A DNA stretch of 49,065 bases from Acidimicrobiaceae bacterium (GTDB taxonomy: Bacteria; Actinomycetota; Acidimicrobiia; Acidimicrobiales; RAAP-2): positions 1 to 49,065 of the forward strand of contig PLRX01000142.1 of the NCBI GenBank assembly GCA_003164095.1, read 5' to 3'. A program made the translations under genes and the position numbers. The notes under the pieces were generated by a model, which searched no databases, was not told the origin of the DNA, and worked only from the letters and a program-made list of their open reading frames with translations. Below are positions 1 through 49,065 of this stretch, piece by piece. Position 1 is the first letter of the stretch; every line of letters begins with the position of its first letter.

Positions 1-378
1 GGTGGGACGAATTTTCGAGGCTAGGTGGTCGGCCTCCGTCGATGCGACACTGACGGCGCTGCTGTTGAGGTCATCGTTACCTGCTCGACCCGACAGCTCG
101 ACTCGGGTGCCCGGACGAACCAGGACATCGACATCTCGGCCGATTGCGTATGCCTGGACGTCCACTACCGAGGGAAGCCCCTTGGAGTTCGCCAAGTCGA
201 TGGTCACATCCCCGAGCAGTGCGAGTGCTCCAAGTTCCTCTTCAACATCCCATGACTGGGCCCGTGCCCCCTTGTGGAACCACCCACCCTCGAAGATGGG
301 CTCGAATCCAAGCAGCCACCGATGCCGAGAATGCGGGGTCTCATCAGGCGATTCTGAGCTGGCCTCTGGTGTGGGCAT
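1..378 (-). CDS. LiaF-like / DUF1707-type C-terminal domain protein (partial, 3' end off window)
   Basis: Reading the minus strand from an ATG at 378 gives an open frame to the window edge with no stop (126 codons). The N-terminus is Ser/Pro/Glu-rich with no membrane segment. It is followed by WLLGFEPIFEGGWF and then LGALALLGDVTIDL and VDVLVRPGTRVELSG. These alternating short strands with GDV and VRPGTRVELSG turns resemble the beta-helix-like C-terminal domain of LiaF and of actinobacterial DUF1707 proteins, which sense or answer envelope stress. The frame is open upstream to the GNAT stop, so GTG 396 is an alternative start. It lies 130 bp downstream of the GNAT gene on the same strand and could be last in that operon. 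GC is visibly lower than in the neighbours. Family assignment is by pattern only. Confidence 0.55.
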   Translation of the reverse strand, partial: MPTPEASSESPDETPHSRHRWLLGFEPIFEGGWFHKGARAQSWDVEEELGALALLGDVTIDLANSKGLPSVVDVQAYAIGRDVDVLVRPGTRVELSGRAGNDDLNSSAVSVASTEADHLASKIRPT

Positions 379-474
379 GTGGGAAGTCTGTTCCACGCCC
401 GGCGACGTCCCTAGAGGCGAAGGACCATCGCAAGGCCGGTGTCCCTGAACGCCGGGAGCGAGGCGCTCGGTCGT

Positions 475-484
475 CTCAGCTGAG
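475..484. promoter_or_regulatory. 10-bp perfect palindrome in the GNAT/LiaF-like gap
   Basis: CTCAGCTGAG is self-complementary and is flanked by GGTCG (left) and CGACC (right), giving a longer imperfect hairpin. It lies just downstream of the GNAT stop. It may be a weak terminator or an operator for the LiaF-like gene; there is no T tract. Confidence 0.25.
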
Positions 485-508
485 GCGCCACCGACCTGTT
501 CGTGAAAG

Positions 509-997
509 TCAGCGTTCCTGATGGTCCGTGGAGCCCAGCGCCGCCAGCGCCTCGCCGGACAGCCGGTAGCCGGTCCACCCGTCCATCGGCACCGCTCCGA
601 TCGACTGGTAGAAGCGGATGGCGGTCTCGTTCCAGTCGAGCACCGACCAGTCGATGCGGGCGTAGCCGTGGGCCCGGGCCTCGTCGGCCAGTGCGGCCAT
701 GAGCGCGCGCCCGACTCCGGCACCCCGCGTCTCGGGGCGGACGTAGAAGTCCTCGAGGTAGATGCCGAGCCGCCCGGTCCAGGTGGAGAAGTTCCGGAAG
801 TAGATCGTCATACCGAGGACGGACCCGTCGTCGTCGGCCACGTTGGCGAAGACGACCGGCTCGGCGGCGAACAGCGCATCGGCGAGCAGTTCCTCGTCCA
901 CCTCGACGGCGTCGGGCTCGCGCTCGTAGGTCGCCAGGTCGCGGATCAGCCCGACCAGCGCCGGCACGTCGTCACGGGTCGCCGGCCGGACGATCAC
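509..997 (-). CDS. GNAT family N-acetyltransferase
   Basis: 162 aa, a single GNAT domain. The acetyl-CoA pyrophosphate loop is RPETRGAGVGRALM at residues 87-100, followed by the strand IDWSVLDWNETAIRFYQSIGA, typical of the small diamine/polyamine-type (SAT-like) branch that also has the FRNFSTWTGRLGIYLED segment seen here. The substrate is unknown; small amines or amino acids are usual for this branch. The GTG start at 997 overlaps the TGA of the upstream MDR gene by 4 bp (GTGA), so translation is probably coupled. Family call is firm, substrate is not. Confidence 0.9.
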   Translation of the reverse strand: MIVRPATRDDVPALVGLIRDLATYEREPDAVEVDEELLADALFAAEPVVFANVADDDGSVLGMTIYFRNFSTWTGRLGIYLEDFYVRPETRGAGVGRALMAALADEARAHGYARIDWSVLDWNETAIRFYQSIGAVPMDGWTGYRLSGEALAALGSTDHQER

Positions 998-1962
998 GGG
1001 ATCAGGAGGACCCGGCCGAATGCCCGCCGGCTCTCGATGTACGCGTGCGCCTCACCGGCCTGCTCCAGGGGGAACCGACGATCGACGACGACCCGCAGGC
1101 GTCCGGCCGCGATGTCGTCGAGATGGCCGGCGATCATGGCATGGGCCCGGGAACCGAGGAACAGCTCGGCCCCGAGGAAGTAGCCCACCAGGGTCTGGTT
1201 GTTGGCCCGCATGGTCGAGATGTCGAGTTTCGAGGGGTTCTCCCGTCCGGCGTCGCCGAAGGTGACGCACCGGCCCCGGTAGGCCAGGCACTGCAGACTG
1301 CGCTGCAGGTTGGATCCGCCGACCGAGTCCACGATGACGTCGGCGCCGCGCCCCTCGGTCAGGTCGCGGACCGCCTGCGCGAAGTCGGTGGTGGTGTAGT
1401 CGATACCGTGGTCGAGCCCGAGGTCGGCGAGGCGGCTGATCCGTTCGTCACCCGACGCGGTGGCGAGCACGGTGGCACCGGCGCGCTTGGCCAACTGGAT
1501 GGCGGCGATCCCCACCCCACCGGCCCCGGCGTGGATGAGTGCCGTCTCGCCCGCCCGGAGCCGGCCGAACTCGAACAGGCAGTCGTCGGCCGTGCCGAAC
1601 GGGACCGGCACGCAGGCGGCCTCCTCGGTCGGCACGCCCTCGGGGATCGGCCAGCAGAACGCCCGACCGGCCACCCGCAGCTCGGCGTGGGAGCCGTCCA
1701 TCCCGACGGTCACCACCCGGTCGCCGGGCGACAGGTCGTCGACGCCGTCGCCGACCTCGACCACGACACCGGCGCACTGGTAGCCGACCACGTGGGGGAC
1801 CGTGACGAGGTCGCCGCCGAGCCGGTTGAGGGTGTCTCCCCCCTCGATGCTGACCGCCTCCACCCGGATGATCACCTCTCCCGGGCCGCAGGTGGGGTCG
1901 GGCACGTCCTGGTAGCGGAACACGTCCGGGGCGCCGGTCTCGTAGTACACCGCAGCCTTCAT
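994..1962 (-). CDS. NADPH:quinone oxidoreductase-like MDR protein
   Basis: 322 aa. GroES-like N-terminal half (MKAAVYYETGAPDVF, then VVGYQCAGVVVEVG and PGDRV), then a Rossmann half with the nucleotide loop AGAGGVG near residue 146. The cysteine cluster of zinc-dependent alcohol dehydrogenases is absent, so this belongs to the zinc-free quinone reductase (zeta-crystallin/QOR) branch of the medium-chain superfamily. It would reduce a quinone or enone with NADPH in the cytosol. GAGGGAGG lies 3-10 nt upstream of the ATG. First gene of a minus-strand unit with the GNAT gene, to which it is joined by a 4-bp overlap. Confidence 0.88.
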   Translation of the reverse strand: MKAAVYYETGAPDVFRYQDVPDPTCGPGEVIIRVEAVSIEGGDTLNRLGGDLVTVPHVVGYQCAGVVVEVGDGVDDLSPGDRVVTVGMDGSHAELRVAGRAFCWPIPEGVPTEEAACVPVPFGTADDCLFEFGRLRAGETALIHAGAGGVGIAAIQLAKRAGATVLATASGDERISRLADLGLDHGIDYTTTDFAQAVRDLTEGRGADVIVDSVGGSNLQRSLQCLAYRGRCVTFGDAGRENPSKLDISTMRANNQTLVGYFLGAELFLGSRAHAMIAGHLDDIAAGRLRVVVDRRFPLEQAGEAHAYIESRRAFGRVLLIP

Positions 1963-2064
1963 GGTCCTCCCTCGGTGGTCGTCCCGCCCACCCTAGACAC
2001 CGGGTCCCCGGCGGGCACCGGGAATGGTCAAGTTGGCTCGGGCCCCTGCCGATAGTCGCGACAG

Positions 2065-3888
2065 ATGAGTTCCACCGCCGCCTCCGATCTCCTGCTCGAC
2101 GGGACGTCCGCACCCGTCGCCACCCTGGGCGAGGACCGGTTGGCGCTGGGCGTCGCCCTCCAGGCCCGGGCACGGGCGATCGCCGCCGAGGTGTCAGCGG
2201 GCTTCCCCGCCCACATCCGCGATGCGGTGTCCGAGTCGGCCCGCCTGGGGGCAGAGCTGGTGGGTCGATGGGTGGCCACCGGGGACACGGGGCCGGAGGA
2301 GGAGCGCCGCAGCAACGACCGGCGGGCCCAGAAGGCCATGCTGGTGGAGTCCGACCTGCCCACTGCGGTGCGCGGGTACCTGTCGTGGCGTGACCTGTGC
2401 AATGCCGCGCTGGAGGAAGAGGCGGAACGGCTGGGGATCGGGGAGTCCACGCTCGGCGTGGCCCGCACGTTCGTCCAGCTCAGCTGCGACGGCGGTGTGG
2501 TCCGGACGGTACGGGCATTCGACGAGAACTGGCAGCTGCTGAAGGAGCGCCAGCGCGCCCAACAGCAGAACCTGTCCCACCAGGTCCTGCACGACGCCCT
2601 CACCGGCCTGGCCAACCGGATGCTGCTGACCGACCGGCTGCGCCGCGCGGCGTCGCGTGGTGACAGGCACGGCACCGGGTCGATGCTGTTCTTCCTCGAT
2701 CTCGACAACTTCAAGGCCATCAACGACCGCTTCGGGCACCCGGCGGGTGACGCACTGCTCGTGGAGGTGGCCGGCCGACTGCTCGAGCTGGTCCGGGCGA
2801 CCGACACGGTGGCGCGGCTCGGCGGTGACGAGTTCGTCGTGCTGGCCGAGGACCTCGAGGACCCCGACGACGCGGCCCGGAGCCTTGCGCAGCGGATCCA
2901 CCAGACGATGTGCGCACCGGTCTCGGTGGGGGAGCGGGAGCTGCACACCTCGGTGAGCATCGGCATCACCTCGGTCACCCCCGGCACCGATCCCGACACC
3001 TGTCTGGCCCAGGCCGACGCCGCGATGTACCGGGCCAAGCGGGACGGCCCGGCCCACTACGCGGTGTACGACGCCGCCATCGGTGCCGAGCACCAGCGCG
3101 AGATCCAGTTGGCCGACGAGCTCCGGGTGGCCCACGGCCACGGCGAGCTGAGCCTCGACTACCAGCCGCTCTTCCATCTGGCGAACGGGGTACCGTCCGG
3201 GATCGTCGGGATGGAGGCACTACTGCGCTGGGACCACCCCGAACTGGGCCCGGTGCCCCCGACCGAATTCGTCCCCCTCCTGGAGCAGAGCCGCCAGATC
3301 GTGTCCGTCGGCCGATGGGTGCTCGAGGAGGCCGCCCACCAGTGCGTGGCATGGCAGCACCGGGGCTGGCCGGACCTCTCCATGTCGGTCAACGTGTCCG
3401 CCAGGCAGCTCCACGACCCCGGCCTCTACGACGACGTGAGCGAGGCGCTCGAGCGCTCGGGGCTCGCCCCCGGGCACCTGATCCTGGAGGTGACCGAGGC
3501 CGTCCTGGTGGTCGACGTCGTCCGCATAGGCGCCGCCATGCAGCGTGTCCGCGACCTCGGTGTCCACCTCGCCCTCGACGACTTCGGCACCGGCCACTCG
3601 TCATTGCACTACCTCCAGGGACTACCCATCGACCGGCTCAAGGTCGACCGGAGCTTCGTGGCCGACTTGGACGCCGGCGGCCATGACGGGTCCGTCATTC
3701 GGACCGTCGTCGATCTCGCCCACAAGCTGGGGATCGCCGTCGTGGCCGAGGGAGTCGAGACGCCCGGTGAGCTCCGGTCCGTGTGCGCCATCGGCTGCGA
3801 CGAGGCCCAGGGCGTGCTGCTCGGCCGTCCCGAGCCGGCCCACGTCTTGGACGTTGCCCTGGCCGACGGGGGCCGCCTGCGGGGCTGA
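2065..3888 (+). CDS. GGDEF-EAL cyclic-di-GMP protein with cytosolic helical sensor
   Basis: 607 aa, no signal peptide or membrane segment. Residues 1-155 are helical and lack a recognisable PAS or GAF; the pattern faintly recalls RsbRD/PucR-type N-terminal domains. GGDEF domain about 170-335 with intact GGDEF at 253-257 and an inhibitory site RATD at 244-247, exactly five residues upstream. EAL domain about 350-600 with EALLRW at 384-389, SVNVS, LEVTE, DDFGTG, LKVDRSF and AEGVET, so the metal and catalytic residues look complete. Both synthesis and hydrolysis of c-di-GMP are possible on paper; which activity dominates cannot be told from sequence. Divergent from the MDR gene; a GATAGT box 8 nt before the ATG suggests a short or absent leader. 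Confidence 0.93.
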   Translation: MSSTAASDLLLDGTSAPVATLGEDRLALGVALQARARAIAAEVSAGFPAHIRDAVSESARLGAELVGRWVATGDTGPEEERRSNDRRAQKAMLVESDLPTAVRGYLSWRDLCNAALEEEAERLGIGESTLGVARTFVQLSCDGGVVRTVRAFDENWQLLKERQRAQQQNLSHQVLHDALTGLANRMLLTDRLRRAASRGDRHGTGSMLFFLDLDNFKAINDRFGHPAGDALLVEVAGRLLELVRATDTVARLGGDEFVVLAEDLEDPDDAARSLAQRIHQTMCAPVSVGERELHTSVSIGITSVTPGTDPDTCLAQADAAMYRAKRDGPAHYAVYDAAIGAEHQREIQLADELRVAHGHGELSLDYQPLFHLANGVPSGIVGMEALLRWDHPELGPVPPTEFVPLLEQSRQIVSVGRWVLEEAAHQCVAWQHRGWPDLSMSVNVSARQLHDPGLYDDVSEALERSGLAPGHLILEVTEAVLVVDVVRIGAAMQRVRDLGVHLALDDFGTGHSSLHYLQGLPIDRLKVDRSFVADLDAGGHDGSVIRTVVDLAHKLGIAVVAEGVETPGELRSVCAIGCDEAQGVLLGRPEPAHVLDVALADGGRLRG

Positions 3889-3908
3889 CCGGAAGGGCAC
3901 GCACGCCG

Positions 3909-3949
3909 TCCCGGGCGGCGCCGGCGCCGACGGCGCGTACCGGGACGTT
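3909..3949. terminator. Hairpin between convergent GGDEF-EAL and FGGY kinase genes
   Basis: CGTCCCGG at 3909-3916 pairs perfectly with CCGGGACG at 3942-3949, with further GC-rich pairing in the loop. It sits in the 73-bp gap between two convergent stop codons, so it can serve both strands. No T tract, as is common in high-GC actinobacteria. Confidence 0.5.
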
Positions 3950-3961
3950 CGCGTCCAGTGG

Positions 3962-5536
3962 TCAGCGGTTGAGGCGGGCGAACGTGCGGCGCTGGGCCGA
4001 GTAGAGCTTCGGGAACTCGGCCGAGAGCTGGTCGTAGACGGCACGGTCCGCCGGGTCCGGGTGGTGGGTGGCCGCCACCGGCACGAGTCCCCGCACCTCG
4101 TCGGGGGTCACGGCACCGAGCGTCATGCCGGCGATGAGGGCGGCACCGCGCAGATTGGCGAGGAGGGGATCGGCCACCTGCTCGACGGTCCGGCCTAGGA
4201 CGCTCGCGTAGATCGAGCACCACAGTGGCGACGTGGCGCCGCCACCGATGGCGCGGAACGTGCCGAGCGGACGGCCGACGAAGTGCTCCACGCCCTCGGC
4301 CAGCCACCGGGAGTTGAGGGCGACGCCCTCCAGCACGGCGCGGGCGAGGTCGGCGCGGGTGGTCCGCAGGGACAGGTTGTGGAACCCGGCCCGCGCCGCC
4401 CGGTCGTCGACCGGGGAGCGTTCCCCGGCGAGCCACGGGGTGAACAGCACCCGTCCGCTGCCGGCCGGCGCCGTGGCGGCCAGTGCGGTCAGCTCGTCGT
4501 AGGTCGGGGCGCGGCCGGTGGTCGGGTCGACGGCGACCGCGTCGCGGAACCACTCGAGCGCCCGGCCGCCCGACTCCTGGTTGTTCGCCACCAGTCGGAG
4601 GCCGGGAAGGATGCCCGGCACCGTGGCCATCTGGCGGATGGCGTCGGTCTTCTTCTTCGGGAACGGGCAGCTGACCCAGCTGGTCGTGGAGATGGCCACG
4701 TGCGGCTGGAGCTCGAGCACCGCGCCCGAACCGACGCACGCCGAGTGGAGGTCGGGGGTGCCGGCCACCACCATCACGCCGTCGGGCAGGCCGAGGTCGG
4801 CGGCCACGGCGGGCAGGACGGTCCCCACCACGCCGGCCGTGGCCCGCAGGGGTGGCAGCTTGACGAGCGGAACTCCGCTGGCCCGGACCAGCGCGGGGTC
4901 GTAGGCCAGCACGTCGGGACGACGGTTGTCGGTCAGCCACGCTCCCGCCATCGACGCAGGGGTGGCGGCGGCGACGCCGGTGAAGCGCATCGACAGGTAG
5001 TCGACGGGCTCCAGGTACCAGCGGGCCGCCCGCGCCACCTCGGGCTCGTCGCGCTCGAGGTGCAGGATGTGCCCGATCGGGTCTGCACCCGAGGTGGAGG
5101 GCGCCCCGCCGCTGTGCCGGATCCAGCGGACGGCGGCCACCGGGGCGTACCCGGCGACCGGTCCGCCGATCACCTCGCGGGAGTGGTGGCCGCCCCGCGT
5201 GTCCGACCACAGCTGACAGGGGCCCACGGGCACCCCGTCGGCGCCCACCGGGACCGTGCTCGCCCACTGGCCGGTGCACGACACGGCGACCACGCGATCG
5301 GGGTCGACGACCCCGGAACTCAGTGCCCGCCGGGCACTCGATGTGATGAGGTCCCACCACAGCCCGGCGTCCTGGGTGGCGCCCCCGTCGGTAATGTGCG
5401 CGGTGGGCACGGGCAGGTGCTCGGTCCAGGCGATCGAGCCCGTCAGCGACACCAGGCCGACCTTGGGCCCACCGGTGCCCTGGTCCACGGCCAGGACCCA
5501 GGCGTCCTCGCGGCGCTCCCGGACGTGAGGGGTCAC
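3962..5536 (-). CDS. FGGY-family carbohydrate kinase (xylulokinase-like)
   Basis: 524 aa. The N-terminal ATPase strand WVLAVDQGTGGPKVGLV, the CTGQWASTV segment, QLWSDTRG, the GTPDLHSACVG substrate/catalytic region and the C-terminal AIGGGATSPLWCSIYA adenosine motif are in the order and spacing of FGGY kinases, whose usual length is about 500 aa. It phosphorylates a sugar or polyol using ATP; xylulose, glycerol, ribulose and erythritol kinases all belong here and the sequence does not decide. GTG start at 5536 with a weak ribosome site. Only 39 bp separate it from the upstream PLP decarboxylase gene, so the two are probably one operon. Confidence 0.88.
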   Translation of the reverse strand: MTPHVRERREDAWVLAVDQGTGGPKVGLVSLTGSIAWTEHLPVPTAHITDGGATQDAGLWWDLITSSARRALSSGVVDPDRVVAVSCTGQWASTVPVGADGVPVGPCQLWSDTRGGHHSREVIGGPVAGYAPVAAVRWIRHSGGAPSTSGADPIGHILHLERDEPEVARAARWYLEPVDYLSMRFTGVAAATPASMAGAWLTDNRRPDVLAYDPALVRASGVPLVKLPPLRATAGVVGTVLPAVAADLGLPDGVMVVAGTPDLHSACVGSGAVLELQPHVAISTTSWVSCPFPKKKTDAIRQMATVPGILPGLRLVANNQESGGRALEWFRDAVAVDPTTGRAPTYDELTALAATAPAGSGRVLFTPWLAGERSPVDDRAARAGFHNLSLRTTRADLARAVLEGVALNSRWLAEGVEHFVGRPLGTFRAIGGGATSPLWCSIYASVLGRTVEQVADPLLANLRGAALIAGMTLGAVTPDEVRGLVPVAATHHPDPADRAVYDQLSAEFPKLYSAQRRTFARLNR

Positions 5537-5575
5537 CGCCGGTGGTCGTGATGTCCTGCGGTACCGGCCCCGGTG

Positions 5576-6967
5576 TCAGGCATCGGCGGGCAGCTCCTGC
5601 TGGGCGTCCATCATCTGGCCCATCATCATCCGGATGAACTCGTCGGCCTCATCGGTCATGCCACCGGCCACCCCGCCGTAGACGGCCCCCGACGACGGTG
5701 TCTCGGCGGCGTGTGCGACGGCGTGGGCCACGGCGTCGGCCAGGTCGACGGCGAACGCCTCGGCGACGCCCGGGCGGGTCTGCGGGCGGGTGACGGCCAT
5801 GTGCAGTGCGTTCGGGTACTGCTGGCCGTTGAGCCGCCAGCCCCGGGTCCGCAGGAAGTCGTTGACGTGGTAGATGTCGAACTCGTCGGACGTGAAGCTG
5901 AAGAGGAACGACGGGTCACCGAGGATGCGCAGCTGGGGGTGGCTCCGCACGCTGGCCTGCATGGCGGCCGACGTGGCGAAGATCTGCTCCGCATAGCCCC
6001 GGTAGCCCTCGCGGCCGAGCTGGACCATGGAGGCCCAGGTGGCCGCCAGGAGTCCGCCGGAGCGCGACCCGTCCATCCCGGGCGAGCAGTACTTGCCCCC
6101 GCTCCAGGTGGTGTTGAAGAAGTACTGGGCGTTGCGCAAGGCCCGGTCCCGGAAGGACAGGACGGAGGTCCCCTTCAGCGCGTAGCCGTACTTGTGGGTG
6201 TCCGCCGAGATCGACGTGACGCCCGGCACGCGGAAGTCGAACAGCGGGATGTCGTAGCCGAGCTCCTGCCCGAACGGCAGGATCCAGCCGCCGAGGCAGC
6301 CGTCCACATGGAGGCCGATGCCGTGCTCGAGGGCGATGTCCGACAACGCCTCGATGGGGTCGACGGTCCCGTAGCCGTAGTTGCAGGCGGAGCCGATCAG
6401 GGCGACGGTGGCGTCGTCGACGGCGCCGGCCACCCAGTCGGTGTCGACCCTTGTCGTGACCGGGTCGACCGGGGCCACGCGCAGCTCGATGCCGAACAGG
6501 TGGCAGGCCTTGTCGAAGGCCGGGTGGGCCGTCTCGGGCTTGATCACGTTCGGGCGTACGACGCCACGGGTGGCCGAGGCGTGGTCGCGGTAGGCGAGCA
6601 TGGCGTGGCAGATGCTGCCGGTGCCGCCCGACGAGACGAGCCCGACCGGCTCGGACCCCTCGACGGCGTCGGCGTGCAGCAGGTCGAGCGTCATGGCGAT
6701 GATCTCGGACTCGAACCGGGTGGCGCTCGGGCACATGTCTCGCTGGAGCACGTTGACGTGGGAGAACAGCGAGAACGCCTCGTTCAGGAAGTCGTAGTGG
6801 TCGTGGTCGCCGCAGTACATCGTGCCCGAGCACTTGCCCGTCTCCCAGGTGGCGTCCTCCTCGGTGGCCATCGACCGCAGGATGCCGAGGACCTCGTCAC
6901 GGGGCAGGCCGTGCTCGGGCAGTGTGCGGTGGACCGGGATCCGGTCGGCGTAGGGGACGGGGCTCAT
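5576..6967 (-). CDS. PLP-dependent decarboxylase/lyase (group II, sphingosine-1-phosphate lyase-like)
   Basis: 463 aa from ATG 6967, which has AGGAG 8 nt upstream. The minus frame stays open far beyond this start, antisense to the GGDEF-EAL gene, but that extension has no protein-like character. GKCSGTMYCGDHDHYDF near the N-terminus, HVDGCLGGW, and the Schiff-base motif ADTHKYGYALKG with Lys259 place it in the glutamate-decarboxylase/S1P-lyase superfamily, closest in wording to sphingosine-1-phosphate lyase and bacterial relatives. No membrane anchor. It cleaves or decarboxylates an amino substrate. The downstream FGGY kinase may supply or process a phosphorylated partner; that is inference. 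Confidence 0.85.
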   Translation of the reverse strand: MSPVPYADRIPVHRTLPEHGLPRDEVLGILRSMATEEDATWETGKCSGTMYCGDHDHYDFLNEAFSLFSHVNVLQRDMCPSATRFESEIIAMTLDLLHADAVEGSEPVGLVSSGGTGSICHAMLAYRDHASATRGVVRPNVIKPETAHPAFDKACHLFGIELRVAPVDPVTTRVDTDWVAGAVDDATVALIGSACNYGYGTVDPIEALSDIALEHGIGLHVDGCLGGWILPFGQELGYDIPLFDFRVPGVTSISADTHKYGYALKGTSVLSFRDRALRNAQYFFNTTWSGGKYCSPGMDGSRSGGLLAATWASMVQLGREGYRGYAEQIFATSAAMQASVRSHPQLRILGDPSFLFSFTSDEFDIYHVNDFLRTRGWRLNGQQYPNALHMAVTRPQTRPGVAEAFAVDLADAVAHAVAHAAETPSSGAVYGGVAGGMTDEADEFIRMMMGQMMDAQQELPADA

Positions 6968-7012
6968 GGGGCGACTCCTCGTGGGTGTGGTGCCGGGCTG
7001 GCCGGTTCCCGC

Positions 7013-7018
7013 ACGGTA
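7013..7018 (-). promoter_or_regulatory. Candidate -10 box for the PLP decarboxylase operon
   Basis: Minus-strand TACCGT, about 45 bp upstream of the ATG at 6967, leaving room for a short leader containing the AGGAG site. The -35 region is not clear. Confidence 0.3.
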
Positions 7019-7093
7019 CAGCGTCGGCAGGGGCTCCCGGGGTGCAACCGGTGGTGCCACAACACCCGTGTGCAACAGGTCTCGCAACTCAAG

Positions 7094-7125
7094 TGACCAG
7101 GGAATTCGGACGATGACCAGGGAAT
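7094..7125 (+). repeat. 12-bp direct repeat with 20-bp period upstream of GGDEF-EAL gene
   Basis: TGACCAGGGAAT occurs exactly at 7094-7105 and again at 7114-7125, so the copies lie on the same DNA face two turns apart. They overlap the proposed start of the small ORF at 7113. A regulator-binding site is a reasonable reading. Confidence 0.4.
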
Positions 7126-7190
7126 GGACTGGCGCTCGGCGGCGGACACCGCAGGGAAGGGGCGGGACGGTTCGCTCAGCAGGGTGGTGA
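7113..7190 (+). CDS. Possible 25-residue upstream ORF coupled to the GGDEF-EAL gene
   Basis: ATG at 7113 opens a 25-codon frame rich in Arg and Trp (MTREWTGARRRTP...) that ends in TGA at 7188-7190. That stop overlaps an in-frame GTG of the next gene at 7187 (GTGA). No Shine-Dalgarno precedes it and the -10 candidate (GGAATT at 7101-7106) is poor. It could be a leader peptide or chance. Confidence 0.25.
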   Translation: MTREWTGARRRTPQGRGGTVRSAGW

Positions 7191-9400
7191 GCGGGCGGAT
7201 GGCGGCGCTGGCCTTCGTCCTCGCGAGCCTGCTCGTGATGGCGTCCGAGCTGGTGGTGCCCGGGACGTACTCCAGGATCGCCGTGGTGGTCATCGGTACC
7301 GCGGCCCTGGTCGTCGGCGCGGCCTCGTGGTGGATCCCGTGGGAGCGCCTTCCCCGGACGACGGTCCTGTGGCTGGTGCCCGTCGGTCTGGCCGCGATCG
7401 GCGTCGGATTCGTGTTCGGCGACCGGAACAGCTTCAACTTCTCCGTCACCTTCGTCCTGGTCTTCGTGCTGATCGGACTCACGCAGCGACGCTGGGTACC
7501 GCTCAAGATGACCCCCGTCCTGCTCGTGGCCTACGTGGTGCCACTCGTGGTCATCGGGGGCCACCTGGGGTCTGCCGGACTGGAGTCGGCCATCTACGTC
7601 GTGCCGGCCTGCGTCGCCCTCGGCGAGCTGATCGCCTGGGGCATGAGCCGCCTGGCCGAGGCGAACGACGAGATCGCGGAGGGCGAGGCGAGCGTCCGCC
7701 AGCTCTTCGACGCGGCACCCATCGGGATCTGCAAACTCGGGATCGACGGCCGGTTCATCGAGGTGAACCGGGCCTATGGCGACATCCTCGGCTACGACCC
7801 CGACCAACTGGTCGGGATGCCCATGCAGTCGTTCACCCACCCGGACGACCGGGCCGCCAACCAGGAGCTCATCGGGAAGCTGCTCACCGGCGAGCTCGAC
7901 CAGTTCAAGTTCGAGAAGCGCTACCTGCGCGCCGACGGCCACCAGGTCTGGGTGTCGGTCAACGGATCGGTGGTGCGGGGTGCTCACGGCGAGCCGCTGT
8001 TCCTCATCGGTCAGATCGAGGACATCACCGAGCGCCGGCAGTTGAGTGACGAACTGGCACTGCACGCCGTGACGGACCCGTTGACCGGCCTGCCCAACCG
8101 GACCCTGTTCATGGAGCGGCTCGAGACGGCGCTCCACCACGCCGAGACGTCCGGTCGTCAGATGGCGCTGATGTTCCTCGACCTCGACCGGTTCAAGCTC
8201 GTGAACGACGGGATCGGCCACGATGCCGGCGACCGACTGCTGCGACGGGTGGGCCAGCGCCTCCAGGGGGCCCTGCGCAGCTCCGACGTGCTGGCGCGGT
8301 TCGGCGGCGACGAGTTCACCGTGCTGTGCGAGGTGGCCGGCGTGGAGGAGGTGGATGCCGTGGTGGCCCGGCTCCGGGCGTCGATGGCCACAGCGGTGGC
8401 CGAGCCCGACTTCGAGCAGTTCGTGTCGCTGAGCATCGGCGTGGCGCTGTCCCACCCCGGTGGCATGGCGCCGTCGGTGCTCCTGCGGTCCGCCGACATC
8501 GCCATGTACCAGGCGAAACGGCTCGGGCCCGGCCGCTACGTCGTCTACGAGGAGCGCGACGAAGGCGATGCCGGCCGCAAGCTCCGGATGTCCAACGAGC
8601 TCCACCGTGCGGTCCGGGAGAACCAGCTCGTCCTGCATTACCAGCCCTACATCGACATGCGTGACATGACGCTGGTGGGCACCGAGGCACTGGTCCGCTG
8701 GCGGCATCCGGAGCGGGGCCTCCTGCCCCCGGGTGAGTTCATCGAGCTGGCCGAGGAGTGCGGACTGATGGTCGAGCTCGGGGCCTGGGTGCTGCGCGAG
8801 GCCTGCCGCCAGGGTGCCAGGTGGATGGCCGGCCGGGCGGTGGCCGGCATCGAGGGGGAGCCACCGGCCATGTCCGTGAACATCTCGCCCCAGCAGCTGT
8901 CCGACCCCGGGTTCACCGACATCGTGGCCTCGGTGCTGGTCGAGACGGGGTTCCCACCCGAGCGGCTCTGGCTCGAGATCACCGAGGGCGCCCTCATGCG
9001 TGACCCGGGGGCGGCGATCGCCATCCTGCGCACGTTGCGGGAGCTGGGCGTCCACCTCGCCATCGACGACTTCGGCACCGGGTACTCGTCGCTGAGCTAC
9101 CTGCGGCGCCTGCCCGTCGAGGCGCTCAAGATCGACCGCAGTTTCATCGAGCACCTCGACGAGGAGTCCGACGACCGGGCCATCGTCGAGGCCGTGGTCG
9201 CGTTGGGCGACGCGCTGGGTCTCGGGATCATCGCCGAGGGCATCGAGCGGCCGAGCCAGGCGATCGAACTGGCGAGCCTCGGGTCCTTCGTGGCCCAGGG
9301 TTACCTGTACGCAAGGCCCGTCGACCCGCTGTTGGTCGGCGACCACCTGCCCCGGACGATCTCGGGCTGGGAGGCGAACAGCCGGCTCTCGATGGTCTGA
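7187..9400 (+). CDS. Membrane PAS-GGDEF-EAL cyclic-di-GMP protein
   Basis: About 737 aa. Possible starts are ATG 7124 (no spacing to its AGGGA), GTG 7187 (overlaps the stop of a small ORF) and ATG 7199; I favour 7187. In numbering from ATG 7124, about five hydrophobic segments occupy residues 26-170. A PAS domain follows at 190-305 (RQLFDAAPIGICKLGIDG...), then GGDEF with motif at 394-398 and an intact inhibitory RSSD at 385-388, then EAL with EALVRW at 521-526, LEITEG, DDFGTGYSS, LKIDRSF and AEGIE. Both catalytic halves look complete. Role: membrane-located control of c-di-GMP in answer to a signal read by the membrane or PAS part. Similar in plan to the cytosolic protein at 2065-3888 but with a different sensor. 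Confidence 0.92.
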   Translation: MSGRMAALAFVLASLLVMASELVVPGTYSRIAVVVIGTAALVVGAASWWIPWERLPRTTVLWLVPVGLAAIGVGFVFGDRNSFNFSVTFVLVFVLIGLTQRRWVPLKMTPVLLVAYVVPLVVIGGHLGSAGLESAIYVVPACVALGELIAWGMSRLAEANDEIAEGEASVRQLFDAAPIGICKLGIDGRFIEVNRAYGDILGYDPDQLVGMPMQSFTHPDDRAANQELIGKLLTGELDQFKFEKRYLRADGHQVWVSVNGSVVRGAHGEPLFLIGQIEDITERRQLSDELALHAVTDPLTGLPNRTLFMERLETALHHAETSGRQMALMFLDLDRFKLVNDGIGHDAGDRLLRRVGQRLQGALRSSDVLARFGGDEFTVLCEVAGVEEVDAVVARLRASMATAVAEPDFEQFVSLSIGVALSHPGGMAPSVLLRSADIAMYQAKRLGPGRYVVYEERDEGDAGRKLRMSNELHRAVRENQLVLHYQPYIDMRDMTLVGTEALVRWRHPERGLLPPGEFIELAEECGLMVELGAWVLREACRQGARWMAGRAVAGIEGEPPAMSVNISPQQLSDPGFTDIVASVLVETGFPPERLWLEITEGALMRDPGAAIAILRTLRELGVHLAIDDFGTGYSSLSYLRRLPVEALKIDRSFIEHLDEESDDRAIVEAVVALGDALGLGIIAEGIERPSQAIELASLGSFVAQGYLYARPVDPLLVGDHLPRTISGWEANSRLSMV

Positions 9401-9483
9401 GCGCCGGCGGCCGTCGCTGTCGGTCGGCACCGCACCACCGTCTGGCGGAGCGGGCCACGGTACGCGACGACAGGGGGCACGGC

Positions 9484-9942
9484 AGTGGCCGAGTCAGGAG
9501 CGGCCTGTGCGCCGCCCATCCCGACCGCGTCCGGGCCCTCGTGGCCGTGGCCGCGGTGAGCGGCACGTACCGGTTCGCCACGGGCCTGGCGGCCATCGAG
9601 AGCAGCCTCATGGCGAGCGGCTTCGGCGGCTGGGTGCTCCACGAGCTGGCGGAGGACGTGCCGAAGGACCTCGTGCGTTCCACGCTGCGCCAGGAGAGGA
9701 GCCTGACGCGCCAGGAGATCGCCACGCTGGCGGCACACGTCTGGGAGGACCCCGACAAGCGTGACTTCGTGCTCTCGCTGTCAGCGACCCTGTCGGGTCG
9801 AAACGCCGGTCTGCGCAACGACCAGGACCGCTTCCCTCGGCTCGACGACGTCGGACTCGGCGCAGTCCGTGCACCGACGCTGCTCGTCCACGGGACGGCC
9901 GACAGCGGCGTCGGGATCGGCCCTCAGGGGCGCCGGGCGTAG
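9484..9942 (+). pseudogene. Alpha/beta-hydrolase remnant, truncated at both ends
   Basis: The frame reads GLCAAHPDRVRALVAVAAVSG, the helix and strand that normally follow the nucleophile elbow of an alpha/beta-hydrolase, and continues to APTLLVHGTAD, the strand carrying the catalytic Asp. The N-terminal third with oxyanion hole and nucleophile Ser is missing; the GGDEF-EAL gene ends only 83 bp upstream. After HGTAD the homology stops and the frame ends in GRRA at 9942 without the catalytic His. The last 19 bp overlap the end of the convergent NlpC/P60 gene. This is best read as decay after rearrangement. A GTG at 9541 could start a 133-aa product, but it would lack the Ser and His needed for activity. 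Confidence 0.6.
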
Positions 9943-11162
9943 GGCATGACCTGGCTCATGCTCCACTGGTCGAGGGTGTTCAGCTGGACCTGGTCACCGG
10001 TCGCCTCGACGATCCGACCCCCGCCCACATAGATGGCCGTGTGGTACACGGTGGTCCAGTCGGCCGAGTTGGTACCCCAGAAGACGAGGTCACCCGCCTC
10101 GAGCTGGTCGAACGTTATCTGGGCCCCCGCCGTGTGGTACTGGTCGTCCGCCACCCGGGCGAAGGAGACGCCGACCCCGTGGACCCAGGACGCCAGGGCC
10201 AGCCCGGAGCAGTCGTAGCCCACCGGTCCGTTGCCGCCCCAGATGTACGGCTTGCCCAGCTGCTGGAAGGCGAAAAGGACGGCCTGGTCTCCCGGTGTGA
10301 GGGGCTCGAACAGGAGTGTCTCGGGCGCGAGGGTCTGGCCGGTCGCGCTGCCGAATGCCTGTGCGGTCCCGTTCTGCTGCACGATCCAGTAGCCGGCGTC
10401 GCCCGACGCCGGAACAACCTTCCTGACCGGCTCCCACGCCGACCCCACGGCGGAGCCGTAGAAGCCGGCGTTGCCGAAGGCGAACACCCCGCCGTCGCGT
10501 GCCACCATCCAGTAGCCGTGCCCGTTGTCGGTGCGGGCCAGCCCGACGATCGGCTGGCGCAGGGTGAGGTTGCCGGTCGAACCGTAGAAGCCGGCGTCGC
10601 CGAAGGCGAACACCCCGCCGTCACTCGCCACCAACCAGTAGCCCCGACCGTCGGCGGTGGCGGTCATGGCCACGATCGGCTGGTTGAGCACCAGGCTCCC
10701 GGTCGAGCCGTAGAAGCTGGCGTCACCGAAGCTGAACACGCCGCCGTCACTGGCCACCAACCAGTAGCCCCGGTCGTCGGGCGTCTGGGCCAGGCCGACG
10801 ATCGGCTGGTTGAGCACGAGGTTGCCGGTCGATCCGTGGTAGCCGGCCGAGCCGTAGGCGAACACCCCGCCGTCACTGGCCACCAGCCAGTACCCGGTGA
10901 GTGCATGGTCGCTGACCGCGCTCACCAACGGCCGGTTGAGCGGTCCGGTCGGCGAGCCGTAGGAGGGGACGCCGTAGGGCTCCACGGCGCCCGAGGGGGT
11001 GAACAGCCAGAAATTGCCCCGCACCCCGGTCAGGGCCGTGTGTGGGGCCGGCGCGGCCCCGGCGTGCGATGTGCCTGCCGCCACCGGTCCGAGTGTCAGT
11101 GCGGCGGCAACCGCCACCATCACGCCGATCCACCTGCTCAGACTGATCCGACCCGTGTGCAT
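9924..11162 (-). CDS. Secreted repeat protein with C-terminal NlpC/P60 peptidase
   Basis: 412 aa. Signal peptide about 1-37 (WIGVMVAVAAALTLG..., cut near AGA-AP). Residues 48-280 hold about six tandem repeats of about 42 aa, the central ones reading GYWLVASDGGVFAFGDAGF; the length and periodic glycines suggest blades of a beta-propeller. Residues 290-412 are an NlpC/P60 domain with Cys318 in YDCSG and His374 in YHTAIY, so an active cell-wall gamma-D-glutamyl-type endopeptidase or amidase is expected. It acts outside the membrane on peptidoglycan; the repeats probably bind wall polymer or a partner. The GYWLVASDGGVF repeat is, from memory, abundant in Acidimicrobiia secretomes. Confidence 0.88.
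   Translation of the reverse strand: MHTGRISLSRWIGVMVAVAAALTLGPVAAGTSHAGAAPAPHTALTGVRGNFWLFTPSGAVEPYGVPSYGSPTGPLNRPLVSAVSDHALTGYWLVASDGGVFAYGSAGYHGSTGNLVLNQPIVGLAQTPDDRGYWLVASDGGVFSFGDASFYGSTGSLVLNQPIVAMTATADGRGYWLVASDGGVFAFGDAGFYGSTGNLTLRQPIVGLARTDNGHGYWMVARDGGVFAFGNAGFYGSAVGSAWEPVRKVVPASGDAGYWIVQQNGTAQAFGSATGQTLAPETLLFEPLTPGDQAVLFAFQQLGKPYIWGGNGPVGYDCSGLALASWVHGVGVSFARVADDQYHTAGAQITFDQLEAGDLVFWGTNSADWTTVYHTAIYVGGGRIVEATGDQVQLNTLDQWSMSQVMPYARRP
10326..11021 (-). repeat. About six tandem 126-bp (42-aa) coding repeats
   Basis: Inside the NlpC/P60 gene. The three central units share long stretches at DNA level, e.g. aaccagtagccccg and cggtcgaaccgtagaagc on the plus strand. The first and last units are degenerate, as is usual at the edges of a repeat array. 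Confidence 0.85.
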
Positions 11163-11184
11163 CGTTCGACCCCTCCGACACGAG

Positions 11185-11234
11185 GTGGTCCGGTGACCAC
11201 ACTCAGCGTGTTCAGACTACCACCCTGCGTGGTA
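11185..11234. promoter_or_regulatory. Two inverted repeats upstream of the NlpC/P60 gene
   Basis: GTGGTC-cggt-GACCAC at 11185-11200 and TACCAC-cctgc-GTGGTA at 11218-11234 are perfect 6-bp inverted repeats with closely related arms. They lie in the 113-bp gap between the SDR stop (11276) and the NlpC/P60 start (11162). One may terminate SDR transcription; the similarity of the arms suggests two sites for one regulator. Minus-strand TAGTCT nearby could be the -10. Confidence 0.35.
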
Positions 11235-11275
11235 ATCCTTCCAGGGCCAACTTCCTGTGCCGTCGGGTCGGGTGC

Positions 11276-12070
11276 TCAGCCCACGGTGGCGATCCCCCCG
11301 TCGACCGGGATGATCGCCCCGGTCAGATAGGCACCGGCCCGCGAGGCCAGGAAGATGGCCACGCCTGCCATATCGTCCGGTCGGCCGATCCGCTTGAGCG
11401 GGGCGCTGGCGGCGATCTGCTCGCCGAAGGTGTCGAGGGTGGCGGCCATCATCTTCGATTCGAAGGGGCCGGGGGCCACGGCGTTGACGGTCACGGTGGG
11501 GGCGAGGTGCTTGGCCAGGTGCCGGGTGAGCTGGTGCACGGCGGCCTTGGACGACGAGTACGAGTAGGACTCGAGTACCGGGACGTGGATTCCGTCGATC
11601 GAGCCGATGTTGATGACCCGGGCCGGGTCGTCCGGCGTCGATGCGGCCTGCAGCAGCGGTAGGAAGAACTTGGTGGTGTGGAAGACGCCCTGCACGTTGA
11701 GGTCGAGCACGCGCTGCCACGATGCCGTGTCGTGCTCGGCGAGGGGCGCTCCCCAGGTGGCCCCGGCGTTGTTCACCAGGACGTGGACACGGTCGTGGTC
11801 GGCCGCCACCGCATCGGCAAAGGTGCGGGCCCCTGCCTCGGTCGACAGGTCGGCGGCCAGGCCGCTGCAGCGACCGAACGCCGACAGCTCGGCGACGGTC
11901 GCCTCGACGGCGTCGGCCTTGCGGGACGCGATGACCACGTCGGCGCCGGCGGCCACGAACCCGCCGGCGATCATCCGGCCGATGCCACGGGAGCCCCCGG
12001 TGACGACGACGGTCTTGCCGGCGACGTCGAAGAGGGCGGACGGCGGCGTGGGTCCGGGGGTGTCGGTCAT
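11276..12070 (-). CDS. SDR-family oxidoreductase
   Basis: 264 aa classical short-chain dehydrogenase. Cofactor loop TGGSRGIG near residue 25, NNAGA, catalytic Ser in INIGSIDG, YSSSK as the Tyr-Lys pair, and the C-terminal SRAGAYLTGAIIPVDGG. The Arg after TGGS and the SRK at the end of beta-2 favour NADP(H). Wording is close to the RhlG/3-ketoacyl reductase branch; substrate unknown. The ATG at 12070 is 7 nt after a minus-strand TACCGT, so the mRNA is probably leaderless. Divergent from the acyl-CoA dehydrogenase gene. Confidence 0.92.
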   Translation of the reverse strand: MTDTPGPTPPSALFDVAGKTVVVTGGSRGIGRMIAGGFVAAGADVVIASRKADAVEATVAELSAFGRCSGLAADLSTEAGARTFADAVAADHDRVHVLVNNAGATWGAPLAEHDTASWQRVLDLNVQGVFHTTKFFLPLLQAASTPDDPARVINIGSIDGIHVPVLESYSYSSSKAAVHQLTRHLAKHLAPTVTVNAVAPGPFESKMMAATLDTFGEQIAASAPLKRIGRPDDMAGVAIFLASRAGAYLTGAIIPVDGGIATVG

Positions 12071-12117
12071 GGGGGGGACGGTACCCCACCCCGGCCGGAC
12101 GGGTAACGTCCGCAGCC
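12071..12117. promoter_or_regulatory. Divergent leaderless promoter region (SDR / acyl-CoA dehydrogenase)
   Basis: Minus strand: TACCGT at 12083-12078, then seven C, then the SDR ATG. Plus strand: TAACGT at 12104-12109, then 8 nt, then an ATG at 12118. Both -10 boxes fit the actinobacterial TANNNT pattern with a start codon at or next to the expected +1. Confidence 0.45.
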
Positions 12118-12147
12118 ATGGGAGTCCTCCGGTGCACCTGGCCCTGA
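12118..12147 (+). CDS. Possible 9-residue leaderless upstream ORF (MGVLRCTWP)
   Basis: Begins 8 nt after TAACGT and runs ATG...TGA across the start codon (GTG 12132) of the acyl-CoA dehydrogenase in a different frame. Its second and third codons contain the GGGAG that would be the Shine-Dalgarno for that GTG, so ribosomes on the small ORF would mask or deliver the downstream start. Too short for coding statistics. Confidence 0.25.
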   Translation: MGVLRCTWP

Positions 12148-13286
12148 CCGACGAGCAGCTTGCGCTGCAGGCCGAGCTACGCGCCTACTTCGCCGACCTG
12201 GCCGCGGCCACGTCGGTAGACGGAAAGCGACCGGACTACGTGGCCACCATCAAACGGATGGGCGACGACGGCTGGCTGGGCATCGGCTGGCCCACCGAGT
12301 ACGGCGGCCATGGCCGGGGGCCCATCGACCAGATGATCTTCGTCGAGGAGTCGCACTGGGCCGGGGTGCCGCTCCCGCTGCTGACCCTGAACAGTGTCGG
12401 GCCCGCCATCATGCAGCTCGGCACCGACGAGCAGCGTGCGCGGTTCCTGCCGGCCATCCTGCGGGGCGAGGTCCACTTCTCGATCGGCTACACGGAGCCG
12501 GGGGCCGGCACCGACCTCGCATCCCTGCAGACCCGGGCCGTGTGCGATGGCGACGAGTACGTCATCAACGGCCGCAAGCTGTACACCAGCGCCATCCAGT
12601 ACGCCGACTACGTGTGGCTGGCCGTCCGCACCGATCCCGAAGCGCCGAAGCACAAGGGGCTGTCGGTGTTCATCGTCCCGGTCGACACCCCGGGGTTCAG
12701 CTGGACGCCGCTGCGGACGATGGCGGGCGAGTTCACGAGCTCCACCTTCTACGAGGATGTCCGAGTGCCGGCCTCCAACCTGGTGGGGGAGGAGAACGGT
12801 GGGTGGACCCTCATCACCAACCAGCTCAACTTCGAGCGGGTGGCCATCTGCCCCGTGTCGGGCATCCTGCGCAGCATCACCGACGTGCGCCGATGGGCCC
12901 AGCAGACCCGCCTGGGCGACGGACGCCGCGTCATCGACCAGGAGTGGGTCCAGCTGCACCTGGCCCGGCTCTGGGCCCGGGCTGAGTACCTGAAGCTCAT
13001 CAACTGGAAGGTGGCATGGGCCGCGGACAAGGGGCTCAGCCCGGCCGACGCCTCGGCCACCAAGGTCTACGGCAGCGAGTTCGCGCTCGAGGCCTACCGC
13101 ATCCTCCTGGAGGTCGTGGGCCAGGCCGGCTACCTGGCCGAAGGGTCGCCGGGAGCCGTACTGAACGGCGACCTCGAGCACCGGGCCCGCAGCCAGACGA
13201 TCTTCACCTTCGGCGGGGGCACCAACGAGATCCAGCGGGACATCATCTCGTGGATCGGGTTGGGGCTGCCCCGCGCCAAGCGGTAG
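12132..13286 (+). CDS. Acyl-CoA dehydrogenase
   Basis: 384 aa. Start is GTG 12132 (MHLALTDEQLALQAEL) with GGGAG 7 nt before; the open frame extends upstream only as antisense to the SDR. N-terminal helical domain, then the FAD/substrate segment HFSIGYTEPGAGTDLASLQ, INGRKLYTSA, and the C-terminal FAD-binding FTFGGGTNEIQRDIISW. This is the usual order and length for the family. It oxidises an acyl-CoA to the 2-enoyl-CoA and passes electrons to ETF; chain type is unknown. The catalytic base position varies within the family and I did not fix it. Confidence 0.92.
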   Translation: MHLALTDEQLALQAELRAYFADLAAATSVDGKRPDYVATIKRMGDDGWLGIGWPTEYGGHGRGPIDQMIFVEESHWAGVPLPLLTLNSVGPAIMQLGTDEQRARFLPAILRGEVHFSIGYTEPGAGTDLASLQTRAVCDGDEYVINGRKLYTSAIQYADYVWLAVRTDPEAPKHKGLSVFIVPVDTPGFSWTPLRTMAGEFTSSTFYEDVRVPASNLVGEENGGWTLITNQLNFERVAICPVSGILRSITDVRRWAQQTRLGDGRRVIDQEWVQLHLARLWARAEYLKLINWKVAWAADKGLSPADASATKVYGSEFALEAYRILLEVVGQAGYLAEGSPGAVLNGDLEHRARSQTIFTFGGGTNEIQRDIISWIGLGLPRAKR

Positions 13287-13395
13287 GGGGTCGGCCCGCG
13301 GACCGGCCGGGCGGCGCTACACATGTGGCTGCCCACCGGTCCCGTCCCGGTGGACAGGACCTCAAGATCCGGGCGCCGTGAGCCGAGGAATTCAC

Positions 13396-14205
13396 ATGGC
13401 GACAATCGAGGCGGTAGGAGCCACGGCACCGGTCAACGGCGTCACTCTGGCGTTCGACGACACGGGCGGCGACGGCCCGGTGGTGATGCTCAGTCACGGC
13501 TTCCTGATGGATCGGACCATGTTCGACGACCAGGTGGCCGCACTGCGCGACGGGTACCGGGTCATCACCTGGGACGAGCGCGGGTTCGGCGAGACGGTCT
13601 ACGACGAGCGGCCCTTCACGTACTGGGACTCCGCCCGGGACTGCCTCGCCCTGATGGAGCACCTCGGGATCGAGCGCGCCGTGCTGGGTGGGATGTCCCA
13701 GGGTGGGTTCATCGCCCTGCGGGCTTCCCTGCTCGATCCCGACCGGGTCCGGGGCCTGATCCTGCTCAGCACCCAGGCGGGCCCCGAGGACGCCGACGTG
13801 ATCCCGATCTACCAGGGCATGATCGACGCCTGGATCGAGGACGGCCCGTCGCTCGCGGCCTGTGAGGTCAGTGCCGGGCTCATCCTGGGCGACCCCGACC
13901 TGTCGGCCGCGTGGTCGGCCATCTGGATGGAACGTCCCCCCGAGTCGATCCGCCACCCCGGACAGGCGCTGGTCGGGCGGGAGGGGATCGAGCACCGCCT
14001 CAGCGAGATCGCCGCTCCCGCACTGGTCGTCCACGGCACCGCCGACGTCTCCATCTCGTTGGACAAGGCCCAGCGTATGGCCGACGGCCTGGTGGGCTGT
14101 GCGGGAGTGCTGGCCGTGGAGGGCGGCACCCATGCCGCCAACCTGACCCACCCCCGGCAGGTCAACGAGGCCATCCTCGCCTTCCTGGCCGGACTGCCCG
14201 ACTGA
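13396..14205 (+). CDS. Alpha/beta-hydrolase
   Basis: 269 aa from ATG 13396, preceded by GAGGAA; a GTG at 13378 would add six residues. Oxyanion strand VVMLSHGFLMDRTMF, nucleophile elbow GGMSQGG with Ser101, acid strand ALVVHGTADVSI, and His in EGGTHAANL. Complete triad, typical size for small esterases, haloperoxidase-like and C-C hydrolases. It lies 109 bp after the acyl-CoA dehydrogenase on the same strand and could share a transcript. Substrate not predictable. Confidence 0.88.
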   Translation: MATIEAVGATAPVNGVTLAFDDTGGDGPVVMLSHGFLMDRTMFDDQVAALRDGYRVITWDERGFGETVYDERPFTYWDSARDCLALMEHLGIERAVLGGMSQGGFIALRASLLDPDRVRGLILLSTQAGPEDADVIPIYQGMIDAWIEDGPSLAACEVSAGLILGDPDLSAAWSAIWMERPPESIRHPGQALVGREGIEHRLSEIAAPALVVHGTADVSISLDKAQRMADGLVGCAGVLAVEGGTHAANLTHPRQVNEAILAFLAGLPD

Positions 14206-14249
14206 GGGCCCGTCCCGGGCGGCATGGCCCGGCCATCGGGCTGCGTGCC

Positions 14250-15995
14250 TCAGCCGGGAGCCGTCGCCGTGATGGAGCCACTGCCCGGCGTGACGGGGGT
14301 GAGCGTGGCTGCCGTCGGCAGCGCCAGCCGGACGCTCGCGAACCGCACCGACCCACCCAGACGGGGCTGCGCGTAGGAGACCGTGGTCGCCACCAGCTGC
14401 AGTTCGATGTCCGACGACGGCGTGGCCGTGTAGGCCACGATCTCGAGCGGCACGGTCACCACGTGGGTGGAGCCGTCCAGGGCGACGGGTATCGGCGTCA
14501 CCTGGTTGCCGAGCACGGTGCCGCTCGCCTTGTCGACGAGCTGGGCGAAGACCCGGGTGGGCCGGGCGCCGGCGGGCGCCGTGCCGGAGTAGGTCAGCAC
14601 GAGGCGCGGCGCCCCGACGACGACCACCGGCCTCGTGAACGTGACCGGGACGTCGACGGCGTCGGTGGCCGGCGCAGGGGTGATCGGCGCCACCAGGCTG
14701 CCCAGCTCCTGGCCGGCCGGGACCGAGGTCACGGGGCCCGACCCGCCGGACGCCACCAGGTCCAGGGTGCCGGAGCCCGAGGCGGCCACCGGCGCCCCCT
14801 GGGCGACCGGGTAGGACGGAGCCGAGTAGGTGGTGCCGTTCTGGTCCACGAAGCTGAACCCGGGACCGGTGTCGACGGAGGTGTCCTTCTGGACGTAGCG
14901 CTTCAGCCACGCCAGGGTGGCCTCTTCGGGCGCGGCGGTGTTGCCGGCCGCCGTGAGGCAGACGCCGTGCCCGCCGCAGAACCACTGCATGGCGGTGGGC
15001 ACGCCCGCCGCCCGCAGCACCTCGTAGTTGTCGACGCCCTCCTGCAGGGTGAACAGGGTGTCGACGGTGCCCTGCAGGATGAGCGTCGGGATGTGGACGC
15101 CGCCGAGGTACTCCGCCGGCCCGCGCTCTGCGAACCACGCCTCCTGGCCGGCGTCGACGGTTCCGCTGGCCAGTCCGGCCCGCGATGCGGCCAGCACCTC
15201 GGGGGCCACATGGTCGCTACTCGACAGGTTCGAGAGGATGCCCGCCCAGCCGCTCTTGACGATGCCCGACTTGAACAGGCTGGTGGTCAGCGAGTGCCAG
15301 GCGATCGTCGGCACGATGGCGTCCACGCGGCAGTCCGTGGCTGCGGTGACGAACTGGATGCCGCCGCCGTAGGAGCCGCCGACCATCCCCATCCGGGGGT
15401 CGCCCGGGGCGTCGAGCTGCACGCCGGGCCGTGTGGCCACCCAGTCGATCAGCGCGCTGACGTCACGGGCCTCGTAGGCCGGGCTGTCGACCGCGGCCTC
15501 GCCCCCCGATGCGCCGAATCCGCGCGGGTCCCAGGTCAGGACGTTGTAGCCGGCCTGGAACAGGGTGGAGATGGCATCGGCCCCGAGGAGGCTCTGGCCC
15601 GGTGAGTTGCTGGTGTCGGTGTCGCCCGGGAGGCTCCAGCCCGGCCCCATGAGGATCGTCGGGTGGGTCGCCGTCGGGGCCGGGTGCAGCGAGCTCTCGT
15701 AGTCGGCGAGCGGGAACCAGTGGGCGCGGATGACCGTCCCGTCGAAGGACGTGACGTTCCAGTCGGTCGTCGACCCGGGCACCGGGGTGGCCGCGACGGG
15801 TGTCGCGGGCTCGCCCCGGTGGCACGTCGCCGACGTCGTCGTGGCCGCGGTCGAGGTGGTGGTGGCGGACGTGGACGAGGACGAGCAGCCCGTCAGGGTG
15901 CCGGCCACCACCAGGGCGGCCACGGCCGTCCCCCAGGCGATCGCCCGGTGGCGTCGGGGGGCGTACCGGTCGGGATGGAGGGAGTGCGGGCGCAT
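14250..15995 (-). CDS. CocE/NonD-type hydrolase lipoprotein (X-Pro dipeptidyl-peptidase family)
   Basis: 581 aa. Lipobox LTGC with Cys37 after an Arg-rich start and hydrophobic run, so it is a lipoprotein on the outer face of the membrane, followed by a Ser/Thr linker. Alpha/beta-hydrolase domain about 80-380: WDPRGFGASGG, nucleophile Ser208 in GGSYGGG, LQGTVDTLF, His in CGGHGVC. The C-terminal 180 residues are beta-rich and match the galactose-binding-like domain of the PepX/CocE group. It cleaves an ester, amide or X-Pro bond of an imported or environmental substrate. Transcribed away from the MFS pump with its own leaderless promoter. Confidence 0.85.
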   Translation of the reverse strand: MRPHSLHPDRYAPRRHRAIAWGTAVAALVVAGTLTGCSSSSTSATTTSTAATTTSATCHRGEPATPVAATPVPGSTTDWNVTSFDGTVIRAHWFPLADYESSLHPAPTATHPTILMGPGWSLPGDTDTSNSPGQSLLGADAISTLFQAGYNVLTWDPRGFGASGGEAAVDSPAYEARDVSALIDWVATRPGVQLDAPGDPRMGMVGGSYGGGIQFVTAATDCRVDAIVPTIAWHSLTTSLFKSGIVKSGWAGILSNLSSSDHVAPEVLAASRAGLASGTVDAGQEAWFAERGPAEYLGGVHIPTLILQGTVDTLFTLQEGVDNYEVLRAAGVPTAMQWFCGGHGVCLTAAGNTAAPEEATLAWLKRYVQKDTSVDTGPGFSFVDQNGTTYSAPSYPVAQGAPVAASGSGTLDLVASGGSGPVTSVPAGQELGSLVAPITPAPATDAVDVPVTFTRPVVVVGAPRLVLTYSGTAPAGARPTRVFAQLVDKASGTVLGNQVTPIPVALDGSTHVVTVPLEIVAYTATPSSDIELQLVATTVSYAQPRLGGSVRFASVRLALPTAATLTPVTPGSGSITATAPG

Positions 15996-16030
15996 CGGCG
16001 GAGTGTTGCACCGGTCGGGAGGTTGGGCAA
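15996..16030 (-). promoter_or_regulatory. Leaderless promoter of the CocE-like lipoprotein gene
   Basis: Minus strand: -35 TTGCCC (16030-16025), 17-nt spacer, -10 AACACT (16007-16002), then CCGCCG and the ATG. The spacing is ideal and the start codon falls at the expected +1. Confidence 0.5.
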
Positions 16031-16086
16031 TCTCGGGTCGCGGGGCGGACTTGCCGTACGAGGGGGTCTACCGGTGGAATGGGGAG

Positions 16087-17598
16087 ATGGCCTCCGCTTC
16101 CACACCGGTGTCTCCTGTCGCGCCCCGGTCCGCCCGCGTGCGGTGGTGGGCGCTCGTTGTCGTCTGCCTGGCCATGTTCATGAACGCCCTCGACTCGTCG
16201 ATCGTGAACGTGGCGCTCCCGGACATCCAGAAGGACCTGCACTTCACCCCGTCGAGCCTGGCCTGGGTGGTCGACGCCTTCCTCATCACCTTCGGCAGCT
16301 TCCTGCTGATGGCCGGCCGTCTGGGCGACCTGATCGGGCGGCGCAAGGTGTTCCTGACGGGGATCGTGCTCTTCACCGGTGCGTCGATCATGTGCGGCGT
16401 GGCCCAGAGCCAGGGGGTGCTCATCGTCGGCCGGTTCCTCCAGGGGATCGGCGGTGCGTTCTCGGCGTCGGTCATCATCGCCATCATCGTCACCGAGTTC
16501 CCCGAGGCCGGTGAGCGCAGCAAGGCCATGAGCGCCTACATCTTCGTGGCCGTCGGGGGCGGGTCCATCGGGCTGCTGGTGGGCGGCATCCTGACCCAGG
16601 CCCTCAACTGGCACTGGATCTTCTTCATCAACGTGCCCATCGGGGTGTTCACGTTCATCTTCGGTCGGGCCCTGATCGTGGAGAACACCGGGCTCGGCAT
16701 ACGCACCGGGGTCGACGTGGCCGGGTCGGTGCTGGTGACCGTCGCGCTGATGGTCGGGATCTACGGCATCTCGACGGCCACCGAGTACCACTGGGTGTCC
16801 GCCCACACGCTCGGCTTCGTGGGGGCCGCGGTGCTCATGCTCGTCGCTTTCGTGGTGCTGGAGTCGCGCCTGGCCAATCCGATCATGCCGCTGCGCATCT
16901 TCCGGATCCGGACGCTGACCAGGTCCAGCATCATCCGGGGGATGCTGGCGACCGGGATGTTCACCACCTTCTTCCTCGGCGCCCTCTACCTGGAGGGCGT
17001 CCTGGGCTTCAGTCCCGTGCAGACCGGCCTCGCCTTCCTCCCCATGTCGGTCACCATGGGCATCCTGTCGGCGGGGATCACGGCGCGGCTCGTGACCCGG
17101 TTCGGCGACAAGCGGGTCCTGATCCCCGGCATGGTCGCCGGAACGCTCGGCCTACTGCTGCTGACCACCCTCGGGACGGACACCTCGTACGTGTCGGTCA
17201 TGCTCCCGGCGTTCCTGTTGATCGGACTGGGGGCCGGCACGGCCTTCGCCCCGCTGCTGTCGATCGCCATGGCGGACGTGCCGGTCGTGGACGCTGGGCT
17301 CGGTTCCGGCATCGTCAATGTCTCCATGCAGATGTCCTCTGCGCTGGGCCTCGCCATCCTCAGCGCGATCGCAACGGGTCGGACCCACGCCCTGGAGGCG
17401 GCAGGTCACCCGGTGGAGGTGGCGCTGACCGACGGGTACCGGCTGGCCTTCCTGATCTCGGCAGTGCTTGTCGGGGTGGGGACGGTCGTCGCCGTGGTGG
17501 CGCTGGAGAGGTCCGGCACCCGACCGTCCGGTACGGCCGAAGAGGTCCACCTGGCCGAGGAGGAGCTGTCGGCCGCCTCCGAGCCGTTCCCGCACTGA
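16087..17598 (+). CDS. MFS transporter, DHA2 (EmrB/QacA) family
   Basis: 503 aa from ATG 16087; GGGGAG touches that ATG directly, so an upstream non-ATG start cannot be excluded. Hydrophobic segments throughout fit 14 helices. Motifs: LDSSIVNVALPDIQ in helix 1, GRLGDLIGRRKVFLTG (motif A) after helix 2, and VGGGSIGLLVGGILTQ in the motif C region (helix 5). These mark drug/proton antiporters of the DHA2 group. It exports hydrophobic or cationic compounds using the proton gradient. The acidic C-terminal tail is cytosolic. It converges with fhs, 16 bp between stops. Confidence 0.9.
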   Translation: MASASTPVSPVAPRSARVRWWALVVVCLAMFMNALDSSIVNVALPDIQKDLHFTPSSLAWVVDAFLITFGSFLLMAGRLGDLIGRRKVFLTGIVLFTGASIMCGVAQSQGVLIVGRFLQGIGGAFSASVIIAIIVTEFPEAGERSKAMSAYIFVAVGGGSIGLLVGGILTQALNWHWIFFINVPIGVFTFIFGRALIVENTGLGIRTGVDVAGSVLVTVALMVGIYGISTATEYHWVSAHTLGFVGAAVLMLVAFVVLESRLANPIMPLRIFRIRTLTRSSIIRGMLATGMFTTFFLGALYLEGVLGFSPVQTGLAFLPMSVTMGILSAGITARLVTRFGDKRVLIPGMVAGTLGLLLLTTLGTDTSYVSVMLPAFLLIGLGAGTAFAPLLSIAMADVPVVDAGLGSGIVNVSMQMSSALGLAILSAIATGRTHALEAAGHPVEVALTDGYRLAFLISAVLVGVGTVVAVVALERSGTRPSGTAEEVHLAEEELSAASEPFPH

Positions 17599-17614
17599 GC
17601 AGGGCGACGGCGCC

Positions 17615-19321
17615 TCAGTAGAGGCCGACGATGTTCCCGTCCTCGTCGAGGTCGATGTCGAAGGCCGCCGGGTGGGAGCCGAGGCCGGGCATGGTCCGCA
17701 TGTCGCCGCAGATGGCGTAGGCGAAGCCGGCACCGGCGGACAGCCGCACCTCGCGCACCGGCAGTCGCCAGCCGGTGGGTGCGCCCTTGAGCGCCGGGAA
17801 CGACGAGATGGACAGGTGGGTCTTGGCGATGCAGACCGACAGCCCACCGAACCCCTCGGCCTCGAGCTGGTCCAGTCGCCGGGCGGCCCCGGGCGCGTAG
17901 TCCACGCCGTCGGCCCCGTACATACGGGTGGCGATGGTCTCGATCTTCTGGCGCAGCGTGGCCTCGGACGGGTAGAGGAACCGGAACTCGCCCGGCTCCT
18001 CCGCCGCGGCGGCCACCGCCTCGGCCAACTCGGTGGCGCCACTGCCTCCGTCGGCGAAGTGCGTGGTGACCGCGCACCGCACACCGAGCGAGGCGGCGAT
18101 CTCCCGGATGGCGTCGTACTCGCTCGGGTGGTCGCCCGGGAAGGCGTTGATGGCCACGACCGGCGTCACGCCGTGGAGGCGGACGTTCTCCACCTGCTTG
18201 ACGAGGTTCGCTCCGCCGGCCAGCACCTCGTCGGGGTTCTCCTCGAGGATGGCCGGGGGGAGGGGCCTGCCGGGCACGATCCGGTGGGTCCCCGAATGGG
18301 CCTTGAGCGCCCGGACGGTGGTGACCACGACGGCGGCGTCCGGGACGAGACCGGACACCCGGCACTTGATGTTGAAGAACCGTTCCGCGCCCATGTCCGC
18401 GCCGAAGCCCGCCTCGGTGATGAGGTAGTCGCCGGCGTGGATGCCGATCTGGTCGGCGACGACGGACGAGTTGCCGTGGGCGATGTTGCCGAACGGTCCG
18501 GCATGGACCAGTACCGGGGTGTGCTCGAGCGTCTGGAGCAGGTTGGGCTTGAGGGCGTCCCGCATGATGACCGCCATGGCCCCGGCGCCCCGCAGCTGCT
18601 CGGCGGTCACCGGGCGGCCCCGGACATCGAACCCGACCACGACCTCGCCCAGACGCCGCCGCAGGTCGCGCAACGACGTCGACAGGGCCAGGATCGCCAT
18701 GACCTCGGAGGCCGCGGTGATGTCGAAGCCCGACTGACGGGGCACGCCGTCCTCGGCGGTTCCCAGTCCGATCACGATGTTGCGGAGTGACCGGTCGTTG
18801 ACGTCGAGCACCCGCCGCCACGTGATGGCATGGAGGTCGAGCTCCAGCTCGTTGCCGTGGTGCAGGTGGTTGTCGACGATGGCCGACAGGGTGTTGTGGG
18901 CGGCGGTGACGGCGTGGATGTCGCCCGTCAGGTGGAGGTTGAACGCCTCGAACGGTCCGGCCTGGCTGTAGCCGCCACCGGCCGCGCCACCCTTGATCCC
19001 GAAGGTGGGGCCCATCGACGATTGCCGGATGGCCGCCGTGGCGCGCTTGCCGATGTGCTTGAAGCCCTGGGCCAGGCCGATGGTGGTGGTCGTCTTGCCC
19101 TCGCCCAGCGGGGTGGGGGTGATGGCGGTCACGACGATGTACCGGGCCCGGGGGCGCTCCGCGAGTGCGCCGACGGCATCGAGTGAGACCTTGGCGATGT
19201 AGCGGCCGTAAGGCTCGAGGAGGTCCTCGCCGATCCCCATGCCGGCGGCCACCTCGGTGATGGGCAGGAGCGTGGCCTTGCGTGCGATCTCGAGCGCGGT
19301 CAGCGGCGGGGCGTCGGGCAT
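17615..19321 (-). CDS. fhs: Formate-tetrahydrofolate ligase
   Basis: 568 aa, matching the family length of about 557. ATG 19321 with GAGGAG upstream. P-loop TPTPLGEGKTTTT at residues 69-80; then GGGYSQ, RKAT, HAGPFGNIAHGN and FADGGSGATEL, all hallmarks of 10-formyl-THF synthetase. It makes 10-formyl-THF from formate, ATP and THF, feeding purine and one-carbon metabolism in the cytosol. No folD or other C1 gene is in the window. Minus-strand TACAGT about 65 nt upstream of the start could be the -10, giving a long leader. Confidence 0.96.
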   Translation of the reverse strand: MPDAPPLTALEIARKATLLPITEVAAGMGIGEDLLEPYGRYIAKVSLDAVGALAERPRARYIVVTAITPTPLGEGKTTTTIGLAQGFKHIGKRATAAIRQSSMGPTFGIKGGAAGGGYSQAGPFEAFNLHLTGDIHAVTAAHNTLSAIVDNHLHHGNELELDLHAITWRRVLDVNDRSLRNIVIGLGTAEDGVPRQSGFDITAASEVMAILALSTSLRDLRRRLGEVVVGFDVRGRPVTAEQLRGAGAMAVIMRDALKPNLLQTLEHTPVLVHAGPFGNIAHGNSSVVADQIGIHAGDYLITEAGFGADMGAERFFNIKCRVSGLVPDAAVVVTTVRALKAHSGTHRIVPGRPLPPAILEENPDEVLAGGANLVKQVENVRLHGVTPVVAINAFPGDHPSEYDAIREIAASLGVRCAVTTHFADGGSGATELAEAVAAAAEEPGEFRFLYPSEATLRQKIETIATRMYGADGVDYAPGAARRLDQLEAEGFGGLSVCIAKTHLSISSFPALKGAPTGWRLPVREVRLSAGAGFAYAICGDMRTMPGLGSHPAAFDIDLDEDGNIVGLY

Positions 19322-19444
19322 CAGGTCTCCTCGGGCCGGCCCGGGTGTGCCCCACCACGGGGGACGGGCCGCCCGGACTGTAACGCGGCCCACTCGTCCA
19401 GGCCTCGTCCGGGAGCCCCAGAAACGCCACGGAAGCGCCACCGC

Positions 19445-19456
19445 TACGTTGGCACC
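19445..19456 (+). promoter_or_regulatory. Leaderless -10 box before a 24-codon ORF and GST-like gene
   Basis: TACGTT at 19445-19450, GGCACC, then ATG at 19457. The spacing matches other leaderless starts in the window. Confidence 0.4.
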
Positions 19457-19531
19457 ATGGGTCATGACACTCGTACTGACAGAAGAGTGACCCGGGCTGC
19501 GCATCCGGGCCGCGGGCAGGACATCTGGTGA
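19457..19531 (+). CDS. Possible 24-residue leaderless upstream ORF of the GST-like gene
   Basis: 25 codons including the stop, MGHDTRTDRRVTRAA..., very basic. The TGA (19529-19531) overlaps the GTG start of the GST-like gene at 19528 as GTGA. A TGACAGAAG element that also occurs at 21556 lies inside it. An equally sized ORF precedes the LLM gene in the same position. It may be a leader peptide used for translational coupling. Confidence 0.35.
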   Translation: MGHDTRTDRRVTRAAHPGRGQDIW

Positions 19532-20253
19532 GTCCGGCCCGCGGCGTCGGTGCCGTCGACCACGTGACGTTGTTCGGCCATTGGATCTGCCCCTCCTCGG
19601 TCCGGGTGTCGTTCGCCCTGGCCGAACGGGGCATCACCCACGATCTGGTGGACGTGCCGCCGACCGCCGCTCGTCCGCCGGGCTACGTCGTCCCACCCGA
19701 GTTCGTCGAGCACTCGCCGCGAGGCGAGATCCCGTTGGTCCGCATCGGGTCGGAGTACCGGGCGGACTCACTACCGATCCTCGAGTGGCTGGAGGAACGG
19801 ATCGACGGACGGTCTCTCCTGCCGTCGGACCCGGGTGAGCGGACCCGGGTGTTCGACGCCATGGCGTGGATCGACGCACGCGTGTTCCCGCCGATGATCG
19901 GCGTCTACTACGGCACGCACGCCGAGCGCATCGCTGCGTCGGCCGCAGACCTCGCCGACGCTCTGGTCGCCCTGGGGGACCGGCTGGGCGACGGGCGGTG
20001 GCTGGTCGGTGAGGGTCCGACGCTGGCCGAGGCGACCGTGGAGCCGCTCTACGTGCGGCTCGACGGTCTGGTCCGCCTCGGGTTCGACCGTCCCCTCGAC
20101 CCCAGGGTCGCCGCCCACCGGGCCCGGGTGGCGCAACTGGACGGTGGACGGGCGGTCGCATGGTCGACGGCGCAGACCGACGAGTTCGTCGGACGGTGCG
20201 AGGCCTTCCGGGCCCGTCGGCGAGCGTCCGAGGGCATGCCGTCCGGCGGGTAG
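19528..20253 (+). CDS. Glutathione S-transferase-fold protein
   Basis: 241 aa. Thioredoxin-like N-terminal domain (VTLFGHWICPSSVRVSFALAERG; the CPSS position is where GST catalytic Ser/Cys sit), GEIPLVRIG as the cis-Pro loop, ADSLPILEWLEE as the gamma-glutamyl-binding Ser motif, then an all-helical C-terminal domain. Many actinobacteria lack glutathione, so the thiol may be mycothiol or another cofactor; that is inference. The GTG start overlaps a small ORF stop. Converges on the second GST-like gene. Confidence 0.8.
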   Translation: MSPARGVGAVDHVTLFGHWICPSSVRVSFALAERGITHDLVDVPPTAARPPGYVVPPEFVEHSPRGEIPLVRIGSEYRADSLPILEWLEERIDGRSLLPSDPGERTRVFDAMAWIDARVFPPMIGVYYGTHAERIAASAADLADALVALGDRLGDGRWLVGEGPTLAEATVEPLYVRLDGLVRLGFDRPLDPRVAAHRARVAQLDGGRAVAWSTAQTDEFVGRCEAFRARRRASEGMPSGG

Positions 20254-20259
20254 CCGGAC
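20241..20259. terminator. Bidirectional hairpin between the two convergent GST-like genes
   Basis: GTCCGGC (20241-20247), loop gggta, GCCGGAC (20253-20259): a perfect 7-bp stem that contains the TAG stop codon of the plus-strand gene. It sits in the 19-bp gap between convergent genes. Confidence 0.5.
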
Positions 20260-20272
20260 GGCCGGGCCCTGC

Positions 20273-21445
20273 TCAGGCGGTGGGCACCGGCTCCTGTGGC
20301 GGCCCCCACACTTCGCGGTTGTCCGACCGGACCACCCAGCGCCGTGGGCGGATGTCGAGCAGGGGGTCGAGCCCGGCTCCGACGAACAGCGCGCGGATGG
20401 TCACCTGCTCGTCGGCAGTCGCCGCGCCGAAGGCGTCCTGGAGCCGCTTCAGGAGGAAGGTCCGGTAGGGCACCACGGCGACGGTCATGTCGTGGCCACG
20501 CCAGGAGAACGTGGTGGTGCCGCTGATCCGCCGCTTGGGCTTGCCGAGGACGACCTCGCCGTCGGTCACGTCGGGGTGCTCGGCGAGCCACGCGTCGACG
20601 GCGGCCACCTGGGCCACGGCCTCGTCGAGGAACTCGTCGCCGATGTAGGAGAGCAGCGCCCGCAGCGTGTCGGGCACGGTGTCGTCGGCGAAGAGGTCCT
20701 CGCTGCAGTCGCCGTACTCGGAGGCGTCCTGCACGGGCGCGTGCATGCGCTCGACCCAACGCCACACCCGCTGGGCGCGTTGCTTCATGAGCACCGAGGG
20801 GTAGGGGTCGCGGGCGAGGTGGGCGTAGAGGGGACCGAAGAAGCCGAAGTCGGCAATGGTGGGCCGTCCGCCGAGCAGGAAGGGGGAGCCGGCCAGGTGG
20901 GCGTCGAACAGGGTCAGGAACTCCGCATAGGACCGCTCGATGGCGGGCACGAGCTCCTCGGTCACCCCGAACGCGGCGGTGGCGCTCCGCATGCGCTCGG
21001 AGGCGAAGGCGAACACGGCGTCGCGTGTGGCGTCGTCGGCACCCACGACCAGGGCGGCGCTGAAGTCCTTGGCCAGGAACGGCACGTTGACGTCGTCGAA
21101 GTCCCAGCGGTAGTGCATCGCCGGGCGCAGCAGGCCCTCGCCGCCGAACAGCTCCAGCAGGTGGGCGACGGTGCGCTGGACGGGAGTCGCCGGGTAGGCG
21201 GATCGTTCCGGGGCCACGGTGGCGTCGAGGTGGTCGATGATGTCCACGGTGTCCTGCACGATGGTCCCGTCGGGCGTCTGGAGCACGGGGATGATCCACC
21301 GGCCGATGGCGGGCTCGACCTCGGCGCCGTAGCGCGGGTCGCCCGGCGCACGTTCCACGTACTCGATGCGGTGGGTGCGCAGGTAGGAGCGGGCCTTGCC
21401 GGAGTAGAGCGACGCGGGCATGGCATAGAGCACATAGGGGTCCAT
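20273..21445 (-). CDS. GST-like protein with long C-terminal extension
   Basis: 390 aa, much longer than the usual 210-250 for a GST. N-terminal thioredoxin-like domain with YAMPASLYSGKARSYLR, IIPVLQTPDG (cis-Pro) and VQDTVDIIDHLD; helical domain including PFLLGGRPTIADFGFFGPL. About 130 further residues (275-390) contain LGKPKRRISGTTTFSWRGH and no motif I know. AGGAG site before the ATG. Its promoter region is shared with the LLM operon, so co-regulation is likely. Confidence 0.78.
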   Translation of the reverse strand: MDPYVLYAMPASLYSGKARSYLRTHRIEYVERAPGDPRYGAEVEPAIGRWIIPVLQTPDGTIVQDTVDIIDHLDATVAPERSAYPATPVQRTVAHLLELFGGEGLLRPAMHYRWDFDDVNVPFLAKDFSAALVVGADDATRDAVFAFASERMRSATAAFGVTEELVPAIERSYAEFLTLFDAHLAGSPFLLGGRPTIADFGFFGPLYAHLARDPYPSVLMKQRAQRVWRWVERMHAPVQDASEYGDCSEDLFADDTVPDTLRALLSYIGDEFLDEAVAQVAAVDAWLAEHPDVTDGEVVLGKPKRRISGTTTFSWRGHDMTVAVVPYRTFLLKRLQDAFGAATADEQVTIRALFVGAGLDPLLDIRPRRWVVRSDNREVWGPPQEPVPTA

Positions 21446-21516
21446 CGGGGTCTCCTGTTCTGGCGACGGTCGGCTGCAGGTCGGCGGCCGTCCGCCGGTC
21501 CGCCCCGGTTGCGAGT

Positions 21517-21563
21517 GTATCTTCTGTCAGATACCTTGACAGATGTCACCAGCATTGACAGAA
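21517..21563. promoter_or_regulatory. Operator/promoter region with TGACAGA repeats
   Basis: Inverted repeat GTATCT-TCTGTC-AGATAC at 21517-21534. TCTGTCA (21523-21529), a 7-bp gap and TGACAGA (21537-21543) form a second, 21-bp inverted repeat. TGACAGATGTCA (21537-21548) contains TGACA/TGTCA, and a third TGACAGA lies at 21556-21562. This sits between divergent GST-like and LLM genes, in an AT-richer stretch. TACCTT (21532-21537, plus) and TACACT (minus) are candidate -10 boxes covered by the repeats. The TetR gene two positions downstream is the natural candidate ligand. Confidence 0.55.
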
Positions 21564-21617
21564 GTGCCGCCCGCCCCTCCGGGCGCCGGCGGCGGCCATG
21601 GAAGGGGCCCCGCATGA
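21543..21617 (+). CDS. Possible 24-residue leaderless upstream ORF of the LLM gene
   Basis: 25 codons including the stop, MSPALTEVPPAPPGAGGG..., starting 5 nt after TACCTT and ending in a TGA (21615-21617) that overlaps the LLM ATG at 21614 as ATGA. It has exactly the length of the ORF before the GST-like gene at 19457. It has its start inside the operator. Pro/Gly-rich, no homology recognised. Confidence 0.35.
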   Translation: MSPALTEVPPAPPGAGGGHGRGPA

Positions 21618-22483
21618 AGTTCGGCATCGTCTTCGCCAATACCGGACCCTTCGTCGACCCGGGCCCCGCCGTCGAGCTGGCCCGGTCCGCCGAAGCAGCG
21701 GGATTCGAGTCGCTGTGGACCGTGGAGCACACCGTGGTGCCGGCCGGCTACGAGTCGACGTACCCGTACGACCGGTCGGGGCGCATGCCCGGCTCCGACG
21801 ACGCCCCGATCCCGGACCCGTTGGTGTGGCTCGCCTACCTGGCCTCGGCGACGTCCACCATCAATCTGGCCACCGGGATCCTGATCCAGCCGCAGCGCAA
21901 CCCGGTCGTCCTCGCCAAGGAGGTGGCCACCCTCGACCACCTGTCCGGTGGACGCGTGCAGCTCGGGGTCGGCGTGGGCTGGCTGGAGGAGGAGTTCGAC
22001 GCCATCGGCATCCCCTTTACCGAGCGCGGCCGGCGCACCGACGACGGGATCGCCGCCATGCGCGCGTTGTGGAGCCAGGACCAGGCCACCTACGCCGGCG
22101 AGTTCACCTCCTTCACCGACTGCATCTGCCGGCCGCGACCGGTGGGCGGGACGGTGCCGGTCCACATCGGCGGTCACACCGAGGTGGCGGCCCGACGGGC
22201 CGGCCGCACCGGCGACGGGTTCTTCCCGGCGTCGGGCAGCCACGACAAGCTCGCCGCTCTCTTCGCCGTTGTGCGCAGCACCGCCGAGGAGGCGGGGCGT
22301 GACCCGGACGCCATCGAGATCACCTGTGGCGGCAACGGGGTCTTCGGCCCGGGCGCACTCGACGAGGCAGCCGCCCTGGCCGAACTCGGGGTCGACCGGA
22401 TCGTGGTCCCGTCCTTCCTGTTCTGGAAGGACACGGAGGCCGCGCTGGCTGCCTACGGCGACGAGGTGATCGCCCGGATCTGA
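21614..22483 (+). CDS. LLM-class F420-dependent oxidoreductase
   Basis: 289 aa from ATG 21614 with GAAGGGG upstream; the frame is open further upstream but antisense to the GST-like gene. Luciferase-like TIM barrel: MKFGIVFANTGPF, AGFESLWTVEHT, INLATGILIQPQRNPVVLAKEVATLDHLSG split across strands, GVGVGWLEEEFDAIG and ERGRRTDD. This wording is that of the actinobacterial TIGR03619-like F420 group. It would transfer hydride between F420 and a small organic substrate. First gene of a probable six-gene operon. Confidence 0.9.
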   Translation: MKFGIVFANTGPFVDPGPAVELARSAEAAGFESLWTVEHTVVPAGYESTYPYDRSGRMPGSDDAPIPDPLVWLAYLASATSTINLATGILIQPQRNPVVLAKEVATLDHLSGGRVQLGVGVGWLEEEFDAIGIPFTERGRRTDDGIAAMRALWSQDQATYAGEFTSFTDCICRPRPVGGTVPVHIGGHTEVAARRAGRTGDGFFPASGSHDKLAALFAVVRSTAEEAGRDPDAIEITCGGNGVFGPGALDEAAALAELGVDRIVVPSFLFWKDTEAALAAYGDEVIARI

Positions 22484-22565
22484 CCGGGACCACAGCGCAC
22501 CCCGGCCGGGCGACCGGCCCCGACGACACATCTGCCGCCACGCGGCACGGAGGAAGGACGACACC

Positions 22566-23387
22566 ATGGAGCTGGACGGACGGATCGCGGTCATCACGGG
22601 GGCGGCATCGGGCATCGGGTTGGCACTCACCGAGCGCTTCCTGTCCGAGGGCATGGTGGTCGTGATGGCGGACATCGAGCAACCGGTCCTCGAGCGGGAG
22701 TCGGCCCGCATCGCCGACGCCGGTGGGCGGGTGCTCCCGGTGGTGTGCGACGTGTCGGACCCGGACCAGGTGACCGGCCTCCGGGACGCCGCCGTCGCCG
22801 CCCACGGGGCTGTCCACCTCCTGTGCAACAACGCCGGGGTGGCCAACGGACAGGTCAACCACAGGACCAAGCCCGCCACGTGGCAGTGGGTGGTGGGGGT
22901 CAACGTGCTCGGCGTCGCCTACGGCGTGAGCGCGTTCGTGCCCCTGATGCTGGAGCAGGGCGAGGGCCATGTGGTCAACACGGCCTCCGAGGCGGGACTC
23001 ACGTCGTCGCCGGTGCTCGGTCCGTACCACGCCACCAAGTACGCGGTCGTGGGCCTGTCCGAGTCCCTCGCCCTGGAGCTCGAGGGCACCGGTGTGGGCG
23101 TGTCGTGCCTCTGCCCGGAGCTCGTTGCCACCCGGATCTTTGAGTCCTCCCGGAACGCACCCGAGGCACTTGGGTTCCCGCCGCCGCCGGCCGTCCCGAT
23201 CGAGCAGATGGCCGAGTTCATGGGCACCGTGGCCATGGACCCGGCCGACCTGGCCGCCGACGTCGCGTACGCGGTGCGGGCCCGCCGCTTCTGGATCCTC
23301 ACCCACCAATCCACCCTCGGCCGGGTGCACGACCGGAACCGGCGGCTCGAACAGGGGCGCAACCCGAAGTTCGGGCACGGGGCCTGA
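22566..23387 (+). CDS. SDR-family oxidoreductase
   Basis: 273 aa. TGAASGIG cofactor loop, ADIE at the end of beta-2 (Asp suggests NAD), NNAGV, Ser in NTASEAG, YHATK catalytic pair. The C-terminus lacks the usual PVDGG and instead ends RNRRLEQGRNPKFGHGA, as in SDRs that act on bulky or lipid substrates. 82 bp after the LLM gene; 3 bp before the TetR gene, so it is co-transcribed with the regulator. Confidence 0.91.
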   Translation: MELDGRIAVITGAASGIGLALTERFLSEGMVVVMADIEQPVLERESARIADAGGRVLPVVCDVSDPDQVTGLRDAAVAAHGAVHLLCNNAGVANGQVNHRTKPATWQWVVGVNVLGVAYGVSAFVPLMLEQGEGHVVNTASEAGLTSSPVLGPYHATKYAVVGLSESLALELEGTGVGVSCLCPELVATRIFESSRNAPEALGFPPPPAVPIEQMAEFMGTVAMDPADLAADVAYAVRARRFWILTHQSTLGRVHDRNRRLEQGRNPKFGHGA

Positions 23388-23390
23388 GGA

Positions 23391-24020
23391 GTGGCGGCGG
23401 TGTCGGCGGAAGCGGGAGACGGGCCGGCCTCGGACCGGGTGCTCGACGGGCGGTCGGCCATCCGGGACCGCAACCGTGACGCCGTCCTCGACGCCGTCCT
23501 CGATCTCTTCTCCGAGGACAACCTCAGCCCGGGTCCCGAGGAGGTGGCGGAGCGGGCCGGACTGTCCGTCCGGTCGGTCTACCGCTACTTCGACGATCAC
23601 GACGCCCTGTCGCGTGCGGCCATCGAGCGACAGCTCGAACGGCTGGCCCCCTTGCTCCTGCTGCCCGCCATCGGCGAAGGCGGACTCGATCACCGCATCT
23701 CCCGGTTCGTGGAGGCCCGCCTCCGCCTCCAAGCGGCCGCCGGTCCCGCCCTGCGGGCCACGCGCATGCGTGCCACCTTCGACCCGATCGTACGCGACCA
23801 GTTCGAATCCGACCGCACCAGTCTGCGCGAGCAGATCGAGCGGCAGTTCGCCCCCGAGCTCAGGGCAATGGCCCCGGACCGGGCACGGGCGCGCCTGGCG
23901 GCGGCGGACGCCCTCTGCGCGTTCGAGTCCCTCGACCACTACCTCGTGCACCGGGGGCTCGGCGCCGCCGACACCGCTGTCCTGCTGGCCGACGCCCTGC
24001 ACGCCCTGCTGACCGACTGA
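23391..24020 (+). CDS. TetR-family transcriptional regulator
   Basis: 209 aa, GTG start. N-terminal helix-turn-helix about residues 25-75 with EEVAERAGLSVRSVYRYFDDHDAL, the standard TetR recognition helix wording (SVYRYF). The rest is the helical ligand-binding domain with no recognised ligand type. Lies within the operon, three bases after the SDR stop, and probably represses it by binding the TGACAGA repeats at 21517-21563. Confidence 0.92.
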   Translation: MAAVSAEAGDGPASDRVLDGRSAIRDRNRDAVLDAVLDLFSEDNLSPGPEEVAERAGLSVRSVYRYFDDHDALSRAAIERQLERLAPLLLLPAIGEGGLDHRISRFVEARLRLQAAAGPALRATRMRATFDPIVRDQFESDRTSLREQIERQFAPELRAMAPDRARARLAAADALCAFESLDHYLVHRGLGAADTAVLLADALHALLTD

Positions 24021-24101
24021 CCACCACTGTCCACGACCACACAGCACGACCATCCACCACCTCCATCCACTGGCTCCCGGGCCGCAGAAAGGAACGGCAG
24101 C

Positions 24102-24806
24102 ATGGCAGGCAGACTGGAGTACCCCTTCGGGTCCATCGACGTCGGGACCGCCGGCCGCTGGCTGCACCTGCCCCCCGAGGACGATGGTCACGTATGGATG
24201 CTGAACCTCATGAAGTACCGGGCGGTCGCCGACTACGGCGACGAGGGAGGACCGGCCATCTCGGGCAAGGAGGCCGACGACGTCTACGCGCCGACGGCCG
24301 TGCTCGCCGACCTGGGCGCCACGATCCCGCTGTTCGGCGACGTCACCCACCAGGTGGCCGACGACGTCGCCTGGGACCGCATCGCCATCGTCCGCTACCC
24401 GAGCCGGGCCTCGTTCTTCGCGATGCAGGACAGGGACGACTTCAAGAAGCAGTACGTGCACAAGAGGGCGGGCATGGAGACCACCATCGTGATGGGCTGT
24501 GTGCCTCTCAGCGTCGCCGACCCGGCGGAGGCCGGTAGCGGTCAACTCGTGATGCGGGTGCGCCGGTTCGCGGACGGTGCCACCCCCGGCCCGGATCCCG
24601 GACGCGTCACGCCCGTGGCCCACTTCGCGGTCGACGGGGTGATCCTCGGCGACGGGCGCCGCTGGGACGACGTCCGGTTCGACCGGGTGGAGGAGGCGTC
24701 ACTGGCGGCCTTGGCGGACACGTCCGGTCTGGCCGACCAGGTCGTGGTGGTCATCGACCCGCTGATGGAGAGCCTCGTCGACTCCGTGCAGACGGCGGGG
24801 GAGTGA
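24102..24806 (+). CDS. DUF1330/EthD-like dimeric alpha-beta barrel protein
   Basis: 234 aa. ATG preceded by AAAGGAA. Contains WMLNLMKYRAVADYG near residue 32, IPLFGDV, then WDRIAIVRYPSRASFFAMQ and KRAGMETTIVM. The W-x(3)-I-x(3)-YPS-x-x-FFxM pattern is that of DUF1330-type ferredoxin-like folds. A second, weaker half follows (QLVMRVRRFADG...), so it may be a fused tandem dimer. Function unknown; such proteins sit in catabolic operons. Six bp before the dehalogenase gene. Confidence 0.7.
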   Translation: MAGRLEYPFGSIDVGTAGRWLHLPPEDDGHVWMLNLMKYRAVADYGDEGGPAISGKEADDVYAPTAVLADLGATIPLFGDVTHQVADDVAWDRIAIVRYPSRASFFAMQDRDDFKKQYVHKRAGMETTIVMGCVPLSVADPAEAGSGQLVMRVRRFADGATPGPDPGRVTPVAHFAVDGVILGDGRRWDDVRFDRVEEASLAALADTSGLADQVVVVIDPLMESLVDSVQTAGE

Positions 24807-24812
24807 GCGGCA

Positions 24813-25727
24813 GTGGACGTCCTGCGCACACCTGACGACCGCTTCGACGGACTGCCCGGCTTCGACTTCGCGCCCCACTACCGGGAAGTGGAAGCGGCCG
24901 ACGGCACCCCGTTGCGTTACCACTTCGTGGACGAGGGGCCACGGGACGCAGCCCCCGTGCTCCTGCTCCACGGGAACCCGGCGTGGTGCTACCTCTACCG
25001 GCACATGGTCCCGGGGCTGGTCGAGCGGGGCCACCGGGTGGTCGCACTCGACCTCATGGGCCTCGGGCGCTCCGACAAGCCGCTCGACCAGGACGACTTC
25101 ACGATGGCCGGCCACACCGACTGGATGGGCCAGTGGCTCGAGGCCGAGGACCTGCGCGAGATCACCCTGTTCTGCCAGGACTGGGGCGGGATGCTGGGGC
25201 TCGCCCTGCTGCCCGACCACGGCGACCGGTTCGCCCGCGTGGTGGCGTCGAACACCGGGCTGCCGGAGGGGCAGGGTGTCAACGGGTTCCTGGAGAAGTG
25301 GCTGGCTTTCAGCCAGTCGGTCGACGTGCTCCCGGTCGGGGCGCTCCTGCAGGGTGGCACGACCCGCGAGCTGTCGGCCGGGGAGGTGGCGGCCTACGAC
25401 GCGCCGTACCCCGACGGCAGCTACCAGGCCGGACCGAAGCGCTTCCCGATGCTCATCCCGGTCCAGCCGGACAACCCGGGCGTGCCCCAGGCCAAGGCCA
25501 TCTGGGCGCACCTCGAGACGTGGGAGAAGCCGTTCCTGACGGTCTTCGGTGACCAGGACCAGGTGGCCTACAAGGCCGGCGCCCACCTGCCGCTGCAGCG
25601 GCGGATCCCCGGTGCGCAGGGCCAGCCCCACCGGGTGCTCGAGGGTGCGAGCCACTTCATCCAGGAGGATGCACCGCACGAGCTGGTGACGATCATCGAC
25701 GACTTCGTCCGGGCGACGGCCGACTGA
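24813..25727 (+). CDS. Haloalkane dehalogenase (HLD-I-like)
   Basis: 304 aa, GTG start. Oxyanion motif LLHGNPAWCYLYR, MGLGRSDKP, nucleophile Asp123 in FCQDWGG with the halide-binding Trp124 beside it, FGDQD acid region at 245-249, and His281 in GASHFIQED. The HGNP-W-Y-Y-R and QDWGG wording is that of subfamily I (DhlA/DhmA relatives) rather than an epoxide hydrolase, though epoxide hydrolases share the fold and cannot be wholly excluded. It would convert a haloalkane to an alcohol plus halide in the cytosol. Tightly packed in the operon. Confidence 0.82.
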   Translation: MDVLRTPDDRFDGLPGFDFAPHYREVEAADGTPLRYHFVDEGPRDAAPVLLLHGNPAWCYLYRHMVPGLVERGHRVVALDLMGLGRSDKPLDQDDFTMAGHTDWMGQWLEAEDLREITLFCQDWGGMLGLALLPDHGDRFARVVASNTGLPEGQGVNGFLEKWLAFSQSVDVLPVGALLQGGTTRELSAGEVAAYDAPYPDGSYQAGPKRFPMLIPVQPDNPGVPQAKAIWAHLETWEKPFLTVFGDQDQVAYKAGAHLPLQRRIPGAQGQPHRVLEGASHFIQEDAPHELVTIIDDFVRATAD

Positions 25728-25761
25728 CGCGGCAGGACCCCCTCCGCCAGGAGTCCACCGG

Positions 25762-25767
25762 TACGAT
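25762..25767 (+). promoter_or_regulatory. Candidate -10 box before the phosphotriesterase-family gene
   Basis: TACGAT lies 48 nt before the ATG in an 88-bp gap, leaving a leader that contains GGAGG. It could give this gene its own promoter as well as the operon one. Confidence 0.3.
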
Positions 25768-25815
25768 CGATCCGCCGGCGCACCAGGTGTCGGCCGCACA
25801 GTGTGGAGGAACGCC

Positions 25816-26796
25816 ATGACCACCGTCGCCACCGTCCGTGGGCCGATCGACTCCGCCGACCTCGGCCGCACCTACATGCACGAGCACATCTTCGTGCTCA
25901 CCTCCGACGTCCAGCAGAACTTCCCCGAGGAGTGGGGCGACGAGGACACCCGCGTGGCGGACGCCGTGGCCAAGTTGGGGGCACTGGCGGCCAGCGGGGT
26001 CAGCACCATCGTCGATCCGACGGTCATCGGCCTCGGGCGCTACATCCCGCGCATCCAGCGGGTCGCCGACCAGGTTCCCGAACTCAACGTCGTAGTGGCC
26101 ACCGGCTGCTACACCTACCACGACGTCCCGTTCTTCTTCCACTACCGCACCCCGGCCATCGGTGCCCTGCTCGGGAGGGAGGAGACCGAACCGATGGTGC
26201 CCATGTTCGTGGCCGACATCGTCGAGGGGATCGCCGGGACCGGGGTGCGGGCCGGCATGCTCAAGTGCGCGGTCGACGAGGACGGCCTGACCCCCGGCGT
26301 CGAACGGATCATGCGGGCCGTGGCCAAGGCCCATCTGGCCACGGGCTGCCCCGTGACCGTCCACACCCACCCGGGGACGCAGCGGGGCCTCGACGTGCAG
26401 CGGGTGATGGCCGAGGAGGGAGTCGACCCGGGCGCCGTCGTGCTCGGGCACAGCGGCGACTCGACGGACGTCGACCACCTCGGCGCGCTCGCCGAGGCCG
26501 GCTTCTGGCTGGGCATGGACCGGTTCGGCATCAACCTCGAGACGACATTCGAGGCGCGGGCCGACACCGTGGTCGAGCTGTGCAGGAGGGGCTACGCCGG
26601 TCGCATGGTCCTGTCCCACGACGCCGCCTGCTACATGGACTGGGTGGATCCGGAGGCCATGCCGTTCCTGCCCCAGTGGCACTACCTCCACATCGAGCAG
26701 GACGTGCTGCCGTACCTGCGCGACCACGGCGTGACCGAGGAGCAGATCACCAGGATGCTCGTCGACAACCCCTGGCGGATCTTCGAAGGCGGCTGA
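25816..26796 (+). CDS. Phosphotriesterase-family metal-dependent hydrolase
   Basis: 326 aa from ATG 25816 (GGAGG upstream). Amidohydrolase-fold metal site complete: His22 and His24 in MHEHIF, Lys150 in GMLKCA (carboxylated bridge), His183 in VHTHPG, His212 in LGHSGD, Asp269 in LSHDAA. This is the PTE / phosphotriesterase-related family, which includes lactonases and organophosphate hydrolases; lactone hydrolysis is the more usual natural role. Length matches the family. Last gene of the LLM-TetR-dehalogenase unit, ending 42 bp before a convergent lipase gene. Confidence 0.88.
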   Translation: MTTVATVRGPIDSADLGRTYMHEHIFVLTSDVQQNFPEEWGDEDTRVADAVAKLGALAASGVSTIVDPTVIGLGRYIPRIQRVADQVPELNVVVATGCYTYHDVPFFFHYRTPAIGALLGREETEPMVPMFVADIVEGIAGTGVRAGMLKCAVDEDGLTPGVERIMRAVAKAHLATGCPVTVHTHPGTQRGLDVQRVMAEEGVDPGAVVLGHSGDSTDVDHLGALAEAGFWLGMDRFGINLETTFEARADTVVELCRRGYAGRMVLSHDAACYMDWVDPEAMPFLPQWHYLHIEQDVLPYLRDHGVTEEQITRMLVDNPWRIFEGG

Positions 26797-26838
26797 CAGC
26801 GGGCCCTCTGCAGTGCCGGTCCGTGGGGTGCGACCGAC

Positions 26839-28155
26839 TCAGGGCGTGAACGTGGCCACGTCCCCGGGCCGGCCGCAGGTGGAGGGCGCCGGCGAGCCGG
26901 CCAGCCGGGCGTTCATCCACGCCACGATCGTGGGTGCCGCCTCGATCACCACCGTGCCGTGGGTGGCGCCGGTGACATGGAGGTACTGGAGGGTGTCGCC
27001 GATCGGGCACGCCTTGGTGGTCACGTAGGTGTCGGTCAGTGGCGGAGGAACTGTGCCGTCAGCCGTCCCCTGGACGACCAGCATGGGCACGGTGGTCCGC
27101 ACGTTGCCGGGGTCGTTCGCCCGGGCATGGGCCTGTACCGTCGGATCCGACCCGGCGCCGGCCGCGAACACACCGCCCGGCGTGACGTGGTGCGTCACGA
27201 TGGCTTCGGCCACCCGGTCCGAGCAGCCGCGGGTGACCTCGGTCGATGCGAAGGCCTCGCCGGCGGGGGTGAACACCGTCGAGGCGGGCAGGTCCGTGTA
27301 GGTCTTCGTCCAGGAGTACGCGGTGGGGATGCTGTACGGCAGGAACTGCGCACCGAGCGGGGTGCCGATGGTGGCGACCAGCGTGCTGAGACCGGTGGCC
27401 GGGGCGGCGGCCACCACGCCGATCACATGGAGGTCGGGCGCGTAGGTGGGGGCCATCTCCGCCGCGAAGAGTGCGGCGTGCCCGCCCTCGGAGTGGCCGT
27501 AGATCACCACGGTGTCGGCGGTGCGGAGGCCGGCGATCTGCCGGGTCGCCCGGGTGGCATCGAGGACCGATCGGCCCTCGCTCGAGCCGAGCAGGTAGGG
27601 GTGGACGCCGTCGGCGACGCCGAGGCCCTGGTAGTCGGCCGCCGACACCACGTACCCGGCGGCCAGGTACAGGGCGAGGGAGGGGAGGAGGTACGGACCC
27701 GCCCCCCCGCCCGAGTCGGTGAACAGCGACGGTGCGCACGGCGCCGCGAAGCCCGAGGTCCCGTGCGCCCAGGCGATGACGGGATAACCCCCGGCCGGTG
27801 CCGGAACCGACGGTGCGATGACGTAGCCCGACTCGGCCACGTCGGCTCCGTAGATGGTGGTCGAGTGGTAGAGGATCCTCCACACCCTGGCGCCGGCCGA
27901 CACCTCCGGCACGCCGGTCACCACGACCGACCGGATGAGGCTGCCGGGTGCCGCTGCCGGCAGCGGCGACGGCGGCGAGTAGAAGGCGTGGATGGCCGAG
28001 GAGGCCGCGGCCGAGATGCCCGTGGTGGTGGTCGGCGACGCGCCCGAGGACGTGCAGGCGGCGAGCCCGACGGCGAGCACGGCTGCGGTTGCGGCCGCCC
28101 ACCGGCGCCCCCTGGTCCGCGTCCCCGTCGGGACGCGGACGTGCGTCCTGGTCAT
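26839..28155 (-). CDS. Secreted LIP-family lipase/esterase lipoprotein
   Basis: 438 aa from ATG 28155, GGGGGAGGA upstream; the longer frame above it is non-coding in appearance. Lipobox LAAC at Cys34 after a twin-Arg-containing, Arg-rich start. Nucleophile YGHSEGGHAAL, VVAAAPATGL, acid VQGTADGTVP, His in TGATHGTVV. The AHGTSG and ADYQGLG motifs fit the secretory lipase family (PF03583, Candida Lip-like and bacterial relatives). It acts at the cell surface on esters or acylglycerols. Minus-strand TAGCGT about 32 nt upstream of the ATG is a possible -10. Confidence 0.85.
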   Translation of the reverse strand: MTRTHVRVPTGTRTRGRRWAAATAAVLAVGLAACTSSGASPTTTTGISAAASSAIHAFYSPPSPLPAAAPGSLIRSVVVTGVPEVSAGARVWRILYHSTTIYGADVAESGYVIAPSVPAPAGGYPVIAWAHGTSGFAAPCAPSLFTDSGGGAGPYLLPSLALYLAAGYVVSAADYQGLGVADGVHPYLLGSSEGRSVLDATRATRQIAGLRTADTVVIYGHSEGGHAALFAAEMAPTYAPDLHVIGVVAAAPATGLSTLVATIGTPLGAQFLPYSIPTAYSWTKTYTDLPASTVFTPAGEAFASTEVTRGCSDRVAEAIVTHHVTPGGVFAAGAGSDPTVQAHARANDPGNVRTTVPMLVVQGTADGTVPPPLTDTYVTTKACPIGDTLQYLHVTGATHGTVVIEAAPTIVAWMNARLAGSPAPSTCGRPGDVATFTP

Positions 28156-28208
28156 CGGTCCTCCCCCTGGTGCGACCTGTCCGACGCTACCCCGGCCGGC
28201 GCCCGCCG

Positions 28209-29078
28209 TCAGCTGACGGCGGCCAGCAGGGCGGCCTGGCGGTCGACGAGCTCGGGGAGCACCTCGGCCGGCAGGTCGTGGGCCATGCCCTCGACCACCC
28301 ACAACTCGGCGCCGGGGACGGCCTCGGCCGTCGCAACACCGCCCGGCAGGGTGACCAGGGGATCGGCCGAGCCGTGCACGACGAGCGTCGGCACGGACAC
28401 ACCGGCCAGGCGGGCCGCCCGGTCGGGCGAGGCGAGGATGGCGGCCAGCTGGCGCATCGTGCCCTCGGGATGGTTGCCCCGGTCGAAGTGGACCCCGGCC
28501 CGCTCCCGCGCGCCGGCCTCGTCGAAGGGGAAGCCGGGGGAGGCGATGATCCGCGCTCCGGCGACGGACTGCTCGATGACGGCCTCGCGCCCGACGGCGG
28601 GCTCGACCAGGAGTGCGCCCATCGCCTCGGGCGTCGGGGGGCCGGTGGTCGGCCCGGGTGTCGACATGATCGACGTGAGGGTGCGGGTCCGCTCCGGGTA
28701 GTCGACGGCGAACTGCTGGGCGATCATGCCGCCCATCGAGACGCCGAGGACGTGCGCCGAGTCGATGCCGAGGGCGTCGAGGAGGCCGGCGGCGTCAGCG
28801 GCCATGTCGGCGATCAGGTAGGGGACGGGGGTTGCCGGATCGCCGAGGAGCGCGCCGATGTCGGGAACGCCGGCGTCGTCGAACCAGGTGGAGCCCCCCT
28901 GGTCGCGGTTGTCGAAGGTGATGACGTGGAAGCCGGCTCCCACCATGGCGTCGACGAAGGCGGACGGGAAGTCGGTCAGCTGTGCACCGAGGCCGTGGAT
29001 GGTGAGCAACGGGGGCGCCGACGGGTCGCCGTGGGTGGCGTAGGTGATGTCGATGCCGTTGGCGGTGGTGGTGGGCAC
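28209..29078 (-). CDS. Alpha/beta-hydrolase, RdmC/aclacinomycin-methylesterase-like
   Basis: 289 aa from GTG 29078 (GAGGAG 6 nt before). ITYATHGDPSAPPLLTIHGLG, FDNRDQGGSTWFD, nucleophile Ser114 in GVSMGGMIAQ, VHGSADPLV and His in EGMAHDLP. The DNRD-x-G-x-S wording and the nearby helical lid are those of the RdmC/DnrP methylesterase-type group common in actinobacteria. Divergent from the SDR at 29181; 53 bp upstream of the lipase gene on the same strand. Confidence 0.87.
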   Translation of the reverse strand: MPTTTANGIDITYATHGDPSAPPLLTIHGLGAQLTDFPSAFVDAMVGAGFHVITFDNRDQGGSTWFDDAGVPDIGALLGDPATPVPYLIADMAADAAGLLDALGIDSAHVLGVSMGGMIAQQFAVDYPERTRTLTSIMSTPGPTTGPPTPEAMGALLVEPAVGREAVIEQSVAGARIIASPGFPFDEAGARERAGVHFDRGNHPEGTMRQLAAILASPDRAARLAGVSVPTLVVHGSADPLVTLPGGVATAEAVPGAELWVVEGMAHDLPAEVLPELVDRQAALLAAVS

Positions 29079-29114
29079 GTGTCGCTCCTCGTCGTCTCCG
29101 GTCGCAGTGGGCAC

Positions 29115-29126
29115 GATACTGCGACA
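29115..29126 (+). promoter_or_regulatory. Leaderless promoter before a 10-codon ORF
   Basis: GATACT, GCGACA, then ATG at 29127. The complementary strand carries TATCGT, a possible -10 for the divergent hydrolase, so the two promoters overlap. Confidence 0.4.
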
Positions 29127-29159
29127 ATGGTCCGGATCGAGCGCCCACCCGACCGGTGA
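29127..29159 (+). CDS. Possible 10-residue leaderless upstream ORF (MVRIERPPDR)
   Basis: Starts 6 nt after GATACT and stops 21 nt before the SDR ATG (29181), which has its own GGGGAGG. It ends with PPDR, a sequence that could slow ribosomes. It fits the pattern of small leaderless ORFs in the window but does not overlap the next gene. Confidence 0.25.
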   Translation: MVRIERPPDR

Positions 29160-29180
29160 GGCGACGGAACGGGGAGGACC

Positions 29181-30092
29181 ATGACCACCGAGCCCAGCAA
29201 GGCGACCACTCCACCGCCGGGCGACGCCCCACCCCGGGGCGTCGCCCTGGTGACCGGCGCGAGCAGGGGGATCGGCAAGGCGATCGCCGTCCACCTCGCC
29301 CGGGCGGGCTTCGACGTGACGATCGGGGCGCGGACGTTGCGCGAGGGCGAGGCACGGGAGCACTCCTCCACGGTGGCCGCCTCGGACACGTCGCCGTTGC
29401 CGGGTTCGCTCGACTCGACGGCGTCCCTGGTCGCAGCCGAGGGCCGCAGGACGCTGCCCGTCTACCTGGACCTGCTCGACCGGACCTCGCTCGGGACGGC
29501 GACCGCCACCGTCATCGAGCGGTGGGGTCGGGTCGACGTGCTGGTCAACAACGGACGGTACGTCGGGCCCGGCCACATGGACCAGGTCCTCGACACGCCG
29601 GTGGAGCTGCTCGACCGGCACCTCGAGGCGAACGTCATGGCTCCGGCGATCCTGACCAAGCTGGTCCTGCCGGGCATGGTCGCGCGTGGTGAGGGATTCA
29701 TCCTCAACCTGGCGTCGAGCTCGGGGACGATGGACCCACCGAAGCCGGCGGGCAGCGGTGGCTGGGGCCTCGGCTACGGCATGTCCAAGGGCGCCCTCCA
29801 TCGCATGGCCGGCATCCTGGCCGTCGAGCTCGGACCCCGCGGGATCGTGGCCTTCAACCTCAGCCCCGGGTTCGTGGCGACCGAGCGGATCGCCCAGGAC
29901 ATGGCCGGGTTCGGCTTCGACGCCTCGCTCGGTGCGCCCCCCGACGTCGTGGGCGCCGTCGCCGCATGGCTCGTCACCAGTACCGAGGCCCGTGAGCGCA
30001 ACGGTCGGTGGATCGAGGCCCAGGAGGTCTGCCGCGACCTCGGGCTCCTGCCCGGATGGCCACCCGGGCGGTCGGCCCCGACCGATCGGTGA
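29181..30092 (+). CDS. SDR-family oxidoreductase
   Basis: 303 aa. TGASRGIG cofactor loop, GART at the end of beta-2 (NADP-like), Ser in NLASSSG, YGMSKG catalytic pair, and LSPGFVATERIA. The normally conserved NNAG is NNGR, and there is an insertion of about 25 residues after beta-2. Both point to a divergent subgroup. The C-terminus is extended (WIEAQEVCRDLGLLPGW...). GGGGAGG precedes the ATG. 31 bp ahead of the cyclase gene. Confidence 0.9.
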   Translation: MTTEPSKATTPPPGDAPPRGVALVTGASRGIGKAIAVHLARAGFDVTIGARTLREGEAREHSSTVAASDTSPLPGSLDSTASLVAAEGRRTLPVYLDLLDRTSLGTATATVIERWGRVDVLVNNGRYVGPGHMDQVLDTPVELLDRHLEANVMAPAILTKLVLPGMVARGEGFILNLASSSGTMDPPKPAGSGGWGLGYGMSKGALHRMAGILAVELGPRGIVAFNLSPGFVATERIAQDMAGFGFDASLGAPPDVVGAVAAWLVTSTEARERNGRWIEAQEVCRDLGLLPGWPPGRSAPTDR

Positions 30093-30123
30093 CACCCGGC
30101 GTCACCGCTGACAGGATGGCACC
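30089..30123 (+). promoter_or_regulatory. Leaderless promoter of the cyclase-family gene
   Basis: GTGACA (30089-30094), 17-nt spacer, CAGGAT (30112-30117), GGCACC, then the ATG at 30124. It overlaps the end of the SDR gene. Confidence 0.4.
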
Positions 30124-31059
30124 ATGGCCTCCGAGTACCCGGTCCCGACCACCGACGAACTCGACGCGTTGTTCGACCGTCTCTCCAACTGGGGCAGGTG
30201 GGGTGACGGGGACGAGCGGGGCACCCTCCACTTCCTGACCGACGAGCGACGGGCGGCGGCCGCCCGATCGGTCCGGACCGGCGAGTCGATCAGCCTCTCC
30301 CACGACCTGGCCACCGAGCCGTTGCCCGAGCACCCGCACCCGGTCCAGCACCACATGCTGGCGTCGGGGGACGCCCGCGATTCCAACGGGATCGCGGGGT
30401 ACGAGGCGGCCCGCGACCACCTCGCGCTCGACGTGCACGGACTGTGGACCACCCACGTGGACGCGCTGTCGCACATGTTCGTGCGCGGCCGGATGTACGG
30501 GGGCCGACCCGCATCCGAGGTGCGTAGCGACGGTGCCCGGTCGAACACCGTGCTGACGCTGGCCGACGGGGTGGTCGGGCGGGGCGTCCTGCTGGACGTC
30601 CCCCGGGCACTCGGCTGCGATTACCTCGGCACGGACGAGGTGGTGACGGTGGCCGACCTCGAGCGGGCCGAGGCGGCCCAGGGAGTCGAGGTCGGCACCG
30701 GTGACGTCCTCGTGGTGGCCTGGGGGCGTGAGGCCCGGCGGCGCGCCACCCGCGGGTTCGACGGGTTCTCGGGCCTGCACTCGGACTGCCTGCCCTGGCT
30801 GGCCGAGCGTGAGGTGGCGGTCCTCGGGAGCGACGGGATCTCGGACCCCATGCCGTTCGTGGGGACCCCTGAGTGGCCGTTCCCGGTCCACCAGATCGGC
30901 ATCGTGTCGATGGGCCTCCACCTCATCGACAACGTGCGGGTCGCCCCACTGGCCGCCAGGTGCGCCGAGTTGGGCCGGTGGTCGTTCCTCTTCACCATGG
31001 CGCCGTTGCGGATCCCGAAGGGAACGGGCTGCCCGGTCAACCCGGTGGCGGTCCTGTGA
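30124..31059 (+). CDS. Cyclase-family (kynurenine-formamidase-like) metal hydrolase
   Basis: 311 aa. The family signature H-x-x-x-T-H-x-D-x-x-x-H is present as HGLWTTHVDALSH (His105, His111, Asp113, His117), which binds the metal(s). SNWGRWGDGDERGTLHFL at the start is typical of the longer actinobacterial and proteobacterial cyclase-family proteins that open cyclic amides or lactones. A second conserved Cys/His region is HSDCLPWLAER. Its stop overlaps the start of the SnoaL-like gene by 4 bp (GTGA). Confidence 0.85.
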   Translation: MASEYPVPTTDELDALFDRLSNWGRWGDGDERGTLHFLTDERRAAAARSVRTGESISLSHDLATEPLPEHPHPVQHHMLASGDARDSNGIAGYEAARDHLALDVHGLWTTHVDALSHMFVRGRMYGGRPASEVRSDGARSNTVLTLADGVVGRGVLLDVPRALGCDYLGTDEVVTVADLERAEAAQGVEVGTGDVLVVAWGREARRRATRGFDGFSGLHSDCLPWLAEREVAVLGSDGISDPMPFVGTPEWPFPVHQIGIVSMGLHLIDNVRVAPLAARCAELGRWSFLFTMAPLRIPKGTGCPVNPVAVL

Positions 31060-31466
31060 CCGCCCGGTTGCCGGTGGGTGACCACGAGGAGCTGCGGGGG
31101 CTGTTGCAGCGGTACGCGCGGGCGGCCGACGACCGGGACGTCGAGGCGCTGGAGGCGCTGTTCCACCCTGCGGCCGAGGTGACCGGCGCCCGCGGCATGC
31201 AGACGCTCGATGAGTGGCTGACCGGGATGCGGGGGCCACGGACGTTCCCGACGAGCATGCATGTCATCGCCGACCCGTTGATCACCCTCGGGCCCGGCCC
31301 CGACGAAGCAGGCGTCGACGCCTACGCCGTGGTCCATCAGCTGAGTGACCCGTCGTCGGACGCGGGCGACCTGACGCTCGGGATCCGGTACCTCGACGAC
31401 GTGGTCCGCCACGAGGGCCGGTGGGTCATCCTGCGCCGCACGGCCCGCACCATCTGGATGCGGTAG
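31056..31466 (+). CDS. SnoaL/NTF2-like protein
   Basis: 136 aa from GTG 31056. Helical start EELRGLLQRYARAADDRDVEALEALFHPAAEV, then TFPTSMHVIADPLITL and a beta-rich end with GRWVILRRTARTIWMR. This is the cone-shaped SnoaL_4/NTF2-like fold used by ketosteroid isomerase-, dehydratase- and dioxygenase-subunit-like proteins. Active residues cannot be assigned. The frame is open upstream but only inside the cyclase gene. Coupled to the cyclase gene by the 4-bp overlap. Confidence 0.85.
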   Translation: MTARLPVGDHEELRGLLQRYARAADDRDVEALEALFHPAAEVTGARGMQTLDEWLTGMRGPRTFPTSMHVIADPLITLGPGPDEAGVDAYAVVHQLSDPSSDAGDLTLGIRYLDDVVRHEGRWVILRRTARTIWMR

Positions 31467-31472
31467 GTCCGC

Positions 31473-31486
31473 CGGCGTCGACGCCG
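31473..31486. terminator. 14-bp palindrome between convergent genes
   Basis: CGGCGTCGACGCCG is self-complementary and lies 7 bp after the SnoaL-like stop and 28 bp before the convergent amidohydrolase stop. A short GC hairpin terminator is the simplest reading. Confidence 0.35.
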
Positions 31487-31513
31487 AACGCCGGAGCACC
31501 GGAGTGACGTCGT

Positions 31514-33211
31514 TCAGGGCACCCGCCGGCGCAGCAGCCGGCCGGGGGTCGCCCCGGTCTGCTCGCCACGATCGATCGTCACCTCGCCGGCGACCACCGT
31601 CGCCAGGAAGCCCACCGAGCGCTGCTCGAGCCGCCGCCCACCCGCCGGGAGGTCGTCGACGAGGGTGGGGACGGCGGGGCCGACGGTGTCCTTGTCGAAC
31701 ACCACCAGGTCGGCGTCCATACCCGGCCGGAGCAGGCCCTTGCCGTCGAGTCCCCAGGCCAGCGCCGGCGCCAGGGTCACCATCCGCACTGCCTCCTCGA
31801 GGGTGAACTCCCCACGGTCACGGACCCAGTGGCCGAGGAGATGGGTGTGGATGGAGGAGTCGGCGATCTGACTGAGGTGGGCGCCCGAGTCGCTGAAGGT
31901 CATGACCGCCCGTGGGTGGCGGAGTGCACGGAGGAGCACCGTCTCGTCCTGGGGGTAGAGCGAGGGTTGGATGAACAGCTGGTCGCCGCCGGTCTCCACG
32001 CACAGGTCGATCATGGCTTCGGCCGGATGGACCCCCCGCTCCCGGGCGACGTCGGCCACGGTCGGGTTGGGTGGCAGGCCGTGCAGGTAGATGCGGATGC
32101 CCTCGAAGTCCGGTGGCCGGGCCTGGGCGCCCACCCCGGTGTAGGCGGCGTAGTCGGCATGCACCGCGGCCTCGACGTACGGGACCCGGCGCTCGGGGTC
32201 GCCGAGGACGGTGAGCTGTTCCTCCACCGGTCGGGCCCGCAGGTCGGCCCAGGCCGGCAGCAGGTCGAAGGGGAGTCGGGTCCGGAGCGACAGAAGCACC
32301 GAGATCCCCCGGCAGTGGGTCTGGGCGATCATCCGTGCGCCACGCCCGGCCGCCTCGTCCAGGAAATCGATGAGGTAGCCGGCACCCCGGGTGGCCACCA
32401 GGCCGAATGTCATGGGCACTCCGGTGGAAGCCGACAGCTCCGTCATCCGGTCGAGGGAGCGGCGCCGGACGTCCGGGTCGGGCGCCGACATGCCGGCGTC
32501 GGCCCCCTCGAAGATGCCCGTGCCGAGTCCGCCCATCACACCGACCAGGGCCGCCACCTCGCCCCAGGAGGCCATCCGGGAGGCTACGGGACGACCGTCG
32601 GAGGTCTCGTGGTGCTGGGTGCGCGACGTGGAGAAGCCGATGGCCCCGGCCCGCAGTGCATCGGCCAGCTGCCCGGCCATGAGCGCGAGGTCGTCGGCGT
32701 CGGCCTCTTCCTCGAAGGCGCGCTCGCCCATGGCCCAGGTACGTAGTGCGGAGTGGCCGATGTTGGCCGCGAAGTGGATGCCCTTCGCCAGCCCGTCGAC
32801 CGCGTCGAGGTACTCGGGGAACGTCTCGAAGCTCCAGTCGATGCCCGCTGCCAGGGCGGCGGGGTCGATGTCCTCGGCCCGCTCGAGGTTGCGGACGACG
32901 AGCGCCCGCTCGTCGGAGCGCACGGGCGCGAGCGTGAAGCCGCAATTGCCCATGACGGCGGACGTGACGCCGTGCCAGCACGAGTTCGAGCCGGTGGCGT
33001 CCCAGAAGACCTGGGCGTCCATGTGGGTGTGACCGTCCACGAACCCGGGCGTGACGACGTGGCCGTCGGCGTCGATCTCGCGGTGGCCGCGCCCCGAGAT
33101 CCGGCCGACCTCGGCGATCCGGTCGCCGGTGACCCCGACGTCGGCCCGGTACGAGCCGAGGCCGGAACCGTCGACGACGGTGCCGTTGCGGATCACGAGG
33201 TCGTGCGCCAT
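31514..33211 (-). CDS. D-aminoacylase-type amidohydrolase (N-acyl-D-amino-acid deacylase family)
   Basis: 565 aa. DLVIRNGTVVDGSGLGS at the start, metal motif GHTHMDAQVFWD (His61, His63), GVTSAVMGNCGF with the metal-linked Cys, AQTHCRG, and SDSGAH with the catalytic Asp, ending in the beta-sandwich MDADLVVFDKDTVG. It belongs to the amidohydrolase_3 group with D-aminoacylases and dihydroorotase-like enzymes. It hydrolyses an amide or cyclic amide; substrate unknown. A paralogue lies at 34732. Divergent from the ACMSD-like gene. Confidence 0.86.
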   Translation of the reverse strand: MAHDLVIRNGTVVDGSGLGSYRADVGVTGDRIAEVGRISGRGHREIDADGHVVTPGFVDGHTHMDAQVFWDATGSNSCWHGVTSAVMGNCGFTLAPVRSDERALVVRNLERAEDIDPAALAAGIDWSFETFPEYLDAVDGLAKGIHFAANIGHSALRTWAMGERAFEEEADADDLALMAGQLADALRAGAIGFSTSRTQHHETSDGRPVASRMASWGEVAALVGVMGGLGTGIFEGADAGMSAPDPDVRRRSLDRMTELSASTGVPMTFGLVATRGAGYLIDFLDEAAGRGARMIAQTHCRGISVLLSLRTRLPFDLLPAWADLRARPVEEQLTVLGDPERRVPYVEAAVHADYAAYTGVGAQARPPDFEGIRIYLHGLPPNPTVADVARERGVHPAEAMIDLCVETGGDQLFIQPSLYPQDETVLLRALRHPRAVMTFSDSGAHLSQIADSSIHTHLLGHWVRDRGEFTLEEAVRMVTLAPALAWGLDGKGLLRPGMDADLVVFDKDTVGPAVPTLVDDLPAGGRRLEQRSVGFLATVVAGEVTIDRGEQTGATPGRLLRRRVP

Positions 33212-33220
33212 GTCCTCATC

Positions 33221-33260
33221 CTTGCCGAGATGGTCGTGCCCCTGCCGAGACGGTCGTGCC
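33221..33260 (+). repeat. 20-bp tandem direct repeat in a divergent promoter region
   Basis: Two adjacent copies, 33221-33240 and 33241-33260, read cYtgccgagaYggtcgtgcc and differ at two positions. They lie between the divergent amidohydrolase genes, upstream of the TAGATT box. Confidence 0.6.
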
Positions 33261-33287
33261 TCCGGGGATGTTCCGGCCCGATGTGCC

Positions 33288-33299
33288 TAGATTGTCGCC
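33288..33299 (+). promoter_or_regulatory. Leaderless -10 box of the ACMSD-like gene
   Basis: TAGATT at 33288-33293, GTCGCC, ATG at 33300. One of the clearest leaderless arrangements in the window; no clear -35. Confidence 0.5.
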
Positions 33300-34730
33300 A
33301 TGGCGACCTCCGCGGAGATCCACCGTTCGCTCGACCACCCGGTGATCGACAGCGACGGCCACATGGCCGAGCACCTGCCGACGCTCGCCCCGTACCTGGA
33401 ACAGGAGGGGATCTCGCTGGAGGACCCGGCGCTGCGTCGCCTCGTTCCCCCCTACGGCGGCAGCGACGTGCCGTGGCACGACCAGACCCCGGAGGAGCGC
33501 CGGACCACCCGGACGCCGCGGGGACCGTGGTGGAGCGCGCCGGCCAGGCAGACGATCGACCTCGCCACTGCGCTCTTCCCTGCTCTCCTGTACGAGCGCC
33601 TCGACGAGATCGGGATCGACTTCGGCGTCATCTACCCGAGTCTCGGCCTGGTCTTCCTGCACGCGGCGGACGACGCCTTCCGGCGGGGTGCCTGCCGGGC
33701 CCTCAACCGGTGCAACGCCGAGACGTTCGCACCGCTCGCCGACCGGCTCACCCCCGTGGCCGCCATCCCCATGAACACCCCGGAGGAGGCGGTCGCAGAG
33801 ATGGAGTACGCCGTCACCCAGCTCGGGTACAAGGCGGTGCTGTGCGCCGGCTACGTGCAGCGTCCGTTCGAGGCACTGGCCGACAAGGACCCGGACGTAT
33901 CGCGGTACGCGTTCTGGCTCGACCAGTTCGGCCTCGACTCGGCGTACGACTACGACCCCGTGTGGGCGACGGCCCGCGACCTGGGTGTGTCCATCGCCTT
34001 CCACTCGGGCTTCATCGGCATGACCCCCTACCGGTCGCCGACGAGCTACGTGGCGAACCACCTGTCGATGCTGGCGGAGGGCCAGCAGGCGTTGGCCAAG
34101 TCGCTCTTCCTGGGCGGCGTCACCCACCGGTTCCCGACCATGAACTTCGCCTTCCTCGAGGGAGGGGTCACGTGGGCGGCCGCCCTCTTCAGCGACATCG
34201 TCGGCCACTGGGAGAAGCGGAACCTGGACGCCCTGCGGGCGCACCTGGACCCCGCGCTGGTCGACCGCGACCTCATCGTGGAGCTGCTCGGCACGTACGC
34301 CCCGGACGCCCGCCGGCTGCCGTCGGCGGTCACACGTCGGCCGGTCGAGCCCGAGGACCTGCTCGACGAGTGGGCGGCGTGCGGCATCGGCCGACCCGAG
34401 GACATCAAGGTGCGCTTCGCCGACCGCTTCTGGTTCGGGTGCGAGGCCGATGACCCGATGACATCACTCGCCTTCAACACCGCCGTCAATCCGTTCGGAA
34501 CGGAGCTCCAGGTGATGCTCGGTTCCGACATCTCCCACTGGGACCTGCCCGACGTGTCCGAGGTCCTGGAGGAGGCCCACGAGATGGTCGACCACGGCTG
34601 GATCGACGCCGCCGCCTTCCGGGACTTCGTGTTCACCAATCCGGCCCGCTTCTACACGGGTACCAATCCGTCCTTCTTCGAGGGCACCGTCGTGGAGTCG
34701 GCCGTGGCAGGACTGTTGGGAGGGGAGTGA
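33300..34730 (+). CDS. ACMSD-like amidohydrolase (amidohydrolase family 2)
   Basis: 476 aa. N-terminal VIDSDGHMAEHL replaces the usual H-x-H, as in the actinobacterial branch of this family. IDFGVIYPSLGLVF, the barrel His in IAFHSGF, and the C-terminal LGSDISHWD with the catalytic Asp are present. ACMSD relatives are decarboxylases or hydrolases of aromatic-derived acids. Its stop is one base before the GTG of the D-aminoacylase-type gene, so the two are co-translated. A ring-degradation role is inference from family. Confidence 0.85.
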   Translation: MATSAEIHRSLDHPVIDSDGHMAEHLPTLAPYLEQEGISLEDPALRRLVPPYGGSDVPWHDQTPEERRTTRTPRGPWWSAPARQTIDLATALFPALLYERLDEIGIDFGVIYPSLGLVFLHAADDAFRRGACRALNRCNAETFAPLADRLTPVAAIPMNTPEEAVAEMEYAVTQLGYKAVLCAGYVQRPFEALADKDPDVSRYAFWLDQFGLDSAYDYDPVWATARDLGVSIAFHSGFIGMTPYRSPTSYVANHLSMLAEGQQALAKSLFLGGVTHRFPTMNFAFLEGGVTWAAALFSDIVGHWEKRNLDALRAHLDPALVDRDLIVELLGTYAPDARRLPSAVTRRPVEPEDLLDEWAACGIGRPEDIKVRFADRFWFGCEADDPMTSLAFNTAVNPFGTELQVMLGSDISHWDLPDVSEVLEEAHEMVDHGWIDAAAFRDFVFTNPARFYTGTNPSFFEGTVVESAVAGLLGGE

Positions 34731-34731
34731 C

Positions 34732-36450
34732 GTGCTCGACCTGATCATCCGGGGCGGGCGGGTCGTCGACGGCACCGGTGCCCCGTCCCGGGTCGCCGAT
34801 GTCGGCGTCTCCGACGGGCGGATCGTCGCCGTCGGTGTGGTCACTGACGAGTCGACCAGGGTCATCGACGCGACGGGGATGGTGGTCTGTCCCGGGTTCG
34901 TCGACATCCACACCCACTACGACGCCCAACTGCTGTGGGACCCGACGGCGAGCCCATCGGTGCAGCACGGGGTCACCACGGTGATCGGTGGCAACTGCGG
35001 CTTCTCGATCGCCCCGCTCGGTCCGGGCGACGACGAGTACGTGCAGTCGATGATGGCCGTGGTCGAGGGGATACCCCGCGGGGCGCTCGAAGGTGGCGGC
35101 GCCTGGACGTGGCACAGCTTCGCCGAGTACCTGGACCGGGTGGACGGCGGGCTGTCCGTGAACGCCGGCTTCCTGGTCGGGCACTCGACGGTCCGGCGCG
35201 TCGCCATGGGGGCTGCGGCCTCCAGCGAGCGCGCCGACCCCGAGCAGCTGGCGGCGATGGCCCGCCTGGTGGGGGAATCGCTGGCCGGTGGTGCGCTCGG
35301 GTTCTCGTCGTCGTTGGGGGAGGGCCACCTGGACGGTGACCACCACCCCGTACCCTCGAGCTGTGCGGGACCCGAGGAGTTCGTCGCCCTCGCCGGCGTC
35401 CTGCGGGACCACCCGGGCACCACGCTCGAGTTCATCCCGTCGATCGGCCCGATCCCGGAGGAGCGGGTGGAGCTGATGGCCGACATGTCCCTGGCCGCCG
35501 ACCGACCGCTCAACTGGAACCTGCTCGGCAGCCTCTCGAGCGAGGAGATCTGGGAGGAGCAGCTGCGGGCCTCCGACGTGGCCGCGGCCAGGGGTGCCCA
35601 CGTCGTGGCCCTGGCGCTGCCCGACATGATGCGGATGCGCTCCAACACGATCCTGCCGGGCCTGCCCGGCTGGCGGGACGTGATGGCCCTCGACGAAGTC
35701 GGGCGCCGGGCGGCCGTGGCCGACCCGGAGACGCGGGCCCGGCTGCGGGCCGGTGCGGCCAAGGTCGCCGAGCGGGCCATCGGAGTGCTGACCGACTTCT
35801 CCTTGGTGGAGGTGGCCGACCCCGGCTCGGCATGGGTCGGACGGTCGCTGGGCTCGATCGCCGACGAACGGGGGACCGACGTGATCGACGTGCTCCTCGA
35901 CGTGGTCCTGCCCCACGATCTCACGCTCTACGTGGTCCTGCCGTCGCTCACCCCGTCGCTCGGGCGGTCCGACGAGGGCTGGGCCGCCCGTGTCGCGGTC
36001 TGGAAGGACCCGCGGGTGCTGCTCGGCGGTTCCGACGCCGGGGCCCACCTGGACCTGATGTGCCACGCCAACTACCCGACCCGCGTGCTGGGCGAGGTCG
36101 TCCGCGAGCGCGGACTGCTCACCGTGGAGGAGGCGGTGTCGATGATGACGGACCGTCCGGCCCGCCACTACGGGCTGCGTCACCGCGGGCGCCTGGAAGA
36201 GGGCTGGCACGCCGACCTGGTCGTGTTCGACCCGGACCGCGTCGACTCGGAGCCGGCCCGCCTGGTGGCCGACATGCCCGGGGGCGGGGAGCGCCTGGTG
36301 GCCGGCTCGGTCGGCGTGGCACATGTGGTGGTGGCCGGCACCGAGGTCGTGACCGACGGAGTTGCCACCGTCGCCCGCCCCGGGCGGGTCCTGCGGTCGG
36401 GCGATGACACCGAGACGGTGTCGCTCGCCGACATCAGGCACCTCGTGTGA
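34732..36450 (+). CDS. Second D-aminoacylase-type amidohydrolase
   Basis: 572 aa, GTG start one base after the upstream TGA. LDLIIRGGRVVDGTG, metal motif DIHTHYDAQLLWDP (His60, His62), GVTTVIGGNCGF, and GGSDAGAHLDLM with the catalytic Asp. Where the paralogue at 31514 has AQTHCRG, this one reads VVALALPD, so one metal or substrate contact appears to be lost or moved. Different substrates for the two are therefore likely. Ends with the usual beta-sandwich (HADLVVFDPDRVD). Confidence 0.86.
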   Translation: MLDLIIRGGRVVDGTGAPSRVADVGVSDGRIVAVGVVTDESTRVIDATGMVVCPGFVDIHTHYDAQLLWDPTASPSVQHGVTTVIGGNCGFSIAPLGPGDDEYVQSMMAVVEGIPRGALEGGGAWTWHSFAEYLDRVDGGLSVNAGFLVGHSTVRRVAMGAAASSERADPEQLAAMARLVGESLAGGALGFSSSLGEGHLDGDHHPVPSSCAGPEEFVALAGVLRDHPGTTLEFIPSIGPIPEERVELMADMSLAADRPLNWNLLGSLSSEEIWEEQLRASDVAAARGAHVVALALPDMMRMRSNTILPGLPGWRDVMALDEVGRRAAVADPETRARLRAGAAKVAERAIGVLTDFSLVEVADPGSAWVGRSLGSIADERGTDVIDVLLDVVLPHDLTLYVVLPSLTPSLGRSDEGWAARVAVWKDPRVLLGGSDAGAHLDLMCHANYPTRVLGEVVRERGLLTVEEAVSMMTDRPARHYGLRHRGRLEEGWHADLVVFDPDRVDSEPARLVADMPGGGERLVAGSVGVAHVVVAGTEVVTDGVATVARPGRVLRSGDDTETVSLADIRHLV

Positions 36451-36534
36451 TCGAGGGGGCGGCTCCAACCGGTGAATTCGGATACCTGAGTACCTCCGAC
36501 CGGCACTCTGATGGCACGTCTCAGGAACCCGAGT

Positions 36535-37329
36535 TCAGCCAGCGGCAAGCCATGCGTATCGAATGCCGATCGCCAAGACCAGGAGGCCCAGCACTCGTCG
36601 GATCGTGGCTTCGGGCATGTGAGGTTGAAGTCGAGCGCCGGTGTACCCACCGAGTAGGCCCCCGACCCCGAGGGCGATGCCGACTCCCCAGTCCGGTGCG
36701 ATCGATCCGTGATGATGCGTCGAGAGCACCAGGAAGGTGACCACCCCTGCGACCGACGTGACGAATGTGGATGCCAGGGTGGCCGGGGCGACCTCGGCCG
36801 GTGGGCGTCCTGATCCGATCAGGATCGGGGCAAGTATCGCTCCGCCTCCGATGCCGTAGATTCCACCGACGCATCCGACCAATGCAGCAGTCATGACCAG
36901 GACCGCGGTGGAGAGACGAGCGCTCCAGCTTCCGCCCCCGGTGGGTCTTCGGGCGATCAGCAGCCATCCGCCGAGCGGGATCAGCACCACGGCGATCACA
37001 ACATCGAACTTGGCTGGGCTGGGAAGTAGGTCGATGCGGATGATCGAACCGACGACGACGCCAGGAAGTGTCCCGAGGATCAAGAAGCGGGTGAGCTGAC
37101 CCCCCGTCTGCCCCTGTCGCCAGTAGCGATACAAGGCTCCAGGAGTGGCCACGACGTTGTAGAGCAGGTTGGTGGGAGTGACTGACGGGCTAGGTGTGCC
37201 GAGGACACCAACCTGGAATGGGAGAAGCAGGATCGCCCCGGAAACTCCAGCCGGAGTCGCCACTGACGCCACTGCGAACGATGCCGCAAGTGCGGCGACG
37301 TAGACCCAGGCTCCCGTCAGCACTCGCAC
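36535..37329 (-). CDS. TauE/SafE-family (DUF81) membrane permease
   Basis: 264 aa, almost wholly hydrophobic, with about eight helices. SVATPAGVSGAILLLPFQ in the first half and GGIYGIGGGAILAPIL in the second are the paired Gly-rich motifs of this family of sulfite, sulfoacetate or organic-anion exporters. GC content is clearly lower than in flanking genes and A/T third positions are more common, which suggests a different origin. Neighbours give no substrate clue. Confidence 0.87.
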   Translation of the reverse strand: MRVLTGAWVYVAALAASFAVASVATPAGVSGAILLLPFQVGVLGTPSPSVTPTNLLYNVVATPGALYRYWRQGQTGGQLTRFLILGTLPGVVVGSIIRIDLLPSPAKFDVVIAVVLIPLGGWLLIARRPTGGGSWSARLSTAVLVMTAALVGCVGGIYGIGGGAILAPILIGSGRPPAEVAPATLASTFVTSVAGVVTFLVLSTHHHGSIAPDWGVGIALGVGGLLGGYTGARLQPHMPEATIRRVLGLLVLAIGIRYAWLAAG

Positions 37330-37511
37330 ACCGTAGTGGGTGCCTCCACCGCCCCAGCGGGTGCACCCGACCAGTGACGCCGGGTCGGGGGGCGGAGTCT
37401 TCGGGCCTACCAGGCCGGTTCAGGTCATCGATCGCCACTCACCACGCACATGGGCACTACCTTTGCCGCTCGACACCGCCATAGGTCCACCGTCCTTCGA
37501 TTCCGGCTCAT
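37330..37511. other. Lower-GC intergenic stretch, no gene seen
   Basis: 182 bp between the TauE and DUF2510-like genes. Only short overlapping frames without protein-like character. Nothing recognisable as tRNA, attachment site or insertion sequence. Confidence 0.4.
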
Positions 37512-37766
37512 TCACCTCGGGTATCCCAGACCGTCGGGAGCGTCGTTCGTGACCTCGGATTCGGCTTCGTCAGCCCGGCGCAGGCTGGCAGTGTCGGGCT
37601 GCACCTCTTCCCCAAGCCGTTGATACACCCCCGAGTATCCGGACGCGGGGGGCGGGTCATGTGATTCCACGTGGCCATCTCGAACCAAGGCGGTCGGCGT
37701 ACCGTCGGAGATCCAACGGGCCTCATGGCTGCCGAACGGATCGACGTACCACCCCTCTGCCTCCAT
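37512..37766 (-). CDS. Small DUF2510-like protein
   Basis: 84 aa from ATG 37766, which has GGAGGAGG 5 nt upstream; a longer ATG at 37823 lacks such a site. The N-terminus EGWYVDPFGSHEARWISDG matches the W-Y-x-D-P-x-G-x4-R-W-x-DG core of DUF2510, a short actinobacterial motif usually found at the end of membrane proteins. Here it stands alone and is followed by a polar, acidic, probably disordered tail. Function unknown. Lower GC than the chromosome around it. Confidence 0.65.
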   Translation of the reverse strand: MEAEGWYVDPFGSHEARWISDGTPTALVRDGHVESHDPPPASGYSGVYQRLGEEVQPDTASLRRADEAESEVTNDAPDGLGYPR

Positions 37767-37893
37767 GGTGCCTCCTCCGTTGACGACGCCTCCCAGCGTA
37801 TCGAAGGTGCATCGAGCGAACATGCCCCCGATCAGTGACGGTTACGAGCGTTGGCGAGGCCGGAAATTGACTCCCCTCGATCGCATGGGACCG

Positions 37894-38619
37894 TCAGGCC
37901 GTAGCGGCCCCGTCGATGACGAGGGTGGTCCCGCTGACGGTGCGGGCGTCGTCGGACACGAGGTAGGCGACCGCGGCCGCCACCTCGTCCACCTCCACCC
38001 GCCTCCCCATGGGCGAGGCGGCCCGGGCGAACAGCGACAGGTCCGCACCCTCGGGAAGCGAGAAGTTGCGCAGGAACGGCGTGTCCACCGAGGCCGGGCA
38101 CACCGCGTTGACCCGCACCCCGGCTGCGGCCAGCTCGATCGCCAGCGACTTGGTCAGCAGGATCACACCGGCCTTGGAGGCGCAGTAGGCGGCGTTGTAC
38201 GGGGTGGCCCGCAGACCGGCCACCGAGCCCATGTTGACGATGCACCCCGTCGACGACAGCAGCGCGGGGACTGCGGCCTGGGTGAGAAGGAACGTGCCGG
38301 TCAGGTTGACGTCGATGATCCTGCGCCATTCGTCGGGGTCGACGTCACAGACGGCTGCCGCCGTGCCGATGCCTGCGACGTTGGCCAGGATGTCGAGCCG
38401 CCCGTGTGTGTCGACGACGTGTGCGACGGCTGCCGCACACGACCCCTCGTCGGTCACGTCGCACCGGATGCCGCCCTCGACGGGAGCGAGGTCGGCACCG
38501 ACCACCGTGGCACCGTCGTCGGCCAGCCGGGCGGCCACCGCCGAACCGATGCCGCCCGCCGCTCCCGAGACGAGGGCGACCCGGCCGGCAAGACGAGGGG
38601 TGTGGGGGGTCGTGGTCAT
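37894..38619 (-). CDS. SDR-family oxidoreductase
   Basis: 241 aa from ATG 38619. SGAAGGIG cofactor loop, ADLA after beta-2 (NAD-like), NVAGIG in place of NNAG, Ser in NMGSVAG, YCASK pair, and SGTTLVIDGA at the end. The minus frame runs on for hundreds of codons antisense to the next two genes, which is not coding. The mRNA is probably leaderless: minus-strand TACGTT, TCCCAC, ATG. Divergent from the SDR at 38665 with 45 bp between starts. Confidence 0.91.
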   Translation of the reverse strand: MTTTPHTPRLAGRVALVSGAAGGIGSAVAARLADDGATVVGADLAPVEGGIRCDVTDEGSCAAAVAHVVDTHGRLDILANVAGIGTAAAVCDVDPDEWRRIIDVNLTGTFLLTQAAVPALLSSTGCIVNMGSVAGLRATPYNAAYCASKAGVILLTKSLAIELAAAGVRVNAVCPASVDTPFLRNFSLPEGADLSLFARAASPMGRRVEVDEVAAAVAYLVSDDARTVSGTTLVIDGAATA

Positions 38620-38664
38620 GTGGGAAACGTACCCGGTGGGGTGGCCCCCGGTACTGTGGCCCGG
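38620..38664. promoter_or_regulatory. 45-bp divergent leaderless promoter between two SDR genes
   Basis: Minus: TACGTT (38631-38626) then 6 nt to the ATG. Plus: TACTGT (38652-38657) then 7 nt to the ATG at 38665. Each -10 lies where the opposite promoter's -35 should be, and both -35 positions read GTACCS, so RNA polymerase can probably occupy only one side at a time. Confidence 0.5.
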
Positions 38665-39423
38665 ATGGGAGCTCTGGAAGGGAAGGTCGCCGTCGTGACG
38701 GGCGCGGCGATGGGGATCGGCCGGGCCGCGGCGGAGATCTTCGCCCGTGAGGGTGCGGCCGTGGTGGTGGCCGACATCGACGAGGACGGCGGCCACGAGA
38801 CCGTGGCCCTGGTGGAGTCGGCCGGCGGCCAGGCGGCATTCGTCCGCACCGACGTGAGCGCGCAGGACGAGGTGGCGGCCATGGTCGACTTCGCGGTGGA
38901 GACGTTCGGCGGCCTCGACTGTGCGCACAACAACGCCGGGATCGCGGCGCCCATGGCGGCGCTCGCCGACTATCCCGACGAGGGGTGGCACCGCACGCTC
39001 GCGGTCATGCTGGACGGGGTCTACTACTGCATGAAGGCCGAGATCCCGGCCATGCTGGCCCGCGGTGGCGGGGCCATCGTGAACACCGCATCGGGTGTCG
39101 GGCTCGTCGCCTACCCCCACCAGGCCGCCTACACCGCGTCCAAGCACGGTGTGATCGGGCTCACCAAGGTGGCGGCGCTCGACTACGGGGCCCAGGGGAT
39201 CCGCGTCAATGCCATCTGTCCCGGCACGGCGCGGACGCCCATGGTCGACGAGGCAGTGCGGCGCCAGCCGTCGATCGACGCCCACCTCAAGACCCTGCAC
39301 CCCATCGGGCGCATCGGTGAGGCCGCCGAGATCGCCGAGGCGGCGGTGTGGCTGTGCACGCCGGCCGCCTCGTTCGTGCTCGGCGTGGCCCTGCCCGTCG
39401 ACGGGGGCTACGTGGTCCCGTGA
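38665..39423 (+). CDS. SDR-family oxidoreductase
   Basis: 252 aa from ATG 38665. TGAAMGIG cofactor loop, ADID after beta-2 (NAD preference), HNNAGI, Ser in NTASGVG, YTASK pair, AICPGTARTPM, and LGVALPVDGGY. A classical SDR close in wording to 2,5-dichloro-cyclohexadiene-diol dehydrogenase/LinC-like and cyclohexanol dehydrogenase-like enzymes, but substrate cannot be set. Its stop overlaps the GTG of the aldehyde dehydrogenase gene (GTGA), suggesting alcohol-to-aldehyde-to-acid steps in sequence. Confidence 0.92.
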   Translation: MGALEGKVAVVTGAAMGIGRAAAEIFAREGAAVVVADIDEDGGHETVALVESAGGQAAFVRTDVSAQDEVAAMVDFAVETFGGLDCAHNNAGIAAPMAALADYPDEGWHRTLAVMLDGVYYCMKAEIPAMLARGGGAIVNTASGVGLVAYPHQAAYTASKHGVIGLTKVAALDYGAQGIRVNAICPGTARTPMVDEAVRRQPSIDAHLKTLHPIGRIGEAAEIAEAAVWLCTPAASFVLGVALPVDGGYVVP

Positions 39424-40884
39424 GGACGACGCCGGCCTCGGCCACGGTGCGGCGGCTGGCGACACAGGGCCACCTGCTGGGCGACCGCTGGGTGGCCTCG
39501 AGCGCCGCCGGCGTGCACGAGCACCGCTACGCGGCGACCGGTGAGGTCCAGGCCGAGGTCGGGCTGGGTGGGGCAGCCGACATCGACGTCGCGGTGTCGG
39601 CCGCGCGTCGGGCCCAGCCCGCCTGGGCGGCGCTCGGGGCCGACGGCCGGCGTCACGTCCTGCTGACGTTGGCCGACCTGCTGGATGCCCATCGGGACGA
39701 GGCCGCCGAGCTCGGCACACTGGACAACGGGACGCCGGTGTCGGTGCTGCGGCCCGGCCGGGCGGCCGCGTCCTGGGTCCGCTACTACGCCGAGCTCGCC
39801 GTGACCTTGCAGCCCGAGGCGCTCGACGTGCCCCGGGGGACGGCCACGTGGCGACGCGAGCCCTACGGAGTGATCGGGGCGATCCCGCCGTGGAACGGGT
39901 CGATGGCGGGCATGGGTCAGAAGTGTGGTCCGGCTCTCGCCGCGGGCAATGCGGTGGTGGCCAAGCCGCCGGAGCTGGCACCGTTCGGGATGCTCCGCTT
40001 CGCCGAGCTGGCCCTCGAGGCGGGCGTTCCCCCCGGGGTGCTCAACGTGGTCGTCGGTGGGCCGGAGGCCGGCAGGGCGCTGGCCGGGCACCGCGGTGTC
40101 GACAAACTCACCTTTACCGGGGGAGCGGTGGCCGCACGCCAGGTGATGGCCGCCGCCGCCGGTCACCTCACGCCTCTGGCACTGGAACTCGGTGGGAAGT
40201 CGCCGGCGGTCGTGTGTGCCGATGCCGATCTCGACGCCGCGGCGGGCATGGTGGCGCGGGCCGGCACGGGCCTGCTTTCGGGGCAGGGGTGCGCCCTGCC
40301 GACGCGCACCTACGTGCACCGGGACGTCTACGACGAGTTCGTCGCGCGGGTGCTCGCCATCGTGGACGACCTGGTGGTGGGGGATCCGCTGGACACAGCG
40401 ACCTTCGTCGGGCCGGTGGTGACCGAATCGGCCCTCGAGCGCATTCTCGGGGTCATCGACCGGGCGCGGGCGGACGGGGCCACGCTGCTGTCCGGCGGCT
40501 CACGCCTGGGCGGCGATCTGGCCGACGGCTGGTTCGTGGCACCGACCGTGTTCGGCGACGTCGATCACGCCAGTGCGCTGGCAACCGAGGAGGTGTTCGG
40601 CCCGGCCCAGGCGCTGCTGCGCTTTTCGACGGACCAGGAGGCGGTGACGCTCGCCAATGACACCACCTACGGACTCGCCGCCTATGTCTTCACGAGGGAC
40701 CCGGACCGGCTCGAACGACTCGTCGGCGGCATCGACGCCGGCGTGGTCATGGCCAACGGCGGGGGACAGCTCGGCCCGACCACCCCGTTCGGCGGGGTCA
40801 AGCAGAGCGGGTTCGGCCGGGAGGGCGGCCGGGCCGGCTACGACGAGATGGTCCGGGGGGAAGACGGTCCTGGCCGGTCCGTAG
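39420..40884 (+). CDS. Aldehyde dehydrogenase, C-terminus frameshifted in this sequence
   Basis: GTG 39420. Glu256 in LALELGGKSP and Cys291 in GQGCALPTR are the catalytic pair; IGAIPPWNGSM and KLTFTGGA are also intact, and the enzyme would oxidise an aldehyde with NAD(P). After AGYDEMVRG the frame enters a run of six G (40856-40861) and, as given, continues to a stop at 41201 with 110 residues of non-protein-like sequence. Removing one G gives YDEMVRGKTVLAGP and a TAG at 40882-40884, the normal ALDH end, for a 487-aa enzyme. Either a one-base sequencing error or a real frameshift; catalysis should survive but the last strand would be lost. Coordinates are for the corrected gene. Confidence 0.85.
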
Positions 40885-41044
40885 CGTCCTGGGCCGGTGG
40901 TGTGCCCGTGACCCGTGCGACGGACGGTTCAGGCGCGGCGGGTGCTGACACCCTCGGCGCACGAGAAGTCCCACGCCACCTCGTGGAGTGCAGCAGCACC
41001 ACGCCTGCTTGCGGGCAGCGGTCAAGGATGGGGGGACGGGTGCC

Positions 41045-41056
41045 GATAGACCGGAC
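41045..41056 (+). promoter_or_regulatory. Possible leaderless -10 before the small secreted protein
   Basis: GATAGA, CCGGAC, then ATG at 41057. Weak match, but the same spacing as elsewhere. Confidence 0.25.
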
Positions 41057-41491
41057 ATGCGCACCCGACGCCTGTTCGCCACCTGCGTCGCCCTCGTCGT
41101 CGTCTCGACGGTGGGCGCCGCGGTGGAACAGGGGGCCACGCAGGCGGGAGCGACCGCTGTACATGCCCAGGCAGCCAAGCCGCCCAGGCTCCGCTGCGTG
41201 ATCCACCGGTCGGCGACGCCGGGGCGAGCTCCTGCGGAGACCGCTGCATCGGTGACCCGATCGACCGGGGCTGTGAGCTCGTCGTCAGCCCAGGGTGGCA
41301 TCGAGGTCTCGATCCCGCCGGTCACTTTCATCCGCTCCCACCCGCACCGTCTGATGGTCACGACGAACACCGGCGAGCTCCCGAGTCCCGCCGACCAGTT
41401 CTGGGTCCTGCGAGGGCATCGGGCGACACCTGCCGATGCAGCGGTGCGGGCCGAGGTGCTCGCCGACTGCACGGCGTGGACCCCGCGCTGA
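41057..41491 (+). CDS. Small secreted protein of unknown function
   Basis: 144 aa from ATG 41057. Signal peptide MRTRRLFATCVALVVVSTVG..., probably cut near VHA-QA (residue 37). The mature part has two Cys (RCVIHR and DCTAW) that could form a disulfide, a Ser/Ala-rich linker, and VTFIRSHPHRLMVTTNTGEL. No family recognised. It overlaps the spurious ALDH extension in another frame, which supports the idea that the extension is not real coding. Confidence 0.5.
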   Translation: MRTRRLFATCVALVVVSTVGAAVEQGATQAGATAVHAQAAKPPRLRCVIHRSATPGRAPAETAASVTRSTGAVSSSSAQGGIEVSIPPVTFIRSHPHRLMVTTNTGELPSPADQFWVLRGHRATPADAAVRAEVLADCTAWTPR

Positions 41492-41813
41492 CCCTCTGGC
41501 ACCCGCAGAGGGCTGACAGCGCGGTGCCGAGCATGCACTTCAGATACGCAGCCTGGAGCGTGCCGTCAGCAGGACGTCGCACCTCCCGGCTGCGCCTGTC
41601 CTGACCGGCCAGAACGTCGATCGGACTGCCTCCAGGATCCTGGACGACCGCGTTGCGTGGTCCTTCAACTGCGCGCAGCGCTCTTACGTCTCCAACAGTT
41701 GACATCCCGTGTTGCGCTCTATACGTTTCTAAACCTGACCAAAGAGGTCAGATATCTAGGAATACAGGGTTCGGGCGGATTGCCGGATCCCCCGCCACAG
41801 GAGGAGACAGGAA
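41492..41813. other. Long intergenic region upstream of the surface-protein cluster
   Basis: About 320 bp. The first 200 bp hold no credible gene. 41700-41770 is strikingly AT-rich for this genome (tatacgtttctaaacctg, agatatctagg) and looks like the main promoter region of the cluster. Confidence 0.5.
41735..41757. promoter_or_regulatory. Operator-like inverted repeat upstream of the PstS-like gene
   Basis: CTGACC (41735-41740), aaaga, GGTCAG (41746-41751) is a perfect inverted repeat, immediately followed by the palindrome AGATATCT (41750-41757). It lies in the AT-rich promoter region. Confidence 0.4.
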
Positions 41814-41861
41814 ATGAGCAGTTCAACGATGACCTCGAGGGACCAAGGGGAGCGATCGTGA
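41814..41861 (+). CDS. 15-residue upstream ORF coupled to the PstS-like gene
   Basis: ATG 41814 has a strong GGAGGAGACAGGAA site before it; MSSSTMTSRDQGERS then TGA at 41859-41861, which overlaps the GTG start (41858) of the next gene. The AGGGGAG for that GTG lies inside this ORF. Of the small ORFs in the window this has the best ribosome-binding site. A coupling or attenuating leader peptide is plausible. Confidence 0.4.
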   Translation: MSSSTMTSRDQGERS

Positions 41862-43030
41862 AGACCAAGCACAGGCTTCTGAAAGTTGGACTGATCGGCG
41901 TGGCGGCAGTCACGATCCCGTTGATCGGCGCCGGACAGGCGTTCGCGGACTATGCGCCCCAGGCGGGCGACGTGGTCGGCGTGGGTGGGGACACCCCCCA
42001 GTACGCGTTGCAGTTCGGCGCAGACGGTGACTACAACGGCGATGCCGGGTACAACCAGGCTGGTGCCTACAACCGGCTGGTGACCTTCAACGCCACCGCT
42101 GACGCCAACGGCCGCTCCGCTTACGGGCAGGGCAGCTCGGAGACGACACCGGTCCCGTTGAACCCGACGGATGTGCTCCGTGCCGGTACCTACCCCGTCC
42201 AGCGGGTCCAGAGCAGCGGTGCCGCCATCACGGCATTCCTGGCGGACAAGAGCAACCCGGAGACGATCAACTTCATCTTCAGTGCCAGCCCGCCCACGGC
42301 GGCTCAGCAGAGCACGGCCTCCTCCAACGGGTGGAGCTATCTGCACGTCGTCGAGATCGGGACGGACTCGGTGCAGATCGCCGCGGACACCACGACCAAC
42401 GCGCCGGCCGGGCTGTCCGTCGCCGACCTGCTCAACATCTACGACGGCACGTACACCAAGTGGAGCCAGATCCCGGGTAACTCGACGGGCTCGTCGGCCA
42501 CCATCATCCCGTTGATCCCACAGAACACCTCGTCGATCTACAAGACGCTGGTGGCGGACCTGAAGACGGCGAACGGTGGTACCGCGGTGACGCTGGCGAG
42601 TGACGTCCAGACGGTCGAGCAGAACGACCCGACGGCCATCACCTCGCTGGGCGCCAACGCGGCCAACGCCATCGTGCCGTTCTCGGCGGCCCGCCTGGCG
42701 CTGTGGAACAACGGCTACTTCCACAACCCGGCCACGGTGTTCCCCGGTTCGTCCACACCGCTGACTCCCGGCGTGTCGCTGCTGTCCGGGGCCACGGGTG
42801 ACGGGACCGTGTACGCGAGCCCGATCACGGACTACGTGCTCTTCCGGCAGAGCGATGCGGCCTCGGCGTCGCCGTTCCAGCCCGGTGGCTCGCTGAACTG
42901 GGTGCAGACCCTGTTCTCCAACCCCGGCGGGTCGTCGCCGTTCTTCGCCAAGCCCCTCGGCAAGTCGCTGGTCGCGGCCTCGGGGGTCACGCCGAACTAC
43001 GTCGACCTGGGCGACTACTCGGCCGGCTGA
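41858..43030 (+). CDS. PstS-like periplasmic-binding-fold protein, secreted
   Basis: 390 aa from GTG 41858. Signal peptide about 1-31, cut at AFA-DY; no lipobox, so it is released or held by partners. PBP fold: GVGGDTPQYALQFGADGDYN, INFIFSASPPT, then LSVADLLNIYDGTYTKWSQIPG, the W-S-x-I region shared with phosphate-binding PstS proteins, and IIPLIPQNTSSIYKTL. Residue-level phosphate contacts are not all recognisable. No pstC/A/B genes are nearby, so this is probably not part of a standard phosphate importer. It stands first in a run of secreted proteins and ends at a strong hairpin. Confidence 0.72.
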   Translation: MKTKHRLLKVGLIGVAAVTIPLIGAGQAFADYAPQAGDVVGVGGDTPQYALQFGADGDYNGDAGYNQAGAYNRLVTFNATADANGRSAYGQGSSETTPVPLNPTDVLRAGTYPVQRVQSSGAAITAFLADKSNPETINFIFSASPPTAAQQSTASSNGWSYLHVVEIGTDSVQIAADTTTNAPAGLSVADLLNIYDGTYTKWSQIPGNSTGSSATIIPLIPQNTSSIYKTLVADLKTANGGTAVTLASDVQTVEQNDPTAITSLGANAANAIVPFSAARLALWNNGYFHNPATVFPGSSTPLTPGVSLLSGATGDGTVYASPITDYVLFRQSDAASASPFQPGGSLNWVQTLFSNPGGSSPFFAKPLGKSLVAASGVTPNYVDLGDYSAG

Positions 43031-43059
43031 TCGACCAGCACACCGGCTGACCGGGGTCT

Positions 43060-43100
43060 CCGGACCGGGCGTGGATGACCGCACCCCACGCCCGGTCCGG
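43060..43100 (+). terminator. Strong hairpin after the PstS-like gene
   Basis: A perfect 15-bp stem: 43060-43074 (CCGGACCGGGCGTGG) pairs with 43086-43100 across an 11-nt loop, 30 bp after the stop. No T run. Confidence 0.7.
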
Positions 43101-43170
43101 CAAGGCCCTTGGCCCAACGCGCCCGGACAGCCCCGTGCGACTCCTGCCATCGACGCAGCGCGCACCCCAT

Positions 43171-43210
43171 CACGCAGTGCCTGACTCACCCACGCAGCAC
43201 CTGACTCGAA
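43171..43210 (+). repeat. 20-bp tandem direct repeat upstream of the WxL-like gene
   Basis: cacgcag-NN-cctgactc occurs at 43171-43187 and 43191-43207, a 20-bp period with two mismatches in the core. It lies about 55-90 bp before the ATG and could be a pair of regulator sites. Confidence 0.5.
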
Positions 43211-43263
43211 GCACTCCATGCGGCGCCCCGACCCGGGCGTCCGACACGAAAGAAGGAAGCACC

Positions 43264-45048
43264 ATGAAGAAGTTCATCCGATCGATTGCGCTGGTGGCCA
43301 CGGCCACCGTCGCAGCCGGATCGCTGGTCGCCGGTCTCGGCGGCGTAGCGCACGCCGGCACAGCACCACCATGGGAGCCGGACGCCAGCTCCGTCGGCGG
43401 CCTGGCATTCTTCAACACCGCCGGTCAGCAGATCACCGGTGGCAACCTGACCGACTCACCCATCGCCGCGTATGTCGAGGGTGCCTCGACGGTCCGCGCC
43501 GGTGACCAGAAGGCCACGCTGTACGGCTACCTCCCTGTGGCCGGCACTGCGCCGGGCACGTGGTCCGGTGAGGCCCTCGGGTCGTCGACCACGTACCCGA
43601 ACACGTCGGCTCCCGCCCCGTTGAACACCGCCACCTTGCCGGTCGAGACCGGTTCCAGCGGTGACGAGACAGTGGCCACGCTCGAGGCCGACCTGCCCAA
43701 CACCAACTCCGCCGGAAGTGGCTACGCTGGTCTCTACCAGCTCCGGCTGAAGACCACGGCGACCGGCAAGTCCCCGAACACCACCTATGACTCGGCCGAC
43801 ATCCAGATCACCGGCAGCACTTGGTCGGTTGTCTACACGGCTCAGACGACGACGGCGACGACCACCACACTGGCGGTCACTCCGGGCAGCCCCCAGGTCG
43901 CCGGCACCAACGAGACACTGACAGCCACGGTCAGCCCGGCTGCCGCCACCGGTACGGTGCAGTTCGAGGACGGGACCACCGCGATCGGCTCCCCGGTCGC
44001 AGTCACGGGTGGCACGGCCTCGACGACGACGTCGGCGTTGCCCGTCGGAACGGACAACCTCAGCGCGGTGTTCACCCCGACAGTGGTCGCAGCTCCGTTC
44101 GCCACCTACAGCGGCTCGACCGGAACGGCTTCGTTCACGGTGAGCCCGACGCCCGCCGCCAACACGGTCACGGCACTGGCGATCAACCCGACCACGGCCG
44201 CCGCCGACACTTCGGTGGCACTTACGGCATCGGTCGCCTCGGGTGGCTCGGCGCTCGCCTCGGGTGCCGGCCAGGTGTCGTTCTACGACAACGGGACCAG
44301 CACCGCTGACACCGCGACGGGCACACTGCTCGGCACGGTGGCACTGGGCTCCGGTGGAGTCGCGACGCTGGACTACAGCGCCTTCGCCGTCGGCACCCAC
44401 GACATCGTGGCCAGCTTCGCACCGACCAGCCTGGCGACGTACAACGCCTCGCTGTCGCTGTCCCTGCCGTTCGTGGCGACCACCCCGCTGTACACGCCCG
44501 ACCCGCAGACGGTGAACGTGAGCATCCCCTCCGGAACGCTCACGATCACGACGCCCTACGGCCCGTCGAACCCGTTCAACCTGGGTACGGCAGTGCTGGA
44601 CCCCGCTGACTCGAAGTTCACGGCCAGTGCCCAGTTCGGCACCCCGGGGACGGATGGGACCAATGCCGGTGGTGTGACCATCACCGACACCCGTGCCGGT
44701 CAGCAGGGTTGGACGGCATCCGCCGTGTCGAGCAACTTCACCGACGGCGCCGTTCCGACGCCCGACGTGATCAATGCCCAGGACCTGACGTTCACCAACG
44801 TCCAGGCCCAGTACATCACGGGCAATGCGCTCCAGACCGGGGTCCTGACGTCGAACATCGGCAACAGCGCCATCTACGGCCCGACGGCCACCGGCACGGA
44901 CGGCCTGGGCGGTACGCACCCGTTCGCCACCGCCCCCGTCGGTGGGAGTGACGGATCGGTGTTCATCAACGGTCTGCTCACGCTGGTCGCACCGACCTCC
45001 ACGCCGTCCGGCCAGTACACGGCAACCATCACCTTCACCATCTCGTAA
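43264..45048 (+). CDS. Secreted Ig-repeat protein with WxL-like C-terminal domain
   Basis: 594 aa from ATG 43264 (AGAAGGAAG upstream). Signal peptide 1-32 (AHA-GT). Residues 35-195 form a domain shared with the proteins at 46417 and 47481, starting PPWEPDASSVGGLAFFN and ending TWSVVY. Two bacterial Ig-like (Big_3_5-type) repeats follow at about 196-295 and 296-410. The last 180 residues contain ITDTRAGQQGWTASAVSSNF (Trp483) and end with GQYTATITFTIS. In low-GC Gram-positive WxL proteins the corresponding places read GWTLxA and TxTWTL; here W-T-A and F-T-I, so this looks like a divergent WxL domain. Expected role: non-covalent attachment to peptidoglycan or to the DUF916-like partner at 45284. 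Confidence 0.72.
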   Translation: MKKFIRSIALVATATVAAGSLVAGLGGVAHAGTAPPWEPDASSVGGLAFFNTAGQQITGGNLTDSPIAAYVEGASTVRAGDQKATLYGYLPVAGTAPGTWSGEALGSSTTYPNTSAPAPLNTATLPVETGSSGDETVATLEADLPNTNSAGSGYAGLYQLRLKTTATGKSPNTTYDSADIQITGSTWSVVYTAQTTTATTTTLAVTPGSPQVAGTNETLTATVSPAAATGTVQFEDGTTAIGSPVAVTGGTASTTTSALPVGTDNLSAVFTPTVVAAPFATYSGSTGTASFTVSPTPAANTVTALAINPTTAAADTSVALTASVASGGSALASGAGQVSFYDNGTSTADTATGTLLGTVALGSGGVATLDYSAFAVGTHDIVASFAPTSLATYNASLSLSLPFVATTPLYTPDPQTVNVSIPSGTLTITTPYGPSNPFNLGTAVLDPADSKFTASAQFGTPGTDGTNAGGVTITDTRAGQQGWTASAVSSNFTDGAVPTPDVINAQDLTFTNVQAQYITGNALQTGVLTSNIGNSAIYGPTATGTDGLGGTHPFATAPVGGSDGSVFINGLLTLVAPTSTPSGQYTATITFTIS

Positions 45049-45060
45049 CACCCCGCCCGA

Positions 45061-45095
45061 GGGGACCGGCGGCACGCAGTGTGCCCCCGGTCCCC
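45061..45095 (+). terminator. Hairpin after the WxL-like gene
   Basis: GGGGACCGG-c-GGCAC, loop gcagt, GTGCC-c-CCGGTCCCC: 14 bp of stem with one C/C mismatch, 13 bp after the stop. Confidence 0.7.
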
Positions 45096-45254
45096 GACGG
45101 TGACCCGGGGGAGCGGGCGGTGGCCTACACGGCCGACGCCCGCTCCTTCGGGCATTCAGGAACGGCAGCCGGCGCGGCGCCGAGCCCGAGTGCACCTGGA
45201 GCGGGGTCCGAAGACGGCGGCCCTCGGCCGTTCGTCACCCCGCCTAGCCAATGA

Positions 45255-45283
45255 CCTACTATTACGGTAGATTTACTCCTCTC
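45255..45283 (+). promoter_or_regulatory. AT-rich leaderless promoter of the anchor operon
   Basis: The run cctactattacggtagattt is unusually AT-rich. TTTACT (45272-45277), CCTCTC, ATG 45284 fits a leaderless start. TACTAT and TAGATT are alternative -10 boxes. Confidence 0.4.
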
Positions 45284-46420
45284 ATGAACCACCTTCCTGC
45301 CGGCCACGGCGCACCGTCCTCAACCGACGGCCGGCATTTCGCCGGCCGCGGCGCCGTGCTGCGCCGGTCGGCCCTGCTGCTCGCCCCGGTGGTGGCCCTC
45401 CTGGTCGCCCTTCTCGGAACCACGGCACCCGCCTCCGCCGCCCCGGTGCCCGCCTCCCGGGTGACCTTCGGGATCGAGCCGGCCTCGGCGACCGCCCCCG
45501 ACGGCCGGGCGAACTTCAATTTCGAGATGACGCCCGGCGCAGTGCTCTTCGACCACATCGCCATCGTGAATTACTCGGACACCCCTCTCACCTTGCAGCT
45601 GTACGCCACCGACGCCCTCGAGACGTCGAGCGGGGGCTTCGGGCTCCTCCAGCCGGGGGTGACGCCCACCGGTGTCGGCGCCTGGGTCAGCATCCCGGCG
45701 AGCGCGTCCTCGGTCCAGGTGCCCGCCGAGCGATCCACCGGGCCCGGCTACGTCATCGTTCCGATGACGGTGCGCGTGCCGGTGAAGGCCATACCGGGTG
45801 ACCACGTCGGAGGCGTCATCGCATCGCTCAGGACGGTCGGCACCAACGCGACGGGCCAGACGGTGGTCCTGAACCAGCGGATCGGTTCCCGGGTCTACGT
45901 CCGGGTGGCGGGCCAACTGTCGCCGCAGCTCACCCTGTCCAGCCCCCGCGCCACCTTCAGCGGCTCGTCGAGCCCGGTCGGCACGGGCAGGGTCAAGGTG
46001 AGCTACGTCGTCACCAATTCGGGCAATGTCGACCTGGCCGTGCACGACCAGCACGTGTCGGTCTCCGGCCTGATCGACGACACCCATACCGCGCAACTGG
46101 GCAACATCCAGTTGCTGCTACCCGGCACGTCGGTCACCCAGAGCGTCGTGATCAGCGGTGTATGGCCCCAGTTCCGTCTCCACCAGACCGTGTCGGCGCA
46201 ACCCGTCGTCCTGGATGGTTCCGCGGGCGACCTCTCGCCGGTCGGCGCCAGCAGCACGCTGTGGGCGGTGCCGTGGCTGTTGGTGATCATCGTCCTCGTC
46301 CTGGTGGTTGCCGTAGTTGCCTGGGTGCGCCGACGCCGGCACAAGGTGCCTGCGGCGGACCCGACGGTCGGGGACGGAACGGTCACCGACGACGCCGTCA
46401 AGACGGAGGTGCCCGCATGA
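45284..46420 (+). CDS. Membrane-anchored DUF916/WxL_PGBD-like protein
   Basis: 378 aa from ATG 45284; ATG 45251 would add 11 residues but overlaps the promoter. Long signal peptide, cut near ASA-AP (about residue 53). The ectodomain begins VTFGIEPASATAPDGRANF and continues VLFDHIAIVNYSDTPLTLQLYATDA, VSIPASASSVQVPAERS and GDHVGGVIASL; this is the wording of DUF916 (WxL protein peptidoglycan-binding domain). A second beta-sandwich follows (VKVSYVVTNSGNVDLAVH), like the DUF3324 that accompanies it in Firmicutes. One membrane helix (WLLVIIVLVLVVAVVAWV) and a short basic then acidic tail. It would hold WxL-type proteins at the wall. Its stop overlaps the next start (ATGA). Confidence 0.78.
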   Translation: MNHLPAGHGAPSSTDGRHFAGRGAVLRRSALLLAPVVALLVALLGTTAPASAAPVPASRVTFGIEPASATAPDGRANFNFEMTPGAVLFDHIAIVNYSDTPLTLQLYATDALETSSGGFGLLQPGVTPTGVGAWVSIPASASSVQVPAERSTGPGYVIVPMTVRVPVKAIPGDHVGGVIASLRTVGTNATGQTVVLNQRIGSRVYVRVAGQLSPQLTLSSPRATFSGSSSPVGTGRVKVSYVVTNSGNVDLAVHDQHVSVSGLIDDTHTAQLGNIQLLLPGTSVTQSVVISGVWPQFRLHQTVSAQPVVLDGSAGDLSPVGASSTLWAVPWLLVIIVLVLVVAVVAWVRRRRHKVPAADPTVGDGTVTDDAVKTEVPA

Positions 46421-47484
46421 TCCGGGGCGCAGCCTTCCCGTCGATCCGCCGGCTCCTCGTGGTCGGTGGGATCGCGCTGGTCGCCCTCGGTGGGTACGCC
46501 GGCACCGCCGGCACCGCCGGCGCCGCCACGACGGCGCCGTACACCGACCCGAACGCTGTGGGGACCATCGGCCTGTGCGACCAGTCGGGCCAGCAGGTCA
46601 CGAGCGGAAGCACGACCGCCGCGCCGTTCGCCTGGCTCGCCGTGTCGACCACCCCGGCCCAGGCGCCGTACGACAACGACTACCGCACGGCCATCCTCCT
46701 CGCCTACCAACCTCAGCAGGGCCTGACGCCGGGTGAGTGGAGCGGGGCGGAGCTCACGGCGTCCTCCCGGTACACGAATGCCCAGGTCCCGATGGCGGCG
46801 GCCACCAGCGGGGACGACTCCCTGGCCGACTTCATGGACAACTACCACCCGCGCTGGGACGGGTTCCTCCAGCTCCGGATGTACCTGGGCACCGCCGATC
46901 AGCCCCAGTACTCGCTGCACTACCCGTCACTCGACATCCAGGTGGCGGGCGACACCTGGCACGCCGTCGGTGGCGGGACGGTGAACTGCAAGGCGGGCAC
47001 CGCCGAGTCGATCGAGAGCATCGTCCTGCCCGCCGCCACCACCACGACCTCGCCGGGCAGCACCGCCAGCCACGGCAGCGGCGCCAGCGGCAGCAGCGCC
47101 GTCTCGGGCTCGGTCTCCAACCCCACGTCGTCGTCGGGTGCGACGGCGACGGGCGGTGGCGCGGCGACACCGGTGGCGGCCACGCAGTCCGGCTCCTCGC
47201 ACGGATGGCTCGCCATCGCGTTGCTCGTGCTCCTCGTGGCCGCAGCCGGCTGGTTCCTCGTGCGCAGGCTCCGACCGGGCACCCGGGGTGGATCCCCGGG
47301 CACCGACCCGGACGCCACTGATCCGGACGCCGCCGAGGCGGACGTGCCCGGGTCCGGCCAGTCGGCCCCCGCGTCAGACCCGGCCCCGCCCGAAACCACC
47401 CACCACGACCCACTCCGGTCCCACGAGACCGCCAATTCGTCAAGCAGTGCAACACCTACATCCACGAAAGGCCAACAGCCATGA
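46417..47484 (+). CDS. Single-pass membrane protein with the shared surface N-domain
   Basis: 355 aa. Signal peptide with Gly/Ala-rich end (GTAGTAGAA-TT). Residues 37-190 are a divergent copy of the domain in the proteins at 43264 and 47481: DPNAVGTIGLCDQSGQQVTSG, TPGEWSGAELTASSRYTN, SGDDSLADFM, GFLQLRMYLG, YPSLDIQVAGDTWHAV. Two Cys in this copy could bond. Then a Ser/Thr/Gly linker of about 70 residues, a membrane helix (GWLAIALLVLLVAAAGWFLV) and an acidic, Pro-rich cytoplasmic tail of about 70 residues. It is both preceded and followed by 4-bp ATGA overlaps, so all three proteins of this operon are made together. Unknown function; probably an anchor or organiser. Confidence 0.68.
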   Translation: MIRGAAFPSIRRLLVVGGIALVALGGYAGTAGTAGAATTAPYTDPNAVGTIGLCDQSGQQVTSGSTTAAPFAWLAVSTTPAQAPYDNDYRTAILLAYQPQQGLTPGEWSGAELTASSRYTNAQVPMAAATSGDDSLADFMDNYHPRWDGFLQLRMYLGTADQPQYSLHYPSLDIQVAGDTWHAVGGGTVNCKAGTAESIESIVLPAATTTTSPGSTASHGSGASGSSAVSGSVSNPTSSSGATATGGGAATPVAATQSGSSHGWLAIALLVLLVAAAGWFLVRRLRPGTRGGSPGTDPDATDPDAAEADVPGSGQSAPASDPAPPETTHHDPLRSHETANSSSSATPTSTKGQQP

Positions 47485-49065
47485 GGAATCCCATCCGTCG
47501 CTCCACGTTCCGGGCGGTCGTCGTCGCCCTTCTTGGCGCCGTGTTGGCCGCAGGTGCCGTGCTCACCGCTGTCGTCCCCCCCGCCGGGGCCGCCTCCGGC
47601 AACCCGCCCTGGGAGCCGGACGCGAACTCCGTCGGCGGCCTCGCGTTCTACAACGCCGCCGGCCAGCAGATCACCGGGGGCAATCTGACCGACTCGCCCG
47701 TGGCTGCCTACGTGGAAGGCGCGGGCACCATCCGCGCCGGCGACACCAAGGCCACGCTGTACGGGTACTCGCCGGTCGCCGGCACGGCACCCGGCACGTG
47801 GAACGGTGAGGCCCTCGGCTCGTCCACCACCTACCCGAACGCGTCCGCGCCGGCGCCCCTCAACACGTCCACGCTGCCGGTGGAGACCGGTGCCAGCGGC
47901 GACGAGGACATCGCCACCCTCATGTCCGACCTGCCCAACAACAACTCCTCGGGCAGCGGCTACGCGAACCTCTACCAGCTGCGTCTCAAGTCGACCCAGG
48001 CCGGTCAGCAGCCGAACGTGAAGTACGACTCGGCGGACATCTCGATCGACTCCACCGCAGGCACCTGGTCCGTGGTCTATCCCGCGGTGACGACGACCGC
48101 GACCGCGACCACCCTGACGGCCGCACCGACCAGCCCACAGGCCTCGGGCACCTCGGTGACGCTGACCGCCACCGTGAGCCCGTCCGCCCCGGGGACCGTC
48201 CAGTTCGAGAACGGCTCCACCGACCTCGGCTCCCCGGTCAACGTGACCGCAGGGGTGGCGGCCTTCACGACCACCGCCCTGCCTGTCGGCGCCCTCACAC
48301 TCCACGCCGTGTACACGCCGGCAGCGTTCAGCGTCTACACCGGGTCGACGGGAAGCACGAGCTTCACCGTGTACACCCCGGTGTCCACCTCGACCATCCT
48401 GACCGCGGCCCCGGTGAGCCCCCAGGTGTCCGGCACGTCCGTGACCCTCACCGCGACCCTCACTCCGTCGGCGGCCACCGGCACCGTCCAGTTCGAGAAC
48501 GGCTCGACCGATCTGGGCTCCCCGGTGACCGTGACCTCGGGCAAGGCGACCACCACGACCACCGCCCTGCCTGTCGGCGCCCTCACACTCCACGCCGTCT
48601 ACCTACCGTCTTCCGGCAGTGAGTACCTCACGTCGACCGGCGACCTGAGCTACACCATCACCAACTCGGCCACGCCCACCACCACCACCCTGACGGTGGC
48701 ACCGGGCACCCCGCAGGTCTTCGGCACCTCGGAGACCCTGACCGCCACGGTCAGCCCGACCGCCACCGGCACCGTCCAGTTCGAGAACGGCGCGGCCGAC
48801 CTCGGCGCCCCCGTCACCGTGACCGCCGGCGTGGCGACCTACACGACCAGCGCCCTGCCGGTCGGCACCCTGACGCTGGGTGCCGTGTTCACCCCGACAT
48901 CGGGCAACGGGTTCAGCGGTTCGAGTGACACGGCCCCGTTCACGATCACGGCGATCGGCACGACCACCGTGCTGACGGTGTCGCCGGCCAGCCCGCAACC
49001 CGTGGGCACCTCGGAGACCCTGACCGCCACCGTGAGCCCCACCGCCACCGGCACCGTCCAGTTCG
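47481..49065 (+). CDS. Large secreted Ig-repeat protein (partial, runs off right edge)
   Basis: 528 codons within the window, no stop. Signal peptide 1-38 (AGA-AS). N-domain 40-195 almost identical in wording to that of 43264 (NPPWEPDANSVGGLAFYN ... TWSVVY). Then at least four Ig-like repeats of about 96 aa, each with TLTATVSP, GTVQFENG, LPVGALTLHAVY. Whether it ends in a WxL-like domain, an LPXTG-type signal or more repeats cannot be seen. Likely an extended surface adhesin or fibre subunit co-produced with the two membrane proteins upstream. Confidence 0.78.
   Translation, partial: MRNPIRRSTFRAVVVALLGAVLAAGAVLTAVVPPAGAASGNPPWEPDANSVGGLAFYNAAGQQITGGNLTDSPVAAYVEGAGTIRAGDTKATLYGYSPVAGTAPGTWNGEALGSSTTYPNASAPAPLNTSTLPVETGASGDEDIATLMSDLPNNNSSGSGYANLYQLRLKSTQAGQQPNVKYDSADISIDSTAGTWSVVYPAVTTTATATTLTAAPTSPQASGTSVTLTATVSPSAPGTVQFENGSTDLGSPVNVTAGVAAFTTTALPVGALTLHAVYTPAAFSVYTGSTGSTSFTVYTPVSTSTILTAAPVSPQVSGTSVTLTATLTPSAATGTVQFENGSTDLGSPVTVTSGKATTTTTALPVGALTLHAVYLPSSGSEYLTSTGDLSYTITNSATPTTTTLTVAPGTPQVFGTSETLTATVSPTATGTVQFENGAADLGAPVTVTAGVATYTTSALPVGTLTLGAVFTPTSGNGFSGSSDTAPFTITAIGTTTVLTVSPASPQPVGTSETLTATVSPTATGTVQF
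48088..49065 (+). repeat. Tandem 288-bp Ig-domain coding repeats
   Basis: The block starting ccaccgccct recurs at 48271 and 48559, and its equivalent at 48847, an exact 288-bp period. The first two copies are identical over about 40 bp (accgccctgcctgtcggc onward) except for one base. This suggests recent duplication or gene conversion. Confidence 0.8.

Follow-up and report, generated by a model that had tools for sequence, protein, structure and literature searches.

The contig analysed here closes with five genes for surface proteins. They form one end of a larger gene cluster of actinobacteria, which combines a Pst-type ABC transporter, a WxL-like wall-binding set and a sortase-like protein lacking the catalytic residues. 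This combination suggests a nutrient capture that is organised across the thick wall. The window, that is, the whole stretch of 49,065 nucleotides that was analysed, is a complete contig (G000:C146, 1-49065), so the giant Ig gene that starts at 47481 is truncated by an assembly break. Own-genome searches and the ORFs placed the far end of this gene on another contig of the same genome, C127 (L010 7613-9421, minus strand), where it is followed by pstB-pstC-pstA-pstS2, the gene for a large binding protein and the gene for the sortase-like protein. Both contigs break in the same Ig repeat and in the same reading direction, and their ends overlap by 22 identical bases, an overlap that is weak by itself because the repeat recurs. 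That C127 and C146 are unrelated was ruled out by the break in the same repeat, by the direction and, decisively, by the gene order in an Acidimicrobiaceae MAG (L163), in which all 11 genes are present one-for-one, contiguous and in the same order, with identities of 48-82%. With the Pst half on C127 and contiguous in L163, a free-standing adhesion operon of five genes was also ruled out. The first-pass annotation had drawn the cluster too narrowly, missing the Pst-type ABC transporter genes and the sortase-like protein without catalytic residues, and the PstS-like gene is a member of the transporter cluster rather than a neighbour of it. The scripts used a crude gene caller (third-position GC); families were assigned by HMM searches of every stop-to-stop frame and not from its calls.

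All five plus-strand ORFs of that annotation are present, and the ATGA overlaps that it described among the last three are seen at 46417-46420 and 47481-47484. PstS1 (41858-43030, 390 aa) is a secreted PstS-like binding protein (PF12849, E 3.8e-13), with a signal peptide recognised by eye and no membrane anchor seen; it has 72% identity to the gene at the same position in L163. The WxL protein (43264-45048, 594 aa), 61% identical to its L163 copy, contains a signal peptide, a shared N-terminal domain, Ig-like domains (two stretches of PF16640, E 1.6e-16) and a C-terminal WxL-type domain. There follows a WxLIP-like protein (45251-46420, although the start may be 45284) with 56% identity to the L163 copy, whose signal peptide and C-terminal transmembrane helix were read by eye from the translation. 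The membrane protein encoded by 46417-47484 carries the shared N-terminal domain and a C-terminal transmembrane helix, and is 69% identical over 174 residues to the L163 gene in the same place (9666-10739). The 5' part of the giant Ig protein gene (47481-49065, open at the contig end) encodes the shared domain and then Ig-like repeats (PF16640, E 8.6e-37); the C-terminal repeats of this protein are of the YWLVxxDGGVF type.

The domain that had been said to be shared was found in three copies, identified by alignment: in the WxL protein (43357-43860), in the 46417-47484 protein and in the giant protein. The copies of the WxL and giant proteins are 81% identical to each other; the figure for the remaining copy is 33%. 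The Pfam scan gave no clear family for the first copy, and the AlphaFold model of the domain (pLDDT 42.8) was unusable. Some of the relatives' domains may resemble neocarzinostatin, and the N-terminal extension of PstB a PH domain; no such Pfam match was found for either likeness. An early family named NCS was dropped, as its profile pulled in WxLIP members via a common C-terminal part.

The claim of a WxL-like end in the 43264-45048 protein holds for a WxL-type C-terminal domain (44482-45045), not for strict W-x-L motifs. The window protein matches PF13731 with 22.3-23.2 bits (E 1e-4), below the cut-off of 25. Of the 28 family members, 16 match the profile at E up to 0.1 (best 2.6e-7), and PF13731 matches occur in 26 of the 298 genomes of the order (own genome included), eight of them above the cut-off. 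Among four Pst-linked WxL proteins scanned, one scored 25.0, two fell below the cut-off and one, the S. shenzhenensis protein, had no match at E up to 0.01. In the first motif of the window domain W-T-A replaces W-x-L, with Asp at W-8 and Arg at W-6 as described for WxL domains in parts of PMC9772566; the second is T-F-T-I, without Trp. Only the first Trp is invariant across the 28 aligned rows. The AlphaFold model of the domain (pLDDT 75.7, pTM 0.72) gave pilin-like best PDB matches (Foldseek E 4.6e-3, 4y2l; VIA Z 7.7, 6k73), the other best ones being GH123 enzymes, matched in their N-terminal part. Among the matches listed there was no WxL entry, and a search with the family profile at E up to 1 gave no solved WxL chain. 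A search of the whole assembly, which is about 96% complete, returned a single PF13731 match; with one WxL protein and no small WxL, the cluster is not a standard WxL cluster.

The protein encoded by 45251-46420 is, judged by its sequence, a relative of WxLIP (DUF916). The family profile matches the solved Enterococcus faecium WxLIP1 (EfmWxLIP1, 9i25/9i1y) with E 3e-12, and 29 of the 32 members match PF06030 (DUF916) at E up to 0.1. By itself the window copy scores 17.2 bits (E 0.005), below the cut-off of 27.3; the copies of L045, L167 and L181 exceed it, and the L163 copy had no Pfam match at E up to 0.01. PF11797 (DUF3324) has no match in the window copy and is matched by one of the 32 members (E 0.0026). 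The proposed DUF916/DUF3324-like nature is therefore borne out for DUF916, at the level of the family profile, and DUF3324 is not recognised in the window copy.

The Pst genes of the own genome lie on C127. PstC (226.3 bits, NCBIfam cut-off 196.45) and PstA (196.9, cut-off 193.45) are above their cut-offs, PstB (329.6 bits) is just below its own of 343.2, and PstS2 scores 147.8 bits against TIGR00975, below the cut-off of 205. In PstS2 a transmembrane stretch lies at the C-terminus; the cluster's large binding protein is of the same kind. Arg237 of PstC is kept in 45/45 cluster rows and Arg220 of PstA in 93/94 rows, PstC paralogues included; these residues are transport-critical according to an excerpt of PMC5775613. 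The phosphate loop of PstS2 is kept in most clusters, Arg135 being present in 42 of 49 rows and Ser38 in 43. At the phosphate site (E. coli Ser38, Asp56, Arg135, Ser139) the own-genome PstS2 has Asp, Ser, Gln and Ser. The usual RSDGSGT loop was not seen in PstS1, among at most four strings per row. The cluster PstC proteins, with or without WxL, form one clade of 44 rows (support 100/99), separate from seven other PstC. Another PstC-like locus is present in 11 of the 12 genomes examined, which rules out that the cluster genes are in general the only Pst copy.

The sortase-like family matches PF04203 (E 4.7e-10) in 11 of 11 members, and its profile finds solved sortases, the best being 5uus (E 3.2e-21). 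The best NCBIfam model of the own-genome copy is class E, with 54 bits against a cut-off of 160. The catalytic Cys is absent from every Pst-linked copy readable at that column and the catalytic His is replaced by Arg in nearly all, so an ordinary sortase is ruled out. In the own genome GRS and VTSEG are found where GHR and TC are expected; a sortase in L045 (1584-2921) retains GHR and ACHP. Of the 26 loci read, 25 have the Cys-less gene next to Pst-family or shared-domain genes, and the other lies at a contig edge. Partners with LPxTG/LAxTG tails are present in many relatives.

The association of the five genes exceeds chance. Counting the window's own genome, 33 of the order's 298 genomes have a match to the WxLIP-like protein. 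The neighbourhood proved to be conserved in relatives, with a WxL-like ORF in 24 of 33 neighbourhoods from other genomes, plus the window; Pst linkage is seen in 11 of these 33, again plus the window. Among 80 named WxLIP loci, 24 have a Pst core and three more have PstS1 at a contig end; 53 have none (six of these stretches are shorter than 15 kb), which means that WxL/WxLIP has no need of Pst. The sortase-like gene accompanies 21 of the 24 Pst-linked loci; the stretches of L165, L173 and L209 end before its expected place. The same linkage is seen in Streptomyces (carriers include S. brasiliensis and S. shenzhenensis), Actinokineospora, Catellatospora and Microthrix, and at least three gene arrangements keep the same gene set. 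There are also Pst plus sortase-like clusters without WxL/WxLIP in the stretch examined, own genome included (L124, L126).

We give about an even chance to the explanation in which the five genes make up the outer-wall half of a cluster dedicated to a Pst-family ABC transporter, and a WxL/WxLIP scaffold organises binding proteins on the wall. For the function and ligand of the cluster we infer the following. The WxL domain would bind peptidoglycan and be held by WxLIP, and the WxL protein, the shared-domain proteins and free PstS1 would form a scaffold across the thick wall. This scaffold may gather a phosphate-type ligand, which would go first to the two binding proteins tethered to the membrane and from these to PstCAB. 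The sortase-like protein could act as a non-cleaving receptor or assembly factor, for example for LPxTG/LAxTG-tailed partners. The ligand is probably phosphate in most clusters; since the PstS2 site is altered in the window's clade, a phosphorylated compound or a different oxyanion may take its place there, or PstS2 may have turned structural. A broader proposal, advanced tentatively and at well below even probability, is a so far undescribed kind of wall-spanning ABC importer of monoderm bacteria, with a Pst-type permease, three kinds of PstS-like binding protein, a WxL/WxLIP scaffold carrying these outward and a conserved sortase-like organiser without catalytic residues holding sorting-signal-like tails uncut, retuned in the window's clade to a non-phosphate ligand.

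Rather unlikely, in our judgement, is a WxL-type adhesion or biofilm complex, in which Ig proteins reach hosts or particles, WxL/WxLIP is the anchor and Pst is only co-regulated (for example in a phosphate-starvation operon) without physical contact. The giant Ig repeats with their YWLVxxDGGVF-type ends, the adhesive role described for Firmicutes WxL clusters in parts of PMC9772566 and PMC10599100, and the commoner loci without a Pst core (53 of 80 named) speak for it. However, it does not account for the lasting linkage of one Pst paralogue to the genes of the large binding protein and the sortase-like protein across several actinobacterial families in differing orders, nor for the two or three PstS-type proteins. 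The Pst-type part might instead be a sensor or ATP-driven motor that controls surface-protein assembly, with the sortase-like protein as receptor. The retained arginines of PstC and PstA and the phosphate loop of PstS2 in most clusters make this improbable, even with the Cys-less genes beside Pst-family or shared-domain genes at 25 of 26 loci, the degenerate binding site of PstS1, that of PstS2 in the window's clade, and the other PstC-like locus in 11 of 12 genomes. Repeated insertion of WxL/WxLIP cassettes beside a Pst operon without functional tie would agree with the varying gene order and with Pst clusters lacking the WxL module, but it is very improbable, as the genes are tightly packed on the same strand with ATGA overlaps and the linkage, which keeps the same gene set through at least three arrangements, is found at 24 to 27 of the 80 named loci as well as in the window and 11 of the 33 neighbourhoods from the order.

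In the excerpts of the literature available, WxL/WxLIP complexes figure as adhesion devices, almost exclusively of Firmicutes, including many gut bacteria, and no description of the Pst, WxL/WxLIP and sortase-like combination was found in the literature searched. Pst-wired WxL/WxLIP in culturable Streptomyces, Actinokineospora and the sludge organism Microthrix would give WxL scaffolds a second role. The cluster offers a testable answer on the layout of nutrients and binding proteins across a thick wall, and the conserved Cys-less protein is a natural test of the role of the sortase fold without cutting. This protein resembles class E sortases in PF04203 and the best NCBIfam match, differing in its catalytic residues. 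As in the WxL/WxLIP (DUF916-DUF3324) clusters of Lactobacillales and Bacillales, a membrane-anchored WxLIP-type ectodomain adjoins a protein whose C-terminal domain is of WxL type. However, here there is one WxL protein instead of two, the motifs are degenerate and no DUF3324 is recognised; in addition, the genes are linked to those of a sortase-like protein and of a Pst ABC transporter, and the hosts are actinobacteria (cultured actinomycetes, bog and sludge MAGs). PstSCAB of E. coli and Streptomyces shares the PstC, PstA, PstB and PstS-type proteins and the key permease arginines. The cluster differs from it by the separate PstC clade, the C-terminal transmembrane stretch of PstS2, two further PstS-type proteins, the wall-binding and sortase-like partners and, as a rule, the absence of phoU. 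In G003 and G061, which belong to the same genus, a PhoB-like response regulator adjoins the cluster pstC.

All five plus-strand open reading frames of the first-pass annotation are present where it had placed them. They encode a secreted PstS-like binding protein (PstS1, 41858-43030), a WxL protein (43264-45048), a DUF916-type protein (WxLIP, 45251-46420), a membrane protein (46417-47484) and a giant Ig-repeat protein (from 47481). Because the window makes up a whole contig (C146) in an assembly of 3.7 Mb in 163 contigs, the giant gene is cut by the assembly. A search of the same genome with the giant protein showed that its repeat type runs into one other contig end, on C127, and found a closed paralogue on C114. 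The C127 cluster lies on the minus strand, with an open-ended Ig-repeat frame carrying YWLVxxDGGVF-type repeats, then pstB, pstC, pstA, pstS2 (PstS-like with a C-terminal transmembrane stretch), an 886-residue protein and a sortase-like protein. The ends of C146 and C127 have 22 bases in common, which is weak evidence alone since this repeat occurs more than once. What settles the junction is the gene order of L163, an Acidimicrobiaceae MAG locus where all these genes share a strand: PstS1, WxL protein, WxLIP, membrane protein and Ig protein (both with the shared domain described below), PstB, PstC, PstA, PstS2, large binding protein and the beginning of the sortase-like gene, which runs off the fetched stretch. 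Aligned parts of the L163 proteins are identical to those of the window genome at 72% (PstS1), 61% (WxL protein), 56% (WxLIP), 69% (membrane protein), 48% (Ig protein, measured against the truncated giant protein), 76% (PstB), 82% (PstC), 67% (PstA), 66% (PstS2), 58% (large binding protein) and 63% (sortase-like). A separate window protein (9927-11216, minus strand) has YWLVxxDGGVF-type repeats like those ending the giant protein on C127.

The WxLIP had been annotated as DUF916/DUF3324-like, and its DUF916 part was confirmed. The window copy alone matches PF06030 weakly (E 0.0057), but a profile built from 32 relatives hits the solved EfmWxLIP1 (9i25, 9i1y) at E 3e-12, the next row being at 0.019, and PF06030 matches 29 of the 32 (E up to 0.1). 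The DUF3324 part (PF11797) was matched in one member only. The L163 WxLIP gave no Pfam match at 0.01, and copies of Streptomyces, Amycolatopsis and L045, a locus of the Acidimicrobiales, pass the Pfam cut-off. The proposed WxL-like end of 43264-45048 is favoured by PF13731 matches in 16 of 28 WxL members (E up to 0.1, best 2.6e-7) and by the first motif of the window copy, TITDTRAGQQGWTASA, with the Asp at W-8 and Arg at W-6 described in the available text of PMC9772566. Against it, this motif is W-T-A in place of W-x-L, the second (YTATITFTIS) is without Trp, and the window domain scores 22.3-23.2 bits, under the cut-off of 25. PF13731 matches 26 of 298 Acidimicrobiales genomes, own included (8 pass the cut-off), and, among 14 control genomes, Lactococcus lactis only. 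The WxL domain is modelled as a beta-sandwich (pLDDT 75.7), with pilin-like structural neighbours at non-decisive scores. Some WxL proteins outside Firmicutes have already been counted, since the available text of PMC9772566 puts over 91% of 938 sequences in that phylum.

The domain claimed to be common to the complex is indeed found at the N-terminus of the WxL, membrane and giant proteins, and a further copy occurs in a C114 gene. Relatives carry it on the WxL protein and also on other proteins, several of which have a membrane stretch at the C-terminus. The alignment of 22 rows has just two invariant residues, Gly67 and Trp156, and a Pfam scan found no convincing family. A free-standing paralogue of the giant protein (L011 4590-6023, minus strand, on C114) combines this domain (70% identical) with Ig domains; no Pst gene was found around it in the stretch fetched. 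Clusters of Streptomyces shenzhenensis and Amycolatopsis (L167 11763-12701 and L181 11568-12749) appear to have another N-terminal domain, which recurs on the WxL protein and on proteins with LAATG/LASTG tails, so the shared domain may be swapped for another in some groups.

The neighbourhood is conserved in Acidimicrobiales relatives, as expected of the high-GC WxL/DUF916 counterpart first proposed. WxLIP-like proteins were detected in at least 33 of 298 genomes, own included; among 33 neighbourhoods fetched from the other 32, 24 have a WxL-like ORF, as does the window. Pst-family genes adjoin WxL/WxLIP in the window and in at least 11 of the 33 (L043, L045-L053 and L041, the last showing a PstS1 fragment only), a lower bound because several neighbourhoods are cut by contig ends. 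Seven loci (L045-L048, L051-L053), pieced together notionally with upstream stretches L084-L089 and L091, have the order pstC-pstA-pstS2-large binding protein-shared-domain proteins-sortase-like-pstB-pstS1-WxL-WxLIP. A GTDB genome scan with WxLIP gave 248 relatives; among the best 80, all named loci, WxL is present in 76 and at least two of the five strong Pst-core genes in 24. The carriers include Streptomyces shenzhenensis, S. olivochromogenes, S. brasiliensis, six Actinokineospora, Actinocrispum, Amycolatopsis, two Catellatospora, Dactylosporangium, Rugosimonospora, Hamadaea, Phytohabitans, Jiangella and Candidatus Microthrix. Three more of the 80 (L164, L198, L229) have PstS1 adjoining WxL near a contig end, and L229, L240 and L241 are probably not independent of contigs already used, to which they are equal in length (G061:C316, G110:C63, G192:C33). 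In 53 of the 80, 6 of which are covered by less than 15 kb, neither the core nor the PstS1-WxL pair was seen. The sortase-like gene is present in 21 of the 24 Pst-linked loci; the stretches fetched for the other 3 stop short of where it would lie. WxL/WxLIP is an optional part of Pst clusters: none was seen near a second own-genome cluster (L124 387-10509, on C147), whose products include a large binding protein and a sortase-like protein lacking the Cys, and a window-like cluster of G054 (L126) shows no WxL in the stretch fetched. WxL-WxLIP pairs of a second class, found in Micromonospora, Salinispora, Glycomyces and others (L174-L239, e.g. L174, L182, L199), lack the Pst core and often lie beside another ABC-type ATPase frame with weaker PstB-profile matches (about 1e-48).

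PstC and PstA of the window genome score above NCBIfam cut-offs, PstB just under and PstS2 well under. In a tree that omitted near-copies and the rows L122, L123 and L220, the PstC proteins of 44 clusters, whether these have WxL or not, group in a single clade (support 100/99) separate from 7 other PstC, two of them on long branches. A further PstC-like locus exists in 11 of 12 genomes checked; G003 showed the cluster PstC only. In E. coli K-12 numbering, PstC Arg237 is kept in 45/45 cluster rows, PstA Arg220 in 93/94 rows (PstC paralogues included) and the Glu of GRALGET in 52/52 rows, cluster and other together. The available text of PMC5775613 reports PstA Arg220 and PstC Arg237 and Glu240 as needed for transport; the nearest Glu in the K-12 record is at position 241. 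Of the 49 PstS2 rows (near-copies counted), 42 keep Arg135, 43 keep Ser38 and 43 have Asp or Glu for Asp56; the residues of the window genome at these sites are Gln, Asp and Ser, respectively. From these site residues, phosphate binding by PstS2 is probable in most clusters and in doubt for the window genome. PstB of several relatives, e.g. L045 13586-14851 (minus strand), has an N-terminal extension of about 150 residues, found in 7 loci, with no Pfam match.

PF04203 matches all 11 aligned sortase-like members, and their profile finds solved sortases (best 5uus, E 3.2e-21). It matches 211 of 298 Acidimicrobiales genomes (E up to 1e-25), mostly, it is probable, through ordinary sortases. Catalytic His and Cys are both kept in 4 of the 30 best loci (L159-L162), where PstB-profile matches (1e-22 to 3e-51) lie on the opposite strand and are regarded as unrelated ABC ATPases. 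Of the 26 remaining loci, 24 have Arg, 1 has Lys and 1 has His at the His position, and Cys occurs in 0 of the 21 with a legible column (unaligned in L143, L145, L147, L148 and L154); L143, the sortase-like gene seen in L050, reads LVTS. A Pst-family or shared-domain gene lies within 1.5 kb in 25 of the 26, the exception being L154, at a contig edge. All 21 named copies legible at both positions have Arg and Ala, respectively; the L163 protein has Lys at the His position and ends before the Cys. In a phylum sample, 15 of 396 genomes match (E up to 1e-55), counted irrespective of these residues. Many clusters also have a gene for a protein whose C-terminus shows an LPxTG- or LAxTG-like motif followed by a hydrophobic stretch and then basic residues. 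These proteins were picked out by a simple pattern, which gives false hits as well, e.g. PstC frames; none was marked in L163 or seen by eye in the five window genes. LAxTG is a class E sortase motif.

Judging by sequence, the conserved set would bring together an ATP-driven importer, several binding proteins, some tethered and some free, a scaffold that binds the wall and a sortase fold that does not cleave. In the simplest mechanism, these proteins would capture a phosphate-type ligand and hand it over across the wall; we infer import, ligand and physical contact of the cluster proteins. No description of WxL/WxLIP combined with a Pst transporter and a sortase was found in the open-licence literature searched, which covered WxL/DUF916 in actinobacteria, WxL with PstS or phosphate transporters, sortases with Pst proteins or phosphate ABC transporters, and inactive sortases. 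As for regulatory genes, PhoU was searched for in 8 genomes: a match lies close to the G054 cluster, and in the other 7 PhoU is found outside the cluster, with a distance of more than 40 kb on one contig in G003. PhoU-like ORFs were also seen at the edges of L071 and L250. A response regulator adjoins the cluster pstC in G061 and, with one small ORF in between, in G003; it is similar (E 3e-100) to one beside a separate pst locus of G242, and we read it as a putative PhoB-like protein.
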